Part shown: positions 1-64,000 of the stretch, piece after piece | How the letters are laid out: each line of letters begins with the position of its first letter | How positions within the stretch are numbered: position 1 is the first letter of the stretch | Assembly (NCBI GenBank): GCA_023512435.1 | Contig: JAILZP010000008.1 | Span: forward strand, 1 to 64,000 | DNA: 64,000 bases | From: Peptococcaceae bacterium | GTDB lineage: Bacteria; Bacillota; Desulfotomaculia; Desulfotomaculales; Desulfocucumaceae | Direction of reading: 5' to 3' | Translations under genes and position numbers: made by a program | Notes under the pieces: model-generated | Databases searched by the model: none | What the model saw: only the letters and a program-made list of their open reading frames with translations | Told to the model about the DNA's origin: nothing

Positions 1-136
1 ATCCGGTAGTCAGCCTCCGGAAAACGCTCCGGACTGAAAGGTCCTCCCCCCTTCGTGCACTCCGGCAATGAATTTTCGGGGCAGAATAAACCGGGAACAA
101 ACAGTTAATAAACAGTCAGCAGCAGCCAACCAACAA

Positions 137-172
137 CTAACAGCTAATACTAACAGCTAACAGCTAACAGCC
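137..172. repeat. short TAACAGC tandem repeat upstream of the oxidoreductase genes
   Basis: Imperfect copies of the heptamer TAACAGC follow one another just before the Shine-Dalgarno sequence of the next gene. Positions 1-196 otherwise hold no complete gene. A frame open from base 2 to a TGA at 35-37 could be the tail of an upstream gene, possibly the missing alpha subunit, but it is too short to identify. Confidence 0.5.
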
Positions 173-196
173 AGCCCTTTAAGGAGGTAGTGTCAG

Positions 197-1012
197 GTGT
201 CCGCCGACATCATCCAGTACTTCAGGGAAGAAATGCTCCCCCACATCTGGTGCCCGGGCTGCGGGAACGGCATTGTCCTGCGCGACTTCGCCGTGGCCCT
301 GGAAAGGCTGAACCTTCCCCGGGACAAAGTGGTCATCGTGTCCGGCATCGGCTGCTCCTCCAGGGCGGCCACCTACCTGGACTTCGACACCGTGCACACC
401 ACCCACGGCAGGGCCCTGCCCTTCGCCACCGGGATCAAAATGGCCAGGCCCGACCTGAACGTCTTTGTCATTATGGGGGACGGGGACGCCTCCGCAATCG
501 GGGGCAACCACCTGATCCACGCCTGCCGGCGCAACATCGGCCTGACCGCCATCGTCTTCAACAACAGCATCTACGGCATGACCGGGGGACAGTACTCCCC
601 CCTCACCGCCAGGGGCAAAAAGGCCACCACCGCCCCCTACGGCATGTTCGAGCCCTCCTTCGACATCTGCCGCATCGCCGAAGCGGCCGGGGCCACCTAC
701 GTGGGCAGGGCCACCACCTACCACAACCACCTGCTCATCCGCCTCATCGTCGAAGGCGCAAAGAACAAGGGATTTTCCCTGATCGAAGCGGTCACCCACT
801 GCCCCACCTCCTTCGGCCGGCGGAACAAAATGCCCTCCCCCTCCGACATGGTGCGCTGGCAGAAAGAAAACGCCGTCTGGGTGGACAAAGTCCGGGAAGG
901 GCAGGAGCAGTTGGAGGAAGGCCGGTTCACCATCGGAGTGCTGCACAGGCACGAAGCCCCGGAATTCACCGAAGCGTACATGGAGGTGGTCAGACGTGCC
1001 AGCCGGCAGTAG
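197..1012 (+). CDS. korB: 2-oxoacid:ferredoxin oxidoreductase, beta (TPP-binding) subunit
   Basis: This is the thiamine-diphosphate-binding subunit of a 2-oxoacid:ferredoxin oxidoreductase (2-oxoglutarate or branched-chain 2-oxoacid type), which oxidatively decarboxylates a 2-oxoacid to its acyl-CoA and reduces ferredoxin in the cytoplasm. The 271-residue length is typical. WCPGCGNG lies at residues 18-25, and the TPP/Mg motif GDGDASAIGGNH at 94-105 is followed by NNSIYGMTGGQ. The start is GTG, nine bases after AAGGAGG at 181-187. The gamma-subunit gene overlaps its 3' end. The alpha subunit must lie upstream of the window, so the substrate cannot be settled here. Confidence 0.9.
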   Translation: MSADIIQYFREEMLPHIWCPGCGNGIVLRDFAVALERLNLPRDKVVIVSGIGCSSRAATYLDFDTVHTTHGRALPFATGIKMARPDLNVFVIMGDGDASAIGGNHLIHACRRNIGLTAIVFNNSIYGMTGGQYSPLTARGKKATTAPYGMFEPSFDICRIAEAAGATYVGRATTYHNHLLIRLIVEGAKNKGFSLIEAVTHCPTSFGRRNKMPSPSDMVRWQKENAVWVDKVREGQEQLEEGRFTIGVLHRHEAPEFTEAYMEVVRRASRQ

Positions 1013-1601
1013 ACAGAAAACAAAACGGCCCGACCCCGTTCAGGTCCGGCTCTCCGGGTCCGGAGGCCAGGGGCTGATCCTGGCCGGGATCATCCTGGCC
1101 GCGGCCGCCGTCGCAGACGGGTTCCACGTCATCCAGACCCAGTCATACGGTCCCGAAGCCAGGGGAGGATCGTCGGTGGCCGAAGTGATCATCGGGTCCG
1201 ATCCCATCGACTATCCCCACGTCGAACGGGCCGACATCCTCCTGGCCCTGACCCAGCAGGCCTGCGACAAGTACCTGCCCGCCGTTTCCGGACAGGCCTT
1301 GGTCATCCTGGACGCCCACCTGGTGGAAACCGTTCCCGAAACCGGGGCCTCCGTGCTGAGGCTGCCCGTGGTGCACACCGCCAGGAACGGCATCGGCAAG
1401 GAAGTGGTGGCCAACATGGTCGCCCTGGGCGCCTTAAACGCCGCCTCCGGCCTGGTCGCCTGGCCCTCCCTGGAACAGGCGGTCAGGGAAAGGGTGCCCG
1501 CCGGCTTCTTCGACCTTAACCAAAAAGCCCTGGCCGCCGGCCGGGCGCTTGTTCAGGAATTGGGAACCGGGCCCCAGGATTCTCCGTCAGAAATGCCATG
1601 A
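996..1601 (+). CDS. korC: 2-oxoacid:ferredoxin oxidoreductase, gamma subunit
   Basis: This is the gamma subunit that completes the cytoplasmic 2-oxoacid:ferredoxin oxidoreductase. The N-terminus shows the family's glycine-rich signature LSGSGGQGL (residues 19-26), followed by SYGPEARGGSS and the Asp-rich core typical of the POR/KOR gamma fold. The GTG start lies inside the end of the beta-subunit gene, with GGAGGTGG (983-990) ahead of it, so the two are translationally coupled. At 201 residues it is slightly longer than the usual 180-190 because of a charged N-terminal extension. The stop is followed by a short ATTCTGGATTC direct repeat (1607-1636). Confidence 0.9.
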   Translation: MPAGSRQKTKRPDPVQVRLSGSGGQGLILAGIILAAAAVADGFHVIQTQSYGPEARGGSSVAEVIIGSDPIDYPHVERADILLALTQQACDKYLPAVSGQALVILDAHLVETVPETGASVLRLPVVHTARNGIGKEVVANMVALGALNAASGLVAWPSLEQAVRERVPAGFFDLNQKALAAGRALVQELGTGPQDSPSEMP

Positions 1602-1606
1602 ATATT

Positions 1607-1636
1607 CCGGATTCTGGATTCTGAATTCTGGATTCC
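1607..1636. repeat. short direct repeat GGATTCTG/GAATTCTGG
   Basis: Imperfect copies of (G)GATTCTG(A) lie directly after the stop codon of the gamma-subunit gene. They resemble the low-complexity arrays found at other stop codons in this window, though the unit differs. Confidence 0.45.
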
Positions 1637-1669
1637 CGGCCCCATAAACTATCGGAGGAGGTACAATCA

Positions 1670-2425
1670 ATGAAAGACCTGCTGGAAAAATACAGCGGCC
1701 ACCTCGCCGTTGCCGGCGGCCACTCGCCGCTGATCACCGGCGACCAGTCCACCACGGTCCAGGAACAGGTGTACCGGAAGATCCGCCACAACATACTTTC
1801 CGGCGTCTTCGATCCGGGCCAGCGCCTCCTGCCGGACGACCTGGCCGCCGGAATGGCCGTCGACCCCGGGTGTGTCCGGGAGGCCCTGCTCCGCCTGGAA
1901 GGGGAGGGCCTGGTGAATTTCCAGCCCTCCAGGGGCTTCACCGTGGCCAGGTTCACCCTGGACGACCTGAAAGAGATCTACTTCCTGCGCGGCCTGCTGG
2001 AAGGGGCGGCCAGCGAGCTGGCGGCCGGAAACCTCACCGAGAAGGAACTGGACGAACTGGCCTCGCTGTGCCGCAAGATGGAGGAATGCGTGGCCAGCCA
2101 GGACCTGACCGACATGCCCAGGCACAACGCCGCCTTTCACGAGATCATCTACCGCGCGGCCAGGTCCCCCCGCCTCTACAGCATGATCGTCAAGCTGTGG
2201 AACGGCTTCCTTAAGTCGAGCCTGAGCACCCTCACCCTGCGGGCGGAGGAAACGGTGGCCGAGCACAGGGCCATCTACGAGGCCCTGCGCAGCCGCAACC
2301 CCCAAGAAGCCGGGGCGAAAACCCGGGAACACATTGTCAGCGTCCTGGGGGACCTGTCGGAATACTGGAAGGACTGGCTCACCCCGGTGGAGGAGTGGAA
2401 AGCCGACAATGGCCGCATAGAATAA
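1670..2425 (+). CDS. GntR/FCD-family transcriptional regulator
   Basis: This is a DNA-binding regulator of the FadR (FCD) branch of GntR proteins. Residues about 27-92 form the winged helix (QEQVYRKIRHNILSG; DPGCVREALLRLEGEGLV). Residues about 100-240 form the all-helical FCD effector domain with candidate metal-binding histidines in HNAAFHEIIY, EHRAIYEAL and REHI. FCD regulators usually sense carboxylic acids or acyl-CoAs. It lies 68 bp downstream of the oxidoreductase genes in the same direction, behind ATCGGAGGAGG, and may control them. The effector is not visible from sequence. Confidence 0.88.
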   Translation: MKDLLEKYSGHLAVAGGHSPLITGDQSTTVQEQVYRKIRHNILSGVFDPGQRLLPDDLAAGMAVDPGCVREALLRLEGEGLVNFQPSRGFTVARFTLDDLKEIYFLRGLLEGAASELAAGNLTEKELDELASLCRKMEECVASQDLTDMPRHNAAFHEIIYRAARSPRLYSMIVKLWNGFLKSSLSTLTLRAEETVAEHRAIYEALRSRNPQEAGAKTREHIVSVLGDLSEYWKDWLTPVEEWKADNGRIE

Positions 2426-2434
2426 GGGAGAAGC

Positions 2435-2656
2435 TTATAACCTCGATTTTACCGTCAGTTCAAGATTGAACATATTGCCCAGGTCCATGAACAGTTTCCA
2501 GTTCGGCCGGTTCCGGGATTCATCAATCAAATTTTTAATCGCCACCTTAAACTTGTCCGGAAGCTCGGTCCCGCAGGTCGGGCATTGGGGATTGTCAAAA
2601 TTGGCCTCAACAACCTGGTATTTTCCGCTGCATTTTCCGCAACTGATAATAAGCAC
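2435..2656 (-). CDS. small zinc-ribbon protein
   Basis: This is a 73-residue protein of unknown function. The N-terminus has SCGKC and, after about 20 residues, CPTCG, a four-cysteine zinc ribbon of the kind seen in MJ0042-like domains. The remainder is a charged helical tail (IKNLIDESRNRPNWKLFMDLG). A GTG start at 2656 preceded by GGGGGTG is chosen over an ATG at 2683, which has no ribosome-binding site. It ends convergently, 9 bp from the GntR gene. A second zinc-ribbon protein with similar layout lies at 3752-4009. Confidence 0.6.
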   Translation of the reverse strand: MLIISCGKCSGKYQVVEANFDNPQCPTCGTELPDKFKVAIKNLIDESRNRPNWKLFMDLGNMFNLELTVKSRL

Positions 2657-3015
2657 CTGATCACCCCCGGTGTTTTTTTTCATAATTCGACAGAAATGTG
2701 GAAAATCCTGTTATAAAAAAATCCCGGAATGCCGGACGTTAGCTTTCGGGATATAACTATTGAAGGCTATATTTTTTTTGTCGTGCAGGAGTGGGGAGGT
2801 TCCGGGCTTTTCCGGGACTGAATCTTTCCTCTGTAGAGGGCGCCGCAGTACCACCTCATAAGTTCCCGCCGTAATGACTGGCCGAATCTGTCTTCCGGCT
2901 GTTCCCCTCCTGGATTCTTTGCTTTCTTTCCGATCACCGGTGTTCACCCCTTTTCCCCGTTGATTAACGGTTCAATATTAATTCTATTTGGGGATGAGGA
3001 AATATATTCCGGTGA
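2657..3015. other. intergenic region, no supported gene
   Basis: This stretch of about 360 bases is mixed in composition. A minus-strand frame of 78 codons (2711-2947) is open, but its translation is rich in Arg/Lys/Ser with no domain and no good ribosome-binding site, so it is not called. The region probably carries the promoter of the small zinc-ribbon gene. Confidence 0.5.
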
Positions 3016-3540
3016 CTAACTGGCCGACGGTTGCCGCTCCCAGGACATCAGGCCGCCCGTCCTGGCCGGGACGCGTTTCCTGGGGTTAACGGGCATGCTG
3101 TGGGGTTTGAACTCCAGTTCAGTCATGTTCCGGTCGAATTGGCGGCGGCGAATCTGGGATGGGGTGTGGGTAAAGTAGCGAAACAGCCTTTCTCTTTGTT
3201 GCAGCGGGCTCAGAAGAATATCGTCCACGCTGGCGGTGAAGCTTGAGATCACATCGGCTTTGGTGATCACATCGCTGTATACGATAACCGGGCAGCGGTG
3301 GAGATTTTTCAGGGTTCTGACCAGTTTCATCCTGTTCTGCTTGGCGAATTCCAGCGACATCAGGATAAGGCCTGGTTTGTTGTTGACAGTCACAGTGACC
3401 GCCTTGGTCTGGCTGTCCGCTTCCAAAATGTTGAAGCCTTTGTTCCACAGGAGGACTTTTATGGTAATTCTCATGAAGAGGGATTGGTCTATAATCAGTA
3501 TGTTCTTTCCGGACAAACTCCTTTCCCCCCTGATGGCCAA
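3016..3540 (-). CDS. degenerate CheY-like receiver domain protein
   Basis: This 174-residue protein has a recognisable receiver fold over residues about 12-125: KNILIIDQSLFMR, then GLILMSLEF, VIVYSD and DDILLSP. The residues needed for phosphorylation are largely gone. The usual DD pair is a single Asp in IIDQ, the phospho-acceptor Asp position reads Ser (LILMSLEF where LILMDxxMP is normal), and the Lys of the KP motif reads Ser. The C-terminal 50 residues are basic and unrecognised. TTG at 3540 is the longest start; a TTG nearer GGGGGGAAAGGAG is an alternative. It is probably a phosphorylation-independent adaptor. Confidence 0.65.
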   Translation of the reverse strand: MAIRGERSLSGKNILIIDQSLFMRITIKVLLWNKGFNILEADSQTKAVTVTVNNKPGLILMSLEFAKQNRMKLVRTLKNLHRCPVIVYSDVITKADVISSFTASVDDILLSPLQQRERLFRYFTHTPSQIRRRQFDRNMTELEFKPHSMPVNPRKRVPARTGGLMSWERQPSAS

Positions 3541-3707
3541 GCATCCCGGGCTTCTTAGCCGCTGATTGTTTACTGATTTAACTGGTTTTGCCTTATTTCC
3601 CTTACTTATATTTTATAATCGGCCGGGTTTTGGCCAATGGGCCGAAAATATACTTTTTCTTAGGACTTAAGACTCAATTGGTTATTGACCCGCTACAACT
3701 GTTTAGG

Positions 3708-3740
3708 TAAAAAATCCACCCGGCGGGCGGATTTTTTCTT
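3708..3740. terminator. bidirectional intrinsic terminator
   Basis: AAAAAATCCACCC and GGGCGGATTTTTTC form a hairpin flanked by A- and T-runs. It lies just beyond the 3' end of the minus-strand zinc-ribbon gene at 3752 and can act in either direction. Confidence 0.75.
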
Positions 3741-3751
3741 GGGTCCTGCAG

Positions 3752-4009
3752 TCAGTGGCAGCAGTGGTCGTGGGAGTGTTCGTGCTGACCGACCAGATCG
3801 TCGTCCCAAACGAAAATAAGGCATTTCCTTTTGTATTTTTCAATTACGCCCAGGGTTTCCTCCAGTGAGGAAGAGAGAGAACGGATGCCGCCGTAATCCA
3901 TGAGGTTGTAGTTGCAGTTGGGACATTTTATCTCCTGCTTGGCGGCCAGGTTTTCCACCTGGACCCTGAACTGTTCGTTGCAGTTCTGACACTGAAATAT
4001 GACTTTCAT
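3752..4009 (-). CDS. zinc-ribbon protein with His/Cys-rich tail
   Basis: This 85-residue protein has CQNC and CPNC pairs near its N-terminus forming a zinc ribbon, a short helical linker (SSLEETLGVIEKYKR), and a metal-binding-looking tail EHSHDHCCH. The ATG at 4009 (MKVIFQC) is preferred; an in-frame extension to 4030 adds seven residues. The function is unknown. It may be a metal-binding or redox-sensing accessory, but that is only suggested by the tail. It is followed by an intrinsic terminator and appears monocistronic. Confidence 0.65.
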   Translation of the reverse strand: MKVIFQCQNCNEQFRVQVENLAAKQEIKCPNCNYNLMDYGGIRSLSSSLEETLGVIEKYKRKCLIFVWDDDLVGQHEHSHDHCCH

Positions 4010-4106
4010 GCCCTGTCCTCCCTTCCACACTTCTATTCGGCACAGGAAGGCAATTTCCTCTCCGGGGGCCGATTTTCATTTTAATGACGATCATTGCGGC
4101 AAAAAC

Positions 4107-4123
4107 CTGGTATTATATTTGCA
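4107..4123 (+). promoter_or_regulatory. sigma-54 promoter for the acyl-CoA synthetase
   Basis: CTGGTATTATATTTGCA has GG at 4109-4110 and GC at 4121-4122, exactly ten bases apart. A start site near 4134 leaves the GGAGGG at 4157-4162 in the leader, which supports the GTG start at 4171. A small inverted repeat AATGA-CGA-TCATT lies just upstream at 4083-4095. Confidence 0.7.
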
Positions 4124-4170
4124 ATAAATTGTTATGAAATGTTATGAAACAAGGACGGAGGGATGGACAC

Positions 4171-6255
4171 GTGGAAAGCATTTTCGATTATTTTCTGCGG
4201 CCGAAATCGGTGGCTGTCATCGGGGCTTCCACCAGAACGGGACCGGACAGCTTCAACATCCTGGAAGTAATGAGGGCCAAGGGATGCCGGGCGGAGATTT
4301 ATCCCGTCAACCCGAAAACAAAAGAAATACTGGGCTTCAGGGTTTATCCCTCCATCCTGGACATACCGGCGGAGATTGATCTGGCTGTCATTGCCACAGG
4401 CCGGGAGGCAGTTCCGGAGCTGGTCCGCCAGTGTGTGCAAAAACCGGTGAAGGGCATTGTGATCATCACCCAGGGTTTTGCCGATGCCGATGCTGAAGGC
4501 GCAAGGCTGCAGGAAATGATCATGGGCCTGGTTTCGGGCACCGGGGTCAGGGTCATAGGTCCCAACACCCTCGGGGTGGTCAACAACTTTGACAATTTCC
4601 TGACCGCTTTTGTCAACGTTCCGCATAAGGCTTCCCCGGTGGGCCTGGTCTGCCAGTCGGGCATGTTCATTAACGGGCATGCGGAAATATTCGGCGGACT
4701 GGGATACGCAGTGGATATAGGAAACGCCGCGGATATAGGTTTTAACGAGGTGCTGGAGTTTTACGGGCGGGACGGCCGGATCGGGGTGATTGCCTTGCAC
4801 ATGGAGGGCATCCGGGGCGGCCGCCGGTTCATGGAACTGGCGGGGGAAATCGTCAGGAAAAAACCGGTTGTCGTTTATAAAACGGGCCGGACCGAGGAGG
4901 GGGCCCATGCCGCCAGTTCGCACAGCGGTTCCCTGGCCGGGGAGGACCACGTCTACGAGGCGGCATTCAGGCAGGCCGGGGTGATCAGGGCGGAAACCTT
5001 TGACGAGCTGAGGGATTTCAGCAAGACCTTTACCATATATAAAAGCGCTCCAGGCAACCGGGTAGCCGTGGTCACCTTCACCGGCGGCGGGGGCATCGCC
5101 CTGCTGGACGCCATGGAACAGTGCGGACTGGTGCCCGCCAGGCTGAGTCCCTTGACAATGGAAATGATAAAGGAAATCTTCCCCGGCTGGCTGGAGGTGT
5201 CAAACCCCATCGACCTCTGGCCGTCGGTGATGAAGTACGGGTATGAGCGGGTCTATCTTCCGGTTCTCCGGCGGGTGCTGGAGGACCCCGGGGTGGACAT
5301 GGTGGCCTGCATTTCGGTGGCCCACAGCGTTCCCGGGGATGAAGCGGCCTATGTGGAAAAATTCATCCTGGAGGCGGCCCGGATGCACCCGGAGAAACCG
5401 GTGGCCCTGTGGAATTTCGGGTCGGCCAGGAGTTCAATGGCGGCCCACGTGGAGCAGCGGGGACCGGTGGCGGTATATCCCTCCCCGGAGAGGATGGCCA
5501 GGTCCCTGGGCGTTCTTTACCGTTATCACCGGCACATCCTGGAGAGGGGGACGCCCGCCGTTGAAACAGCCGGTCCTGCGACAGCGGTGGTGGCCGGACT
5601 GTGGGAGAAAAGGAGCGCCCTGCTGGGGGAAGAGGCCATGAATATATTGGGCAAGGCGGGAATTCCCACGGTCCGGGGAAAACTGGCCCGCGACCTGGAG
5701 GAAGCCCTCGAGGCAGCCGGTGAAATAGGCTTCCCGGTGGCCTTGAAAGCGGTGGCCCCGGAGATAATTCACAAGACCGAAGCGGGTGGGATCAGGCTCG
5801 ACATAAGGGACCCGGAGGGCCTGGAGAACGCCTGGCGGTCCATGATGGCCGAGGTCGGGCGAAAGGTCCCGGGGGCCAGGGTGGACGGTGTGCTGGTCCA
5901 GAAATACGCCGCCGGCGGTATCGAGCTCATACTGGGGTCCAAAAGGGACCGGGAATTCGGGCAGGTGCTGGTTTTCGGCCTGGGCGGAATATACGCCGAG
6001 GTGCTGAAGGATGTCGCCTTTCGCATTGCCCCGGTTTCCAGGGCTGAGGCTCTGGAGATGGTGAGGGAGACCCGGGCCTACAGGATTTTGACCGGCGCCC
6101 GGGGCCAGGAACCGGCTGACATGGAGGCCCTGCTGCGGACCATCGTTGCCCTGTCGGAACTGGCGGCCTCCAACCCGGAAATAAACGAAATCGACATCAA
6201 CCCGCTGCTGGCCACGCCAGGGGGGGTTGTGGCCCTGGACGCCCGGATCATATAA
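4171..6255 (+). CDS. ADP-forming acyl-CoA synthetase (fused alpha-beta)
   Basis: This is an NDP-forming acetyl/acyl-CoA synthetase that interconverts acyl-CoA + ADP + phosphate and acid + CoA + ATP, giving substrate-level ATP. The single chain holds a CoA-binding Rossmann domain (residues 1-130, RPKSVAVIGAS), two flavodoxin-like ligase domains with the phospho-histidine in SSHSGSLAG (His251), and a C-terminal ATP-grasp domain (about 470-694). GTG at 4171 follows GGAGGG with good spacing; an ATG at 4144 adds nine residues but would put the ribosome-binding site inside the gene. It stands alone behind a sigma-54 promoter. Substrate specificity is not evident from sequence. Confidence 0.9.
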   Translation: MESIFDYFLRPKSVAVIGASTRTGPDSFNILEVMRAKGCRAEIYPVNPKTKEILGFRVYPSILDIPAEIDLAVIATGREAVPELVRQCVQKPVKGIVIITQGFADADAEGARLQEMIMGLVSGTGVRVIGPNTLGVVNNFDNFLTAFVNVPHKASPVGLVCQSGMFINGHAEIFGGLGYAVDIGNAADIGFNEVLEFYGRDGRIGVIALHMEGIRGGRRFMELAGEIVRKKPVVVYKTGRTEEGAHAASSHSGSLAGEDHVYEAAFRQAGVIRAETFDELRDFSKTFTIYKSAPGNRVAVVTFTGGGGIALLDAMEQCGLVPARLSPLTMEMIKEIFPGWLEVSNPIDLWPSVMKYGYERVYLPVLRRVLEDPGVDMVACISVAHSVPGDEAAYVEKFILEAARMHPEKPVALWNFGSARSSMAAHVEQRGPVAVYPSPERMARSLGVLYRYHRHILERGTPAVETAGPATAVVAGLWEKRSALLGEEAMNILGKAGIPTVRGKLARDLEEALEAAGEIGFPVALKAVAPEIIHKTEAGGIRLDIRDPEGLENAWRSMMAEVGRKVPGARVDGVLVQKYAAGGIELILGSKRDREFGQVLVFGLGGIYAEVLKDVAFRIAPVSRAEALEMVRETRAYRILTGARGQEPADMEALLRTIVALSELAASNPEINEIDINPLLATPGGVVALDARII

Positions 6256-6373
6256 TAAGGCAGCGGCACGTGGAATACGGGCTGGCACAGGCAATTGGAG
6301 ATTTGTGCCGGGGTGCGTTTGGCATGGAGAAAAGAAAAGGGAGCTGGTGATTTGATTCGGGAGGTTTTCAAAG

Positions 6374-6391
6374 TGTAATTTTGAAATTACA
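6374..6391. promoter_or_regulatory. perfect inverted repeat at the edge of the A+T-rich island
   Basis: TGTAATTT-TG-AAATTACA is a perfect 8+2+8 palindrome where base composition shifts from G+C-rich to A+T-rich. It overlaps a candidate promoter TTGAAA (6381-6386) / TATTCA (6404-6409) with 17-bp spacing. It could be an operator for the radical SAM gene or the scar of an insertion boundary. Confidence 0.5.
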
Positions 6392-6394
6392 TTA

Positions 6395-6535
6395 ATGAGG
6401 AAGTATTCATGTCACAAAATAACTTTTTTAGGCATATATGGTTTACAGGCACTATACAAAACATTAAAATATGTTGAGAAACTAAAAGACTCTTCATGGA
6501 GTGGTATTCTCGACCCGGTGGAATTAAAACCATAA
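6395..6535 (+). CDS. candidate 46-residue peptide upstream of the radical SAM gene
   Basis: An ATG-initiated frame of 46 codons ends 31 bp before the radical SAM start. The product begins MRKYSCHK, is lysine-, leucine- and tyrosine-rich in the middle, and ends with DSSWSGILDPVELKP. There is no clear ribosome-binding site. An overlapping 22-codon frame from 6409 has a better one (AGGAAG), and a promoter candidate would start transcription inside this frame. It is listed because position and size fit a modified-peptide precursor, but it may be non-coding leader or a gene remnant. Confidence 0.25.
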   Translation: MRKYSCHKITFLGIYGLQALYKTLKYVEKLKDSSWSGILDPVELKP

Positions 6536-6566
6536 GCATTGTTTTAATAACAGAGGATGTCTTATA

Positions 6567-8456
6567 ATGAGCAGTTCTTTTCATAACTATGACTTTTTAT
6601 TGCTTAATGTGCCATTAATCAGGCCGGCATGGCCGGTTCCGGCTTTTAGCAGGATATTGCCCAGGTTAAAATCAGAAGGTTTTGTGGGGGATTGGTGGGA
6701 CGAGAATGTAAAATTTTTTAGGTTTTATTATTCTGAAGAGAAACTCATATGGGCTTATCAGGTTGTTAAAGAAAGATTATCTTGCACTGATAATGTAGAT
6801 ACGGCAAAACATTTAATAAAAATTTTGGAGAAGCCCATAGATTTAATTGTGGAAAGTATAAAGCAGATATCAAGAGAAGAGATATTTTGCGATTTAAAGA
6901 GGTATAGGGAAGTTTTTTATAATGTTTTCTACGTTGCCTCTCAATTATTATCATATGCTTATGATATAATTTTTGACTGTAATCAGTTAATTTATAGATC
7001 GCCTATTAACCTTAAAGGTTATAACTTTCATAAAGCCAATGACGTAATCAAATTGGTAAACGGTGATTCAAAAAATATAAGCTATAATTTTTTTAAAGAG
7101 ATCACCTTGCCTGAAATACTGCAAGTGATGCCGAGGGTGATTGGGATTTCAATAAGTTCAGCATTTGAACTTGTTCCAGCCTTTACCCTGGCAAAACTTA
7201 TAAAGGAAGAAGTGGGCAACAAAGTTCACCTTGTTATGGGGGGCAACTTTTTGTCAAGAATTGAACATAGGTTTAGAAATACTGAAAGAGAAAAAGAAAA
7301 ATATATTGAATTCTGGAACTGGATGGATTCATATGTTATTTCAAAGGGAGATTTGGCCCTGGCAAAATTGATAAAAGCAGTCTTGTGTAAAGAGGGACTT
7401 GATTCTGTTCCAAATCTTGTTTATAAATTGCCGGATACTATCAGGGAAACCACATTCCAGTACGGGCCAGGTATTAATGAGCTTCCCCATACAGATTATG
7501 GGAGTATTCTGGACAATAAACATCTTTATTTTGTGCCTCCAAAGTTTCTGACTATTCCAATTTATGCGTCGATTGGTTGCTCTTATGCAAAATGTACTTT
7601 CTGTGCAATCGATAAAATGTCAGGAAATTATCATGCTAATTTGAGAGTAAAAAATAAAAATGGCGTGAAAGTTTTGGTTGGGAATGAGGAAGAGTTTGAT
7701 TTCTATAGAAAGCCTGAAAAAGTATATGATGAAATAGTTGCATTGAAGAAAAAACATAATATTAATTTTTTTTCGTTTAATGATGAGACAGCAGATATTG
7801 ATTTTCTTCTTGATTTTTGTGATGAAGTTATTAAAAATAAAGAAGAGATTTATTGGCAGGCTTTTGTAAGACTGGAAAATAAGTTGGCCAAGCCGGAAGT
7901 TTGTGAAAAATTATATTTTGGCGGGTGCCGGTTGGTAAGAGTTGGTTTCGAATACTTTTCCCAAGAGAAGCTTAACGCGGTGAAGAAGGGATATTCTTTA
8001 AAGAAGCAGTATGACATAGTAAAAAATCTTAATAGTGCAGGAATATGGGTACATGCTTATTTTATGTTAAGCGGAGAAGATGATTTTCAACAGATCATGT
8101 CTTTTATTAATAATAATGATTACTTTGCCTTATTGCATTCACTTGAATTCTTCTCATTTGTTAAAGACAGACATTCCCTCGATATATTAGAAGGCTTGAA
8201 GTCAGGTAAATATAAGCATGAAGATGTCGACAGCCAATTTCCAGAATTTCGAATATGGTGCGATGAAAATATAAAAGCAAGAGAATTAGTTGTTGAAATT
8301 GACCAATTTTCCAGAAAGAACTTTCCTGTTTATAGTTTGGTATGTGAGCCATGTGAAGTGGCATATTTTGCACCTTTAAATTATATTCATGGATTGACTA
8401 AAATAATTGAAGAATCTAAAAAAATTATGAGAGGTGAGTGCATTAATGATAAATGA
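6567..8456 (+). CDS. B12-binding-like radical SAM protein
   Basis: This 629-residue enzyme binds a [4Fe-4S] cluster and S-adenosylmethionine. The cluster motif is C338-SYAK-C343-TF-C346, a CX4CX2C spacing instead of the usual CX3CX2C, as in some cobalamin-type radical SAM proteins. The N-terminal half (about 1-300) resembles a B12-binding region (IGISISSAFELVPAFTLAK; LVMGGNF). Residues 330-560 are the radical SAM barrel (FSFNDET; VRVGFEYFS). It resembles enzymes that modify peptides or lipids, but the substrate is unknown. The gene is strikingly A+T-rich relative to its neighbours, suggesting transfer. Its stop overlaps the next gene's start (ATG at 8446), so the two are coupled. Confidence 0.85.
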   Translation: MSSSFHNYDFLLLNVPLIRPAWPVPAFSRILPRLKSEGFVGDWWDENVKFFRFYYSEEKLIWAYQVVKERLSCTDNVDTAKHLIKILEKPIDLIVESIKQISREEIFCDLKRYREVFYNVFYVASQLLSYAYDIIFDCNQLIYRSPINLKGYNFHKANDVIKLVNGDSKNISYNFFKEITLPEILQVMPRVIGISISSAFELVPAFTLAKLIKEEVGNKVHLVMGGNFLSRIEHRFRNTEREKEKYIEFWNWMDSYVISKGDLALAKLIKAVLCKEGLDSVPNLVYKLPDTIRETTFQYGPGINELPHTDYGSILDNKHLYFVPPKFLTIPIYASIGCSYAKCTFCAIDKMSGNYHANLRVKNKNGVKVLVGNEEEFDFYRKPEKVYDEIVALKKKHNINFFSFNDETADIDFLLDFCDEVIKNKEEIYWQAFVRLENKLAKPEVCEKLYFGGCRLVRVGFEYFSQEKLNAVKKGYSLKKQYDIVKNLNSAGIWVHAYFMLSGEDDFQQIMSFINNNDYFALLHSLEFFSFVKDRHSLDILEGLKSGKYKHEDVDSQFPEFRIWCDENIKARELVVEIDQFSRKNFPVYSLVCEPCEVAYFAPLNYIHGLTKIIEESKKIMRGECINDK

Positions 8457-9624
8457 GATAAAAACAAAAAGGTTAAATACTTTTAAAAAAAGGCTTTTGG
8501 AGTTGGAAATAGATGCTGCTGTCCTTGTTCTTTCCAGGGATATTTTTTATTATACCGGAACGGCGCAGCCTTGTATTCTCGTAGTAACACAGGATGATTA
8601 CTTTTTAATCGTAAGAAGGGCGCTGGATTTTGTGTTAAGGGAAACATGGATAAATAAGAGTAAGATTCTCGATAACGGCGGTTTTAAGGATGTGTTAATT
8701 AAATTAAAAGAAATGGGTATTAATAAAGGAAAATTAGGGTTGGAACTGGATGTTATTCCTGCGGATATGTTTTTAAAGATAATGAATATATTTGCCGGTT
8801 TTGAACCGGTTAATATTTCAGAGGAAATTATAATGCAAAGAATGAAAAAGGATCAGGAAGAAATCGGACTGATCAGAACGGCCTGCAAGATCATGAATGC
8901 CGGCCACCGGAGGGTGCTTGAAGTGCTTTCCGGGGGAATGACGGAACTGGAACTGGCGGCGGAAGTGGAGTGTGCCCATAGAAAAGCGGGGCACGAAGGA
9001 GTATTGTCAATGAGGAACTTTGATTTTTATATAAGCCGCGGCCCGCTTTCTTCCGGTGAAAATTTGTTTAAGGTAAGCGGTTTTTCAAATACCATCACCG
9101 GCACGGGGCTCAGTCCGGCAGTGCCCGCCGGACCTTCTTTAAGGAAAATAAACCCCGGAGACACAGTTATAGTTGATATACCCACCTGTCACCGGGGCTA
9201 TCATTGCGACGAGACGCGCACGTATGTTTTGGGCAGGGCCGGTGCCGAAGTTGCGGATTTATTCAAGTCTCTCAGGGAGATTTCGGACAACGTCATAGGT
9301 TTTCTAAAGGACGGAGTGAAATGCAGTGAGGTGTTTGGTATAGCCCATTCCTGCGCCCGCCGGCTGGGCGTCGAAGACTATTTTCTGGGGCTGGCGCCCA
9401 GGAAGGGCAACTTTGTCGGTCACGGAATAGGCCTGGACGCCAACGAGCCGCCCATACTATTTGAAAAATCGGACTTTGTATTAAGAAGCGATTTCGTGGT
9501 AACCATAGAGATTCATCTGACACACCCGGAACATGGCGCGGTAAAGCTGGAAGACATGGTTTTAATTAATGAAAGAGGGTGCGAAATTCTTTCCGTCACC
9601 GAAAGGGAGCTGTTTGTAGTATAG
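8446..9624 (+). CDS. M24 family metallopeptidase-like protein (Xaa-Pro peptidase/creatinase type)
   Basis: This 392-residue 'pita-bread' protein has an N-terminal creatinase-like domain (about 1-135) and a C-terminal M24 domain. All five metal ligands are present: Asp244, Asp255, His326 (VGHGIGL), Glu355 (TIEIHL) and Glu369 (KLEDMV), so it should be an active two-metal hydrolase, probably cleaving X-Pro bonds or C-N bonds of small amides. The ATG at 8446 follows GAGGTGAG and overlaps the radical SAM stop by 11 bp. Base composition changes abruptly near 8870: the first domain is A+T-rich like the radical SAM gene, while the catalytic domain matches the host chromosome. Confidence 0.88.
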   Translation: MINEIKTKRLNTFKKRLLELEIDAAVLVLSRDIFYYTGTAQPCILVVTQDDYFLIVRRALDFVLRETWINKSKILDNGGFKDVLIKLKEMGINKGKLGLELDVIPADMFLKIMNIFAGFEPVNISEEIIMQRMKKDQEEIGLIRTACKIMNAGHRRVLEVLSGGMTELELAAEVECAHRKAGHEGVLSMRNFDFYISRGPLSSGENLFKVSGFSNTITGTGLSPAVPAGPSLRKINPGDTVIVDIPTCHRGYHCDETRTYVLGRAGAEVADLFKSLREISDNVIGFLKDGVKCSEVFGIAHSCARRLGVEDYFLGLAPRKGNFVGHGIGLDANEPPILFEKSDFVLRSDFVVTIEIHLTHPEHGAVKLEDMVLINERGCEILSVTERELFVV

Positions 9625-9665
9625 CCCCTTGGATGAGAGTTTAAAACCGTGAAAACAATAGAAAA

Positions 9666-9686
9666 GGGGAAACGGTGCGTTTCCCC
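9666..9686 (-). terminator. intrinsic terminator of the frd operon
   Basis: GGGGAAAC-GGTGC-GTTTCCCC forms an 8-bp perfect stem. On the minus strand it is followed by TTTTCTATTG. It lies between convergent genes and can also stop transcripts from the M24 gene. Confidence 0.75.
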
Positions 9687-9721
9687 GGACATTTATTCAG
9701 GATTCTTAATTTAAGCGGAAG

Positions 9722-10453
9722 TTATTTTCCAAGAAGACCGAAGGCCAGCATCTTCCGGCGGACGAAGGCCAGCTGCGACTGCAGGGGCAGCTGCATGGGG
9801 CAGTTGTCATCGCAGGCCATCAGGGCCATGCAGCCGAAGGCGCCCTCGTCCGATCCGATGACGTCGAAGTACTGCTGCGGCGTTCTTTCGTCCCTGGGAT
9901 CCACCATGAAGCGGGCCACCCGGTTGATCCCGGCGGCGCCCAGGAAGTCCTCCCTGATGTTGGCCGTGACGCAGCCGGCGATGCAGCAGCCGCACTCGAT
10001 GCACCGCTCGGCCTCGTATATTTCCAGGGCGACCCGGTTGTCCATCCTTTCCTCGACGGCGTCAGGGTCGAATTTTTTATCGGTGTGAATCCAGGCCTCG
10101 GTTCTCAATTGCAGTTGCCGGAACCAGGTGCCGGTGTCCACCGACAGGTCCCCGATCAGCTTGAAGACCGGGAGCGGCATCAGGGTAATGGTTCCCTTCA
10201 GGTCGCCGGTCAGGGTCTTGCAGGCCAACCGCGGCCGGCCGTTTATGATCATGGCGCAGGACCCGCAGATGGCGGCCCGGCAGACGAAGTCGAACATCAG
10301 GGAGGGGTCCAGATCCTCGCGGATTTTGTTCAGCGCCGTGAAAATGGTCATGCCCGGCACTTCTTCAATGACGTAATCCTGCATGAAGGGCTTTTTTTCC
10401 GGCGTGTTGGGGTTGTACCTGAAGATACTGAATTTACGCTGCTTGGTGCTCAT
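9722..10453 (-). CDS. frdB: fumarate reductase/succinate dehydrogenase iron-sulfur subunit
   Basis: This is the electron-transfer subunit of a membrane-bound succinate:quinone oxidoreductase, on the cytoplasmic face. The [2Fe-2S] ligands are Cys58, Cys63, Cys66 and Cys78. The C-terminal ferredoxin domain has CIECGCCIAGC (151-161) and CMALMACDDNCP (208-219) for the [4Fe-4S] and [3Fe-4S] clusters. The ATG at 10453 with AAGGAGGG is used; an in-frame extension to 10483 lacks a ribosome-binding site. It is the last gene of the C-A-B operon. In syntrophs this complex oxidises succinate to fumarate by reverse electron transport; the direction cannot be read from sequence. Confidence 0.93.
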   Translation of the reverse strand: MSTKQRKFSIFRYNPNTPEKKPFMQDYVIEEVPGMTIFTALNKIREDLDPSLMFDFVCRAAICGSCAMIINGRPRLACKTLTGDLKGTITLMPLPVFKLIGDLSVDTGTWFRQLQLRTEAWIHTDKKFDPDAVEERMDNRVALEIYEAERCIECGCCIAGCVTANIREDFLGAAGINRVARFMVDPRDERTPQQYFDVIGSDEGAFGCMALMACDDNCPMQLPLQSQLAFVRRKMLAFGLLGK

Positions 10454-10532
10454 TTTGCCCTCCTTCAAATGGGGACATTCCACCGGTTCCCCCAGATTTG
10501 TGATCAGTCAGAAAGAGGAGGCGTGTCCCCTT

Positions 10533-12371
10533 TCATTGTCCGTTCGCCTTATTTCCGCCCGTTGAAGCGGCCGAGGACTCGCCGTAGCCGCGGTCCCCCG
10601 GAGGCAGTTCGGTTATTTTCACCGGCTCGTACCTGAGTTCGGGCAGGTCGGCGCCTTCCTTCCAGTAGGCCAGGGTGCGTTTCAGCCAGTTAACGTCATC
10701 CCGCTTGGGATAGTCTTCCCTGGCGTGGCTGCCGCGGCTTTCGGTACGCGTCAGGGCTCCGTATGAAATGCACAGGGCCAGCCGCACCATCCCCGGCATG
10801 CGCAGGGAAGTGGTCAGTTCCGGGCTGGCCCATTTTCCGTCGGACCGCAGCCCGATTTTCTGCGCCCTCTCGTGCAGTTCCTGGAACTTGGCCACCGCCT
10901 TCTGCAGGTCCGGGCCGTTTCTGAAAATGCCCACGTAGTCCATCAGGGTCTGCTCCATTTCCCTCCGGATCTGGTAGACGTTTTCCTTGCCCAGCCGGCC
11001 CGCGATCAGGTCGTTGATGCGTTCCTGCTGTTTCCTGGCGAACCCCTGCACCAGGCTGTGGGAATAATTCAGCACGGCGTCCCGGGCGTATTCGGCCACC
11101 TTTCGGCCCACCACCCAGCCGCTGACGATGGTCTCGGCCAGGGAATTGCCTCCCAGGCGGTTGAACCCGTGCAGGTCCCAGCAGGCCGCCTCGCCCACCG
11201 CGAAGAGGCCTTTCAATCCGTAGGCCGCCCCGTCGATGTTGGTCCTCACCCCGCCCATGCTGTAGTGCTGGGTGGGCCGCACCGGGATCAGGTCTTTCAC
11301 CGGGTCGATGCCGTTGAAGTTCATGCAGATGTTTTTGATTTCCCGAAGGTTCGTATTTATGTGCTTGGCCCCCAGGTGCCTGATATCCAGCCACAGGTGG
11401 GGCCCGTAGGGGCTGTCCACGCCGTAACCCTTCCGGATATGCTGGATCATCCGGCGGGACACCACGTCCCGGGAAGCCAGCTCTTTTTTCACGGGCTCGT
11501 AATCGGGCATGAAGCGGTGGAGGTTCTTGTCCAGCAGGTAACCGCCGTCACCCCGTGCACCCTCGGTGATCAGTATCCATACCGGGACCATGCCGGTCGG
11601 GTGAAACTGGACGGCCTCCATGTTGCCCAGGGGTACGATGCCTGTGTCCAGGGCGATGGACATGCCGGTGCCCTCGTTGATGATGGCGTTGGTGGAGGCG
11701 CCGTAGAGCCTGCCGTATCCCCCGGTGGCGATGACGGTGGCCCTGGCCAGGTAGATTCTCAGTTCACCGGTCCTCAGGCACCGGGCCACCACTCCCAGGC
11801 AGGTCTCCCCGTCGTGGATAATGGAAATGGCCTCGGTCCGGTCGTGGACGGTGATGCCCAGCTTGATCACCACGCTGTCCACGGTGTACTGCATGCTGTG
11901 CCCGGTGCCGTCGGCCGTGTAGCAGGTGCGCCACTTGGCGGTTCCTCCGAAGTCCCGGGCCGTGATCAGGCCTTCTTTTTCCTTTTTGTCCTCGATTTCC
12001 CTTCCGTCCGGGAGCACCTTCCTGCCGGCCACCACGCGGCTCCAGGGAACCCCCCAGTGGGCCATCTGGCGGATAGCCTTGGGCACGGTTTCCACGAACA
12101 GGCGGGCCACATCCTGGTCGCAGCCCCAGTCGGAACCCTTGACGGTATCGGCGAAGTGGATGTCGGTGTTGTCTCCCTCGCCCATGGCGCAATTGCCCAG
12201 TGACGCCTGGCAGCCCCCCTGGGCGGCGGTGCTGTGCGAACGCCGGGGCGGCACGAGGCTCAGGATGATTACGTCCAGGCCGCGGGACGCCGCTTCTATG
12301 GCCGCCCTTTCACCGGCAAGGCCGGCCCCGGCCACCAGTACATCCGTGACAATGACAGTGTAATTCATCAT
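10533..12371 (-). CDS. frdA: fumarate reductase/succinate dehydrogenase flavoprotein subunit
   Basis: This catalytic FAD subunit interconverts succinate and fumarate. The 612-residue chain begins with a dinucleotide-binding GAGLAG, then HSTAAQGG (the covalent-FAD histidine region) and a capping domain with QFHPTG and EGARGDGGYLLD, and ends in a helical domain. ATG at 12371 is preceded by GGGAGGTG and overlaps the cytochrome b stop by 4 bp (ATGA), indicating coupling. The C-terminal tail after about residue 590 is low-complexity (SSAASTGGNKANGQ). Together with the neighbouring cytochrome b it resembles the Wolinella-type dihaem quinol:fumarate reductase. Confidence 0.94.
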   Translation of the reverse strand: MMNYTVIVTDVLVAGAGLAGERAAIEAASRGLDVIILSLVPPRRSHSTAAQGGCQASLGNCAMGEGDNTDIHFADTVKGSDWGCDQDVARLFVETVPKAIRQMAHWGVPWSRVVAGRKVLPDGREIEDKKEKEGLITARDFGGTAKWRTCYTADGTGHSMQYTVDSVVIKLGITVHDRTEAISIIHDGETCLGVVARCLRTGELRIYLARATVIATGGYGRLYGASTNAIINEGTGMSIALDTGIVPLGNMEAVQFHPTGMVPVWILITEGARGDGGYLLDKNLHRFMPDYEPVKKELASRDVVSRRMIQHIRKGYGVDSPYGPHLWLDIRHLGAKHINTNLREIKNICMNFNGIDPVKDLIPVRPTQHYSMGGVRTNIDGAAYGLKGLFAVGEAACWDLHGFNRLGGNSLAETIVSGWVVGRKVAEYARDAVLNYSHSLVQGFARKQQERINDLIAGRLGKENVYQIRREMEQTLMDYVGIFRNGPDLQKAVAKFQELHERAQKIGLRSDGKWASPELTTSLRMPGMVRLALCISYGALTRTESRGSHAREDYPKRDDVNWLKRTLAYWKEGADLPELRYEPVKITELPPGDRGYGESSAASTGGNKANGQ

Positions 12372-13003
12372 ACCGCACCTCCCAGCTCGTACATCACCCA
12401 GAGGGCGGCCAGGCCCAGGGCCAGTATGACCGCGGTAATCATCTTGGTTACGTAGCCCAGGGGCTTTCTCGGAAACCAGCCCCACTTGACGAACTGGCGG
12501 TAGATGCCGAAGCCGGCGTGGTACTCGCCAAGCAGGAGCAGGACCAGGTAAAACCACCAGAAGGAGTGCATCCGGTCGGCGCTGGTCATCGCTCTGATCG
12601 GCCATCCGGTGATCACCATCCACATGTGGATGCTTCCCAGGGCAAAGATGGCGGCCCCGGTAATCACCTGGAACACCCAGATCCAGGTGTCGGTGCCCTT
12701 AAGCATCCTGGCGTGCCGCCAGATGATCTTTTGTTCCTGGTAGCGGGTGGGCAGCCTCCGGCCGGCGGCTAAAATATGCGTGACAAATACCAGGATAATG
12801 AAGGGTATCCCCACGTAGGACAGGTAATAGTCGTCCAGGAACTGGGAGAGGGTGTTGAAGGTCTGTTTGCCCAGAAGGATGGTGGCCACGAAGATCATGT
12901 GCGTCCACAGGAACCCCACCAGCGTTACGCCGGTCAGCAGTTCCACCAGGTCGTAGTAGAGTTCGGCCCTGGGGTTTCTGGTCAATAGTTTTTGTGCCTG
13001 CAT
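12368..13003 (-). CDS. frdC: fumarate reductase/succinate dehydrogenase cytochrome b subunit
   Basis: This 211-residue integral membrane anchor has five hydrophobic segments (about 20-45, 68-90, 108-130, 150-170 and 185-208). Histidines placed for two haem b groups are seen in FLWTHMIF, FVTHILA, LGSIHMW and LLGEYHAGFG. It carries electrons between the iron-sulfur subunit and menaquinone. A single larger anchor rather than two small ones places it in the type B (dihaem) family, which couples the otherwise uphill succinate/menaquinone reaction to the membrane potential. ATG at 13003 follows AAAGGAG. It is the first gene of the operon, behind a sigma-54 promoter. Confidence 0.92.
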   Translation of the reverse strand: MQAQKLLTRNPRAELYYDLVELLTGVTLVGFLWTHMIFVATILLGKQTFNTLSQFLDDYYLSYVGIPFIILVFVTHILAAGRRLPTRYQEQKIIWRHARMLKGTDTWIWVFQVITGAAIFALGSIHMWMVITGWPIRAMTSADRMHSFWWFYLVLLLLGEYHAGFGIYRQFVKWGWFPRKPLGYVTKMITAVILALGLAALWVMYELGGAV

Positions 13004-13089
13004 GTCAGTCTCCTTTCGTAAAAAATTTAAATAAAGTCTTTTTCAAAGAACGGAAGCCGGACATGAACGCCGCCAGAAATGGTGACTAA

Positions 13090-13106
13090 CGCAAGATTGG
13101 TGCCAG
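13090..13106 (-). promoter_or_regulatory. sigma-54 promoter for the frd operon
   Basis: Read on the minus strand, CTGGCACCAATCTTGCG matches the -24/-12 consensus, with GG and GC ten bases apart, about 90 bp before the frdC start. Upstream (13131-13163) TTGAAAAAATACAG faces CTGCATTTTTCAA, and TTGAA-N9-TTCAA occurs at 13235-13253; both are candidate activator sites. Confidence 0.75.
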
Positions 13107-13474
13107 TCCCGGGGGCGGGAAAATGGTTTTGAAAAAATACAGTGTTTTCTGCATTTTTCAAGATGTGGGCGCAGGCATGGGCCGGCCGGAAAGCCTCTAA
13201 TTCTCTAAATTTTAGAAAAAGAATTTATAGAGCCTTGAAAAATTAACCTTCAAACCGGTTCGGGCCTTTCAGTGCGCCGGTATTCCGGGCCGGAGAGTTT
13301 CCAAGACTTAAAAACCGCTTGGCTATCTCATTATATCAGAACGCCTCCCGACTTTAAACCGTTTTGGCCTGGCCGGTCATTATTAATGATAAAATTCAGC
13401 CGGCCAAAAAAGTTGTCATCATATAAATTTACCTGTATAATAAAAATCAAGAGGTTGGTCCGGAGGTGCTGCCG
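13107..13474. other. regulatory intergenic region upstream of frdC
   Basis: No gene is supported here. The region is A+T-richer than its surroundings and carries several inverted repeats: the TTGAAAAA/TTTTTCAA pair at 13131-13163, CTAAATTTTAG near 13205-13215, and TTGAA-N9-TTCAA at 13235-13253. A 68-codon plus-strand frame (13272-13478) has a poor start and no recognisable content. Confidence 0.5.
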
Positions 13475-13624
13475 GTGAAAGGGATTGTGAATGGTCACCA
13501 CAAGCACAAAGCTGATTTTAAGTTGGAGGAAATAGGCTGCCTGGCGGTGGACATCGCCGGTTATTTAACCGTTTCAATACTGATGGGAATGCTTTTTATC
13601 AACGTCTTCGGCCCGGTGGCGTAA
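13475..13624 (+). CDS. small single-span membrane protein (49 residues)
   Basis: This short gene has a strong Shine-Dalgarno (GGAGGTG at 13462-13468) seven bases before a GTG start. The product has a His/Lys-rich cytoplasmic head (GHHKHKADFKLEE) and one hydrophobic helix (residues about 26-45, including GYLTVSILMGMLFINVFG). No family is recognised. It is isolated between the divergent frd promoter region and the crotonase gene. Coding status is inferred from the ribosome-binding site and the membrane-helix pattern. Confidence 0.55.
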   Translation: MKGIVNGHHKHKADFKLEEIGCLAVDIAGYLTVSILMGMLFINVFGPVA

Positions 13625-13733
13625 GGTTTTATGGCAAAACCGGATTCGTTAGGGTATAACACGGCCGTGTACTGCATGCGGGCGTGTTTTGTTTTTTTCC
13701 GGTACCGATTCTTGCGTAGTGACAAAAATTGAC

Positions 13734-13749
13734 CCGGCGCCGCCGCCGG
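13734..13749. promoter_or_regulatory. G+C-rich hairpin in the crotonase leader
   Basis: CCGGCG-CCGC-CGCCGG can pair perfectly, and a T7 run begins ten bases later. It could be an attenuator or an imperfect terminator upstream of the crotonase at 13843. Confidence 0.35.
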
Positions 13750-13842
13750 AACAGGGATCTTTTTTTCCGGTATGATTTTTGAATAGGTTTGAGGAGGACT
13801 AACCGCTTTTGAGCAAATAATTTAACAAGGGAGGAGATAGAA

Positions 13843-14625
13843 ATGGGCTTCAACTTTGAAAAGCTGGTGGTGGAGAAGGAAAACGGCATTGTGGTGGCTG
13901 CCATCAACCACCCGCCGGCCAATGCCATGGCCCAGGGAGTGCTGCGGGACCTGAACCAGTTGCTGGATGACTGCCTGGAAGACGAAAGTGTCAGGGTGAT
14001 CATCATTACCGGCACCGGTGAAAAGCTTTTCTGTGCCGGGGCGGACATCAGCGAATTCGCCGGCATCCAGGCCGGAAACGCGCCCAAATACAGCGGCAAC
14101 GACATCTACTTCAAGATTGAGAACTATCCCAAGGTGGTTATCGCCGCCCTGCAGGGAAGCGCCTACGGCGGCGGTCTCGAGCTGGCCTGCGCCTGCCACC
14201 TGAGGATCATGGCGGACAGTGCCAAGGTGGGGCTGCCCGAGGTCAAACTGGGGATTATTCCGGGATGGGGCGGCACCCAGCGCCTGCCCAGGTACATCGG
14301 AAAGACCAGGGCCTTGGAAATGATCCTTACCGGGGAGCCCATCACCGCCCAGGAGGCTCTGAGTTACGGCCTGGTGAACAGGGTGGCGCCGGCCGGATCG
14401 GTGCTGGAAGAAGCCAAAGCCCTGGCCAAAAAACTGGCGGCGGGAGCTCCCATTGCCCAGCGGGAAATCCTCAGGGCCGTCACCAGGGGACTGGAAACAA
14501 CCCTGGAAGAGGGGGTATACAAAATCGAGGCGGCCGGTAGTGCCGCGGTTTTCGCCAGCGAGGACGCCAGGGAGGGGGCCGTGGCCTTTTTCCAGAAGAG
14601 GCCGCCCAACTTCAAGGGAAGATAA
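13843..14625 (+). CDS. enoyl-CoA hydratase/crotonase family protein
   Basis: This 260-residue crotonase most likely hydrates trans-2-enoyl-CoA (for example crotonyl-CoA) to 3-hydroxyacyl-CoA. Both catalytic glutamates of classical enoyl-CoA hydratases are present, in [14 protein letters not shown] and [19 protein letters not shown], and the oxyanion-hole segment CAGADISEF is intact. ATG at 13843 follows AAGGGAGGAG. It lies directly upstream of the abfD-like genes and the 3-hydroxyacyl-CoA dehydrogenase, fitting a crotonyl-CoA route. A terminator-like hairpin separates it from abfD, so it is probably a separate transcription unit. No sigma-54 promoter with correct spacing was found for it. Confidence 0.9.
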
Positions 14626-14704
14626 TAATGTCCCCGTTAAATAATTTAACTCAGGTGTTAATTATATAAACGCTGCTTTACCGCAACCGGCCATATATTT
14701 TGTT

Positions 14705-14745
14705 TTTTCGGATCGGGTTATCCGGTCCGTTTTTATTTTTTTATC
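14705..14745 (+). terminator. intrinsic terminator after the crotonase gene
   Basis: The stem CGGAT-CGGGTT-ATCCG is followed by GTCCGTTTTTATTTTTTT. It ends the crotonase transcript just before the sigma-54 promoter of the next gene. Confidence 0.6.
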
Positions 14746-14766
14746 TAAAAACAGGCCTGGAGACTG

Positions 14767-14783
14767 TTGGTACAGAGATTGCT
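14767..14783 (+). promoter_or_regulatory. sigma-54 promoter for the abfD-like operon
   Basis: TTGGTACAGAGATTGCT has GG at 14769-14770 and GC at 14781-14782, ten bases apart. It lies 65 bp before the first abfD-like gene, leaving a leader of roughly 50 bases. An inverted repeat TTAAC-N6-GTTAA lies further upstream near 14646-14661 and could bind the activator. Confidence 0.75.
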
Positions 14784-14847
14784 TCTGTGATGAACAACGG
14801 TTTAAAAGAGATTTTCAACAAAACTTTATAAGAAGGAGGAGAAATAA

Positions 14848-16272
14848 TTGCGCACAGCCCAACAGTACCTCGAAAGTCTCCGTAATATGAAGCCCAATGT
14901 TTACATGAACGGCCAGATCATCCAGAGGGACGATCCCCGGCTGATGGGGGGCATAAATGTAATTTCAACAACCTTTGATTTTGCCGCTGACCCCGGTTAT
15001 GCCGGCCTGGTGACCGCCAAGTCCCACCTCACCGGGAAGACCATCAACCGTTTCACCCATGTTCACCAGAGCGTGGACGACTTGCTGAAGAAGCAGGAAA
15101 TGACCCGCTTCCTTTGCCAGCAGGTGGGGGGCTGCATCCAGCGGTGCATGGGGATTGACGCCACCAACGCCCTCTCGGTGGTGACGAAGGACTGTGACAA
15201 CGCGCTCGGCACCGATTATCACCAGAGATTTCTGAAGTGGCTGGAATACTTCCAGGAGAACGACCTGGTGGGGTGCTGCGCCCAGACGGACGTCAAAGGC
15301 GACCGGTCAAAGCGGCCCCACGAGCAGGTGGACCCGGACCTTTACGTCAGGATAGTGGAAAAGCGGGACGACGGGATTGTCGTGCGGGGAGCCAAAAACC
15401 ACATTACCATCGCTCCCTACGCCGAAGAAATTATCGTGGTTCCCACCAGGATGCTTACCGAGAAGGACGCCGACTACGCCGTGGCCTTCGCCATTCCGGC
15501 AGACACCCCGGGAGTCAAGCTGGTTACCCGGGCCACCATGCCCCGGGAGCGCAAGTACATAAAAACCGGCAGAGTGATAGGGTCGGCCGACTGTTTCGTG
15601 ATTTTCGACGATGTATTCGTACCCAGGGAAAGGGTGTTTCTGTGCGGGGAGCACATGTTCGGCGGCATGCTGGCCCTGATGTTCGCCCTTTACCACCGGC
15701 ACAGCTACACCGGCTGCAAGCCGGCCACCACCGACGTGATCATGGGTCAGGCCGCCCTGGTGGCGGAATACAACGGCATCGAGAAGGCTCCCCACGTGCG
15801 GGACAAACTGGCGGACATGGTGGCGGTGGCCGAACTGGTATACGGCGCCGGCATCGCTTCGGCGGTCAAGGCCAAGCGGGCCGCCTCCGGGACCTACGTG
15901 CCGGACGTGGTCTTCGCCAATGTGGCCCGCTACCACGCCGGGGTAAAACTGTACCACGAATTCGAGACACTGGCCGACCTGGCGGGCGGCCTGCCGGCCA
16001 CCCTGCCGCCGGAGGAGGATTTCTACAGCCCGGAAACCGGTCCGCTGCTGCACAAGTACATCATGCGCAATCCCAAAATCAGCGCCGAGAACCAGCACCG
16101 CCTTTTCCGCCTGCTAAGCGACACCCTGTGCTCGGCCCACTCCGGAGTGATGCAGGTGGCCGGGCTGCACGGCGGAGGGTCGCCGATCATGGAGAAAATA
16201 GCCATTATGGGCACTTACGACATGGAATCCAAGAAGAAACTGGCCAAATATCTGGCCGGAATAAAAGACTAA
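14848..16272 (+). CDS. 4-hydroxybutyryl-CoA dehydratase/vinylacetyl-CoA isomerase family protein, copy 1
   Basis: This is a [4Fe-4S]- and FAD-containing homologue of AbfD, 474 residues against about 490 for the clostridial enzyme. The four cluster ligands are conserved (Cys96 and Cys100 in GGCIQRCMGIDA; His283 and Cys290 in YHRHSYTGCK), as are equivalents of the catalytic Tyr, Lys and Thr190. Glu257 is Asp and Glu455 is Ala (VAGLHGGGSP against TESMHGAGSP in AbfD, recalled from memory). The reaction may therefore be isomerisation or dehydration of a different acyl-CoA. The TTG start follows AGAAGGAGGAG. It is first in a sigma-54 operon with a near-identical second copy 26 bp downstream. Confidence 0.85.
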   Translation: MRTAQQYLESLRNMKPNVYMNGQIIQRDDPRLMGGINVISTTFDFAADPGYAGLVTAKSHLTGKTINRFTHVHQSVDDLLKKQEMTRFLCQQVGGCIQRCMGIDATNALSVVTKDCDNALGTDYHQRFLKWLEYFQENDLVGCCAQTDVKGDRSKRPHEQVDPDLYVRIVEKRDDGIVVRGAKNHITIAPYAEEIIVVPTRMLTEKDADYAVAFAIPADTPGVKLVTRATMPRERKYIKTGRVIGSADCFVIFDDVFVPRERVFLCGEHMFGGMLALMFALYHRHSYTGCKPATTDVIMGQAALVAEYNGIEKAPHVRDKLADMVAVAELVYGAGIASAVKAKRAASGTYVPDVVFANVARYHAGVKLYHEFETLADLAGGLPATLPPEEDFYSPETGPLLHKYIMRNPKISAENQHRLFRLLSDTLCSAHSGVMQVAGLHGGGSPIMEKIAIMGTYDMESKKKLAKYLAGIKD

Positions 16273-16298
16273 AATCATATTAAACCGGAGGTTTCTTT

Positions 16299-17723
16299 AT
16301 GCGTACCGTTCAGCAGTATATCGACAAGCTTCGTTCAATGAGGCCCAACGTCTACATGGGAGGCAGGCTGGTGCCCAGGGACGACCCCCGCTTCATGGGA
16401 GGCATCCGCACCATCGCCACCACCATTGAGTGCGGCCTGGACCCGCAATACTCGGACCTGATGACCGCCAGGTCCCACCTGACGGGCAAGACCATCAACC
16501 GATACACCCACGTTCACCAGAGCGTGGAGGACCTCCTGAAAAAGCAGGAGATGACCCGGTTCCTGTGCCGGAAGGTGGGCGGCTGCATCGACCGCTGCAT
16601 GGGAATTGACGCCACCAACGCCCTTTCGGTGGTGACCAAGGATTGCGACAATGCGCACGGGACCGATTATCACCAGAGATTTCTGAAGTGGCTGGAGTAC
16701 TTCCAGGAAAACGACCTGGTGGCCGCCTGCGCCCAGACCGACGTCAAGGGTGACCGGTCAAAGAGGCCCCATGAGCAGGCAGATCCGGACCTGTACGTTC
16801 ACGTGGTGGAAAAGCGGGACGACGGGATCATCGTCCGGGGCGCCAAGAACCACATTTCAATCGTTCCCTACGCCGACGAAATCATCGTGGTGCCCACCAG
16901 GGCCCTGACCCAGAAGGACGCCGACTACGCCGTGGCATTCGCCATTCCGGCCGACGCCGAGGGGGTCAAGCTGGTCACCAGGGCCACCGGAACCAGGGAG
17001 CGGAAAATTCTCACCGGCAGTGTGGGCCAGTACCAGGTGGACTGCTACGTGATCTTCGAGGACACTTTCGTGCCCTGGGAAAGGGTGTTCCTTTGCGGGG
17101 AGCACATGTTCGGCGGCATGCTGGCCCTGATGTTCGCCCTCTACCACCGGCACAGCTACACCGGCTGCAAGCCGGCGGTTTCGGACTGCCTGATGGGCCA
17201 GGCGGCCCTGGTGGCGGAGTACAACGGGATTGAAAAGGCGCACCACGTCAGGGAAAAGCTGGCAGATTACGTGGCGGTGGCCGAGCTTGTTTACGGCGCC
17301 GGCATAGCTTCGGCGGTTAAGGCCAGGCGGGCGGCCTCGGGCACCTATGTCCCGGACCCCGTTTATGTGAACGTGGCCCGCTACCACGCCGGGGTGAACC
17401 TTTACCACGAGTTCGAGATGCTGGCCGACCTGTCCGGCGGCCTCCCGGCAACGCTGCCGCCGGAGGAGGATTTCTTCAGCCCGGAAACCGGCCCGCTGCT
17501 GCACAAGTATATCATGCGCAACCCCAAAATAAGCGCCGAGAACCAGCACCGCCTGTTCCGCCTGCTGAGCGACACCCTTTGTTCGGCCATGGGCGGAGTG
17601 GCCCAGGTGGGCGGGATGCACGGCGGGGGGTCGCCGGTGATGGAGAAGATTGGCATCATGGCGGCCTACGACATTGAGGCCAGGAAGAGGCTGGCCAAGC
17701 AGCTGGCCGGGATCAGGGATTAA
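16299..17723 (+). CDS. 4-hydroxybutyryl-CoA dehydratase/vinylacetyl-CoA isomerase family protein, copy 2
   Basis: This tandem paralogue of the preceding gene has the same length of 474 residues and long identical stretches at both protein and DNA level, indicating duplication. Cluster ligands Cys96, Cys100, His283 and Cys290 are retained. The Thr190 equivalent is Ser (NHISIVPYA), Glu257 is Asp and Glu455 is Gly (VGGMHGGGSP). The two copies differ in active-site-facing positions, so they may form a hetero-oligomer or accept different acyl-CoAs. The start is ATG after CCGGAGG. The following gene is a 3-hydroxyacyl-CoA dehydrogenase. Confidence 0.85.
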   Translation: MRTVQQYIDKLRSMRPNVYMGGRLVPRDDPRFMGGIRTIATTIECGLDPQYSDLMTARSHLTGKTINRYTHVHQSVEDLLKKQEMTRFLCRKVGGCIDRCMGIDATNALSVVTKDCDNAHGTDYHQRFLKWLEYFQENDLVAACAQTDVKGDRSKRPHEQADPDLYVHVVEKRDDGIIVRGAKNHISIVPYADEIIVVPTRALTQKDADYAVAFAIPADAEGVKLVTRATGTRERKILTGSVGQYQVDCYVIFEDTFVPWERVFLCGEHMFGGMLALMFALYHRHSYTGCKPAVSDCLMGQAALVAEYNGIEKAHHVREKLADYVAVAELVYGAGIASAVKARRAASGTYVPDPVYVNVARYHAGVNLYHEFEMLADLSGGLPATLPPEEDFFSPETGPLLHKYIMRNPKISAENQHRLFRLLSDTLCSAMGGVAQVGGMHGGGSPVMEKIGIMAAYDIEARKRLAKQLAGIRD

Positions 17724-17773
17724 GCCTCTATCAGAAGCTGCCAGCTGGAAGCTGGTCGGGAGGTTGTTTTCAG

Positions 17774-18664
17774 TTGACTGCCCGGGAAATTAAAAACATA
17801 ACGGTGATTGGCGCCGGCACCATGGGACACCAGATAGCCCTGGCGGCCGCCCTGTCGGGATACTCGGTCACGTGTGCGGACGTAAGCGGCGAACAGCTGG
17901 CCAGGGCCCGGAAATTTGTGGACACCTACCTGCCGCAAAGGGTGGCCCGGGGCAAGCTGTCCCCCGGGGAGGCAGCCGAGGCCGGGAAAAACCTGGTTTT
18001 TTCCCAGGACGTGGACGAATCGGCGGCCCGGGCCGATCTGGTCATTGAATCGGTGCCGGAGATTCTTGAATTGAAGCGCCGGGTGTTTTCCCGCCTGGAT
18101 AAAGTCTGCCCGGACCACGCCATCCTGGTCACCAACAGCTCATTTATAGTATCCTCCAGGATTGCCGACGCCACCGGCAGGCCGGACAGGGTCTGCAACA
18201 TGCACTTTTTTAATCCCCCGCTGCACATGAAGCCGGTGGAGGTGGTCAAGGGGCCCCACACTTCGGAAGAAACCGCCGCCGCCGTGGTGGGGGTATGCAG
18301 AAGAATGGGCAAGGTGCCGTTCCTGCTGCACAAGGAGGTAAAAGGCTTTCTGATCAACAGGGTCCTTTCGGCGACCCACAGGGAAGCCCTTTTTCTGTAC
18401 GATATGGGTGTGGCCTCCATCGAGGACATAGACAAAGCCATCCAGTACGGGCTGGGCCACACCATACCGCCCTTTCGCCAGATGGACCTGATCGGCCTCG
18501 ACCTGATCCTGAACATAGACATGGAGCACTACCGGGAAACGGGGGACCCGGTTCACAAGCCGTCGCCGGTGCTGGTGGAAAAGGTGGTCAGGGGCGAACT
18601 GGGCCGCAAGACCGGAAAGGGTTTTTACGACTACTCGGACATGCTGGCGGGGCGCGGATACTAG
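17774..18664 (+). CDS. 3-hydroxybutyryl-CoA dehydrogenase
   Basis: This NAD(P)-dependent oxidoreductase interconverts 3-hydroxyacyl-CoA and 3-oxoacyl-CoA. The 296-residue chain has the Rossmann motif VIGAGTMGHQIA near the N-terminus, ESVPE, the catalytic-histidine segment NMHFFNPPLHMKPVEVV and the helical C-terminal dimerisation domain. The start is TTG, ten bases after GGGAGG. It lies 50 bp after the second abfD-like gene in the same operon and 18 bp before the sigma-54 activator, consistent with a beta-oxidation-like step after hydration of crotonyl-CoA or a homologue. Confidence 0.92.
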   Translation: MTAREIKNITVIGAGTMGHQIALAAALSGYSVTCADVSGEQLARARKFVDTYLPQRVARGKLSPGEAAEAGKNLVFSQDVDESAARADLVIESVPEILELKRRVFSRLDKVCPDHAILVTNSSFIVSSRIADATGRPDRVCNMHFFNPPLHMKPVEVVKGPHTSEETAAAVVGVCRRMGKVPFLLHKEVKGFLINRVLSATHREALFLYDMGVASIEDIDKAIQYGLGHTIPPFRQMDLIGLDLILNIDMEHYRETGDPVHKPSPVLVEKVVRGELGRKTGKGFYDYSDMLAGRGY

Positions 18665-18682
18665 AAGGCCGGGGGTGGCGGA

Positions 18683-20611
18683 GTGGCCAGGAAGATCAGG
18701 CTGGGGGTTTTCTCACCGTACCCCGAATTTACGGAACTGGCCGGGGAAATCGTCAGGGAATTCGATAACGCGGAAATCATCGTAGAGGAAAAAATTCTGG
18801 ATGACGCCGTGGAGGCGGCCAGGGATTGGGCGGAGAGAGACCTGGTGGAGGCCGTCGTGGCCAGGAATCCCACCGCCCAGATGGTGGCCGGCAGGGTGGA
18901 CCTGCCGGTGTCCGCAGTGGAGATTACCGACTTCGACATAATCAAGACTCTTCACCGGGCCAGGAGTCTTTACGGGGAGTCCATGGCCTTCATCACCTAC
19001 GACCACAGGCCGGCCGAGTATGATTTCGATCTTTTCAAGGAGATTTTGGGATTTGATTTCAGGGTTTATCATTACCGGGACAACCAGGGCCTGTATGACA
19101 GCATCGACCTTGCCTGCCGGGAAGGGATAAAGACTCTGGTGGCCACCGGCGCCTGCATTGTCAACAAGGTGAAGGCGTGGAACGTCAACGGGATTTTTGT
19201 GGCCAGCGGCAAGGCCCCTGTATATGAGGCCTTTGCCAACGCCATCAGAATGGCTGAACTCCGGCGGGAGAACAGGCACTTCATCAACCGCCTGGGTTCC
19301 ATCCTCAACAGCATCAGCGACGGAGTCCTGGCCCTGGACGAGGCGGGAAAAGTGTTCTTTTGCAACCCGCTGGCGGAAAGGCTCCTGGGTATCAAGTCCA
19401 GGGAAGTGCTGGGCAAAAAAGTGGATGTGCTGCTTAAGCACGAGGCCCTTAGGAAGATATACCGGGACGGGCAGAGAGCAAACGGAGACCTGGTCAGGCT
19501 GGATGCCGGAAAAGAGCTGCTGGTGAACCGCGTCACTTTTAACGTGGGCGGGGGTCAGTGCCTGGTTATAAATTTCCAGGTGGTCAGCGCCATCGTGCAG
19601 ATGGAGGAAAAAATAAGGCAGGAACTGTACGCCAAAGGCCTGGTGGCCAAGTACAGCTTCAGCGACATATGCGGGGACAGCAGGTTGATCAGGGAAACCA
19701 TCGATCAGGCCAGGAAATTTGCCAGATCCCATTCCACCGTGCTTATCTCGGGTGAAAGCGGCACAGGCAAGGAGCTGTTTGCCCAGAGCATGCACAATGA
19801 AAGCGACAGGCGCAACGGCCCCTTTGTTGCCGTTAACTGCGCCGCTCTCCCCGAAACTCTTTTGGAAAGCGAACTTTTCGGCTATGAGGAAGGCGCTTTC
19901 ACCGGGGCCAGGCGGGGGGGCAAGCGGGGGCTGTTTGAGATTGCCCACGGGGGGACCATATTTTTGGACGAAATAGGGGAATTGGGCCCCCAGCTCCAGG
20001 CCAGGATACTGCGGGTAATCCAGCAAAAGGAAGTCATGCGGGTGGGCGGGGGGCGGGTAATACCGGTGGATGTGAGGATCATCACGGCCACGAACCGCAA
20101 TTTGTTTGAAGCCGTGCAGAAGGGATCGTTCCGGGAGGACCTTTTCTACCGGCTGAATGTTCTTCCCCTTAAGGTGCCGCCATTGAGAAGGAGGCCGGAG
20201 GACATTCCGGTGCTTTTTAACCACTTCCTCAGGCGCCGGGGTGATAAAAGGGTTCCTTCCCAGTTCCCCCAGCATGTGACGGAGAAAATGAAGAGGTACT
20301 CCTGGCCAGGAAATGTCAGGGAGCTGGAGAACTTCGCGGAAAGGTACTGCGCTCTCGGAGAAGACGATTTTGAATATTTCAGCACCCTAAGGGGACTGAT
20401 CAGCCGGCTGTTCGGCGAGGATGGCGGGGAAAGGCCCACAAAACACAGGATTGTGGTGGAACTGGGCACCTTTGACCAGATAGAGAGCCAGATTATTGAG
20501 CAGCTGGCGTGCCTCTTTCCAAATTCCAAGGGCGACCTGGCCAAAGTGCTGGGCATCAGCCGGACAACCCTGTGGCGAAAGCTCAAGGCTTCGGGGGTTC
20601 AGATCAACTGA
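18683..20611 (+). CDS. sigma-54-dependent activator with PrpR-type sensor domain
   Basis: This 642-residue enhancer-binding protein starts with a PrpR N-terminal-like domain (about 1-185; it senses a small molecule such as 2-methylcitrate in PrpR). A PAS domain (about 200-310) and the AAA+ ATPase follow: Walker A GESGTGK from residue 357, the sigma-54-contacting GAFTGA at 404-409, and Walker B GGTIFLDEIGEL. A Fis-type helix-turn-helix (GDLAKVLGISRTTLWRKLK) ends the protein. The GTG start lies 18 bp after the dehydrogenase stop, so it is in the operon it probably activates. It is the only sigma-54 activator in the window, with six matching promoters within about 25 kb. Confidence 0.93.
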   Translation: MARKIRLGVFSPYPEFTELAGEIVREFDNAEIIVEEKILDDAVEAARDWAERDLVEAVVARNPTAQMVAGRVDLPVSAVEITDFDIIKTLHRARSLYGESMAFITYDHRPAEYDFDLFKEILGFDFRVYHYRDNQGLYDSIDLACREGIKTLVATGACIVNKVKAWNVNGIFVASGKAPVYEAFANAIRMAELRRENRHFINRLGSILNSISDGVLALDEAGKVFFCNPLAERLLGIKSREVLGKKVDVLLKHEALRKIYRDGQRANGDLVRLDAGKELLVNRVTFNVGGGQCLVINFQVVSAIVQMEEKIRQELYAKGLVAKYSFSDICGDSRLIRETIDQARKFARSHSTVLISGESGTGKELFAQSMHNESDRRNGPFVAVNCAALPETLLESELFGYEEGAFTGARRGGKRGLFEIAHGGTIFLDEIGELGPQLQARILRVIQQKEVMRVGGGRVIPVDVRIITATNRNLFEAVQKGSFREDLFYRLNVLPLKVPPLRRRPEDIPVLFNHFLRRRGDKRVPSQFPQHVTEKMKRYSWPGNVRELENFAERYCALGEDDFEYFSTLRGLISRLFGEDGGERPTKHRIVVELGTFDQIESQIIEQLACLFPNSKGDLAKVLGISRTTLWRKLKASGVQIN

Positions 20612-20720
20612 TTTGGGCCAGATCTGCGGAAAAATTCTAATTTTGAAACAAAGCCTGTTTAATATATGAACATTCATTCATCGCCCGGATGCCGAACCGC
20701 CGGCTTTATATCGTCAAGAG

Positions 20721-20737
20721 CTGGCATGTCCGTTGCA
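20721..20737 (+). promoter_or_regulatory. sigma-54 promoter for the acyl-CoA ligase
   Basis: CTGGCATGTCCGTTGCA is the best match to the sigma-54 consensus in the window (GG 20723-20724, GC 20735-20736). AAACA-N5-TGTTT (near 20645-20660) and ATGAA-CA-TTCAT (near 20667-20678) lie upstream as candidate activator sites. Confidence 0.8.
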
Positions 20738-20777
20738 AATGTTTAAATTTTATATAACTTTCGACGGAGGTGTATCT

Positions 20778-22400
20778 ATGGACTTTCCCAGACCCTATCT
20801 GAAGGTGTATGAATCCGGTGGAGTGGACTGGGACGTAAAAATCGACCCCAAGCCCCTGCATACCCTGGTGTTTGAGTCCGCCAAGAAGTTTCCAGACAAG
20901 ACCGCCCTTATCTTTTACGGGCACAAGATAACCTTCGCCCAACTGGCGGGCTGTGTTACCCGGGCCGCCTCGGTTTTTCATGATCTGGGCCTGAAAAAAG
21001 GGGACAGGGTTTCAATCATGCTGCCCAACTGCCCCGATTTTGTCATTGCCTACTACGCCGTCCTCAGCCTGGGCGGGATCGTGGTCAACACCAATCCCAT
21101 GTATGTTGAGCGGGAGATCGAACACCAGGTCAATGATTCCGGGTCCAGGATGATTTTGGTTTACGCGGATATCTACCCCAGGGTTAAAAACGTCCGGGCC
21201 AACACGCCCCTGGAGAAGGTGATCCTGACGGGATTTGCCGGGAAGCCGGAAACCATGCCCGACGATACCCTCTGGTTCCCGGACTTTTACGCGGCCGATC
21301 GCAAGCCGGCGCCGCCGGTGGAGATTGACCCGCTGGAAGACCTGGCGGTTTTGCAGTACACAGGGGGCACCACGGGGGTCTCCAAGGGGGCCATGCTCAC
21401 CCACGCCAACCTGTATTCCAACGCCATGCAGACTAATTACTTCTTTATCGGGGAGGAAAAGAAGGAACTTATTCTTACCGTACTCCCGCTGTTCCACGTT
21501 TACGGCATGTCGTCGTGCATGAACCTGGCCATGGCCAGCGGGAAGACCATTATCCTGGTACCCAGGTTCGTGCCCGAAGAAATATGTAAGATCATCAGTG
21601 AGTACAAACCGACATTTTTCCCAGGCGTGCCCACCATGTTCGTGGCCATAAGAAACCACCCGGCCTTCAAGGACCCGCACAACGTGATGGTTTACAACTC
21701 AGGGGCGGCTCCCCTGCCGGTGGATGTCTGGCAAAGCTACAACAAGCTGTTTGAGGGGAGCAACACCGTGATGAGCGAGGGTTACGGCCTGTCCGAGGCT
21801 TCGCCCACCACTCACTGCAACCCCATCTTCGGCGAGACCAAGGTGGGCAGCATAGGAATTCCGTTCCCCCTGACAGACGCCGCCGTGGTGGACGCCGAGA
21901 CCGGGACCAGGGTGATGCCCGTGGGAGAGGTGGGAGAGTTAATCATCAGGGGGCCCCAGGTGATGAAGGGGTACTGGAACATGCCCGACCAGAGCGCCAA
22001 GACCCTTCGCAACGGGTGGCTGTACACCGGCGACATGGCCAGGATGGACGGGGACGGGTACTTCTATATTGTTGACCGGAAGAAGGACATGATCCTGGCC
22101 GGAGGTTACAATATTTACCCCCGGGAGGTGGAAGAGGTTCTCTTTACCCACCCGAAGGTACAGGAGGCCGTTGTGGCCGGGATACCCGACGCCTACCGGG
22201 GAGAGACAGTAAAGGCCTACGTGGTCCTTAAAGAAGGGGAGACCGCCACCGAGCAGGAAATCATCGACTATTGCCGGGAAAAGATGGCTGCCTTTAAAGC
22301 TCCCAAAACGGTGGAATTCCGGAAGGAACTGCCCAAGTCGGCGGTGGGCAAGCTGCTGCGCAGGATACTGGTGGAAGAGGAGAAAAAGAAAATGTCATAA
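20778..22400 (+). CDS. acyl-CoA ligase (AMP-forming)
   Basis: This 540-residue member of the AMP-forming acyl-CoA synthetase (ANL) family activates a carboxylic acid with ATP and CoA. The phosphate-binding loop YTGGTTGVSKG starts at residue 194. EGYGLSEASP, YTGDMARMDGDG and the catalytic lysine region KSAVGKLLRR near the C-terminus are all present. It looks most like medium- or long-chain fatty acid ligases, but the acid is unknown. ATG at 20778 follows CGGAGGTG. It is transcribed alone from a sigma-54 promoter and ends at a strong terminator. Confidence 0.92.
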   Translation: MDFPRPYLKVYESGGVDWDVKIDPKPLHTLVFESAKKFPDKTALIFYGHKITFAQLAGCVTRAASVFHDLGLKKGDRVSIMLPNCPDFVIAYYAVLSLGGIVVNTNPMYVEREIEHQVNDSGSRMILVYADIYPRVKNVRANTPLEKVILTGFAGKPETMPDDTLWFPDFYAADRKPAPPVEIDPLEDLAVLQYTGGTTGVSKGAMLTHANLYSNAMQTNYFFIGEEKKELILTVLPLFHVYGMSSCMNLAMASGKTIILVPRFVPEEICKIISEYKPTFFPGVPTMFVAIRNHPAFKDPHNVMVYNSGAAPLPVDVWQSYNKLFEGSNTVMSEGYGLSEASPTTHCNPIFGETKVGSIGIPFPLTDAAVVDAETGTRVMPVGEVGELIIRGPQVMKGYWNMPDQSAKTLRNGWLYTGDMARMDGDGYFYIVDRKKDMILAGGYNIYPREVEEVLFTHPKVQEAVVAGIPDAYRGETVKAYVVLKEGETATEQEIIDYCREKMAAFKAPKTVEFRKELPKSAVGKLLRRILVEEEKKKMS

Positions 22401-22438
22401 TGAATTTTCGGGACAGAGTCTGGAAGGGAAAAGGAAAT

Positions 22439-22467
22439 CTGCCGGCTTACACCCGCCGGCAGTTTTT
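22439..22467 (+). terminator. intrinsic terminator after the acyl-CoA ligase
   Basis: CTGCCGGC-TTACACCC-GCCGGCAG is a perfect 8-bp stem followed by TTTTT. It lies between the convergent ligase and livF genes. Confidence 0.85.
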
Positions 22468-22486
22468 CTTTTTCCGATTCCCGCTT

Positions 22487-23194
22487 TTACGCTCCAAGGT
22501 AGGCCTTTTTCACCAGGCTGTTGTTCAACAGTTCGCGGCTTGGTCCTTCCAGGACCAGCCTGCCGTTTTCCAGCACGTAGCCGCGCTGGGTTATCATCAA
22601 CGCCATGTGGGCGTTTTGTTCGGACAGAAAAACAGTGGTTCCCATTTCATTGATGGTTTTGATAATCTCGGCGATCTTCCGGACCACCAGTGGTGCCAGC
22701 CCCATGGAGGGTTCGTCCAGAAGCAGCATGTCCGGCTGGGACATGAGCGCCCTGCCGATGGCCAGCATCTGCTGCTCACCCCCGCTGAGGGTGCCGGCCA
22801 TTTGGTTTGTTCTTTCTTTAAGAATGGGGAACAAATCATAAACCTGATTTAACGTTCTCTCCACTCCCTTTGGGTCTTTTCGCCGGGTGTAGGCTCCCAG
22901 CATCAGGTTCTTGCATACCGAGAGCTGCGGGAAAAGCTGGCGGCCTTCGGGACAGAGGGATAGGCCCATTCCCACCACCGAGTGGGCGGGCAAACGGCTG
23001 ATTATTTCACTCCTGAATTCGACGCTTCCCCGGGAAGGCTTCAAGACACCGGCGATGGTCCGGAAAAGAGTGCTTTTTCCGGCCCCGTTGCTTCCCAGCA
23101 GGGCCACGAACTCCCCTTTTTTAATCTCCAGGGAAACCCCGCGGACGGCCTCAAAACCCCCTATGACAGTGGTAACATCCTTTAGTCTAAGCAA
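22487..23194 (-). CDS. livF: branched-chain amino acid-type ABC transporter ATP-binding protein LivF
   Basis: This is the second ATPase of a Liv-type importer, 235 residues, cytoplasmic. It has Walker A LGSNGAGKST, signature LSGGEQQ and Walker B MLLLDEPSMGLAP. The start is TTG at 23194 inside the end of livG, behind GGGGAGGGAG, so translation is coupled. It is the last gene of livHMGF. In this context the importer more probably carries an organic acid or aromatic/short-chain acid than an amino acid, but that is inference from neighbours. Confidence 0.93.
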   Translation of the reverse strand: MLRLKDVTTVIGGFEAVRGVSLEIKKGEFVALLGSNGAGKSTLFRTIAGVLKPSRGSVEFRSEIISRLPAHSVVGMGLSLCPEGRQLFPQLSVCKNLMLGAYTRRKDPKGVERTLNQVYDLFPILKERTNQMAGTLSGGEQQMLAIGRALMSQPDMLLLDEPSMGLAPLVVRKIAEIIKTINEMGTTVFLSEQNAHMALMITQRGYVLENGRLVLEGPSRELLNNSLVKKAYLGA

Positions 23195-23954
23195 CGTACT
23201 CCCTCCCCAGGTAGGCCTCGATCACGGCCGGGTTTGTGCTTATCTCCCCGGGTGTTCCCTCCGCCAGCTTGTTTCCGTAGTTCAGGACCACTATCCGGTC
23301 CGCCAGGTCCATAACCATGTTCATCTTGTGCTCAATAAGGCAGACGGTAATTCCGGCCGCCTTGATTTTTTTTATCAACTGGGTGATCCCGTCGGTGTCT
23401 TCCTGGATTAGGCCGCCGGTGGGTTCGTCCAACAGGATCGCTTTGGGTTCGCCGGCCAGGGCCACGCCTATGGCCAACCGTTTTTGCTCCTCCTGGGAAA
23501 GGGTGGAAACAAAGTCAAAAGCCTTATCGGTCATGCCGATGAAATCCAGAACCTCCAGCACCCTGGCCATGGTTTTTTCCCTGTCCTCCTTCCAGCGGCG
23601 GGTGTGAAAAATGGTGCTCCAGAATCCGCTGGCGGTGCGCATCCTGTAGCCGATGGCCAGGTTGTCCGCCACCCTCAACTGGTTGAACAGGGTGGTGGTT
23701 TGAAAGGTCCGGGTGATACCCATTTGAGCTATGCGGTGGGGTTTTAGCCCGGTAATATCCTGGCCCTCCAGGAAAACGCGCCCTGAAGTGGGGCGGAGTA
23801 TACCGCTGACCAGGTTGAACAGGGAGGATTTGCCCGCTCCGTTCGGCCCGATGATGGCCAGTATTTCCCCCCGGTCAACGTTGAAGGTCACGTCGTTTAC
23901 TGCCACCAGCCCTTCAAACCGCTTGGTGAGATTTTCCACTTGCAGTAACGACAT
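23187..23954 (-). CDS. livG: branched-chain amino acid-type ABC transporter ATP-binding protein LivG
   Basis: This first ATPase of the Liv-type importer has Walker A IGPNGAGKSS and Walker B AILLDEPTGGLIQ. The ABC signature reads LSQEEQ rather than LSGGQ (TLSQEEQKRLAIG), a known variation in LivG proteins. The C-terminal extension VIEAYLGREYVA is typical of LivG. ATG at 23954 is favoured because the AAAGGGGG ribosome-binding site would abut the alternative ATG at 23963. It overlaps livM by 41 bp and livF by 8 bp. Confidence 0.92.
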   Translation of the reverse strand: MSLLQVENLTKRFEGLVAVNDVTFNVDRGEILAIIGPNGAGKSSLFNLVSGILRPTSGRVFLEGQDITGLKPHRIAQMGITRTFQTTTLFNQLRVADNLAIGYRMRTASGFWSTIFHTRRWKEDREKTMARVLEVLDFIGMTDKAFDFVSTLSQEEQKRLAIGVALAGEPKAILLDEPTGGLIQEDTDGITQLIKKIKAAGITVCLIEHKMNMVMDLADRIVVLNYGNKLAEGTPGEISTNPAVIEAYLGREYVA

Positions 23955-24927
23955 TCTTTCCATCCCCCTTTCTGAGCCGATAACGGGTCTTGATCCTGTG
24001 CTGCAAGCTCTCGATGCCGCCCATCAGCCCCCTGGGGAAATAAATGATGACGATGATCAGCAGCACCCCGAAGATAATCAGCCGGTAATCCTCCAGGAAC
24101 TGCAGGTATTCCATCAGCAGGGGAAAGGCGAAGGCTCCTAGTATGGGCCCGGCCAGGGTGGCGGCCCCGCCCAAAAGCAGGTAGACCAGCCAGTTGAAGG
24201 TGTGGTTGAAGGAAGCGGTGCTGGGGCTGATGCTTCCGATCAGGCTGGCGTATATTCCTCCGGCCATCCCGGCAAAAAAGTTTGCCACCATGAAAGAAAT
24301 GATCTTGGTGGCGAACGTGTTTATTCCCACCGCCTCGGCCAGGGGTTCATTGTTGCGGACCGACATGAAGCTCAGTCCCTGCAGTGAATGGACCAGACGG
24401 TGCATGACAAACAGGGTCAGCAGCAAAAAGGCCAGGACAAGGTAATACTGTGATATCTGGCTGCTGAATTCAAAACTGCCTATTTTGGGCCGTGGAATGC
24501 CCAGCAGCCCGGTATGCCCACCGGTGAGTTCCACCCAGTTGCCGATGACGATGGAGATGATCACCCCGAAACAGAGGGTGGCGATGGCAAAATACGAACC
24601 GCGGGTGCGAAGGGTCGGCAGGCCGATCAGAAACCCCACCAGGGCTGAAATGAAGGACGCCAGGGGCAGGGCCAGCCAGAATGAAAGCCCCGCCTTGGTC
24701 ATCAGGCCCACTCCGTAGGCACCGATGCCGAAGAACCCGGCGTGGGCCAGGGAGGCCTGGCCGGTATATCCAAGGATAAGGTTCAGGCTGAGAGTGGCGA
24801 TGGAAAAAATCAGGCTCATGATCGCCAGCTGAAAAATATAACGGTCGGTAACGACAAGGGGCAGGGTAACGGCCGCCAGGAGCAGGACCAGGTAGAACCA
24901 CTTTTCCCTCAGAAATTTTACCGCCAC
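23914..24927 (-). CDS. livM: branched-chain amino acid-type ABC transporter permease LivM
   Basis: This 337-residue inner-membrane permease of the Liv importer has eight or more hydrophobic segments and the family pattern GYTGQASLAHAGFFGIGAYG near residue 50, which contacts the ATPases. The C-terminal 35 residues are polar and basic. The GTG start at 24927 lies 2 bp after the livH stop. It pairs with LivH to form the translocation pore. Confidence 0.92.
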   Translation of the reverse strand: MAVKFLREKWFYLVLLLAAVTLPLVVTDRYIFQLAIMSLIFSIATLSLNLILGYTGQASLAHAGFFGIGAYGVGLMTKAGLSFWLALPLASFISALVGFLIGLPTLRTRGSYFAIATLCFGVIISIVIGNWVELTGGHTGLLGIPRPKIGSFEFSSQISQYYLVLAFLLLTLFVMHRLVHSLQGLSFMSVRNNEPLAEAVGINTFATKIISFMVANFFAGMAGGIYASLIGSISPSTASFNHTFNWLVYLLLGGAATLAGPILGAFAFPLLMEYLQFLEDYRLIIFGVLLIIVIIYFPRGLMGGIESLQHRIKTRYRLRKGDGKNVVTASGKSHQAV

Positions 24928-24929
24928 CT

Positions 24930-25793
24930 CTAGGCAACCTCCCTTCCGAACAGGCCGGTGGGTTTGATGGCAAGTATCAGCAGCAGGGCTCCGAAGGCGA
25001 AGACATCCTTGTAGTCAGCCGAGATGTAACCGCCTCCCAGGGCTTCTATGAGGCCCAGTATGTAGCCTCCCACAATGGCTCCCGGAATGCTGCCCAGGCC
25101 GCCCAGGATTACGATTATGAAAGCCTTCATTCCCAACAGCGCCCCCATGGCCGGGGAGATCATAAATATCGGGGCCACCATGGTGGCCGCCGCCGCTGCG
25201 GTTCCGGTGGATATGGCGAAGGTGAGGGAGGATATCCGGTTTACGTTTATTCCCATCAGCATGGCCCCCTCGCGGTTCTGGGCCACCGCTTCGATGGCTG
25301 TTCCCGGGGTGGTCTTCTTGATGAAGATCTGCAGCAGAACAATCATGATTATAGCAACAATGATCAGCAGCAGGCGCTGCTGGGTCATGGTCATGCCGAG
25401 AAGCTCTATGGTTCCGGGGTAGGGGTTGGGGATCCGGTGAGCCTGCGGGCCCCAGATGACAACGACTCCCGTTTCCAGGATGATCAGCGCCCCGATGGCC
25501 GAAATGAATGAGTTGATGTGCGGCTGGTCCCTTAACGGGCGGTAGACCAGGAACTCCACCACCACTCCGGCCAGGGCCAGGACGAACACCGAGATGAACA
25601 GGGCCGGCCAGAATCCCAACCCGTACCTGGTCATGGCGAAAAAGCTGACGTAGGCGCCCAGCATGTACAGGTGTCCGTGGGCGAAATTAGGTATGTGCAG
25701 TATGCCGAAAACCAGGGTCAGCCCCAGGGCGACAATGGCGTACGTGCTGCCAAGCATGACTCCGTTAAATATTTGTTGCAAGAAAAGATCCAT
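24930..25793 (-). CDS. livH: branched-chain amino acid-type ABC transporter permease LivH
   Basis: This 287-residue inner-membrane permease has about eight hydrophobic helices and the family segment GVMLGSTYAIVALGLTLVFGI at the start, plus GGLGSIPGAIVGGYILGL in the ATPase-contact loop. ATG at 25793. It is the first gene of livHMGF and is separated from the upstream binding protein by terminator-like hairpins, so full expression may need read-through or a separate promoter. Confidence 0.93.
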   Translation of the reverse strand: MDLFLQQIFNGVMLGSTYAIVALGLTLVFGILHIPNFAHGHLYMLGAYVSFFAMTRYGLGFWPALFISVFVLALAGVVVEFLVYRPLRDQPHINSFISAIGALIILETGVVVIWGPQAHRIPNPYPGTIELLGMTMTQQRLLLIIVAIIMIVLLQIFIKKTTPGTAIEAVAQNREGAMLMGINVNRISSLTFAISTGTAAAAATMVAPIFMISPAMGALLGMKAFIIVILGGLGSIPGAIVGGYILGLIEALGGGYISADYKDVFAFGALLLILAIKPTGLFGREVA

Positions 25794-25907
25794 AGCCCTC
25801 TCCTTTTCATTTCTTTTAGCTCAAGCATAATCTGAAGAAGCCGGCATAACCCTGGGGTCCCCAACGACCCAGGTTCATCCGGCGCTGCGATCGATTGAGC
25901 TTTAGAA

Positions 25908-25968
25908 AAAACCGGGCACGGTTTTTTACTGCGGCCCCCCACTCATATTCGGGTGGGGGGCCGCATAC
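25908..25968 (-). terminator. tandem hairpins between livK2 and livHMGF
   Basis: Read on the minus strand, a long G+C stem (GCGGCCCCCCAC pairing with GTGGGGGGCCGC) is followed by AAAAAACCG-TGCC-CGGTTTTTT, a classic stem with a U-run. This arrangement can produce more binding protein than permease, as often seen for ABC importers. Confidence 0.75.
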
Positions 25969-25975
25969 AGGGATG

Positions 25976-27268
25976 CTATTCTTCAACAGTCTTGGGTATA
26001 AAGACGTATTGCGAACCGGCTGGCAACTGGGGAACCAGCTTTTTGAATTCATCCTCGGTCTTCAGGTGCCAGATGAGGGACACGGGCGGGGTCAGCTTGC
26101 CGTCCTTCACCCTCTGAACCGAAGCGACGGGAATCATCCTTCCGTTGTCGGTGATGCCGAGGTAGTGGACGGGGAAATCATCGCCGGACATCGGGAATGC
26201 CTTGGAAAAAGCTGCCCTGATGGCAACCGGGTCATCCACCGTGCCCGCCGCCGACATGGCCCTGGTAAGAGCGTAGAGAGCCATATAATTAAGCGGGTTT
26301 TCGGAGGTGGTCACCGGCTTGTTGTACTGCTGCCTGAACTTCTGGTCAAACCCCGGTGTCGCCTTGTAGGGATAGGATTGCACGGCCGAAACTCCCATGG
26401 AGCCTTCCAACAGGCTGTAGCCCTTGAGGACATGGGCAATGAAATCGATCTTGGCCTGGTCCACCAGGATGAACTTGCCCTTGAAGCCCAGGTTGCGGGC
26501 CTGTTCGATCACCAGGGCGGTGGGGACCGAGGGGCCGCCGATGAGCATAACATCGGGCTTGGCCGCGAGACAGGCAGTAATCATGGCCGAGAAATCGGTT
26601 TCGGTGTAATAGTTTGCGGGTTTGTCCGCCACTATTTTGCCGCCTGCTTTTTCCCACTCACTCTTGAAGGCAGCCCTCCACTCGTCGCCGTACGCGCCCA
26701 GGGTAACCAGCATGGCTGCGTTTTTGGCGCCTTCTTTAATGAATTCCTGGACAAATGACTTGCAGTATACCGTAAACGGCGGCGGCACCGCCACAACCAG
26801 TTTATTGTTCATTTGAACGACCTTGGGCGTGCTGGTATAGGCCATTATGATGAACTCATTGCCCTTTTCCTGGTTGATCTGCATCATCGGGGCAATGGCG
26901 TTGAACACCGGGTTGAATATGGCCGGCGTCTTGAACTGGTTGCGGAACCTGCGGGCGTTGTTCACCGCGTTGGTGGGGTCGCCCATGTCGTCTAGTTTTT
27001 CCAGCCTGATGGTGTACTTCTGGTTGCCGACGGTGAATCCTCCGGCAGCATTTATCTCCTTGACGGCCATGTCAATACCGTTAAGACAGTCCTGGCCGTA
27101 TTCCGCCGCCGGGCCGCTGAGCGGGCCGGTGTAACCGATTACCACTTCTTTGGGCTTGTCGCCTGACCCGCCGCCGGCCTGCTTGTCGTCCTTTTTCGAC
27201 CCGCATCCGGCGGTTACCAGTATTAATCCCAGAACAAGGACCAGAAAAACTCCGTAAAGACGTTTCAT
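25976..27268 (-). CDS. livK: Liv-type ABC transporter substrate-binding lipoprotein, copy 2
   Basis: This 430-residue extracellular binding protein is anchored by a lipoprotein signal peptide (MKRLYGVFLVLVLGLILVTAGC, lipobox VTAGC). The mature part is a type I periplasmic-binding fold (VVIGYTGPLSGPAAEYGQDC; AEYG and NNARRFRNQFK). ATG at 27268. It is about two-thirds identical by eye to the next upstream gene at 27762, so the pair arose by duplication. Aromatic or acidic ligands are common for this subfamily; the actual ligand is unknown. Confidence 0.92.
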   Translation of the reverse strand: MKRLYGVFLVLVLGLILVTAGCGSKKDDKQAGGGSGDKPKEVVIGYTGPLSGPAAEYGQDCLNGIDMAVKEINAAGGFTVGNQKYTIRLEKLDDMGDPTNAVNNARRFRNQFKTPAIFNPVFNAIAPMMQINQEKGNEFIIMAYTSTPKVVQMNNKLVVAVPPPFTVYCKSFVQEFIKEGAKNAAMLVTLGAYGDEWRAAFKSEWEKAGGKIVADKPANYYTETDFSAMITACLAAKPDVMLIGGPSVPTALVIEQARNLGFKGKFILVDQAKIDFIAHVLKGYSLLEGSMGVSAVQSYPYKATPGFDQKFRQQYNKPVTTSENPLNYMALYALTRAMSAAGTVDDPVAIRAAFSKAFPMSGDDFPVHYLGITDNGRMIPVASVQRVKDGKLTPPVSLIWHLKTEDEFKKLVPQLPAGSQYVFIPKTVEE

Positions 27269-27477
27269 TAAAGAAACTCACTCCCCTTTTGATTATTCAG
27301 GTGAAAAATATTACGTCGGAACTGCTCCCTCAAACACCTCCCCGGTCAACTAATATGGCCGCCATAGCCTCTAACCGGCACATAGTGTTTTGCGACGGTC
27401 ATGTGACTGATTGCCTCCTTAAGATTCATAAAAGAGTTTTTGTTAGCAATTGTCAGAATACTTTTACTCAAATATAT

Positions 27478-27494
27478 AGCATAAGACATGCCAT
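27478..27494 (-). promoter_or_regulatory. sigma-54 promoter for livK2-livHMGF
   Basis: On the minus strand ATGGCATGTCTTATGCT has GG and GC ten bases apart. An inverted repeat AAAGG-N11-CCTTT lies 40-60 bp upstream (27534-27554), at the same distance as the similar repeat before livK1, and AACAGCATTTAATC is shared between the two promoters. Confidence 0.72.
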
Positions 27495-27703
27495 GAGGAG
27501 GATTGATTCCCAAACAGCATTTAATCGGCTACGAAAGGTTTTTTTTAAGCCTTTAAATGACATCGCTCAACTGGATTTTCTTTATTTTGACGGATGAGGG
27601 ATTGCCGGGCGGCTTAAAGGCTCAGCGCGGCATGTTTATTTACTGAACGGGCATGTTACTGTTTTGCAACTCCCGGCTAAAGAACAAGGCTGGATGGAAA
27701 TGC

Positions 27704-27733
27704 GAGCGGAAGCCTGCATATCAGCTTCCGCTC
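27704..27733 (-). terminator. hairpin after livK1
   Basis: GAGCGGAAGC-CTGCATATCA-GCTTCCGCTC is a perfect 10-bp stem about 30 bp downstream of the livK1 stop. There is no U-run, so it may stabilise the transcript or act with a termination factor. Confidence 0.55.
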
Positions 27734-27761
27734 CCCGGGTCACGGTCTTTTTGTAAAGTGC

Positions 27762-29042
27762 CTATTCCTCCACCTTCAGATATTTAACTGTTCCGCCGGT
27801 TATTTTGACCTGGGCCTTCAGCTTTTCAAAATCGGCCTGGTCATTCTGCCAGTACGCGTACAGGTCGGCGGGCGAATACTTGCCGTCCTTGATCATCTGG
27901 ACCGAGGCCATGCAGTGCATGCGGCCCTTGTCCGAGATATCGAAGAACTCGCTGGGGAACTTATCCCCGGTCAGGGGGAACGCCTTGGGAAAGGCCGCCC
28001 GGATAGCCGGGGCGTCCTCCACCGATCCGGCCGCGGCCATGGCCCTGGCCAGGGCGTGCATGGCACAGTAGTTGAGCGCGGACTCCCAGGTGTTCATCCT
28101 CTTGTATGCTTCAGAGTATTTTTTGTCGAACGCCGGGGCCGTCGGGGTCGGGATCTGGGCCACCGCGGCCACGCCGATGGTGTTTTCCATGAGCTTGATG
28201 CCCTTGAGGATGTTTTTGTCGATGTAGTCCATCTTGGCCTGGTCCACCAGGATAAAGCCCCCCTTGAAGCCCAGGCCCCGGGCCTGCTCGATGACCAGGG
28301 CGGTGGAGGCCGAGGGTCCGCCGATCAGGAGGACGTCGGGCTGAGTGGCCAGCACCGCGGTGAGCTGTGATGAGAAGTCGGTTTCGGTATAGTAATTGGC
28401 GGGCTTATCCGCGGTAATCACGCCGCCCTTCCTGGTCCAGTGATCCTTGAAGGCCTGTCTCCACTCGTCGCCGTAGGCCCCCAGGGTCACCACCAAGCCG
28501 GCCTTCTTCCAGCCCTGGGACATGGCCAGTTCGGTAAAGGATTGCACGTAGGCTGTAAACGGGGGAGGAATGGCCACCACCAGCTTGTTGTTGAGCTGAA
28601 CCACCTTTGGGGTGCTGGTGTAGGCCATAATTATGAACTCATTGCCCTTTTCCTGGTTGATCTGCATCATCGGGGCAATGGTGTTGAAAACAGGGTTGAA
28701 TACCGCCGGCGCCTTGAACTGGTTGCGCAACCTGCGGGCATTGTTCACGGCGTTGGTGGGGTCGGCCATGTCGTCCAGCTTTTCCAGCCTGAACATATAT
28801 TTTTTGCCGCCCACCGTAATGCCGCCGGCGCTGTTTATTTCGTTAACGGCCATGTCAATTCCGTTTAAGCAGTCCTGGCCGTATTCGGCGGCGGGGCCGC
28901 TGAGGGGGCCGGTATAGCCGATGACCACTTCAATGGGTTTTTCGCCTGCCTGGGGGGCCTGTTCCTTTTTGGATCCGCATCCTGCGGCCGTCAGGATCAC
29001 TCCCAGGATCAGCACCGGGAAAACGACTAAAATACGTTTCAT
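27762..29042 (-). CDS. livK: Liv-type ABC transporter substrate-binding lipoprotein, copy 1
   Basis: This 426-residue paralogue of the downstream binding protein shares the N-terminal mature sequence VVIGYTGPLSGPAAEYGQDC. Its signal peptide ends ILTAAGC (lipobox). The two differ mainly in the C-terminal lobe, which suggests different ligands delivered to one permease. ATG at 29042. It is followed by a hairpin and has its own sigma-54 promoter with the same layout as that of copy 2. Confidence 0.92.
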   Translation of the reverse strand: MKRILVVFPVLILGVILTAAGCGSKKEQAPQAGEKPIEVVIGYTGPLSGPAAEYGQDCLNGIDMAVNEINSAGGITVGGKKYMFRLEKLDDMADPTNAVNNARRLRNQFKAPAVFNPVFNTIAPMMQINQEKGNEFIIMAYTSTPKVVQLNNKLVVAIPPPFTAYVQSFTELAMSQGWKKAGLVVTLGAYGDEWRQAFKDHWTRKGGVITADKPANYYTETDFSSQLTAVLATQPDVLLIGGPSASTALVIEQARGLGFKGGFILVDQAKMDYIDKNILKGIKLMENTIGVAAVAQIPTPTAPAFDKKYSEAYKRMNTWESALNYCAMHALARAMAAAGSVEDAPAIRAAFPKAFPLTGDKFPSEFFDISDKGRMHCMASVQMIKDGKYSPADLYAYWQNDQADFEKLKAQVKITGGTVKYLKVEE

Positions 29043-29218
29043 TAAAATACGCTCCTCCTTTCTTTTCTCTTTAATGTTGGCGGATGTGATTATTTGCCGT
29101 CTTGAAGCACCTCCCCTTAGCGTAATCGGTTGTCAAGCCCCGGTAAACCCGCGCGGCCGCATGCCGATATTAAAATTTTGCAACAGTAAAAATATTCTGA
29201 ACCGTCAATTAAATATAT

Positions 29219-29235
29219 CGCAAAAGTCATGCCAC
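29219..29235 (-). promoter_or_regulatory. sigma-54 promoter for livK1
   Basis: On the minus strand GTGGCATGACTTTTGCG has the -24 GG and -12 GC ten bases apart. The upstream inverted repeat AAAGGT-N8-ACCTTT (29275-29294) is the counterpart of the one before livK2. Confidence 0.78.
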
Positions 29236-29308
29236 GTGGAGGAATAATCCGCCAACAGCATTTAATCAATAATAAAAGGTATATTCCAACCTTTAACGGA
29301 AAAAACGG

Positions 29309-29340
29309 AGGCTCCCATAAACCGGTTATGGGAGCCTCTC
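29309..29340. terminator. long perfect hairpin
   Basis: GAGGCTCCCATAA-ACCGG-TTATGGGAGCCTC forms a 13-bp stem. It overlaps the stop of the small minus-strand gene at 29339 and shields the livK1 promoter region from it. Confidence 0.7.
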
Positions 29341-29503
29341 ATTTTGACCAGGTCTTCAGGTTGTGGTAGTTGGTGTTCAGTGATTCCACCAGCGAGGTCA
29401 TCAAATCTCTTTCTTCATTTAAAATCTCGGCCCTCATCAGTTCCGCCCGAAAGAAAGGTTCTTCCAGGCAGCGCTCCATCCAGCGTTTTATTCTAGCCAA
29501 CAT
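29339..29503 (-). CDS. small helical protein (54 residues), function unknown
   Basis: ATG at 29503 is preceded by AAGGAG (spacing about 11). The product is highly charged and predicted helical (MLARIKRWMERCLEE, ERDLMTSLVESLN) with no transmembrane segment. It ends exactly at a strong hairpin. No family is recognised; the arrangement of ribosome-binding site, amphipathic content and terminator supports a real gene. Confidence 0.55.
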   Translation of the reverse strand: MLARIKRWMERCLEEPFFRAELMRAEILNEERDLMTSLVESLNTNYHNLKTWSK

Positions 29504-29767
29504 CTTATTATCAACTCCTTCTTTGCGAGAATATTGTTACCGTTTGATTTTCATCTTACTCCCGGCAGAATGAAAAATAAATCGCCGGTCCTTCAAATGT
29601 TGATAACCGGTGTCAACAATTTCACAAGCCATGCGCCGTTCCGTTCGGCAAGGCGAACATTTCACAATTTTTTTTGGAAACTTTGGTGTGATTTACGAAC
29701 CTCAGTCCGGCCTGCGTCGTCAATAGGTATTAAAAGGCAGCCTTTAATATTGGGAAGGAGTGAAAAA

Positions 29768-31852
29768 ATGCCCGGTTCAAGGAAAATAGCCATCGTCTTT
29801 GTTATTGTGGCGGCGGTCATAGCCGGCCAGTATTTTTACCCCCGGCAGTCCGTGGCCGGGGAGCCCCGGAAGTTCAAAAGCAGGCAGGAACTGGCCGATT
29901 ACGTCAGAACAAACGTCATGCTGGCTCGGTTCGGCGATTTCGCGGAACAGAGTGTTGCAAGGGTTGACTTTGATGCAGTCCCGGGGGCGGCCCGGTTGAA
30001 TGAGGCCGCGTCCGGGAGCAGGTCCGTGTCCGGAGCCGCGCACTCCGCCACCAACGTCCAGGTTGAGGGAGTGGACGAGGCCGACATAATAAAAAATGAC
30101 GGGCAGTACCTGTACATAATCTCGGGCGGCCGGGTACATATCATGGAGGCGTACCCGGCGGAAAAGGCCAGGCTCCTGTCAACCGTCAGGTTTGACGGCC
30201 ACCCGGCTGAGATGTACGTAAACGGGTCAAGGCTGGTGGTTATAGGCCAGGGTTCACAGTTCCCGGGCACCCTGGTGTCTGTATATGACGTTGACGACCG
30301 TTCCCGGCCGGTTGAAGTGAGAAAGCTGGCCTGGGAGGGCGGCTGCGCCGGTTCCCGGATGATTGGGAACCGCGTCTGCCTGGTGCTGAATATGCCGGTA
30401 ACCTTCCAGGGCGACGAGATCAACCTTCCCCGGATAATGGAGAACAGCCGGACCATGGCGGTTCCGCCCGAAGAGATATACTGCTTTGACTGTCCGGACC
30501 ATTCCTACCTGTACACCATGATTGTTTCGGTGAACATTGCCGATGATGGACAGGAATCATCGTTTAAAACTTTTCTTACCGGGGCGTCCCAGCATATCTA
30601 CGCTTCTTCCGGAAACCTCTACCTCGCGGGGGAAAAAGCCCCGGAAACGGGTCCCCTGGTGGACGCCTTCATCGGCGGTCTGGCCTCCCTGGTGGACGGA
30701 GAGACTTCAGGCGCACTCAGGAGCATAGGATCGTTATCCTTAAGCCCCGCCGGGAAACTGGCCCGGGCGGAGCAACTGCTGGAAAACTACATGGCCGGGC
30801 TGGATTACGCGGCCTGTGCCGCCCTGGAGGAAAAAATAGGCAGTCTGCGGGATAAGTTTTACCGGGACATGGCCAGGGAGAGAAACAAGACGGTCATATA
30901 TAAATATTCCCTGCGGGACGGCGGCGTCGAGTATCAATGCCGGGGAGAAATCAACGGGAAGCTCCTGAACCAGTTCTCCATGGATGAGGACGGGGGCTAT
31001 TTCAGGGCGGCCACCACCTCCCAGGGATTCCTGATCGGCGAGAGGCCTGTCACCCGGAACAACGTATACGTTATGGATGAAGGCTTAAACGTGGTGGGCA
31101 GGCTGGAGGGACTGGCCCCCGCCGAGCGCATATACTCGGCCAGGTTCATGGGCGGCCGGGCATACCTGGTGACATTCAGGCAGGTGGACCCGCTGTTTGT
31201 GATCGACCTCAAAGACCCGCAAAACCCCAGGGTGCTGGGGGAATTGAAAATTCCGGGGTATTCGGATTACCTTCACCCCTATGACGAGAACCACCTGATC
31301 GGGGTGGGGAAGGAAGTGTCTCCCGCGCCCGAACCCCGGCCGCTGCCGGTGGAACCCTCCGTGCCCGGGACGGAGCTGGTCCCGCCCCCGCCGGCCAGGC
31401 AGCAGGGGGTCAAGGTGGCCCTTTTCGACGTCAGCAATCCCGCCAGGCCGGTGGAAATTTCAAAATACGTGGTCGACCACCCTTATTCCGACTCCGAGGT
31501 TTCCAGGAACCACAAGGCCTTTCTCTTCAGCCGGGCCAAAAACCTGATGGCGCTGCCGGTTACCTGCCCGGAATACCGCATCATGTCCTGGGAAAAGATT
31601 TTCCCTCCGGTTTACAGGGACCGGCAGGGAATGTACGTGTTCGACATATCACCGGAAAAAGGGATCAAGCTCAGGGGGAAGATTTCACATCCGCCGGTGG
31701 TGACCGTTTCGGGTTATGAGGCCGTTGATCCGGTGAGAAGGGCGGCTTATATTAATGACATTTTTTATACGGTTTCTGACGGGGCGGTTAAGCTGAGCAG
31801 AATGGAAGACCTCAAGGAAATCAAACTGGTCCGCCTGCCGGGGGAGAATTAG
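29768..31852 (+). CDS. secreted/membrane-anchored beta-propeller domain protein
   Basis: This 694-residue protein has an N-terminal signal anchor (IAIVFVIVAAVIAGQYFYP) and belongs to the bacterial beta-propeller family recognised by segments such as NVQVEGVDEADIIKNDGQYLYIISGGRVHI and VSVNIADDGQ. Repeated blades with Y-hydrophobic-D motifs follow, interrupted by a Pro-rich linker at about 520-555. It acts outside the membrane; the function is unknown. ATG at 29768 follows GGAAGGAG; a longer frame from 29534 has no signal peptide and is rejected. The stop lies in a GGGAATT-repeat array. Confidence 0.82.
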   Translation: MPGSRKIAIVFVIVAAVIAGQYFYPRQSVAGEPRKFKSRQELADYVRTNVMLARFGDFAEQSVARVDFDAVPGAARLNEAASGSRSVSGAAHSATNVQVEGVDEADIIKNDGQYLYIISGGRVHIMEAYPAEKARLLSTVRFDGHPAEMYVNGSRLVVIGQGSQFPGTLVSVYDVDDRSRPVEVRKLAWEGGCAGSRMIGNRVCLVLNMPVTFQGDEINLPRIMENSRTMAVPPEEIYCFDCPDHSYLYTMIVSVNIADDGQESSFKTFLTGASQHIYASSGNLYLAGEKAPETGPLVDAFIGGLASLVDGETSGALRSIGSLSLSPAGKLARAEQLLENYMAGLDYAACAALEEKIGSLRDKFYRDMARERNKTVIYKYSLRDGGVEYQCRGEINGKLLNQFSMDEDGGYFRAATTSQGFLIGERPVTRNNVYVMDEGLNVVGRLEGLAPAERIYSARFMGGRAYLVTFRQVDPLFVIDLKDPQNPRVLGELKIPGYSDYLHPYDENHLIGVGKEVSPAPEPRPLPVEPSVPGTELVPPPPARQQGVKVALFDVSNPARPVEISKYVVDHPYSDSEVSRNHKAFLFSRAKNLMALPVTCPEYRIMSWEKIFPPVYRDRQGMYVFDISPEKGIKLRGKISHPPVVTVSGYEAVDPVRRAAYINDIFYTVSDGAVKLSRMEDLKEIKLVRLPGEN

Positions 31853-31872
31853 CGGGAATTGGGAATTGGGGG
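31848..31872. repeat. GGGAATT-type repeat at a stop codon
   Basis: GGGAATT units begin at the TAG stop of the beta-propeller gene. Similar arrays occur at 56398-56428 and 59418-59472. Confidence 0.65.
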
Positions 31873-31908
31873 CCGGGAGCCGGGGCTTGGAGGTTCTAGC
31901 TCCCGGCT
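31872..31908. terminator. bidirectional terminator between convergent genes
   Basis: GCCGGGAGC and GCTCCCGGC pair around a loop and are followed by TTCTTTATT on the plus strand. The right arm overlaps the stop codon of the minus-strand EamA gene. Confidence 0.65.
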
Positions 31909-32831
31909 TCTTTATTCCGGGCGATCACCGGGGCCCTGGCCGGTATGAACCTGGAGGACTGCACCAGCATGACCCCGGCAAGGATGACAAAGGCAGCCAG
32001 GACCTGCCGGAGGGTGACGCTTTCGCCCAGGACCAGCCAGCCCAGGACCACCGCCACCACCGGGTTGACGTAGGAATAGGTCATGGCTATGGCCGGCGGC
32101 ATGGCTTTGAGTATGTACAGGAAGCAGCTGTAGCCCAGGATGGATCCGGCAAAGACCAGGTAAAGCATGGCTCCCGCGCCCCGCGGGGTAAGGTCGAAGG
32201 AAGCCGTTTCACCGGCCAGTATCCCGGTCAGGGTGAGGGCCAGTCCGGCCACCAGGGATTGCAGGGCGGAGGCGGCCAGCATCGATCCTGAAACAGGGTT
32301 CCTGGCCGAATATACCGATCCCGCCGCCCATAGAAACGAAGCCGCCAGGATTCCCGCCAGGCCCTGCGGGTTAATCTCCTCCAGCGCCGATCCCGGCAGT
32401 GCCAGGACCCCCACCCCGGAGAAGCCCAGGATCAGCCCTGCCCAGCCTTTGAAGTTCAGCAGGGTTCCCCCCGGCACCAGGCAATCCAGTATGGCCACAA
32501 ACAGGGGAGTGGTGGAGATTATCAGGGCGGTGATCCCCGACGGCATGTACTGCTCCGACCAGACCACCAGGCCGTTTCCCCCGAACAGGAGAAAAAGGCC
32601 CACAATGGCTGTAACCCTTAAATCCCTGGCTGTTCCGGGGAGCTTGTGCTTACTGAAATACACGAAGGCCAGCATGATCAAGCCGGCCAGGATGAACCTC
32701 ACTCCCGCAAAAAGGGCGGGGGGAAGGTCGCTCACGCCGATCCGGATGGCCAGGTAGGTGGATCCCCAGACAATGCAGACTGTGCCGTAGGCAAGGTAGG
32801 CCCTGGTGTCCAGCGCCGGATATTTGTTCAA
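31896..32831 (-). CDS. EamA/DMT-family transporter
   Basis: This 311-residue membrane protein has about ten hydrophobic helices in two EamA repeats (residues about 12-140 and 155-290). The N-terminal GTVCIVWGSTYLAIRIG and C-terminal YVNPVVAVVLGWLVLGE are family hallmarks. Such proteins export metabolites or amino acids; the substrate is unknown. The TTG start at 32831 follows GGAGG and overlaps the upstream HAD gene stop (TTGA), so the two form a coupled pair. Confidence 0.9.
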   Translation of the reverse strand: MNKYPALDTRAYLAYGTVCIVWGSTYLAIRIGVSDLPPALFAGVRFILAGLIMLAFVYFSKHKLPGTARDLRVTAIVGLFLLFGGNGLVVWSEQYMPSGITALIISTTPLFVAILDCLVPGGTLLNFKGWAGLILGFSGVGVLALPGSALEEINPQGLAGILAASFLWAAGSVYSARNPVSGSMLAASALQSLVAGLALTLTGILAGETASFDLTPRGAGAMLYLVFAGSILGYSCFLYILKAMPPAIAMTYSYVNPVVAVVLGWLVLGESVTLRQVLAAFVILAGVMLVQSSRFIPARAPVIARNKEAGS

Positions 32832-33409
32832 CTATGGTTCCTCCTGTAGCCGGTGAAGCTGCCGGCAATGTATTTTATAATTTCTTCCCAGCTGTATACG
32901 CGGGTCACCATGTCCGGGATCCGCCCCCGGTTGTACGTGGCGTCCATCAGGAGCACCGGGATGCCGCATGAACTAAGCTGGATCGCGTTTTTCAGGCTGT
33001 CCTCGATAAACAGGTCAACGCACAGGTCCAGGCAGGCCCCGCGCTTGTCGTGCTGTCCCAGAAGCTTAAGCCGGCTGTAGGGTATATTGTGATGCTTCAG
33101 CCAGGCGGCGGTCTGCTGAAAATATTGCGGAGACCGGGCCGAAACAAGGTGAATTTCGTACTTCGGGCACAGGTGGTTCAAAGCCTCGACGGCGCCGGGG
33201 TAGGGACCGGCTTCCTGGATTATCTCCAGTTCCCAGGTCATGATCAAACGGTCCAGTTGTTCCCGGCTGAGGCCGAACATTTTCCCGGGGTTGAAATCGA
33301 CAAAATCATTGATGGTGTAATTTGTGCCGAAATACCGGTTGAGCTTGCCGATGATCACGGGCTGGGAATCGGCGATGACGCCGTCGATGTCGATTCCTAT
33401 CCTTTTCAC
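32828..33409 (-). CDS. HAD-superfamily 5'-nucleotidase-like phosphatase
   Basis: This 193-residue protein resembles the 5'(3')-deoxyribonucleotidase group. HAD motif I is DIDGVIAD (residues 6-13), motif II is LVSAR and motif III/IV is FIEDSLKNA. It probably dephosphorylates a nucleotide or a small phosphomonoester in the cytoplasm. ATG at 33409. It is followed without a gap by the EamA transporter gene. The family also contains proteins with non-nucleotide substrates, so the precise role is open. Confidence 0.82.
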   Translation of the reverse strand: MKRIGIDIDGVIADSQPVIIGKLNRYFGTNYTINDFVDFNPGKMFGLSREQLDRLIMTWELEIIQEAGPYPGAVEALNHLCPKYEIHLVSARSPQYFQQTAAWLKHHNIPYSRLKLLGQHDKRGACLDLCVDLFIEDSLKNAIQLSSCGIPVLLMDATYNRGRIPDMVTRVYSWEEIIKYIAGSFTGYRRNHS

Positions 33410-33447
33410 CGTCTGCCGTCTCCTTTTTGCGTGCGCCTTCGTTCAAA

Positions 33448-33487
33448 AAAAAGAAGCCCGCTGCCGGTATTTGCCTGCAGCGGGCCG
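33448..33487 (-). terminator. intrinsic terminator after the YeiH-like transporter unit
   Basis: GCCCGCTGC and GCAGCGGGC pair. On the minus strand they are followed by TTCTTTTTTTT. Confidence 0.85.
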
Positions 33488-33518
33488 GCTGTCTCATATC
33501 GGCTGCTTCAACCAGATC

Positions 33519-33689
33519 TTACTTGAATACCACGAAAGTCAGGATGAAAATAACCAGCAGCACTATTCCCAAACACAAAGACCAACCAATCAGTTTTTTC
33601 TCTACCGGCAGCAGGTCGTACCATTCTTCGGCCTCCAGCATTTCGGTGACCGAGGGCTGTCCGGCTGCCTGAGGGGTAATTTCAGACAT
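33519..33689 (-). CDS. 56-residue membrane protein partner of the YeiH-like transporter
   Basis: ATG at 33689 is preceded by AAGGAGGTGG. The product has a 30-residue acidic soluble head (SVTEMLEAEEWYDLLPVEK) and one transmembrane helix (about 33-54). It lies 28 bp downstream of the transporter gene and shares its terminator. Its size and position suggest a small accessory subunit, comparable in layout to other small partners of large transporters. No named family is recognised. Confidence 0.72.
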   Translation of the reverse strand: MSEITPQAAGQPSVTEMLEAEEWYDLLPVEKKLIGWSLCLGIVLLVIFILTFVVFK

Positions 33690-33717
33690 CTAATCCACCT
33701 CCTTGTCCTGGTTCCAA

Positions 33718-35217
33718 CTACTTGGCCAGCGGGGGCATAATGCCGTGATAGAAGATCCACGAGATGAAGAGGCCCACCCAGAGGATGAACCCGAACAGGC
33801 AGACCGCGTATACCACCACGATCCGCCCCATTCCCTCTGCCCACAGTTTGCGGACGTTGGTAACCAGTCCTATGGAGAAGAAGCACAGGGCGAAGAACAG
33901 GCTGCGCAGCACGTTGGCCTGGTCGGCTCCTGTCTTGGCCGGTTTGACGATGTCCGGGTTTGCCAGGCCCAGCAGGAACATGAACAACAGTGTGATCACG
34001 AAACCGATGACAAATTTGGGGAAGCGCTCCCATATTTCCACCGGTGACACCTTGTAGGCGCCGTTGCCGCCGGCGGTGGCGGAGGCGGCCTCAGCCCTCC
34101 TGCCGATGGGGTAGACGCTCCAGATGATGGCCAGGATGAAGGCCCACACTCCAATGAAGATGTCGATGAAGATCTTGGTGGTGGTGGTGACCATCAGAAC
34201 CCAGTCCTTGGCGTATTTTACCCCCGTGGCCGCCGCCGCCTTGGAGTATATGATCGCCTCGGTCAGGGCGCCGCTGGCGATGGCGCCGCCGTCGCTCTTG
34301 ACGGCCAGGCCCATCCATGCGCCGGCCACCATGGGCTCGGTATAAAGGAAGGACGCCGCCAGCCAGGGCAGGATGAGAAGCTCCACCGCCACGAAGACGA
34401 CGATGATGGCGGAGAGAACCACCGGTACGATGGGCCTTGACCGGATGGCCGCGCCGGTGGCGATGGCCGCGGAAACGCCGCAGATGGAGATGCCCGAGGC
34501 CAGGGGCGCCGACCATTCCGGCGTGAACTTGAACCACTTCCGGGACACGAAGTAAACCACCGGCCAGTAGATCAGGTAGGCCTCCACCACCGCGCAGAGC
34601 CCCCGCACGATGACGGTGCCGGCCAGGGCCGCCGCCTCGATGATCTTAATCCCCAGGGCCATACCCAGGATGACGATGCCTGTTTTGATGAACCATTCGG
34701 GCTTGGCCGCCTCTTCCAGGAATCTGGCAAGTCCGGTGAAGAAGTTTCCGATTATAAGACCCAGAATCAGGGCAAATACCAGACCCATTTCGCCCAGGCC
34801 GGCGGACCAGCCGATTTTGAAGGCCGCCCGCTTGTCCGGGGTGGCCGCGATATATGCATATTCACCGATGATGATGCAGACGTAGGTAAGCCAGAAGATG
34901 ACGGTGAACCCCGCCATGAAGCGCGGGATGTTGTACCGCATGGCCGCGGCGCCTATGGTGGTAATGGCCAGCATAAAAATGTAGGTCAGGAACAATGAGG
35001 TGAAACCGGACACCGTTTTGGCAAAAGTCTTGGAAACAGGCGCCAAGGCCTTGGAAATGTCAATCCAGGCGCTTGTTTTTACTACCCAGCCCAGAAGCTC
35101 CGATCCGAACAGCACCGGACCCAGGCCGAGAACGCAAACAAACAGGCCGAGCCAAACCGCCCACCAGTCTTCCAGCCTGAGCAGTTTGGAACCCCCGCCG
35201 CTTGCTTGTGAAGACAT
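33718..35217 (-). CDS. YeiH-like putative sulfate/anion exporter (UPF0324 family)
   Basis: This 499-residue membrane protein with 11-13 hydrophobic segments belongs to the Cons_hypoth698 (YeiH) family. The signatures TGIVILGMALGIKIIE, ISICGVSAAIATG and VKSDGGAIASGALTEA are visible. It is longer than the usual 330-350 residues, with an extra N-terminal block of helices and a cytoplasmic loop containing RRAEAASATAGGNG. Members are proposed to export sulfonates or sulfate, but this is poorly tested. ATG at 35217 follows GGGGGG; an in-frame extension to 35373 is rejected. Confidence 0.82.
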   Translation of the reverse strand: MSSQASGGGSKLLRLEDWWAVWLGLFVCVLGLGPVLFGSELLGWVVKTSAWIDISKALAPVSKTFAKTVSGFTSLFLTYIFMLAITTIGAAAMRYNIPRFMAGFTVIFWLTYVCIIIGEYAYIAATPDKRAAFKIGWSAGLGEMGLVFALILGLIIGNFFTGLARFLEEAAKPEWFIKTGIVILGMALGIKIIEAAALAGTVIVRGLCAVVEAYLIYWPVVYFVSRKWFKFTPEWSAPLASGISICGVSAAIATGAAIRSRPIVPVVLSAIIVVFVAVELLILPWLAASFLYTEPMVAGAWMGLAVKSDGGAIASGALTEAIIYSKAAAATGVKYAKDWVLMVTTTTKIFIDIFIGVWAFILAIIWSVYPIGRRAEAASATAGGNGAYKVSPVEIWERFPKFVIGFVITLLFMFLLGLANPDIVKPAKTGADQANVLRSLFFALCFFSIGLVTNVRKLWAEGMGRIVVVYAVCLFGFILWVGLFISWIFYHGIMPPLAK

Positions 35218-35685
35218 TGCTTTCCCCCCTGTCTTGTTTTTTTGTACGGAAAAACCGGTTATAAGGTCCTGTCCATCACCTCCCCGCCGGTCAACTGGTT
35301 GTTCTGCCGGCATCACCTCCCCCTGCCTGCGTAACAGGATTGTTATAATATATGTAAAATCAGTGCGCGGCATTTATATGTTTTGCCGGACGATATTCGA
35401 CAGCGGGCTGATATTTTCCTTCTTAAAACATTTTAAGCCGCCCCATACTGCCGGGGATCATACCGGCCTTGATTCCCGGAAAGCTGAGATTTACCGGCTT
35501 ACTTTCTATTTTATGCCGGAAGTTGTCAAATTTCAATATGAAAAATAATTAGCAAGCTTATAAAACTTGCCTTATTTGCTGCTAATTGCGGGTTTGCCGC
35601 ACCGATCCCGCTTTAATTCAACATCTCTGGCAATATCTCCAGCCGTTCGCGCTCCGGTCTTTTTACCGGGGGCGGGGGCACGCGG
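35218..35685. other. intergenic region, probable transporter leader
   Basis: No convincing gene lies in this stretch. It contains a TTATAATATATG A+T-rich element (35341-35355) suited to a promoter and a small stem GCAAG-N9-CTTGC (35552-35570) that may terminate the small minus-strand gene at 35686. Confidence 0.45.
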
Positions 35686-35814
35686 TCAGTTGCCGATGGT
35701 TTCATAATGTTTCGGGTCTTCCACATGGTGCCGGTGGTTTTTATATTCCATGTGCGCCGTGGCGAGAAGTATGGCCGCCAGCAGGGAAAAAACAACAACC
35801 TTCCAGAAGTCCAT
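35686..35814 (-). CDS. small membrane protein (42 residues)
   Basis: MDFWKVVVFSLLAAILLATA forms one transmembrane helix. It is followed by a His-rich polar tail (HMEYKNHRHHVEDPKHYE). ATG at 35814 follows GAGGTGGGCAGG. The His-rich tail could bind metal. No family is recognised and expression is not proven. Confidence 0.5.
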   Translation of the reverse strand: MDFWKVVVFSLLAAILLATAHMEYKNHRHHVEDPKHYETIGN

Positions 35815-35999
35815 CCTGCCCACCTCACTGTTCAACGGGTCAACCGGCGCGCGAGGGAACCGGGCCCATTGATCCGGTTGCATTACGCAACAATATTTTA
35901 TCAGAAAACTCCCGGCCGAAAACGGTGCAGGCCAAAAAAATTTCATGCCGGGCCTTTCCGGCGGACCACCGGACGAAGCCGGTCCGCCGGAGGCACCGT

Positions 36000-36218
36000 C
36001 TATACCTCCCGCAGGGGGATGTAAAGCAAGGAGTGACTGCCGCAGGCCGGGCAGGTGAACAGGTGAACGCAGCCTGTGGACTCGAAGGCGGCGTTGAAGT
36101 ACGGGCTGTATGGCCCGAAGTAATCGGCGGCTGGTCCCCCGTCCTCCATTTCTTCACCGCAGGGGCAGTCCGGACCCGTTGTAATCAGTCCGCTGCACGC
36201 GGGGCACATGGTGGCCAC
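36000..36218 (-). CDS. small double zinc-ribbon protein
   Basis: This product of about 72 residues has MCPACSG, CPCGEE and FTCPACGSHSLLYIPL, four Cys pairs giving a zinc-ribbon-like protein. GTG at 36218 lies nine bases after GGAGG; upstream in-frame starts lack spacing or a ribosome-binding site. It is divergent from adhE. The function is unknown. Confidence 0.5.
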   Translation of the reverse strand: MATMCPACSGLITTGPDCPCGEEMEDGGPAADYFGPYSPYFNAAFESTGCVHLFTCPACGSHSLLYIPLREV

Positions 36219-36272
36219 TGAAATCATCCTCCGGGAAGGACTTGACGGAATGCGTTCATAGCATTCCTCCCG

Positions 36273-36297
36273 GCCGGCGGGCGTATGCGCCGCCGGC
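36273..36297. promoter_or_regulatory. stable G+C hairpin upstream of adhE
   Basis: GCCGGCGG and CCGCCGGC pair around GCGTATGCG. It sits about 60 bp before the adhE start, in the divergent region. No Rex-type operator was seen. Confidence 0.35.
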
Positions 36298-36354
36298 ATA
36301 ACAACGGCCCGTCTGCGGAATAATGGGGATATGGAAAAGACGGGAGGTGGGGAC

Positions 36355-39027
36355 GTGTCCTCCGGAAAGGACGAACAACTTAATCCGGGCGGATTTTCAC
36401 AGATAGACCGGCTGGTTTCGTCGGCTCTCGGGGCGGCCGGGGAATTTTTGTCCTACGACCAGGAAGCGGTGGACCGGATTGTTCACGCCATGGCCCTGGC
36501 GGGGCTGGACAGGCACATGCCCCTGGCCAAAATGGCGGTGGAGGAGACCCGCCGGGGAGTGTACGAAGACAAGATCATCAAGAACATTTTCGCCGCCGAA
36601 TCAGTTTACCACAGCATCAAGTACAGGAAAACCGTGGGCATAATCGGGGAGAACGAGGAAGAGGACTACCTGGAGGTGGCCGAGCCGGTGGGGGTGGTGG
36701 CGGCGGTGGTCCCGGTGACCAACCCCACGTCCACCACAATTTTTAAGTCGCTGATCTGTATCAAAACCAGGAACCCGGTAATTTTCAGCTTTCATCCCGG
36801 GGCGGTGCGCTGCAGCGCCGAGGCGGCCCGGACAATGCTCGAGGCCGCACTTTCCGCCGGAGCCCCCCGGGGCTGCATTTCCTGGATCGAGAAACCTTCC
36901 ATAGAGGCCACCAATTACCTGATGAGGCACCCCGGGGTTTCCCTCATCGTGGCCACCGGGGGGGCGGGCCTGGTCAGGGCGGCGTACAGCGCCGGCAAGC
37001 CGGCCCTGGGCGTGGGTCCGGGGAATGTTCCCTGCTATATCGAAAAAACCGCCAACCTCAGGCGGGCCGTCACCGACCTGGTATTGAGCAAGACCTTCGA
37101 CAACGGGATGATTTGCGCCTCCGAGCAGTCGCTGATTGTGGACCGGGAGGTTGCCGGCGAGGTCACCGAGATAATGAAGGAGTTTGGGTGTTATTTTGTG
37201 GAACCGGGGGAAGCCGAGAAGCTGGGAAGGCTGTTTATCGGGGACGGCGGCGCCTGTTTCCTGAACCCGGAGGTGGTGGGGCGGTCCGCGCCGGACATTG
37301 CTTCCATGGCCGGATTTGAGGTGCCTTCCGGCACCAAAATACTGGTGGTTCCTTTATCCGGAGTGGGGCCGGATTACCCCCTTTCCATAGAAAAGCTGAG
37401 CCCGGTGCTTTCATTTTACACGGCGGAATCAACATCCGAGGGAATCAGCCTGTGTGAGAAGGTGATCGAGTTTGGGGGACTGGGTCACTCGGCGGTGATC
37501 CACTCCGAAGACGGGGAGGTGGTGGAAAAGTTCTCCCGGCGCATCAGGGCCGGCCGGATTATTGTCAATTCCCCAGCCACCCACGGGGCCATCGGCGACC
37601 TCTACAACGTCAATGTTCCATCCTTCACCCTCGGCTGCGGGTCAATGGGCAGCAACAGCACCACCTCCAATGTCAGCGTGGACAACCTGATCAACATCAA
37701 GAGGGTGGCCCGGAGGAGGGAAAAGATCCAGTGGTTCAGGGTTCCCGAGAGGATCTATTTCGAACACGGATCTATCAGCTATCTCAGCAAAATTCCCGGC
37801 ATACAGAGGGTCTTTATTGTTACGGACCCGGTCATACTGAAGCTGGGCATGGCGGAAAAGGCGATCTACCACCTCAACAAGCGTGAAAAACCGGTGGCGG
37901 TGGAGGTCTTCAGCCAGGTGGAGCCCGATCCCTCCCTGGATACCGTGAAAAGAGGCTGCCAGGCCATGAGGGAATTCAAGCCCGACGCCATCATCGCCCT
38001 GGGCGGGGGATCGCCCATTGACGCCGCCAAGGCCATGTGGCTTTTTCACGAGCATCCGGAGGCGGAGTTTGAATTTTTGAGGCTCAAGTTCCTGGACATC
38101 AGGAAAAGGACGTACAAGTTCCCGAAGCTGGGGCGAAAAACAATCTTTGTGGCCATTCCCACCACCAGCGGGACCGGTTCGGAGGTGACCGCCTTTGCGG
38201 TGATCAGCGACAAGGGCAAGCACGTCAAGTACCCCCTGGCCGACTACGAGCTTACCCCGGACGTGGCCATCATCGATCCCGACCTGGCCGCAAGCATGCC
38301 CCCCCGGGTGGCGGCTGACACCGGCATGGACGTGCTTACCCACGCCCTGGAGGCCTATGTTTCGGTTATGGCCTCGGATTACACCGACGCCCTGGCCCTG
38401 AAGGCCGCGGAACTGGTGTTCAGATACCTGATCCGGTCGTACCGCAATCCGGGGGACAGGGAGGCCCGGGAAAAGATGCACTATGCCTCCTGCATCGCCG
38501 GAATGGCCTTCACCAACGCCTTTCTGGGCGTATGCCACAGCCTGGCCCACAAGCTGGGGGCGGAGTTCGGGGTTTCCCACGGGCGGGCCAACGCCGTCCT
38601 GCTTCCCTACGTGATTGCGTACAACGCCAGCCCGCCCGCCAAGTTCGCCTCATTTCCCCAGTACGAGTATTTCAAGGCTCCCGAAAAATACCGGGACGCA
38701 GCCTCGTATCTCGGGTTTGAGGCTTCCACCCCGAAACAGGGGGTGATATCTCTGATCAGGGCGGTCAGAAAGCTGGCGGCTGAACTGGATATGCCTCCGA
38801 ACCTGGCCGGGCTGGGCGTCAGCGCGGACAAATTCTCCGGGATGGTGCCGTACATGGCCGAGGAGGCCTTTGACGACCAGGTCACCGGGACCAATCCCAG
38901 GAGCCCGCTGATTTCCGAAATGGCCGATCTCTACCGCCTTGCGTACGGACCTCCCCTGAGCGGGGGCACCGGGGAAAACCTGGTGGACCCGGACTTACTC
39001 TCCGCTCTATGTTGCATAACAAAATAA
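36355..39027 (+). CDS. adhE: bifunctional aldehyde-alcohol dehydrogenase
   Basis: This 890-residue fused enzyme reduces acyl-CoA to aldehyde and then to alcohol (or the reverse) with NADH. The N-terminal CoA-acylating aldehyde dehydrogenase has its catalytic Cys254 in NGMICASEQ. The C-terminal iron-dependent alcohol dehydrogenase (about 465-880) has [25 protein letters not shown] and the metal-binding THALEAY and [12 protein letters not shown] at 36355 follows GGGAGGTGGGG; an ATG at 36331 adds eight residues and is less well placed. The gene stands alone and ends at a terminator. It would allow disposal of reducing equivalents as ethanol or a longer alcohol. Confidence 0.94.
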
Positions 39028-39053
39028 ATCCCCTGATCAAGGGGATTTTTGTT
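39026..39053 (+). terminator. intrinsic terminator of adhE
   Basis: AATCCCCTGATCAAGGGGATT forms a stem with the core CCCCTGATCAAGGGG, followed by TTTTGTT. Confidence 0.85.
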
Positions 39054-39091
39054 GTCCGACCTTTGACTTCCGTGTACCCGGTTCCGGTTCT

Positions 39092-39628
39092 TTATTGTTC
39101 CATTTGCCTGGCCAGAAACCCGGCGGCGGTTTCCGCCAGTTTTGCTTCCAAATTGGTCATCTGGACTTTTTCCCTGGATGCTATGATTACCGTTCCGATG
39201 GAGGTTCCTTCGGAGATGATGGGGGCAATGACAGCGTTCTCAAAGGTGGATCTCTGGTCTTCGGTTATTGCCACCGGAGCGGAGAAAACCTCGGCCTTTT
39301 TGTTTTCCATTACCTCTTCCACGGCGCTGCTGACGGTCTGGTTCATCAGATCCTTGACGTTTTTGCCCGCCACCGCCACCACGCTGTCCTTGTCGGTAAT
39401 AATCGCCGCGTGACCCAGGGCTTCGTTGAGAGATTCGGCGTATTCCTGGGCGAACTGCCCCAGTTCGTTGATCGGGGAGTATTTCTTCAGCATTATCTGT
39501 CCGGCCCTGTCGACATATATCTCCAGCGGGTCCCCGTTGCGTATCTTCAAGGTCCTGCGAAGTTCTTTAGGAATGACCACCCTGCCCAGGTCATCTATTC
39601 TCCGTACGATACCGGTCGCCTTGGCCAA
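39092..39628 (-). CDS. spoVT: stage V sporulation protein T
   Basis: This 178-residue regulator of forespore gene expression has an N-terminal AbrB-type swapped-hairpin DNA-binding domain (ATGIVRRIDDLGRVVIPKELRRTL, in the first 50 residues) and a C-terminal GAF-like domain (about 55-178). The length matches Bacillus SpoVT. It indicates that the organism forms endospores. The ATG start at 39628 follows AAGGAGGTG. It is convergent with adhE and divergent from the coiled-coil operon, with a perfect palindrome between. Confidence 0.93.
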   Translation of the reverse strand: MAKATGIVRRIDDLGRVVIPKELRRTLKIRNGDPLEIYVDRAGQIMLKKYSPINELGQFAQEYAESLNEALGHAAIITDKDSVVAVAGKNVKDLMNQTVSSAVEEVMENKKAEVFSAPVAITEDQRSTFENAVIAPIISEGTSIGTVIIASREKVQMTNLEAKLAETAAGFLARQMEQ

Positions 39629-39815
39629 CGAGTTTCACCTCCTTGTTGTTGGTTAAACTTATCGTTCCTTTTTTTTAAAAAAATATGCCATAGAAGGTAT
39701 AAGCAGAATAAGTAAAATATCCCAGGGACAAGGCGTCCGGGCAGCGGGCAGGCGCAACGGCCCGCCTCAACCCGGAACCGCATTTTACCCGCACCGGACC
39801 TCCATCCCGGGCATC

Positions 39816-39832
39816 TTACCATATTATGGTAA
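39816..39832. promoter_or_regulatory. 17-bp perfect palindrome between spoVT and the coiled-coil operon
   Basis: TTACCATATTATGGTAA is perfectly self-complementary about a central T. It lies in a divergent intergenic region of 307 bases that otherwise contains no gene, and is a candidate operator. Confidence 0.5.
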
Positions 39833-39935
39833 TTGTTTAAATATAGTCGAGAATGCAGGAATATATCATTAATATATCGAAAAAGAAAACTTTATTTAAT
39901 CTCCAAAGCCCGGCAGGTAAAAGGAGGGACGGCGC

Positions 39936-40421
39936 GTGACCGGCAGGTTCGGAAGATCCCTTTTCGGTTTTAATCCCGGCCAGGTCATAAATGAGATCCA
40001 GCGTATCGAGGGTGAACATCAGCAAAGGATCAGCGCCCTGCAGGCGGAAATAGAGGCCGCCAGGGCGGAGTTGGCAAAGCTGGAGGAAAAGTCCTCGGAA
40101 CTGCAAAAAAAATTGAACGAGTACGCTGAACGTGAGCACATGATCGCGGAGGTTTTGCTCAAGGCCCAGAAAAACGCCCGGAGAATGGAAGACGAGGCCA
40201 GGGAGAGGGCCCGCACGATGCTTCAGAAATCCGAGGAGGAGTTAAAGGTAAAGCTTCATGAGCTGGAATTGTTAAAGGCCAAGGTTGAACGTTTCAGGGA
40301 GGAATTCAGGGGAATGCTGGACGAGTACAGGCTTTCCCTCGAAACAATGAAAGTGCCGTCCGGGGAAGCGCCTTTTGCGCCGACACTGGTTGTGGTGGAA
40401 AAAAGCAGGGAACGTTCGTGA
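39936..40421 (+). CDS. DivIVA-like coiled-coil protein
   Basis: This 161-residue protein has an N-terminal 20-residue segment (RFGRSLFGFNPGQVINEIQRI) resembling the membrane-targeting start of DivIVA-type proteins, then an uninterrupted coiled coil to about residue 140. GTG at 39936 follows AAAGGAGGG. It precedes a large protein that itself begins with a similar coiled coil, so the two may assemble. A role in cell-envelope organisation is inferred only from similarity of layout. Confidence 0.65.
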   Translation: MTGRFGRSLFGFNPGQVINEIQRIEGEHQQRISALQAEIEAARAELAKLEEKSSELQKKLNEYAEREHMIAEVLLKAQKNARRMEDEARERARTMLQKSEEELKVKLHELELLKAKVERFREEFRGMLDEYRLSLETMKVPSGEAPFAPTLVVVEKSRERS

Positions 40422-40465
40422 AGTGATGATTTTTCCTAAAGGGGAAGATCGCCATTAACAGGGAT

Positions 40466-43400
40466 GTGCAAGAGGATAACGAAATTGTCCGGATCGCGCA
40501 ACTTGAGGAAGAGCTGCAGAAATTATTGCGTTTAAAGGAGCTGAAGGACCGGGAAGTCAAGGAACTGGCCCTTAAGGTCGAAATTAAAAAAAACGATCTC
40601 GAAAATGCCGAACTGGCACTGGAGGAAAGCATAAGAATAGCCGGGGACACCGAAAACAACGCCCGGCTGGAGGCCCGGCGCCTGCTGGCGGAGGCCGAGG
40701 CCGTCGCGGCCGCCAGGAATGCCCAGGCGCGCAATATCGAGAAGGAAATGGCCGATCTGATCGGCGAGTTGAATTATTACAACCAATTACTAAACACCGG
40801 CAATGCCGGCAAGGAGAAGAAGGTTCAACCTTCTCCGCCCGGTGACAGTAATATACACGATGTGCACGTCAAGGTTAAAGACCTGAAGCTAAGCTATTCC
40901 TCCATATACACCATAAAGCTGGTTTCTTTTATCAATGCCCGGCACTTCGTATCGTTCGGGAATAAGCCGGGCCCAATTCACGCCCATTCCTGGCAAATAC
41001 AGATAGAGGTCAGGGTTCCCGCCGAAAGTACGGAACTGGTGGCCTTTGCCAAAATTTTTGAGGCCGTGAAGTCCGTTCTGGAGCCCTTCGAGGATGTCAT
41101 ATTGAATTATGTCCATCCTTTCAACAAGATACAGCCAACCACCGAGAATATCGCCCTGTACCTTTTCAACCGGCTGGAAGACGCCTTGCAGCCGATGGGC
41201 CTCAGTCTTGGAAAAATTGTCGCCTGGGAAACGCCCACCAGGGGAATCATGGTGGAGAGCCGCTATCCGGGAATAGATGCCTTAATCGAGAAGGGAGGAC
41301 ATGGGGAAGAAGTTTTTCCTCCTGTGAAGGAAGTTGCGGCTGCGGAAGACAGTCAAAAGGACCAATATGAATTCGACGGGGAACCCGTATCCGGCCGGGG
41401 CGAAGCGCCGGCCCGTACTTTGCCCGAAAAAGAGGCGGGGGCGGCCGGGCCGCGCGGTTACTCATTCAGCCGTTACGCCGTTTCCTTTGCCGTAATCGCC
41501 GTTATCGCGTTCATTTCATATTACTCTGTTATGTTCCCGCCCGCGGAGAGGCATTACCCCTGGGGGTCGGATGCCTGGGGCCACCTGTTCAAGGCCGAGT
41601 ACCTGTACAACGAAATTTTAAAAGGCAATTACTACCCCCAGTTCACCGAATACTGGTACAACGGCAGCCAGCCCTTCCGGTACTGGCCGCCCCTGCCGTA
41701 TTACGTGCTGGCCCTGCTGCGGGCCTTCACCGGCGATATTTTCATCGCCGGAAACTACTTTGTCGTACTTTGCGCATTTTTCGGGGGGCTGTCATGGCTT
41801 TTCCTGGCCGGGCGGATGGGGCTGTGGCCCGCCACCCTGGCCGGAGCCGTCTGGGTGGTCTGGCAGGACAACGTCCGGGTGGCCTTTGCCGAGGGTAACC
41901 TGCCCCGGGTGCTGGCCACGGCCCTGCTGCCCCTGATTTTCGTCTCGTTCCTGAATATCCTGGAAAAAAGAAAGTCCATTGCTGCTGTCTTTTTCAGCGT
42001 CGCCCTGATTCACCTGGCGGTCGTCTGCCATGCCATGGTAGCCGCGGCCTATTTCATTTGCATGTGGTGGTTCGCCTTTTTTCTCTGGTGTTTTCGCGGC
42101 TGCGGGTTTAAGGATGTGGTCAGGGGAGTGCTGGTGCTGGCCGGCGGAATCGCCACCGCCTCATGGTGGCTTTTGCCCGGTTTGACCGGGGGGATTGCCC
42201 AGTCAGATCCGGAAGCGGTGAAGGCCTTCATACAGTTTGTTCCGGCTGCGGTTTCCTTCGACCCGCTTTACCGTTTCGCAAACCGGGAGACATTTTACTG
42301 GGGCGCCGGCATCCTTATTGCGCTGGCGGCCACCTTTTTGAAATTCAGGTCGAAGCCGCCCTGGGCCAAAAGCCTGGCTGTCTGCGGCATTTTTCTGATA
42401 TTGATTACTTTCCCGGCCATGCGTCTTTTTTACGCAACCCTCCCCCTGAGCCACCTGATCTGGCCGCTGCGTTTCACCAGTTTTGCCGCTTTGGCCGTTT
42501 TGGCCCCGGCCCTTACCTTCAACCCGCCTGACATGCGGCGGGGCCTTTTAAAATCCAGGTATGCCGCCTGCTTGCTGATAGCCGGGATATTTGGGGTTCT
42601 TTTTACAGACAGCATCGTTTCGTTGCGGCTGCTGGCCCATACCGGGGAAAAGTCCTTCAAATTGATTCAGGCCTCGGAGGCTTTGAAAAGCAAGCCGGGG
42701 TGGCGGGTGGCCACCATCGACCTGAGCCGGCTGGGATCGGCCCCTTCTTTTTTATTGTCGTACATGGCCGGACTGGAGCAGGTTTTCGGCTGGGCCTGGC
42801 AGGGGGCGGTCACATCCGCCAACATTATACTGATCAATACCGGCCTTGAAACGCAGTACTACCCGTTCCTGTTCCGGTCCTGCATTTACCTCGGAGCGAC
42901 GGACCTGCTGGTGAAAGACGACGTGGTTGAAAACCCGGAGGCCTTCGGCAACGCCGCCGCCGGGGCCGGTTACCGGCGCTTGTACGAAGCCGGCGGGATC
43001 AGCATCTGGCACGGCTTTGACCAGCCGTACCTGGTTGAGAAAAGTTACAGGGGCCTGGCGGTGGGGAAGTTCGCCGGCATTTTGGCCCTGCAGTTCCCGG
43101 AACTGGAGATGGCCGCCTCCAGGTACATTGACGATTACCCCCTGGAGTACTATAAAAAATACCCGGTGGTGATCTTTACCGGGGCTGAGTACCGGTCCAA
43201 GACAAAAGCCGAGGAAATAGCGGCCGGCTATGCCGCTTCCGGGGGGCGGGTCATCGTTGATCTGGCCGGCATGCCCCAAAGCGTTTTGTCGAGACGGCCG
43301 GAGTTTCTGGGAGTCGGCGGCGAGGCGGTTATGCTGAGAGGGCCGCTTTCCGTTTACGGCCGGGGCAGAAATATCCCGCTGCAGCCGTTTTCGGACAAAA

Positions 43401-43945
43401 TACCGGTCTGGAATGCGTACGTACCCCTTTTGCTGGACGAAGTGGAGCTGGAGTTCACCTATTACGGGAACCAGGCCCCGGTTTTCGGTTACAAAAAGGT
43501 GGCGGGGGCGAAGGTGGGCTTTTTGGGCGGCAACATCGTCTATCACGCCTTTCTCACCGGCGACCGGGCTGCCCTGAACCTGATGGCCGATATCCTGGGC
43601 CTGAGAACAGACTACACGGCGGGGCGGATCATACCGCTGACCCATTACCGTGCCAATGAACGGGGTTATGTGATGGGCTGCCGGGCCGAACGCGACATTG
43701 AGGTTATCGTGCCGGTGGCGGCCATGGACGGGATAAAGGTGGAACTGGACGGGGCGCCCGTGTCCGTTGGCCGGTTTGAGAATCTGCTGCTGCTTAACCT
43801 TCCAGCCGGCAGCCACGAGATTGTTATAACCCTGGAAAAGACGCCGGTTTATTTGTGGGGGATGATTATATCCGCAGTTTCGGCGGCTTTAATCCTGGCC
43901 GCCGTGCTGATTCCCCCAAGGAGAACGGATGGTGGCCAGTCATGA
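40466..43945 (+). CDS. coiled coil + pterin-synthase-related + multi-spanning membrane fusion protein (XrtG-associated)
   Basis: This 1159-residue fusion begins with a coiled coil (1-105). A 6-pyruvoyl-tetrahydropterin-synthase/QueD-like domain (about 125-275) keeps three zinc-binding histidines, His160, His172 and His174, but lacks the usual catalytic Cys before HxH. A linker leads to a large membrane part (about 340-760, around 11 helices) of the 'PTPS-related' glycosyltransferase-like type, an extracellular domain and a last transmembrane helix. It starts an overlapping cassette with an exosortase and a processive glycosyltransferase, matching the described XrtG-associated gene set. The start codon at 40466 is not ATG and the ribosome-binding site is weak, so the N-terminus is uncertain. 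It probably handles a polyprenyl-linked sugar at the membrane surface. Confidence 0.8.
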   Translation: MQEDNEIVRIAQLEEELQKLLRLKELKDREVKELALKVEIKKNDLENAELALEESIRIAGDTENNARLEARRLLAEAEAVAAARNAQARNIEKEMADLIGELNYYNQLLNTGNAGKEKKVQPSPPGDSNIHDVHVKVKDLKLSYSSIYTIKLVSFINARHFVSFGNKPGPIHAHSWQIQIEVRVPAESTELVAFAKIFEAVKSVLEPFEDVILNYVHPFNKIQPTTENIALYLFNRLEDALQPMGLSLGKIVAWETPTRGIMVESRYPGIDALIEKGGHGEEVFPPVKEVAAAEDSQKDQYEFDGEPVSGRGEAPARTLPEKEAGAAGPRGYSFSRYAVSFAVIAVIAFISYYSVMFPPAERHYPWGSDAWGHLFKAEYLYNEILKGNYYPQFTEYWYNGSQPFRYWPPLPYYVLALLRAFTGDIFIAGNYFVVLCAFFGGLSWLFLAGRMGLWPATLAGAVWVVWQDNVRVAFAEGNLPRVLATALLPLIFVSFLNILEKRKSIAAVFFSVALIHLAVVCHAMVAAAYFICMWWFAFFLWCFRGCGFKDVVRGVLVLAGGIATASWWLLPGLTGGIAQSDPEAVKAFIQFVPAAVSFDPLYRFANRETFYWGAGILIALAATFLKFRSKPPWAKSLAVCGIFLILITFPAMRLFYATLPLSHLIWPLRFTSFAALAVLAPALTFNPPDMRRGLLKSRYAACLLIAGIFGVLFTDSIVSLRLLAHTGEKSFKLIQASEALKSKPGWRVATIDLSRLGSAPSFLLSYMAGLEQVFGWAWQGAVTSANIILINTGLETQYYPFLFRSCIYLGATDLLVKDDVVENPEAFGNAAAGAGYRRLYEAGGISIWHGFDQPYLVEKSYRGLAVGKFAGILALQFPELEMAASRYIDDYPLEYYKKYPVVIFTGAEYRSKTKAEEIAAGYAASGGRVIVDLAGMPQSVLSRRPEFLGVGGEAVMLRGPLSVYGRGRNIPLQPFSDKIPVWNAYVPLLLDEVELEFTYYGNQAPVFGYKKVAGAKVGFLGGNIVYHAFLTGDRAALNLMADILGLRTDYTAGRIIPLTHYRANERGYVMGCRAERDIEVIVPVAAMDGIKVELDGAPVSVGRFENLLLLNLPAGSHEIVITLEKTPVYLWGMIISAVSAALILAAVLIPPRRTDGGQS

Positions 43946-45138
43946 GAAAATATTTTGGCCTGCCTCTTTGTTTGACAGTTATTGTCGTCTTGTTGCCTTT
44001 TTTTGTGCCCGGCCGTTCGTGGGCGGGACCCGGTTTTAGGCTGGACGGCCGCTTTGAGGACTGGGAGGGGCGGGCATTTTTATCCGACCGGCAGGGGGAC
44101 GCCCGCCGGGAAGAGGATCTGAAAAGTGTTTTTTGGGGAACCAACGAAAACGATCACCGGCTGTATTTCATGGTCGAAAGGCATGATCCGGCCGATGCGG
44201 GAAGCGTTTTAACCTGCCGGATCTATTTCGACATCAACGGGAACGGAGGCTATGAAGACGGAACGGACAGTTTTGCCGAACTGAACTACAGGCCCGGGAA
44301 TGCGGGGGAGGTGGAGGTCACCCTTTACTCCGCTTCCGGAAGACTGCTGGCAACTTACGGCGGAAACTGGGGAGAAGCATCCGGGGAGGGAGGCCGGCGG
44401 TTTGAGTTTTTTATCCCAATGGGTGAATTAAAAATATTCCCGGCTCAACCCGTGAGGTTTTACCTCGCCGGCGCGGGCGGGGGCGACCGGCTGCCGGACC
44501 GGGGCGACAACCAGTGGAGGCCCTTTCCGTTGGAGGTTAAAGACACCGCGATGCTTGTCGCCGCCTCAGTGTTCTGGCTGGCCGGGGCGGTTTTTTTGCG
44601 CCGCCACAGGATTTGGATCTTTTATTATGTCTGGGGCGCCGTGGGTTTTACTTTTCTCTTAATCCTGTTCCTGCGCGGTTCTTTGGTGGAATACCAGATG
44701 GAGCGCCTGACCGGAGCGATCCTGCACCGGCTTTTAAGCTGCCTGGACATAATGACATTTATCTACGACAGGGCGCCCGGGACGATCCTGGTGCTCATCG
44801 ATCTGGAAAACAGCTGGACCACCGTCGATATCGACATAGAGAGTTCGGGTCTCCTTGAGGCGTGCATATTTCTGGGGCTGCTCCTTTTTTACCCGCCCTA
44901 CCGCCCGGCCGTCAAAGTGTTGTTTTCCCTGGCCGGGTTGATTTCCATATACGCCGTCAACATCCTGCGCCTGATGTTGATCATAACCGTCATTCACCGG
45001 GGCGGCCGGGACATGATTTTCATAGCCCATACGATCCTGGGCCGCCTGTTTTTTTTCGTGCTGATTGTCGTCATCTACTGGTATGTTTTCACCAGGCCCT
45101 CGCTGTTAAGGGCCAGGAGGAAGGTGGAAAATGCTTGA
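43942..45138 (+). CDS. xrtG: exosortase family protein (XrtG type) with N-terminal extracellular domain
   Basis: This 398-residue protein has a signal peptide, an extracytoplasmic beta-rich domain with a Ca-binding-like segment (FDINGNGGYEDGTD), and from about residue 200 a multi-helix exosortase core. The transpeptidase triad is visible: Cys308 in SSGLLEACIFLG, Arg343 in NILRLM, His363 in IFIAHTILG. Exosortases cleave and transfer C-terminally tagged proteins to envelope acceptors. No candidate target protein with a sorting tag lies in the window. ATG at 43942 overlaps the preceding stop (ATGA). The N-terminal extra domain is unusual for the family, whose members are commonly 170-300 residues. 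Confidence 0.83.
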   Translation: MRKYFGLPLCLTVIVVLLPFFVPGRSWAGPGFRLDGRFEDWEGRAFLSDRQGDARREEDLKSVFWGTNENDHRLYFMVERHDPADAGSVLTCRIYFDINGNGGYEDGTDSFAELNYRPGNAGEVEVTLYSASGRLLATYGGNWGEASGEGGRRFEFFIPMGELKIFPAQPVRFYLAGAGGGDRLPDRGDNQWRPFPLEVKDTAMLVAASVFWLAGAVFLRRHRIWIFYYVWGAVGFTFLLILFLRGSLVEYQMERLTGAILHRLLSCLDIMTFIYDRAPGTILVLIDLENSWTTVDIDIESSGLLEACIFLGLLLFYPPYRPAVKVLFSLAGLISIYAVNILRLMLIITVIHRGGRDMIFIAHTILGRLFFFVLIVVIYWYVFTRPSLLRARRKVENA

Positions 45139-46498
45139 GCTTTTTTTGGACAGGACCTTTAATTTTTTTCTCTTCTGGGGCATATGGCTGCTGGCGCCTC
45201 TGTTGTTCGATATTTCCACGGCCGCGGTTTATTTTTTAAGTCTTTTTTTAAAGGCAAATGATGAAAGCGGGGACAGGGAATTAAACTATTATCCGCACGT
45301 GACCATCGTGGTTCCGGTGCACAATTCGGCCGGCACGCTGTACAAGTGCCTCAAGTCCATACTGAATCAGAGCTACCCGGTGCACCTGATCCAGGTTGTC
45401 TGCGTGGATAATGGGAGCAGTGACGACAGTTTCGAGGTGTTCAGCAGGTTTCAGCAAGCGCACCGGGACATGTGCCTGATGTGGACCTCACTGGACCGCG
45501 CAGGCAAGTCGATAGCCCTAAATACGGGAATATACGCCGGGTACGGGTCTTATCTGATCAACGTGGACGCCGACGCCTGGCTGGACCGGGACGCCGTCAT
45601 GCATGTGGTGAGGGCCTTTGAGAGCGACGGTTCCCTGGCGGCCGCCACCGCCTCCATCAGGGTGGATAAAGAGTTGGGAAAGAGTTTTAACTTTATTGAC
45701 CTGGTGAATTACTGCGAAGTCATCGAGTACCTCATCGCATTCGACGTCGGTCGCCGCTACCAGAACCTGACCAATACCCTGTTCACCCTGTCCGGAGCGT
45801 TTTCGGCCTTTCGCCGGGAAATCATCCTGCAGTCCTTCATGTACCAGGACAGAACGGTATCCGAGGACACGGACCTGACTTTCCAGGTCAAAGACGCCAT
45901 AAAAAAAAGGAAGGGGCGGATCGGCTGCATCTCAAGGGCCATAGCCTACGTGGAGCCCGTTGAATCCCTGGGCCGCCTCTATTCCCAGCGGGTGCGCTGG
46001 CAGAGGGGGGAAATAGAGGTGATGTCCCTGTACCACCGGAAGATACCCGGGGTTTTCGGGGCTTTACTGGATTTTACCGGCCGCATTCTCATTTCCGACC
46101 ACACCCTGGCCTTTTCCAGGCTGTCGTGGACATTCCTGATTCCCTTCCTTTATTTCGTCGGATACTCGCTGTCCATGGTGCTGGCGGCCATGGCGGGGCT
46201 ATTCGCCTGTTACATGATGCTGGACGGCTGCTATTTCCTCGTGGCCTATAAATACGTCGACAAGGATTTTCGCAAAGAGTTGAAGAAAATTTGGTGGGTG
46301 GTGTTCCTGCTGCCTTTTTACAGATATCTGTCGTATTGGTTCAGGGTGGGCGGGATAATCCAGGGCATGACCGAGGAAAAGAGCTGGCGGGTTGAAAACC
46401 CGGTTGCCCAGCTTGCCGGCGCATTAAAAATGAACGGAAGGCTCGCCGCAAAGCTGATGACTTTCGGGAAAAGGCGGGACCGGTCCCAAGATTTATAG
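45131..46498 (+). CDS. processive family 2 glycosyltransferase, exosortase-G associated
   Basis: This 455-residue membrane glycosyltransferase has an N-terminal helix (residues 10-40) and a GT-A domain with VPVHNSAGTLYKCL, the D-x-D-like VDADAW, SEDTDLTF and the processivity motif QRVRWQRGE. C-terminal helices (about 330-420) follow. Such enzymes polymerise or add sugars on lipid carriers, as in cellulose- or hyaluronan-synthase relatives. It overlaps the exosortase gene by 8 bp. The three overlapping genes are evidently one functional unit building an exosortase-linked surface glycan or glycoprotein. Confidence 0.9.
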   Translation: MLELFLDRTFNFFLFWGIWLLAPLLFDISTAAVYFLSLFLKANDESGDRELNYYPHVTIVVPVHNSAGTLYKCLKSILNQSYPVHLIQVVCVDNGSSDDSFEVFSRFQQAHRDMCLMWTSLDRAGKSIALNTGIYAGYGSYLINVDADAWLDRDAVMHVVRAFESDGSLAAATASIRVDKELGKSFNFIDLVNYCEVIEYLIAFDVGRRYQNLTNTLFTLSGAFSAFRREIILQSFMYQDRTVSEDTDLTFQVKDAIKKRKGRIGCISRAIAYVEPVESLGRLYSQRVRWQRGEIEVMSLYHRKIPGVFGALLDFTGRILISDHTLAFSRLSWTFLIPFLYFVGYSLSMVLAAMAGLFACYMMLDGCYFLVAYKYVDKDFRKELKKIWWVVFLLPFYRYLSYWFRVGGIIQGMTEEKSWRVENPVAQLAGALKMNGRLAAKLMTFGKRRDRSQDL

Positions 46499-46561
46499 CG
46501 GTTTGTTTTAAAAGTAAGCGTGTTGGGCAATTTTAGTTAAAAAATAGTGAAGTGATTGGTT

Positions 46562-47497
46562 GTGAACTTAAAACACCTGGAAACATTCGTCACGGTGGCC
46601 GAACTGCGGAGCTTCACGGCGGCGGCCCGGAAACTGTTCATGAGCCAGCCCGCCGTCAGCTTCCAGATCAAATCCCTGGAGGAGGACCTCCAGGTGACCC
46701 TGTTCCAGCGCGGGGAAAAAAGGCTGGCCCTCACCGAGGCCGGAAGGCTGATCTACCCCGAGGCCAAGAAGATGGTGATCAGGTACCAAAAGATAAAGTC
46801 GGGGATTGACGACCTGCGGGGGCTGAAAACCGGCCACCTGGTGGCGGGGGCCAGCACCACCCCGGGAGAATACCTGCTGCCCCTGCTGATTGGCGGTTTT
46901 CGCAAAAAATATCCGGGCATCCAGGTCACCCTCAGGGTGGCGGGAAGCGGCCAGGTCTTTCACTGGCTGAGGGAGAGGGAGATAGACATCGGGGTAACCG
47001 GTTCCGCCGTTTCCGGCAACTGGTTGAACTGCAGGCCGTGGCTGGCGGACGAACTTGTCTTGATCGCGCCTCCGGACCACCCCTGGACGGGGAGGGATGT
47101 CATAGGGATTGAAGAAATGGTGGAGGAGCCCTTTATTTTAAGGGAAGCGGGGTCGGGAACCAGGCGATCCTTCGAGCAGATAATCAGCCTGGCGGGCGTT
47201 GACCCGGCCAGGATTAACCTGTCCATGGAACTGGGCAGCACCCGGGCGGTAATAACCGCCGTCCAGGCCGGCCTGGGGGTCAGCGTGGTTTCCGGCTGGG
47301 CGGCCAGGGACGCCCTGGATCTGGGGAAAATTAAAAGAATAAACTCCCCGGTGGATATGAAAAGAACCCTTTACCTGGTCACCGGCCGGCACAGCCTGGA
47401 CAGTTCGGTGGCGGACGAGTTCCTGGCTTTTATCGGCGATGAGGAAAATTACGGGCGGTTAACCGGGAAAAACCCGGGAAACGGGTTTCCCGGCTGA
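46562..47497 (+). CDS. LysR-family transcriptional regulator
   Basis: This 311-residue regulator has an N-terminal winged helix-turn-helix (LKHLETFVTVAELRSFTAAARKL and SQPAVSFQIKSLEEDL) and a periplasmic-binding-like effector domain (from about residue 90). GTG at 46562 gives the conserved MNLKHLETF start; a TTG two codons upstream is possible. It lies upstream of and co-directional with a crotonase and a CoA-transferase, 22 bp apart, an unusual inline arrangement for LysR genes. It probably controls that small operon in response to a carboxylic acid or CoA ester. Confidence 0.9.
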   Translation: MNLKHLETFVTVAELRSFTAAARKLFMSQPAVSFQIKSLEEDLQVTLFQRGEKRLALTEAGRLIYPEAKKMVIRYQKIKSGIDDLRGLKTGHLVAGASTTPGEYLLPLLIGGFRKKYPGIQVTLRVAGSGQVFHWLREREIDIGVTGSAVSGNWLNCRPWLADELVLIAPPDHPWTGRDVIGIEEMVEEPFILREAGSGTRRSFEQIISLAGVDPARINLSMELGSTRAVITAVQAGLGVSVVSGWAARDALDLGKIKRINSPVDMKRTLYLVTGRHSLDSSVADEFLAFIGDEENYGRLTGKNPGNGFPG

Positions 47498-47519
47498 AAT
47501 TAATAAGGGGGTATGGATT

Positions 47520-48299
47520 GTGGATTTAAAAACGCTTATTTACGAGAAAGAGGGACACGTGGCCATCGTTACCCTGAACAGGCCCGAGGCCTTCAACTGC
47601 CTGAACGAGGAGATGTGGTCCGAAATGTCCCTGGTCCAGGACGAGATTGAAAACGACGATGATGTCAGGGCGGTTGTGATCAAGGCGGCCGGGGACAAGT
47701 TCAGCGCGGGTATCGACATATCCCTCTTGGGAAAGGTTGATTCCCAGCACATACTGAAAAACCTTACCAGGATGCAGCATCTGTACACCCGCTGGGAAAT
47801 GATGAACCCGCCGGTAATCTGCGCGGTAAACGGCCTTTGTTTCGGGGCCGGCACCGAGCTGGTCCTGGCCTGTGATATAAGGATAGCTTCAAAGGACGCG
47901 GTGTTTGCCCTGCAGGAGGTCAATTTCGGACTTTCACCGGATATGGGGGGAAGCCAGAGACTCACCCGGATGGTGGGGCCGGGCCAGGCAAAAAGGCTGA
48001 TTCTGGCCTGCGAAAAGATAAACGCCGAGGAAGCCCTGCGTATCGGCCTGGTGGAGAAACTCTGCGACGGCGGGGAACTGGTTGACGAGGCCGTGTCAAT
48101 GGCCCGGAAGATTTCCGAGAAACCGCCGGTGGCCGTTAAATTTGCCAAGAAAGCCATCAATGTGGCCATGGAAAGTTCCCTTTACGCCGGGCTCCTGTTT
48201 GAACAGGCCCAGTCGGCCTTTTGTTTCAGCACCGGGGATATTAAAGAGGCCGCGGCGGCGTTTTTTGAAAGAAGGAAACCTCATTTTAAAGGCAGATAG
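47520..48299 (+). CDS. enoyl-CoA hydratase/isomerase family protein
   Basis: This 259-residue crotonase-fold protein keeps glutamates in GAGTELVLACDIRI and ALQEVNFGLSPDMGGSQRL. The DMGGSQRL segment is seen in dienoyl-CoA isomerases and in hydratases, so hydration or double-bond isomerisation of an enoyl-CoA are both possible. The GTG start follows AAGGGGG. It lies between a LysR regulator and a class III CoA-transferase, suggesting that an acid is activated by CoA transfer and then hydrated or isomerised. It differs clearly from the crotonase at 13843. Confidence 0.88.
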   Translation: MDLKTLIYEKEGHVAIVTLNRPEAFNCLNEEMWSEMSLVQDEIENDDDVRAVVIKAAGDKFSAGIDISLLGKVDSQHILKNLTRMQHLYTRWEMMNPPVICAVNGLCFGAGTELVLACDIRIASKDAVFALQEVNFGLSPDMGGSQRLTRMVGPGQAKRLILACEKINAEEALRIGLVEKLCDGGELVDEAVSMARKISEKPPVAVKFAKKAINVAMESSLYAGLLFEQAQSAFCFSTGDIKEAAAAFFERRKPHFKGR

Positions 48300-48353
48300 A
48301 TGATAATGAAAATTCGCGAGGGGCGGCACTGAAATTTTTAAGGAAGGGGGATA

Positions 48354-49514
48354 ATGGTGGGACGAATGCTGGAAGGTGTTAAAATCCTGGATTTAAGCAT
48401 GAACCTGCCGGGGCCGTACTGCACCATGCTGCTGAGCGATCTGGGGGCTGACGTGATCAAGATAGAGGAGCCCAGGATTGGGGACCAGGCCAGGGTTTTG
48501 AACGAGCCTTTTTTTGACCAGCTGAACAGGGGCAAGAGAAGCGTCAAGCTTAACCTGAAGAACACAGCGGGGCGGCAAGCTTTTCTGGAACTGGCCCGGC
48601 ATTCCGACGCGGTGCTGGAAAGCTTCAGGCCCGGGGTGGTGGAAAGGCTGGGAGTCGACTACCGGGCCGTTTCGGCCGTCAACCCGCGGATCATTTACTG
48701 CTCCATCAGCGGCTTCGGGCAGGACGGGCCCATGAGGGACGTTCCCTGTCACGACCTGAACATTATAAGCATGACGGGAATACAGCACATGACCGGGGTC
48801 AGGGGGGGACCTCCGGTAATGCCGTCCGTACTGATTGCCGACACGGCCACCGGGACCCTGGCCGCCCTGGCCATTGTCGCCGCCCTGTGGCAGAGAACGG
48901 TCAAAAACCGAGGTCAGTATCTCGACCTGTCGATGTACGAAAGCTGTTTTTCATGGCAGCACATTCACGCCGCCTTCCTGCTGTCGGGGTTTGAGTACGG
49001 GGCCGGGGAGGGAATGCTCAGCGGCGCCGCCCCATGCTACAATCTTTACCGGGCGGCCGACGGGAGATACGTCAGCATCGGCGCGGTGGAGCCCCATTTC
49101 TGGGCCGGAATATGTAAATTGTTAAACAAGGAGCACCTGATCGACAAGCAGTTTTCATCCGGGGAGGAGGCGGAAAGGGCCAGGGAGGAGCTGCAGGACC
49201 TGTTCCTCACCAGGACCTCCGCCCAGTGGATGGAAATTTTGGGCCCTGCGGGCCTGTGCGTGGCTCCGGTGCTTACTTTGAGGGAATCCCTGGATCATCC
49301 CCAGGCCAGGCACAGGGAGGTTATCATCACCGGGGAATCGAACGGGGCAACGGTTTCCCAGTTGAACAGCCCGATCAAGGGAACAGGCCTGGACCGGCCG
49401 GAAGCCCGCAAAGGGCCGGCGCTGGGCGAACACAATGCCGAAGTGTTCAGGGAAATAGGCATGAGCGAGGAAGAAATTGACACCCTAAAGAAAAAAGGAG
49501 CTTTCAGCACCTAG
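48354..49514 (+). CDS. CaiB/BaiF family (class III) CoA-transferase
   Basis: This 386-residue enzyme transfers CoA between acyl-CoA and a free acid through an aspartyl intermediate. The Asp in CHDLNIISMTG fits the catalytic position, and the N-terminal LEGVKILDLSMNLPGPYCTMLLSDLGADVIKIE is the family signature. The start is ATG after GGAAGGGGG. The family includes carnitine, bile acid and aromatic acid transferases; the acid here is unknown. It ends the LysR-crotonase-transferase operon, and an A+T-rich stretch follows. Confidence 0.92.
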   Translation: MVGRMLEGVKILDLSMNLPGPYCTMLLSDLGADVIKIEEPRIGDQARVLNEPFFDQLNRGKRSVKLNLKNTAGRQAFLELARHSDAVLESFRPGVVERLGVDYRAVSAVNPRIIYCSISGFGQDGPMRDVPCHDLNIISMTGIQHMTGVRGGPPVMPSVLIADTATGTLAALAIVAALWQRTVKNRGQYLDLSMYESCFSWQHIHAAFLLSGFEYGAGEGMLSGAAPCYNLYRAADGRYVSIGAVEPHFWAGICKLLNKEHLIDKQFSSGEEAERAREELQDLFLTRTSAQWMEILGPAGLCVAPVLTLRESLDHPQARHREVIITGESNGATVSQLNSPIKGTGLDRPEARKGPALGEHNAEVFREIGMSEEEIDTLKKKGAFST

Positions 49515-49534
49515 CAAGCAGGATCTAAAAAAAA

Positions 49535-49563
49535 TTGACAAAATTTTTATATAGAAAATAAAG
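49535..49563 (+). promoter_or_regulatory. sigma-A-type promoter for the histidine kinase
   Basis: TTGACA (49535-49540) is followed after 17 bp by ATAAAG. The region is strongly A+T-rich. Confidence 0.45.
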
Positions 49564-49580
49564 GATTTTATTAAAAATTA

Positions 49581-49594
49581 AAGAAAATTTTCTT
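49581..49594. promoter_or_regulatory. perfect palindrome before the histidine kinase
   Basis: AAGAAAATTTTCTT is a perfect 14-bp palindrome just downstream of the predicted promoter and 35 bp before the kinase start. It could be an operator. Confidence 0.4.
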
Positions 49595-49628
49595 AAATAA
49601 ACCTTGATTTTTTTGCGGGGTTGTTTCG

Positions 49629-51515
49629 GTGGAAGGCTTAAAAGGCTTGATTATATATATATTTGATAGGCTGGATACACCTTTTTTCATAGTCTCCTAT
49701 CCGGAACTGCGGTTTTTTTTCAGCAACCGGGCCGGTTGCGGGCTGTTTTTCAACCATTTTTCGGGGGGTGAAATCTCAGGGGACGGCCTGACCGGGAAGA
49801 CTTTTGACGAGGTTTTCGCGCAGTCGGACGCGGCCGCGGCCCTGCGGGAAGTTCTGGAAAGGGCCGGGCGCGGGAAGAAAACCGCCAGGCTGGAGGAGCT
49901 TTGCGTGGGCGCCGGGCAGGGTGAGGAAAGGATTTTCCAGGTGGTTTGCTTTCCGCTGCCCGGCGATTTCGGCAAAGAATCAGTTGATTATATAGCCGGA
50001 TATGCAACCGACATTACCCGGCAGCTGGAGGCGGCCGAACAGGAAAGACTGCTCTCCGGGGTGAAGGAAACACTGGAGGAAAAGGAGTCTTTGCTGTCGG
50101 TTTTAAATGTTCTACCTTTCGCCGTTGTCTTTTCCTCAATGGACGGGACTGTCAGGTATGTAAATGACAGTTTTTTCTGGCTTACAGGTTATGAAAGGAA
50201 GGATATTTTAGGGCTTTCCCGGGATCAGGCCGAAAAAATGCTGCTCGGGAAAAACTGCGGCGGGGAAAAATCAGCGCCTGGCAGCAGCCCCGTGGACGCC
50301 AATCCGGAAAGAGACACCTTTATTATTTCGAAATTCAATCAGTGCAAGCCGGTAGAACTGTACCGGATACCTCTGGTCAAAATGGGCCGGGTTGACGGCA
50401 CGGTCACGGTGATCAGGGAAAAAACGGCCGAACCGGAACTTGCCCGGCTGACGGCGGCTCTCCGGGGAGTCTTGGACGGAGTCCTGGCGGCGGTGGTCAT
50501 TACCGACGGGGATCAGAATATTCGGGCCTGCAGCAAGTCATGCCTTGAAATATTCGAGCTGGAGGAAGGGGAAATAATCGGCCGGCCCCTGGATGCCGTC
50601 ACCGGGTTATTGAAAGCGCAGATCAAGGTTCTCTCAAGCCGGATGATTAACGGCATAATGTTCGCAACCAGAGCCCAGGCCTCAATAACAACCAGGTCCC
50701 AGAAGTGCAAAACCATATTAATTAACAGCACCCCTCTTTTCAGTTCCAGGGGTGAGTTCAACGGAATGGTCCTGGTCGGTTCAGACATGACCTCGTTCCT
50801 GGAAAAACAGGAAAAGCTGTTCGAAAATGAAAGGCTGGCCGTGATTGGACAGCTTACCTCCAGTATCGCCCACGAGATTAAAAATCCCCTCACCGTTATA
50901 TCGGGGTTTGCCGAGGTGACCAAAAGCAAGATCCTGAAAATAAGCGGAAACGAAAGCCTGAAGGAGTCGATGCTGTACTACCAGCAAGAGATCATCGACA
51001 ACAGCCGCAACATGAACAGGCTGATTGTGGACCTGCTGCATCTGGCCAGGCCGAAGAAGTCGGAAAGGGTAAACATTAATCTTTTGAGCACCCTGGATAA
51101 AATATGCAACACTATTGCCCCCTACGCGCTGCAGAGGAACGTGACCCTGATCAAAAACCTGATGGCGGCGGACCTGGAGATGGCGGTGGACCCGGTGCAG
51201 ATAGGGCAGGTCCTGATGAACCTGTGCAACAATGCCATCCAGGCCATGGCGGATGGCGGCACCCTGAGCATAACCGCCCAACGCGGCGACGGCTGCCTGA
51301 TTATCCAGGTTTCCGATGACGGATGCGGGATTAAACCGGAAGACCTGAACAAGCTGGGAACCCCGTTTTTCACCACCAAGGCTGAAGGAACGGGCCTCGG
51401 TTTGAGCGTGACCTACAGCATAATCAGGGAGTACGGGGGGAGAGTGGAGGTGGAAAGCGAGGTGGGGAAGGGATCCACCTTCAAGGTCTACCTCCCTCTT
51501 GGGGAACAGCAATAG
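49629..51515 (+). CDS. soluble PAS-domain sensor histidine kinase
   Basis: This 628-residue kinase has three PAS-like sensor regions (about 10-135, 150-265, 280-395) and no clear transmembrane helix. A HisKA domain follows with the phospho-acceptor His415 in SSIAHEIKNPL, and a HATPase domain (NLCNNAIQAM, DDGCGIKP, GTGLGLSV). No response regulator is adjacent. The layout matches orphan cytoplasmic kinases that feed Spo0 phosphorelays in spore formers, although this is inference. The GTG start at 49629 has a weak ribosome-binding site. Confidence 0.9.
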   Translation: MEGLKGLIIYIFDRLDTPFFIVSYPELRFFFSNRAGCGLFFNHFSGGEISGDGLTGKTFDEVFAQSDAAAALREVLERAGRGKKTARLEELCVGAGQGEERIFQVVCFPLPGDFGKESVDYIAGYATDITRQLEAAEQERLLSGVKETLEEKESLLSVLNVLPFAVVFSSMDGTVRYVNDSFFWLTGYERKDILGLSRDQAEKMLLGKNCGGEKSAPGSSPVDANPERDTFIISKFNQCKPVELYRIPLVKMGRVDGTVTVIREKTAEPELARLTAALRGVLDGVLAAVVITDGDQNIRACSKSCLEIFELEEGEIIGRPLDAVTGLLKAQIKVLSSRMINGIMFATRAQASITTRSQKCKTILINSTPLFSSRGEFNGMVLVGSDMTSFLEKQEKLFENERLAVIGQLTSSIAHEIKNPLTVISGFAEVTKSKILKISGNESLKESMLYYQQEIIDNSRNMNRLIVDLLHLARPKKSERVNINLLSTLDKICNTIAPYALQRNVTLIKNLMAADLEMAVDPVQIGQVLMNLCNNAIQAMADGGTLSITAQRGDGCLIIQVSDDGCGIKPEDLNKLGTPFFTTKAEGTGLGLSVTYSIIREYGGRVEVESEVGKGSTFKVYLPLGEQQ

Positions 51516-51560
51516 GTCAAGCTCCTGTTTCTTTAATCATTGGCCCTCATTACACTGGCG

Positions 51561-52337
51561 TCAGTCAATAATGGCCACGGCACGAACCCAGCCCGCGCTG
51601 GCCGCCTTTATTTTGACCGGGAAGCAGGCCACCTTGAACCCGGTGGGGGGCAGTTGGTCCAGGTTGGCCAGTTTTTCCATGTGGCAGTACCCTTTTTCAA
51701 TGCTGGCGAAATGCCCTTCCCAGATGATGGAGGGGTCTTTTGTTTTCTCAAATTCCCCGGCGATCAGCGGCAGGGGGCGGTCCCAGCTCCAGGCGTCGGT
51801 GCCGGTGATCTTAACCCCCTGATCCAGCAGCCAGAGGGTGGCCTCCCGGCCCATGCCGCAGCCTTTGATTAAATACTCCGGCCTGCCCCAGAACCTGGAT
51901 GCCCCGGTGTAGACCAGAACGATATCCAGGGGTTTAATTTTATAGCCTATTTTGGCCACGGCCGCTTCCAGGTCGTCTGGCCGGACCAGGTATCCGTCGG
52001 GCTTGTCGCTGAGGTCCAGCATCACCCCGTCGCCGAAGCACCATTCCAGGGGGACTTCGTCTATGGTGAGCGCCCTGGTGTCGTCTCCGTCCATGGTGGG
52101 ATGGTAGTGCCAGGGGGCGTCCAGGTGGGTTCCGCTGTGGGTGGAGAGCTGCAGGAATTCAATGGCCCACCCCAGCCCCTTGGGAAGGTCCCTCCTGGTG
52201 GCGGTGGGGAAAAAGGTGCACATGCTTTCGGCGCCCTTTTGGTGATCCCAGTATTCAATTTTGGGGATCATCATTTCCGGATCGCTGGGCAAGCCGCTTT
52301 CGATGGCGATGGACAAGTCGATAATTTTTCTGGCCAT
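51561..52337 (-). CDS. cyclase family protein (kynurenine formamidase-like metal hydrolase)
   Basis: This 258-residue protein has the family's metal-binding motif HSGTHLDAPWH (residues 67-77) and a second conserved region TGTDAWSWDRP. Members hydrolyse formamides, cyclic amides or lactone-like rings. It is downstream of, and co-oriented with, a sodium/solute symporter, so the symporter may import its substrate or a product. ATG at 52337 follows GAGGGAGG, 14 bp after the symporter stop. Confidence 0.85.
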   Translation of the reverse strand: MARKIIDLSIAIESGLPSDPEMMIPKIEYWDHQKGAESMCTFFPTATRRDLPKGLGWAIEFLQLSTHSGTHLDAPWHYHPTMDGDDTRALTIDEVPLEWCFGDGVMLDLSDKPDGYLVRPDDLEAAVAKIGYKIKPLDIVLVYTGASRFWGRPEYLIKGCGMGREATLWLLDQGVKITGTDAWSWDRPLPLIAGEFEKTKDPSIIWEGHFASIEKGYCHMEKLANLDQLPPTGFKVACFPVKIKAASAGWVRAVAIID

Positions 52338-52350
52338 TTAAAAACCTCCC

Positions 52351-54306
52351 TCACGCCAGGGCGGAATATTTTTGCATAACCTGCCGCCCTTTGTCCGTCA
52401 GCAGTAGAATTCTGCGCCATAAACCGGCTTCCTTTAAATAGCCGAGATTGACCAGGTGGGAAATCACCGAGGACAATTCCAGGGATGTCCAGCCCTTTTC
52501 CCCGGATAGCCGGGTTATTTTTTCAGTGCCCTGGCCGGCAGCCTTGAGGACATCCAGGTACTCCGGCTTCAGCCCGTCCCTGATCATCTCGCGCTGGCCT
52601 TCATCGACGGCGGGCAGGACGCTCTCACCGAGGGGGGTGATTTCAAAGGTGTAGAAGGCCGATCCCCAACTGCCCAGCCTTTTGATGTATCCTCCACGGT
52701 CCAGCTTTTCCACCGATTCATTGCTGATCCGGGAGTCTGTCTTCAAGGCGTCGGTGATTTCGGACATATAGCGGTGACCGTATCGAATCAGGTCCAGGAC
52801 CATTAAGTCCGTTTCATTCAGTTTCACCTCTTCCTGGCCCTTAAAGCCGGGGTCGCCGTAATACTTGGGTTTGGTGATCAGGGAAATCAGCACAGCCGGC
52901 AGCAGGGTGGCGATCAACCCGGCGACGCCTACGTGCATTACGTTGGAAATAACGTACACTTTTGCAAGCTCTAGCAGAGTGAATAAGGCCATGGTGGCCA
53001 TCCCCAGCACAGTTCCCCACAGGGCGCCGGCCCGGGTGCAGCGGGGCCACAATATACCCAGCAGGATCAGCACCGAGGGCGGGCCCAGCCAGGCGTTGGC
53101 AAAGGCAAACAGGTAGACTGGGCCGCCGGGGTAAAAACAGAGGAACCAGGTTAAAAAGCCCAGCAGCAGCAGGATCACCCTGGAGGCGGTAAGCAACTGC
53201 CCGGGATCGGCGCCGGGCTTTATTACCCTCTGGTAGATGTCCCGGGTGGCGGTGGCGGTGGCTCCGATGTGGGCGGTGGCGGCGGTGGAGATGGAGGCGG
53301 CCAGCGCCCCGATGAGAAGGAATGAGCTGAGGGCGGCCGGCAGGGCTTTTAAAAGCAACCCGTACGCTGCGGTGGATGGCATTTTGCCCGCCGGGGCAAA
53401 GGTGGTGGGATGGGCCGCCCCGGCGTATAGGCCGATAAAGGCCAGAGGTATGTAGATGACAAACACCAGCAGGATTCCCGCATAAACATACGACAACCTG
53501 GCCGACCTTTCACTTCGGCAGGAGGCAGCCCTGAGCCAGTAATAGTTGTTGCCGTAGACCAGGAAAAAGGCGAATAGCAAGACGAAGGTCAGGACGCTTG
53601 GATATTTTAGTGTTAGTATTGGCACCGAGGCGCCCTTTATGCCCGCGGTCCAGTAATCCGGGCCGGGCCAGTTTTTGGCCAGCCATTCCCCTCCCCCGTA
53701 CATGCCGATGAGAGTGAAGATAAACAGGGGGATGGCGACCAGGCCGATAATCATCTGGATGAAATCGGTCAGGGTTACCGCCCAAAGGCCGCTGAAATAT
53801 GAAAAGGCCATGAAGATGAGGAAACAAAGGGATATTGAGACAAACAGGGGCCATCCAACATAGCCGGTGATGACGCTGGCCATGGATACCACGTTGTTGG
53901 CCAGGATACCGATTAATCCCAATACGGTGGTGACGGTGACGATAAGCCTGACGTCCGGTCCGTATCTCATTTCCAGCCATTCCGGCAGGGTCTGGGCGCC
54001 GCAGCGCCTGATGAAGGTGGTAAACAAAAGCCCGTATAAAGCAAGTCCTCCCAGCGAGTAGATGGCTGCCCAGGACATCGATCCCCAGAAGCCGAAACTT
54101 ACCGCCAGGCCGGGTCCCAGGGCGATGCTGGTGCCGGCGAATCCAATGGCGGCCACGCCAAAAACGTTAATCAGCAAACTAACTTCCCGGCCGGCGATGA
54201 TAAAGTCCGATGAGTCGCTGATCCAGCGCCGGGTGATCCAGCCTCCCCAGGTGAGAATTCCGGCGAAGAGGATAAAAAATATAAGAAATACCAATTCCCT
54301 GGACAT
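52351..54306 (-). CDS. sodium/solute symporter fused to two winged-helix-like domains
   Basis: This 651-residue protein begins with a sodium:solute symporter (SSF) of about 13 helices (residues 1-470; GLWAVTLTDFIQM and IAASISTAATAHIGAT-like segments). The remaining 170 residues are soluble and resemble two successive winged-helix DNA-binding folds: LMVLDLIRYGHRYMSEITDAL through ITPLGESVL, and YLDVLKAAGQGTEKITRLSGEKG through LLLTDKGRQVMQKY. A transporter joined to two such domains is unusual and suggests transport-linked sensing or protein interaction. ATG at 54306 follows AGGAGGG. It forms an operon with the cyclase-family gene. Confidence 0.85.
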   Translation of the reverse strand: MSRELVFLIFFILFAGILTWGGWITRRWISDSSDFIIAGREVSLLINVFGVAAIGFAGTSIALGPGLAVSFGFWGSMSWAAIYSLGGLALYGLLFTTFIRRCGAQTLPEWLEMRYGPDVRLIVTVTTVLGLIGILANNVVSMASVITGYVGWPLFVSISLCFLIFMAFSYFSGLWAVTLTDFIQMIIGLVAIPLFIFTLIGMYGGGEWLAKNWPGPDYWTAGIKGASVPILTLKYPSVLTFVLLFAFFLVYGNNYYWLRAASCRSERSARLSYVYAGILLVFVIYIPLAFIGLYAGAAHPTTFAPAGKMPSTAAYGLLLKALPAALSSFLLIGALAASISTAATAHIGATATATRDIYQRVIKPGADPGQLLTASRVILLLLGFLTWFLCFYPGGPVYLFAFANAWLGPPSVLILLGILWPRCTRAGALWGTVLGMATMALFTLLELAKVYVISNVMHVGVAGLIATLLPAVLISLITKPKYYGDPGFKGQEEVKLNETDLMVLDLIRYGHRYMSEITDALKTDSRISNESVEKLDRGGYIKRLGSWGSAFYTFEITPLGESVLPAVDEGQREMIRDGLKPEYLDVLKAAGQGTEKITRLSGEKGWTSLELSSVISHLVNLGYLKEAGLWRRILLLTDKGRQVMQKYSALA

Positions 54307-54354
54307 GTTCACCCTCCTGACATTTTAGTGGTTTTCCCAGGAATGCGCTGTTGT

Positions 54355-54370
54355 TACTACCCTGGTAGTA
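54355..54370. promoter_or_regulatory. operator-like palindrome in the symporter promoter
   Basis: TACTACC-CT-GGTAGTA is a perfect 7+2+7 inverted repeat. It lies just downstream of a minus-strand promoter with TTGACA (54412-54407), 17-bp spacing and TACATT (54389-54384), a position expected for repressor blockage. Confidence 0.6.
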
Positions 54371-54383
54371 TGATTTTAAATAT

Positions 54384-54412
54384 AATGTATATTCTGACAA
54401 ACTCTGTGTCAA
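54384..54412 (-). promoter_or_regulatory. sigma-A promoter of the symporter-cyclase operon
   Basis: Minus-strand TTGACA and TACATT are separated by 17 bp and sit about 80-105 bp before the symporter start. Confidence 0.6.
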
Positions 54413-54442
54413 GAAAGAAGATTTATTTTTTTCATTATTTAT

Positions 54443-55747
54443 TTAGAGGCGGGTTTTGAACTTGTTAAGAACGGTGAATATTGACGAAAGAACCAGCATT
54501 CCGGCCACCGCCAGCAGCAGGACGCCTGAACACTGGAGACTTACCAGCAGGGGCGGGGACTCCTGCATTTTATCCAGGGCGGCCATGGCGGGGACGGCCA
54601 GGCTTGAAGCCAGCGGCATGGCCGGGCCGAAAAAAACGGCTGTGTAAAGGGCGGCCAGGGCGGCGTGGGCCATCCTGGCGCAGACGAAGGGAAGCATCCG
54701 GATGTCTGTTTCGCTGATCATGCCGGCCACCTGGGCAAGCGCCGAAAGCCCTCCCCAGCCCAGGATGATTCCGGCCGCGGCCACCTGATGGACCAGCGGC
54801 GCGGCCGACTCGCTGGCCATTTTGGACCCGATGGTCATTTCGAAGAAGCCGCTGGCCAGCGCGGGCATCACCTCCGGCGAAAGTCCCAGCGGCAGCAGGA
54901 TCACGCCAAAAAGTTGAGCCAGGAGGCCGATTAACCCTATTTCGGCGGACAGCCTTATAATCACCGCAAAAAGTATAATAAACCCGCCTATGTACAGTAA
55001 ATTGTTTATTGAGTTCCGGACGGCGTCGCCGATAATTTTTCCCAGGGGCCGCTTTTCGGCCTGCCAGGCCTTGGTGAGCTCCCCCAGGGCCCGGGCGGGA
55101 AGGTTCTTCACCGGGGCGGCCGCTGAAGGCGGTTTTTCCCGGTCGTTGCGTCCGTAGAAACGCAGGAAGAAGCCCAGAGTGAGATTGGCCAGGTAATGGG
55201 ACCCGGCGATCACCACGGCCAGTTCGGGCCGGCCGAACATGCCCACCGAGACAGCCACGATCATAAACAGGGGACTGGAATTGCTGGTGAAGGATACCAG
55301 CCTTTCGGCCTCTATCCTTGTGCACAGCCCCATTGACCGGAGGCGGGCGGTGACCATGGCGCTGATGGGATATCCGCTGGTATAGCCGACGCAAAAAACG
55401 AAGGACCCGCATCCCGGAACGTTGAAAAGGGGCCGCATCACCGGCTCCAGCAAAACGCCCATGAATTTAACCAGCCCGAAGCTCATCAGCAGTTCGGAAG
55501 CGATGAAAAAAGGCAGCAGGGACGGGAAAACTATATTCCACCAGGCTTTTAACCCCGTGGAAGCCCCCTCGTAAACTATTTCGGGCTGCAGCACCATGGC
55601 GGTGACAAAGGCCAGGGCGCAGGCCGTCCAGAAGAATCCGGCGGCCTGCCCGGAATTGATTTTGCTTCCGCCGGACCGCCTTGCGGCCGAAAACAGGAAA
55701 AAAACGGCGGCCGTCGCCAGGATAACGGCCACTGAAGCAAATTTCAT
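54443..55747 (-). CDS. ylbJ: sporulation integral membrane protein YlbJ
   Basis: This 434-residue protein with about ten hydrophobic segments contains the nucleoside-transporter-like 'gate' repeats of the YlbJ family (NIVFPSLLPFFIASELLMSFG; VGYTSGYPISAMVTARL; FTSNSSPLFMI). In Bacillus, YlbJ is needed for spore formation. ATG at 55747. It is divergent from the DUF177-rpmF genes, as in many Firmicutes where ylbJ lies close to this ribosomal-protein and lipid region. Confidence 0.9.
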   Translation of the reverse strand: MKFASVAVILATAAVFFLFSAARRSGGSKINSGQAAGFFWTACALAFVTAMVLQPEIVYEGASTGLKAWWNIVFPSLLPFFIASELLMSFGLVKFMGVLLEPVMRPLFNVPGCGSFVFCVGYTSGYPISAMVTARLRSMGLCTRIEAERLVSFTSNSSPLFMIVAVSVGMFGRPELAVVIAGSHYLANLTLGFFLRFYGRNDREKPPSAAAPVKNLPARALGELTKAWQAEKRPLGKIIGDAVRNSINNLLYIGGFIILFAVIIRLSAEIGLIGLLAQLFGVILLPLGLSPEVMPALASGFFEMTIGSKMASESAAPLVHQVAAAGIILGWGGLSALAQVAGMISETDIRMLPFVCARMAHAALAALYTAVFFGPAMPLASSLAVPAMAALDKMQESPPLLVSLQCSGVLLLAVAGMLVLSSIFTVLNKFKTRL

Positions 55748-55834
55748 TGATAACCCTCCAAGGTGTCACTGGAAAAGTTTTCTTTATATTTGATTTATAC
55801 TTATATGAACGCCTTTTTAGACCCGTTGAAATTC

Positions 55835-55864
55835 TTGACAAATGCCGAGGCACTTTAATATAAT
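55835..55864 (+). promoter_or_regulatory. sigma-A promoter for the DUF177-rpmF unit
   Basis: TTGACA (55835-55840) and a perfect TATAAT (55859-55864) are separated by 18 bp, 28 bp ahead of the chosen start of the DUF177 gene. Confidence 0.75.
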
Positions 55865-55891
55865 TCTTTTTGTGATGTGGAGAGTGGGCCC

Positions 55892-56407
55892 GTGATCCGG
55901 CTGGACGTGTCAAGAATCAAAAATGTTCCCGGTGAAACGCTGCGCTTGGACCTGAATTTTCCGATGGATCCCGTCCAGAGCCAGCACGGTCAGGTATCGT
56001 TCAACTCTCCCCTCAGGCTGACCGGGTTTTTAACCAATGAGGGCGGGAAGCTTAAGCTCACCGGATGCCTGGAGGGAGAGGCCAGGATAGCCTGCGGTCG
56101 GTGCCTGGACCTTTTTGATCTGCCGTTAAAAGCGGAGATGGACGAGGTGTATTGCAGCGAGTGCCGGGAAGGTCAGGGTCCCGGCGGAGAGTGGGTGCTT
56201 TTCCGCGGGGACGTGCTGGATGTGACCGCAGAGGTGGCGAAGGCTGTCCTGTCGGCCCTGCCCATGAAGCTGCTGTGCCGGGAGGACTGCAGGGGACTTT
56301 GCCAGAGGTGCGGGACCAATCTTAATCGGGAAGCCTGCCGCTGTTCCACGGATGATGTGGACCCGCGGATGGAAGTGTTGAGGAAACTGTTGAAGGACGG
56401 GAATTAG
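55892..56407 (+). CDS. DUF177/YceD family protein
   Basis: This 171-residue protein of the YceD family is encoded ahead of rpmF in most bacteria and linked to 23S rRNA/L32 metabolism. Two Cys pairs (IACGRC and YCSEC) and a C-terminal LCQRCGTN with CRC suggest bound zinc. GTG at 55892 follows GGAGAG; an upstream GTG at 55877 adds five residues. Its last codons run into a GGGAATT-type repeat. Confidence 0.88.
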   Translation: MIRLDVSRIKNVPGETLRLDLNFPMDPVQSQHGQVSFNSPLRLTGFLTNEGGKLKLTGCLEGEARIACGRCLDLFDLPLKAEMDEVYCSECREGQGPGGEWVLFRGDVLDVTAEVAKAVLSALPMKLLCREDCRGLCQRCGTNLNREACRCSTDDVDPRMEVLRKLLKDGN

Positions 56408-56428
56408 GAATTGGGAATTGGGGATTGA
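56398..56428. repeat. GGGAATT-type repeat at the DUF177 stop
   Basis: Units of GGGAATT and GGAATT, separated by TA or T, start within the last codons of the DUF177 gene and run to the Shine-Dalgarno of rpmF. Confidence 0.65.
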
Positions 56429-56443
56429 AGGAGGTGCTAAAAA

Positions 56444-56629
56444 ATGGGGGTGCCTAAAAGGAGGGCATCAAAGCAGAGAGGCAGACAGCGCAGGGCGGCC
56501 AACATGAACCTGGAGGCCCCGAACCTGGTAAAATGCCCTCAGTGTCACGAACTGATAGTTCCCCATACCGTTTGCAATGTGTGCGGGTACTACAAAAACA
56601 AGGAAGTGCTGAAGGTAAGATCGAAATAA
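56444..56629 (+). CDS. rpmF: 50S ribosomal protein L32
   Basis: This is a 61-residue ribosomal protein, cysteine-containing (C+) form, with CPQC and CNVC as the zinc ribbon. The N-terminus GVPKRRASKQRGRQRRA is diagnostic. ATG at 56444 follows AAGGAGG. It lies between DUF177 and a terminator, separate from fapR. Confidence 0.95.
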   Translation: MGVPKRRASKQRGRQRRAANMNLEAPNLVKCPQCHELIVPHTVCNVCGYYKNKEVLKVRSK

Positions 56630-56662
56630 AAAGCCGGTAAAGCCTGCAGGACGAAAGCCTCG

Positions 56663-56681
56663 GGCTTTTTACTTGAAAGCC
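56663..56681 (+). terminator. intrinsic terminator after rpmF
   Basis: AAAGCC-TC-GGGCTTTTT makes a short stem with a T-run. Confidence 0.6.
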
Positions 56682-56726
56682 CCTGGCCCTGGGTATACGG
56701 CCGCCAGGGCTGGATAAAATTGGCAT

Positions 56727-56760
56727 ACCTTAAAATGCAGTAAATATACTGTTTTAAGGT
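56727..56760. promoter_or_regulatory. long inverted repeat adjoining the fapR promoter
   Basis: ACCTTAAAA-TG-CAGTA pairs across AATA with TACTG-TTTTAAGGT; only a TG on the left arm is unmatched. It touches the -35 element of the fapR promoter and could bind an activator or a second regulator. Confidence 0.5.
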
Positions 56761-56788
56761 TGCTTTTTTTTTCCAGCCAATATATAAT
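56760..56788 (+). promoter_or_regulatory. sigma-A promoter of the fapR-fab operon
   Basis: TTGCTT (56760-56765), 17-bp spacer, TATAAT (56783-56788). The FapR operator lies immediately downstream. Confidence 0.8.
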
Positions 56789-56793
56789 GATAT

Positions 56794-56810
56794 TTAGTAC
56801 CTGGTACTAA
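56794..56810. promoter_or_regulatory. FapR operator
   Basis: TTAGTACCTGGTACTAA is a near-perfect palindrome that matches the known Bacillus FapR box (TTAGTACCTrrTACTAA). It overlaps the transcription start region, so FapR should repress its own operon unless malonyl-CoA is bound. Confidence 0.9.
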
Positions 56811-56835
56811 AAAATGGTTCTTCGGGTGATCAACA

Positions 56836-57414
56836 ATGCCCAGGAGCAACCTGAACAAGGACACCAGGCAGCGGTTACTGGAAAAGTACATCAACAGCAA
56901 CCCCTTCCTGACCGACGAAGACCTGGCGGAGATCCTGGGAGTGAGCATTCAGACCGTTCGCCTGGACAGGTCGGAAATGAACATACCCGAGATGAGGTCC
57001 CGCATTAAAACCATGGCCAGGGGAATCTACGGCAAGGTCCGGTCCATGGAGGCCGGAGAGCTGACGGGAGAGCTGGTCGAGCTGGAAGTGGGACGATCCG
57101 GTGTTTCGGTGCTGACCATAACCGATCGGATGACCCTGAAAAAAACGAAGGTGGCCAGGGGCTACTACCTTTTCGCCCAGGCAAACTCTCTGGCTGTGGC
57201 CCTGGTGGACTCGGAGGTGGCCCTCACCGGCACCTGCAAAATAAGTTTCAAGCGGCCGGTGTTCAGCGGCGAAAGGGTGGTGGCCAGGGCGCAAATGAGC
57301 AGGAAGAGCAGGGACAGGTACATGGTGAAGGTTTTTTCCACGGTCAGGGATGACCTTGTTTTTGCCGGAAGATTTCTTATCTTTGCCATCTCGGAGGAGG
57401 TTTGGCGGCGTTGA
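56836..57414 (+). CDS. fapR: fatty acid and phospholipid biosynthesis repressor FapR
   Basis: This 192-residue repressor has an N-terminal DeoR-like helix-turn-helix (LTDEDLAEILGVSIQTVRLDRSE) and a C-terminal hot-dog domain (about 75-190) that binds malonyl-CoA. ATG at 56836. It is the first gene of the lipid operon and is preceded by its own operator, so autoregulation is expected. It overlaps the plsX start. Confidence 0.94.
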   Translation: MPRSNLNKDTRQRLLEKYINSNPFLTDEDLAEILGVSIQTVRLDRSEMNIPEMRSRIKTMARGIYGKVRSMEAGELTGELVELEVGRSGVSVLTITDRMTLKKTKVARGYYLFAQANSLAVALVDSEVALTGTCKISFKRPVFSGERVVARAQMSRKSRDRYMVKVFSTVRDDLVFAGRFLIFAISEEVWRR

Positions 57415-58421
57415 AAATAGCGGTGGACGCCATGGGGGGTGATTACGCGCCCCGTGAAACGGTTATGGGAGCCCTGGAGGCCGCCAGGGACGGAGTGGAA
57501 GTTGTCCTGGTGGGAAACAGGGACAGGATTTTAAGCGAACTGGGAAAAGAAAACGATCACCGCCTGGAGATAGTCCATACCAGCGAAACCATCGACATGG
57601 GCGAGCAGCCGGCGGCGGCCGTTCGCCGCAAAAGGGATTCTTCCATAGTCAGGTCAGTTCAACTGGTAAGGGAAGGCGGGGCAAGCGCCTTTGTGTCCGC
57701 CGGCAGCACCGGCGCGGTGATGGCCGCCGCGCTGCTGGGGCTGGGCAGGATAAAGGGCATTGACCGTCCGGCCATCGCCAGTGTGCTTCCCAGCCGGAAG
57801 GGGGGCACGGTTTTGCTGGACGCGGGGGCCAATGTGGACTGCAAGCCAAAAAATTTGCTCCAGTTCGGGATCATGGGATACCTCTACGCCGAAAAAATCC
57901 TGGGCATCAGGAATCCCCGGGTCGGCCTGCTCAATGTCGGGGAGGAGGAATCCAAGGGAAACGAACTGACCCTGGAGGCATTCCCCCTCCTGAAGAAGGC
58001 GGGGATAAATTTTATCGGCAATGTCGAGGGCCGGGACCTGTTCAGCGGATCGGTGAATGTGGTGGTGTGCGACGGGTTCGTGGGCAACGTGGTGCTGAAG
58101 GCCGGGGAAGGCCTGGCCATGGCGCTGATGCACATGATGAAGGAGGAGCTTGCCCGCAACTGGCTGTCCAAGATGGGAACGGCCCTGGCGCTGCCCGCCC
58201 TCAAGGAGATCCGCCGGCGGGTCGACTACGCCGAGTACGGGGGCGCCCCGCTGCTGGGTGTCAACGGCGTGGTCATAGTATGCCACGGCAGCTCGACGGC
58301 GCTGGCCGTCAAAAACGCCATAAAGGTGGCCGCGGAGGCGGTCTCCTGCGGCCTGGTGGCCGCCATCGGAGAAAACATGGAGATCAGAATGCTTAAAAAG
58401 GTGGAATGCAGTGATGCCTGA
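57411..58421 (+). CDS. plsX: phosphate acyltransferase PlsX
   Basis: This 336-residue enzyme makes acyl-phosphate from acyl-ACP for phospholipid synthesis. The N-terminal MKIAVDAMGGDYAP and GEQPAAAVRRKRDSS are typical, with SAGSTGAVMAAALLGLGR following. The TTG at 57411 is chosen because it aligns with the family N-terminus and lies ten bases after GGAGGAGG; a TTG at 57402 would leave only one base. It is coupled to fapR and fabH by overlaps. Confidence 0.94.
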   Translation: MKIAVDAMGGDYAPRETVMGALEAARDGVEVVLVGNRDRILSELGKENDHRLEIVHTSETIDMGEQPAAAVRRKRDSSIVRSVQLVREGGASAFVSAGSTGAVMAAALLGLGRIKGIDRPAIASVLPSRKGGTVLLDAGANVDCKPKNLLQFGIMGYLYAEKILGIRNPRVGLLNVGEEESKGNELTLEAFPLLKKAGINFIGNVEGRDLFSGSVNVVVCDGFVGNVVLKAGEGLAMALMHMMKEELARNWLSKMGTALALPALKEIRRRVDYAEYGGAPLLGVNGVVIVCHGSSTALAVKNAIKVAAEAVSCGLVAAIGENMEIRMLKKVECSDA

Positions 58422-59442
58422 GGCCGGGACCCGGGCGGGCATATTGGGGATGGGTTCATATGTCCCGGAAAGGGTATTGACCAACAGGGAACTGGAAAAG
58501 ATGGTCAACACCACGGACCAGTGGATTGTGGAAAGAAGCGGGATAAGGGAGAGGAGGATGGCGGCGCCGGAACAGGCCACCTCGGACCTGGCCCTGGAAG
58601 CTGCCAGAAAAGCCCTGGAAGACGCGAAAACGGGGCCGGAGGAAATCGACTTGATCATCACGGCCACCAATACGCCGGACAGCCTGTTTCCGGCGGTTGC
58701 CTGCATTGTCCAGGACCGCCTCGGGGCGCGCAGGGCCGGGGCCTTCGACCTGCTGGCCGGCTGCACGGGATTTATCTATGCGCTTTCGGTGGCCGCCCAG
58801 TTCATAACTTCGGGAATGTACAGGCGCGTCCTGGTCATCGGCGCCGAGACGCTAACCAGGATCGTCGACTGGGAGGACAGGAACACCTGTGTACTTTTCG
58901 GCGACGGCGCGGGAGCCGCAGTGGTGGGTCCGGTCCCCGAAGGGTACGGCCTGATCCATACCAGGCTGGGTTCCGATGGCGCAGGGGGACCCCTGCTGCA
59001 CATGCCGGCCGGTGGTTCCAGGATGCCGGCCAGCAGGGAAACGGTGGAGGATCGGCTGCACTTTGTGCGCATGAACGGCCGGGAGGTGTTCAAGTTTGCC
59101 GTCAGGGCATGCGGGGACGGCTCCCTGGAGGCCCTGGAGGAGGCGGGGCTTTCGGTGGAAGACGTGGACTTCCTGATTCCCCACCAGGCCAATATCAGGA
59201 TTATTGAGGCGGCCGCCAAAAGGCTGAACATGCCCATGGACAGGGTCCTGGTCAATGTGGACCGCTTCGGCAACACTTCGACGGCTTCCATACCCATGGC
59301 CCTGGAAGAGGCGGTCAGCCTGAATAAAATAAAGGATGGCGACAACATCGTCATGACCGGCTTCGGAGCCGGGCTGACCTGGGCCGTGTCGATAATGAGG
59401 TGGTATGATTACAAAAAACGGGAATTGGGAATCGGGAATTAG
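58414..59442 (+). CDS. fabH: 3-oxoacyl-ACP synthase III FabH
   Basis: This initiating condensing enzyme of fatty acid synthesis is about 342 residues long. The catalytic triad regions are LLAGCTGF (Cys), IPHQANIRII (His) and FGNTSTAS (Asn). ATG at 58414 (GTG at 58411 is equivalent). The last eight or so residues (KKRELGIGN) are encoded by a GGGAATT-type repeat, extending the usual C-terminus. Confidence 0.95.
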   Translation: MPEAGTRAGILGMGSYVPERVLTNRELEKMVNTTDQWIVERSGIRERRMAAPEQATSDLALEAARKALEDAKTGPEEIDLIITATNTPDSLFPAVACIVQDRLGARRAGAFDLLAGCTGFIYALSVAAQFITSGMYRRVLVIGAETLTRIVDWEDRNTCVLFGDGAGAAVVGPVPEGYGLIHTRLGSDGAGGPLLHMPAGGSRMPASRETVEDRLHFVRMNGREVFKFAVRACGDGSLEALEEAGLSVEDVDFLIPHQANIRIIEAAAKRLNMPMDRVLVNVDRFGNTSTASIPMALEEAVSLNKIKDGDNIVMTGFGAGLTWAVSIMRWYDYKKRELGIGN

Positions 59443-59472
59443 GAATTGGGAATTAGGGGTTGGGGATTGGGT
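59418..59472. repeat. GGGAATT-type repeat covering the fabH stop codon
   Basis: Repeats of GGGAATT/GGGAATC/GGAATT followed by GGGGTTGGGGATTGGG. There are at least six runs of three or more G on the plus strand with short loops, so a G-quadruplex is possible in the fabH-fabK spacer. Confidence 0.65.
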
Positions 59473-59566
59473 TGAGGGGCAGGAAATGACCGGAAGTTCC
59501 GGGACGCGGATTTGCACTTGAAAAAGGTTCACATATCCCCAATTACCGCAAGGAGGGAATCTGGCC

Positions 59567-60517
59567 ATTATACATACCGCGCTTTGCGATTTGCTGAAAA
59601 TAAAGTATCCCATCCTCCAGGGAGGCATGGCCTGGGTATCGACGGCGGAGCTGGCCGCCGCGGTAAGCGAGGCCGGCGGGCTGGGAATCATCGGTTCGGG
59701 CCAGGCGCCGGGCCAATGGGTGAGGGACCAGATCAGAAAGGCAAAACAGTTGACCGGCAAGCCCTTCGGCGTCAATGTCATGCTTCTGTCCCCCTTCGTG
59801 GACGAGGTAATGGAAATAATCCGGGAGGAAAGGGTGGCGGTGGTCACCACCGGGGCAGGCAACCCCGGCAAATTCGTGCCGTCGCTGCAGGAGGCGGGAA
59901 TCAGGGTAATACCGGTGGTGGCATCGGTGGCCCTGGCCAGGAGGCTGGTCCGGTCGGGAGTGGACGCCCTGATCGCCGAGGGAATGGAAAGCGGGGGGCA
60001 TGTCGGTGAACTGACCACCATGGCCCTGGTTCCGCAGATTGTGGACGCCGTGGACGTGCCGGTCATTGCCGCCGGGGGAATATACGACGGCAGGGGTCTG
60101 GCGGCGGCGCTGGCCCTTGGGGCGGCGGGGGTGCAGATGGGCACCAGATTCATGTGCGCCCTGGAGTGCACCATCCACGAAAAGGTTAAGGAAATGGTGA
60201 TCAGGTCCAGGGACCGGGACACCGTGGTTACCGGCCGGAGCACGGGACACCCGGTAAGGGTCCTGTACAACAAGCTGGCCAAAAAGTTTATTGAGGCGGA
60301 GGAACAATGCCTGCCCCCGGAAGAAATACTGAAAATCGGAGTGGGCAGCCTGAAGGCGGCCATGGTGGACGGAGACGTGGAAATGGGTTCGGTCATGGCC
60401 GGCCAGGTGTCTGCCATGGTTAAAAAAATCCAGCCGGCCGTGGAGATTATTGAAGAGGTGATGGCCGGGGCCAGGGAAGTTATGGCCGGACTGGGCAGGA
60501 TGGCGGGTGACCGGTGA
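59567..60517 (+). CDS. fabK: enoyl-ACP reductase FabK (FMN-dependent)
   Basis: This nitronate-monooxygenase-like enoyl-ACP reductase completes each elongation cycle. YPILQGGMAWVSTAELAAAVSEAGGLGIIG and VVTTGAGNP, EGMESGGHVGELTTM and AAGGIYDGRG are characteristic. The first ATG/GTG/TTG in frame is TTG at 59591, but that cuts off a conserved segment (IHTALCDLLKIKYP, compare MKTRITELLKIDYP in pneumococcal FabK, from memory). Upstream codons that fit are ATT at 59567 or CTG at 59561, behind AAGGAGGG (59550-59557). The 5' end is therefore given as 59567 with caution. Confidence 0.88.
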   Translation: MIHTALCDLLKIKYPILQGGMAWVSTAELAAAVSEAGGLGIIGSGQAPGQWVRDQIRKAKQLTGKPFGVNVMLLSPFVDEVMEIIREERVAVVTTGAGNPGKFVPSLQEAGIRVIPVVASVALARRLVRSGVDALIAEGMESGGHVGELTTMALVPQIVDAVDVPVIAAGGIYDGRGLAAALALGAAGVQMGTRFMCALECTIHEKVKEMVIRSRDRDTVVTGRSTGHPVRVLYNKLAKKFIEAEEQCLPPEEILKIGVGSLKAAMVDGDVEMGSVMAGQVSAMVKKIQPAVEIIEEVMAGAREVMAGLGRMAGDR

Positions 60518-61467
60518 TGGAAAAGATTGCCTTTGTGTTTCCCGGCCAGGGATCCCAGCAGGTGGGGATGGGCCGGGAACTTTACCACAGCTACCCGGCG
60601 GCCCGGGAAATATTTGAACGGGCCGGCAGGGCCCTGGAAACGGATGTGGCCTCCCTATGCTTTGAGGGGCCTGAGGAGGAACTGCAGAAAACCGTCAACG
60701 CCCAGCCGGCCATTCTGACGGTGAGCGTGGCCTGCCTGGCGGTGCTGGCCGAACGGGGCCTTAAGCCGGACATGGTGGCCGGGCACAGCCTGGGAGAGTA
60801 TTCGGCGCTGGTGGCCGCCGGGTCCCTTGATTTTGAGGACGCGGTCAGGCTGGTGAAGCTGCGGGGACGCTACATGCAGGAGGCTGTGCCCCTGGGGAAG
60901 GGCGGCATGGTGGCCGTCATGGGCCTTGATGCCGAAAAGGTCTCGGAAGTTTGCGCCGGGGCTGCCGGGTCCGGGGGTGTGGTGGAGGCGGTAAACCTTA
61001 ACTGTCCGGGCCAGGTGGTCATCGCCGGCGACAGCGGGTCCCTGACCAGGGCGGTGGAACTGCTGAAGGAAAAGGGCGCCCGCAGGTGCATACCTCTTCC
61101 GGTGAGCGCCCCGTTTCACTCGTCCCTGATGAAGCCAGCCGGGGAGAGGCTGGCGGCGGACCTGGCCGCCGTGGAGATCAGGGAACCGGCGGTGCCGGCG
61201 ATATCCAACGTGACCGCTGGCCGCCACGGAACCGGGGACGAAATCAGGCAACTGCTGGTCAGGCAGGTGTACAGCCCGGTGCGCTGGGAAGAGTGCGTCC
61301 GGATGATGATCCGGGAGGGGGCGGGTCTATTTGTGGAGGTTGGACCGGGCCGGGTGCTCTCCGGCCTGATCAGGAAGATAGACGGAAACGCGGCGGTCTT
61401 CAACGCGGAGGATCCGGCTTCCCTGGAAAACGTTGTGTCGAAGCTCCCGCCGGGGGCGGAAAGATAG
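60517..61467 (+). CDS. fabD: malonyl-CoA:ACP transacylase FabD
   Basis: This 316-residue transacylase supplies malonyl-ACP. The nucleophilic serine is in GHSLGEYSAL and the catalytic histidine in PVSAPFHSSLM; the N-terminal FVFPGQGSQQVGMG is typical. ATG overlaps the fabK stop (TGATG). Confidence 0.95.
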   Translation: MEKIAFVFPGQGSQQVGMGRELYHSYPAAREIFERAGRALETDVASLCFEGPEEELQKTVNAQPAILTVSVACLAVLAERGLKPDMVAGHSLGEYSALVAAGSLDFEDAVRLVKLRGRYMQEAVPLGKGGMVAVMGLDAEKVSEVCAGAAGSGGVVEAVNLNCPGQVVIAGDSGSLTRAVELLKEKGARRCIPLPVSAPFHSSLMKPAGERLAADLAAVEIREPAVPAISNVTAGRHGTGDEIRQLLVRQVYSPVRWEECVRMMIREGAGLFVEVGPGRVLSGLIRKIDGNAAVFNAEDPASLENVVSKLPPGAER

Positions 61468-61516
61468 GCGCCAGCCAACAAAAAATCCTTGTCAGTTGAA
61501 GGGAGGGTTAGCTAAA

Positions 61517-62260
61517 ATGTATCTTAATGGCAGGGCTGCCATAGTTACCGGGTCTTCCCGGGGCATCGGGCGGGCCATCGCCCTGGCCCTGGCCAGGGAA
61601 GGGGCCGATGTGCTGGTGAACTACACCGGAAGGGAGGCGGAGGCCGGATCGGTTGCCGGCGAAATTGAAGCCATGGGACGAAGGGCCTTGACCTTCCGGG
61701 CGGACGTGGCGAATGCCGAAGAAGCTTCCCGGATGGTGGCCGCTGCCGTGGAAAATTTCGGGCGCCTGGACATACTGGTGAACAACGCCGGGATAACCAG
61801 GGACAACCTGATTCCCAGGATCCGGGAGGAGGACTGGGACGCGGTGTTGTCCGTTAACCTGAAGGGCGCCTTCAACTGCATCAAAGCCGCCGTGCGCCCC
61901 ATGCTAAAAGCCAGGTGGGGGCGGATAATCAACATCACATCGGTGGCGGGAATTTCGGGCAACGCCGGCCAGGCCAATTACGCGGCCAGTAAGGCCGGGC
62001 TTATCGGCATGACCAAATCCGCGGCCAGGGAATTCGGTTCCCGGAATATAACGGTCAACGCCGTGGCCCCGGGCTTAATAGAGACCGAAATGACCGGCCG
62101 CCTGCCGGAAGAGGTTAAGATCAGGATGCTGGCCGGAATACCCCTGGGCAGGCCGGGCCTGCCGGAAGAGGTTGCCTCGGTGGTGGTGTTTCTGGCCGGA
62201 GAAGCCGCCTCGTACGTCACCGGACAGGTGATTGTGGTGGATGGCGGAATGGCCATGTGA
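61517..62260 (+). CDS. fabG: 3-oxoacyl-ACP reductase FabG
   Basis: This 247-residue short-chain dehydrogenase has the cofactor motif TGSSRGIGRA, NNAG, the catalytic Ser in NITSVAG and YAASK. ATG at 61517 follows GGGAGGG. The second step of each elongation cycle is thus encoded between fabD and acpP. Confidence 0.95.
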   Translation: MYLNGRAAIVTGSSRGIGRAIALALAREGADVLVNYTGREAEAGSVAGEIEAMGRRALTFRADVANAEEASRMVAAAVENFGRLDILVNNAGITRDNLIPRIREEDWDAVLSVNLKGAFNCIKAAVRPMLKARWGRIINITSVAGISGNAGQANYAASKAGLIGMTKSAAREFGSRNITVNAVAPGLIETEMTGRLPEEVKIRMLAGIPLGRPGLPEEVASVVVFLAGEAASYVTGQVIVVDGGMAM

Positions 62261-62290
62261 TTTTCCAAATGATGGAAGGGGGGTGAGACT

Positions 62291-62521
62291 GTGGCAGTTT
62301 TTGAAAAGGTCAGGGCGATAATATCCGAACAGCTTGGCGTGGATGAGAATGATATTACCATGGAGTCATCTTTTATAGAGGATCTGGGTGCGGACTCGCT
62401 GGACATCGTCGAACTGGTGATGGCTCTGGAGGAGGAATTCGACATAGTCATCCCGGATGAGGATGCCGAGAAGATCAGGACTGTCGGTGAGGCAGTTAAA
62501 TATATTCAGGAACACCAGTGA
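62291..62521 (+). CDS. acpP: acyl carrier protein
   Basis: This 76-residue acidic helical protein has the phosphopantetheine attachment serine, Ser36, in [13 protein letters not shown] start after GGGGGGTGAG. It is followed by an intrinsic terminator that separates it from fabF, allowing higher acpP output. Confidence 0.95.
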
Positions 62522-62529
62522 ATATCCCC

Positions 62530-62556
62530 AAGTCCCGCCTGAAGCGGGACTTTTTT
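62530..62556 (+). terminator. intrinsic terminator between acpP and fabF
   Basis: GTCCCGC-CTGAA-GCGGGAC is followed by TTTTTT. Partial read-through would set the ratio of acpP to fabF transcripts. Confidence 0.85.
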
Positions 62557-62591
62557 GAAATACAACGTTTTATTTCGGTGGAGGTGTTTTT

Positions 62592-63833
62592 TTGGGATCC
62601 AGAGTCGTGGTTACGGGCATGAGCGTGGTTTCACCCCTGGGTATCGGCCTGGAGACATTCTGGTCGAACCTGGTGGCGGGCAAATCCGGTGTTGGCCCCA
62701 TAACCAGGTTTCAGACCGACGGCTACAGCACGAGGATCGGGGCCGAAGTAAAGAATTTTGTTCCGGAAGATTATATAGACAAAAAAGAGGCCCGGAGGAT
62801 GGACCGCTTCACCCAGTTTGCCGTGGCGGCCGCGAAAATGGCCCTGGAGGACGCCGGCCTGGATATTGGGTCCGCTGACCGGGACCGGGTGGGAGTGGTC
62901 CTGGGGTCGGGCATCGGCGGCATAGAAACCCTTGAGGAACAGCACAAGGTGCTGCTGGCCAAGGGTCCCGGAAGGGTAAGCCCGTTTTTCATTCCCATGA
63001 TGATTGCCAACATGGGTCCGGCCCAGATCGCCATAACATACGGGCTGAGGGGCTGCAACCTGATCACCACCAGCGCCTGCGCCTCCAGCAACAACGCCAT
63101 CGGGGACTCGTACCGCCTGTTGCAGCGGGGCCAGCTCGACGTGGTCATCACCGGCGGCGCCGAGGCTCCGATAACCCCTATGGCCATGGCGGGCTTCTGC
63201 TCCATGAAGGCCATGTCCACCCGGAATGAAGACCCCGAAGGGGCCAGCCGGCCCTTTGACGCCGGGAGAGACGGCTTTGTAATCGGGGAGGGCGCGGGCT
63301 TTTTAATCCTGGAGACCCTCGAACACGCGCTGAACCGGGGGGCAAGGATTTACGGCGAGGTGGCGGGGTACGGCAGCAACTGCGACGCGTACCACATCAC
63401 CGCCCCCGACCCCGAGGGCAGGGGGGCGGCCATGTCCATGAAGCTGGCCCTGGATGACGCCGGGCTGGCCCCGGAAGAGGTCGATTACATCAATGCCCAC
63501 GGCACTTCCACGCCGCTGGGGGACAGGCTTGAAACTCTTGCCGTCAAGAATGTGTTCGGCCCCCACGCCTATAAAATCGCGGTGGGGTCCACCAAGTCCA
63601 TGACCGGGCACCTTCTGGGGGCTGCGGGCGGGCTGGAGGCTGTGGTCTGCCTGCTGGCCATTCAAAGGGGCGTTATACCTCCCACCATTAACTTGCAGAC
63701 CCCGGATCCGGAATGCGATCTGGATTACGTGCCCAACCGGGCGAGAGAGGCGGACGTTAACGTCGCCCTGTCCAACTCCTTCGGCTTCGGGGGCCACAAT
63801 GTCACCCTGATTTTTAAAAAATTCACCGGGTAA
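62592..63833 (+). CDS. fabF: 3-oxoacyl-ACP synthase II FabF
   Basis: This 413-residue elongating condensing enzyme has its active-site cysteine in [11 protein letters not shown], and the two histidines in [11 protein letters not shown] and [13 protein letters not shown]. The start is TTG at 62592, about eight bases after GGAGG. It closes the fatty acid cluster before rnc. Confidence 0.95.
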
Positions 63834-63846
63834 CGGGGTATGCGTG

Positions 63847-64000
63847 ATGGCCCAGAGGGAAGCCTTCAAAGAAATGTGTGAAAAAATAGGAATAGAGTGG
63901 AAAAACATCGACCTGCTGCACATGGCCCTGACCCACAGCTCCTATTCCTTTGAAAAAAAGGAGAGGATAAGAAACAACCAGAGGCTTGAGTTTTTGGGGG
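63847..64000 (+). CDS. rnc: ribonuclease III (partial, cut by window end)
   Basis: The first 51 codons of RNase III are present: MAQREAFKEMCEKIGIEWKN leads to LLHMALTHSSYS and RNNQRLEFLG, the conserved N-terminal and catalytic-signature approach. ATG at 63847 lies 13 bp after fabF. The fabF-rnc order is common in Firmicutes. Confidence 0.9.
   Translation, partial: MAQREAFKEMCEKIGIEWKNIDLLHMALTHSSYSFEKKERIRNNQRLEFLG

Follow-up and report, generated by a model that had tools for sequence, protein, structure and literature searches.

The window, by which we mean the whole 64,000-nucleotide stretch of Peptococcaceae DNA analyzed here, contains two consecutive genes, 26 bp apart, whose products resemble the 4-hydroxybutyryl-CoA dehydratase AbfD. 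Copy 1 begins with a TTG start codon, directly preceded by a purine-rich ribosome-binding site. The genes lie in the order hydratase, copy 1, copy 2, dehydrogenase, sigma-54 activator, ligase (Table 1), and this order is identical at the corresponding locus (L065) of Desulfovirgula sp. Tomsk_2_57_21 (G001), which belongs to the same genus.

Table 1. Features of the AbfD-like locus, in window coordinates; residues carry AbfD numbering
Feature	Position	Strand	Remarks
FrdCAB-type fumarate reductase/succinate dehydrogenase	9722..13003	-	divergent; NCBIfam PRK08626 and PRK13552 above cut-off
sigma-54-like site	13090-13105	-	5' of frdC; also in the sister genome
enoyl-CoA hydratase (crotonase)	13843..14625	+	5' of copy 1
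sigma-54 -24/-12 site TGGTACAGAGATTGCT	14768..14783	+	64 bp 5' of copy 1; identical in L065
AbfD-like copy 1	14848..16272	+	474 aa; Pfam HpaB_N/HpaB; AF2 model matches 1u8v
codons in copy 1	D257 15589; H294 15700; A455 16159; E466 16192		
AbfD-like copy 2	16299..17723	+	474 aa; 82% identity with copy 1
codons in copy 2	Q101D 16590; T190S 16857; D257 17040; G455 17610; E466 17643		
3-hydroxyacyl-CoA dehydrogenase	17774..18664	+	present in 9/11 group-I loci
PrpR_N-PAS-sigma54 activator-HTH_8 regulator	18683..20611	+	
sigma-54-like site TGGCATGTCCGTTGCA	20722..20737	+	5' of ligase
AMP-forming acyl-CoA ligase, FadD type	20778..22400	+	likely start MDFPRPYLK; ORF from 20733

Family assignment and operon context

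Both products combine the HpaB_N and HpaB domains with the CxxxC and HxxxxxxC cluster ligands that define the AbfD family in the broad sense. In a phmmer search of the PDB sequences, the best match of each is 1u8v, AbfD from C. aminobutyricum (E 3.2e-121 for copy 1 and 6.9e-113 for copy 2), followed by 6vjr, the 4HBD of N. maritimus, and then by HpaB-type monooxygenases. An AF2 model of copy 1 (pLDDT 94.3) predicts the same fold, with TM scores of 0.95 to 1u8v_A and 0.94 to 6vjr, proteins of the same length, as against 0.83-0.88 to the nearest HpaB monooxygenases. Given these E values and the TM score to 1u8v, the likeness to AbfD is not due to chance.

The names commonly given to members of this family are 4-hydroxyphenylacetate 3-hydroxylase family protein and 4HBD, and automatic annotation would make the pair HpaB-type FAD monooxygenases acting on phenols. 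The Pfam domains fit this assignment, as do the overall fold and an Asp at position 257 shared with HpaB (4-hydroxyphenylacetate 3-monooxygenase oxygenase, PDB 2yyg); the NCBIfam HpaB-1 model also matches, but at 190.3 and 185.4 bits it falls far under its cut-off of 480.2 bits. HpaB, however, has no cluster ligands and is about 25% identical to the pair, which is nearer to AbfD in both sequence and fold, and the operon includes no flavin reductase gene. A monooxygenase function is accordingly highly improbable.

The genes around the pair recur in part in other genera. Hydratase orthologs (73-76% identity) are found close to abfD-like genes of the same group (group I) in other genera, and ligase orthologs (73-75% identity) close to those at loci L067 and L068. 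Acyl-CoA dehydrogenase, thiolase, and DUF362 protein genes recur at the group-I loci of other genera. The DUF362 protein (≈430 residues; L066:12078-13373, cluster 10, 11 members) occurs near both group-I and group-V abfD-like genes and is possibly an accessory or electron-transfer protein.

Three sigma-54 matches in the window, against 2.27 expected, are at chance level, and the evidence for these sites lies in their position and conservation instead. Perfect-consensus sites precede the orthologs in L053 and L116, and additional matches are found 5' of those in L117, L068, L074, and L143. Together, the conserved gene set and the placement of the sigma-54 sites make it likely that the locus is an inducible catabolic operon in which the AbfD-like step yields an enoyl-CoA. 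FrdCAB, which contains the sole close FRD/SDH flavoprotein found in the window genome, is a possible member of the same regulon. As to the substrate, the neighboring genes lead to a beta-oxidation-type pathway and allow no single acid to be named.

Other genes of the window flank this region. Downstream of the operon (25976-29042, minus strand), two branched-chain-amino-acid-type substrate-binding proteins, 65% identical, adjoin LivH/LivM/LivG/LivF-like genes. At 6567-8456 (plus strand), a gene for a 629-residue radical SAM protein with no NCBIfam match is followed by one for an M24 peptidase-like protein; neither gene is called in the sister locus.

An AbfD subfamily without Glu455

We numbered residues by alignment to the 1u8v sequence. 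Both copies keep the [4Fe-4S] ligands of AbfD (C99, C103, H292, and C299, here C96, C100, H283, and C290), together with Y296 (Y287 here), K300 (K291 here), H458, and a hydroxyl residue at 190. The residue set of AbfD proper (E257, E455, Y296, and T190) is broken at two positions in each copy: E257 is replaced by Asp248 in both, and E455 by Ala438 in copy 1 and Gly438 in copy 2. T190 corresponds to Thr187 in copy 1 and Ser187 in copy 2. A sequence-only reading of this DNA had given the same ligands and the same three substitutions and proves to have been right. It did not include two further changes: copy 2 alone has Asp98 for AbfD Q101, and both copies have Gly for A460.

We drew relatives from 60 near genomes, from the order (113 genomes), from the phylum (399), and from the phylum of an actinobacterial match (297). 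In the larger tree, for which we left out columns 257 and 453-460, the 66 sequences of the pair's subfamily form a clade of their own (SH-aLRT 100), while 1u8v, 6vjr, and the AbfD of the window genome fall in another, of 20 sequences; the pair thus falls outside the clade of characterized AbfD proteins. The copies bearing Ala or Gly at 455 do therefore group together, as the sequence-only reading had proposed to check. No member of the 66 has an acid at position 455 (Gly in 30, Ala in 28, Ser in 8); position 257 is Asp in 41, Glu in 17, and His in 8, and position 190 is divided evenly between Thr and Ser (33 each). The Fe-S ligands, Y296, K300, and H458 are invariant (66/66), and so are E466, H294, E380, Q149, and G460, where AbfD has Q466, Q294, I380, M149, and A460. 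R370, a Lys in AbfD, is likewise invariant in the clade, and more than 20 diagnostic residues in all accompany the absence of E455 across it. Identity to AbfD is about 43-45% for subfamily members and about 39-43% in the comparison of the pair with 1u8v and 6vjr.

The pattern held in 17 actinobacterial members that we fetched once it had been fixed: all 17 have Ala, Gly, or Ser at 455 and E466, H294, E380, G460, and Q149. Position 101 is Ala in most of the 17 and is thus not strictly conserved. Over the combined set, A/G/S455, D/E/H257, Thr or Ser at 190, E466, the cluster ligands, Y296, and K300 are found in 83/83 sequences. Both window copies carry the residues by which we delimit the subfamily (Q149, H294, E380, G460, E466, and a non-acidic 455). 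By these sequence comparisons, the pair belongs to a distinct, widespread, and apparently uncharacterized AbfD subfamily marked by the motif HGGGSP and the absence of Glu455. Our literature search, which covered a minority of subscription journals, found no paper on AbfD-like proteins lacking E455.

These distributions change how the substitutions are to be read. The absent Glu455, first taken as a trait of the tandem, is a property of the entire subfamily, and a recent loss of this residue in the pair is ruled out. Position 257 retains its acid/base character, with Asp, Glu, or His in every member, and Ser190, which had been singled out as a change, is common in the subfamily. Because every member has an ionizable residue at 257 and a hydroxyl at 190, the carboxylate at 455 is the only group truly missing. 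The two glutamates had also been described as lost; that both positions differ stands, while the direction of change does not follow from the trees. In a mixture-model tree of 55 sequences that includes the HpaB outgroup, the canonical side (AbfD and minor groups) has support of 95/94.9 and the subfamily branch 53/53; since the HpaB branch is long (5.85) and the root placement weak or without support, the difference at 455 can be read as a loss here or as a gain in AbfD.

A canonical AbfD is encoded elsewhere in the window genome, which has five family members in total. This protein (L045, contig 9) has E257, E455, A460, and Q466 and scores about 776 bits to 1u8v, as compared with 408 for copy 1. 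Its presence bears on whether copy 1 and copy 2 are ordinary 4-hydroxybutyryl-CoA dehydratases with tolerated substitutions, in an operon that turns 4-hydroxybutyrate into acetoacetyl-CoA. Ligase, AbfD-like protein, crotonase, and 3-hydroxyacyl-CoA dehydrogenase are exactly the four enzyme kinds that such a route needs, and the cluster ligands and Y296 are those of a dehydratase. Against this, the genome already has its canonical enzyme, E455 is missing throughout the subfamily along with the other diagnostic residues, the acyl-CoA dehydrogenase and thiolase genes of other group-I clusters suggest other acids, and the E455Q variant of AbfD is reportedly inactive. We consider this explanation distinctly unlikely, and the canonical AbfD supports the sequence-only reading, which had already doubted that the pair are 4-hydroxybutyryl-CoA dehydratases. 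Nor does the subfamily need a canonical AbfD partner, because genomes G014 and G022 have a single family match each.

Among the AbfD-like subgroups, group II loci (L048, L069, L099, L125-L127, L130, and L131) combine His257 with Ser455 in 8/8 cases, often beside genes for a family III CoA transferase, a thiolase, and indolepyruvate-oxidoreductase-like proteins. In two genomes, at L067:1-6280 and L050, a cassette of the corrinoid methyltransferase type, with MtrH-like, corrinoid protein, and activator-like genes, lies near E455-less abfD-like genes. On contig 2 of the window genome, a paralog (L046:4695-6134) has Y101, T257, C296, G455, and the motif TWHGAGSP; it is placed on the opposite strand within the series deoB, pyrimidine phosphorylase, [gene], dacF, spoIIAA, spoIIAB, sigF-like. 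This neighborhood is conserved in four genomes (also L059, L061, and L063) and contains no metabolic neighbors.

Divergence of the second copy

The tandem arrangement is found both in the window genome and in G001, at 93% and 91% identity, and the second assembly excludes an assembly artifact as its origin. Among the sampled group-I loci it is confined to this genus; the remaining group-I loci have one subfamily copy each, and orthologs elsewhere are mostly single-copy. The duplication thus appears to have originated within this genus, with the subfamily state still present in copy 1 at positions 101 and 190. Between the two genomes, the dN/dS ratio is 0.05 for copy 1 (dN 0.033, dS 0.65) and 0.07 for copy 2 (dN 0.044, dS 0.62), whereas copy 1 and copy 2 of the window differ from each other with a ratio of 0.19 (dN 0.132, dS 0.70). 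These values indicate that both copies have been maintained and that the proteins changed more quickly after duplication. The low ratios between genomes and the invariant ligands exclude a decaying gene or pseudoenzyme.

Thirteen positions that are invariant in the other group-I members are altered only in copy 2. Seven of them (101, 190, 192, 254, 256, 265, and 464) fall in active-site segments, which we picked ourselves from the alignment, against a background of 66/273 (P 0.018). This clustering favors functional divergence over decay, and, on the sequence evidence, the active site of copy 2 has probably been re-tuned toward a different specificity or rate.

Copy 1 and copy 2 might be obligate partners in a hetero-oligomer whose active sites they share, an arrangement compatible with either dehydration or isomerization. 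AbfD is a homotetramer, and joint assembly would suit two genes that lie 26 bp apart, recur as a tandem in two genomes, and are each under purifying selection. We find it doubtful, as other group-I loci manage with a single subfamily copy and most of the changes found in copy 2 alone are near the active site, with no interface pattern recognized.

An independent AbfD-like tandem occurs at L136:8072-11251 (G490), and Syntrophothermus sp. DTU052 (L014) has the same pair. The second copy of the L136 tandem lacks cluster ligands (V99, K299), and its residues at 296 and 300 are G and M.

Glu466 and the proposed chemistry

The retained residues suggest that the proton relay to FAD would be kept in kind, by an acid or His at 257 and a hydroxyl at 190; in AbfD, E257 is said to protonate FAD via T190, and E455 is reportedly the residue proposed to deprotonate Y296. 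The base for Tyr296 would thus be missing from the subfamily, and Glu466, on the next helix, may substitute for it. In the sequences that have Y296, Glu stands at one, and only one, of positions 455 and 466: E455 accompanies Q or M466 in 20/20 canonical sequences, and a non-acidic 455 accompanies E466 in 83/83. Sub-groups in which 296 is C, I, or H have no E466. The AF2 model places A438 of copy 1 in helix 430-441, three residues short of its end, and E449, the equivalent of E466, three residues into helix 446-456. The two positions are therefore symmetric about the turn between the helices, a predicted placement that makes their proximity plausible. Because the exchange falls on essentially a single branch, along with numerous further fixed substitutions, it does not amount to independent covariation; Glu466 is a candidate base in place of Glu455 on suggestive evidence only. 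The sequence-only reading had raised the case of a nearby glutamate replacing Glu455, and the invariant Glu466 may in part be such a residue.

On balance, we lean toward a reading in which the pair carries out AbfD-class chemistry on an acyl-CoA other than 4-hydroxybutyryl-CoA and feeds the hydratase and dehydrogenase of its own operon, with Glu466 perhaps replacing Glu455 and copy 2 re-tuned. The CoA ligase of the operon would activate the acid. A substrate-induced flavin semiquinone and an allylic ketyl intermediate, with the cluster as Lewis acid, would then bring about dehydration of a 4-hydroxyacyl-CoA, Delta3-to-Delta2 isomerization of an enoyl-CoA, or both, and the 2-enoyl-CoA product would pass to the hydratase and on to the 3-hydroxyacyl-CoA dehydrogenase.

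Loss of the tyrosine-deprotonating carboxylate could also spare isomerization alone, which would make the pair dedicated Delta3-Delta2 isomerases of vinylacetyl-CoA or longer 3-enoyl-CoAs with no dehydratase activity; the sequence-only reading had suggested isomerization of the vinylacetyl-CoA type. Some subfamily members (groups IVa and IVb) have OYE/2,4-dienoyl-CoA-reductase-like proteins and acyl-CoA dehydrogenases as neighbors, which would accord with such a role, but the window operon contains no OYE gene. Moreover, crotonase-fold isomerases manage without an Fe-S cluster, and retention of the ligands, Y296, and K300 in 83/83 sequences would then be hard to explain. A function restricted to isomerization is, in our estimation, unlikely.

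A partial parallel to the preferred reading, AbfD-class chemistry on another acyl-CoA, is BbuA, the gamma-butyrobetainyl-CoA trimethylamine lyase, for which radical flavin chemistry that eliminates the C4 leaving group of an acyl-CoA has been proposed (PMC8364193). BbuA is only about 10% identical to 4HBD (PMC8364193) and is no homolog at the level used in this work.

If the tyrosine-deprotonating carboxylate has moved from 455 to 466, the subfamily would represent a second route of radical generation in FAD/[4Fe-4S] dehydratases. We can extend this to a large subfamily, with sub-groups having Asp, Glu, or His at 257, through which 4-hydroxy or 3-enoyl acids of a chain length other than C4 enter anaerobic beta-oxidation and which includes, in this genus, a duplicated and functionally split pair; the extended proposal is tentative and, taken as a whole, rather improbable. 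Should the relocation be true, nature has already run, in these sequences, the experiment that asks how the radical enzyme starts up, and with the tandem pair two versions of the active site can be compared cleanly inside a single operon. In genomes, AbfD also serves to mark 4-hydroxybutyrate pathways, those of autotrophic carbon fixation among them; with about 43-45% identity to it and the cluster ligands retained, subfamily members can be miscounted as AbfD. A residue key, E455 with Q466 in AbfD as opposed to A, G, or S455 with E466 in the subfamily, would tell the two apart.
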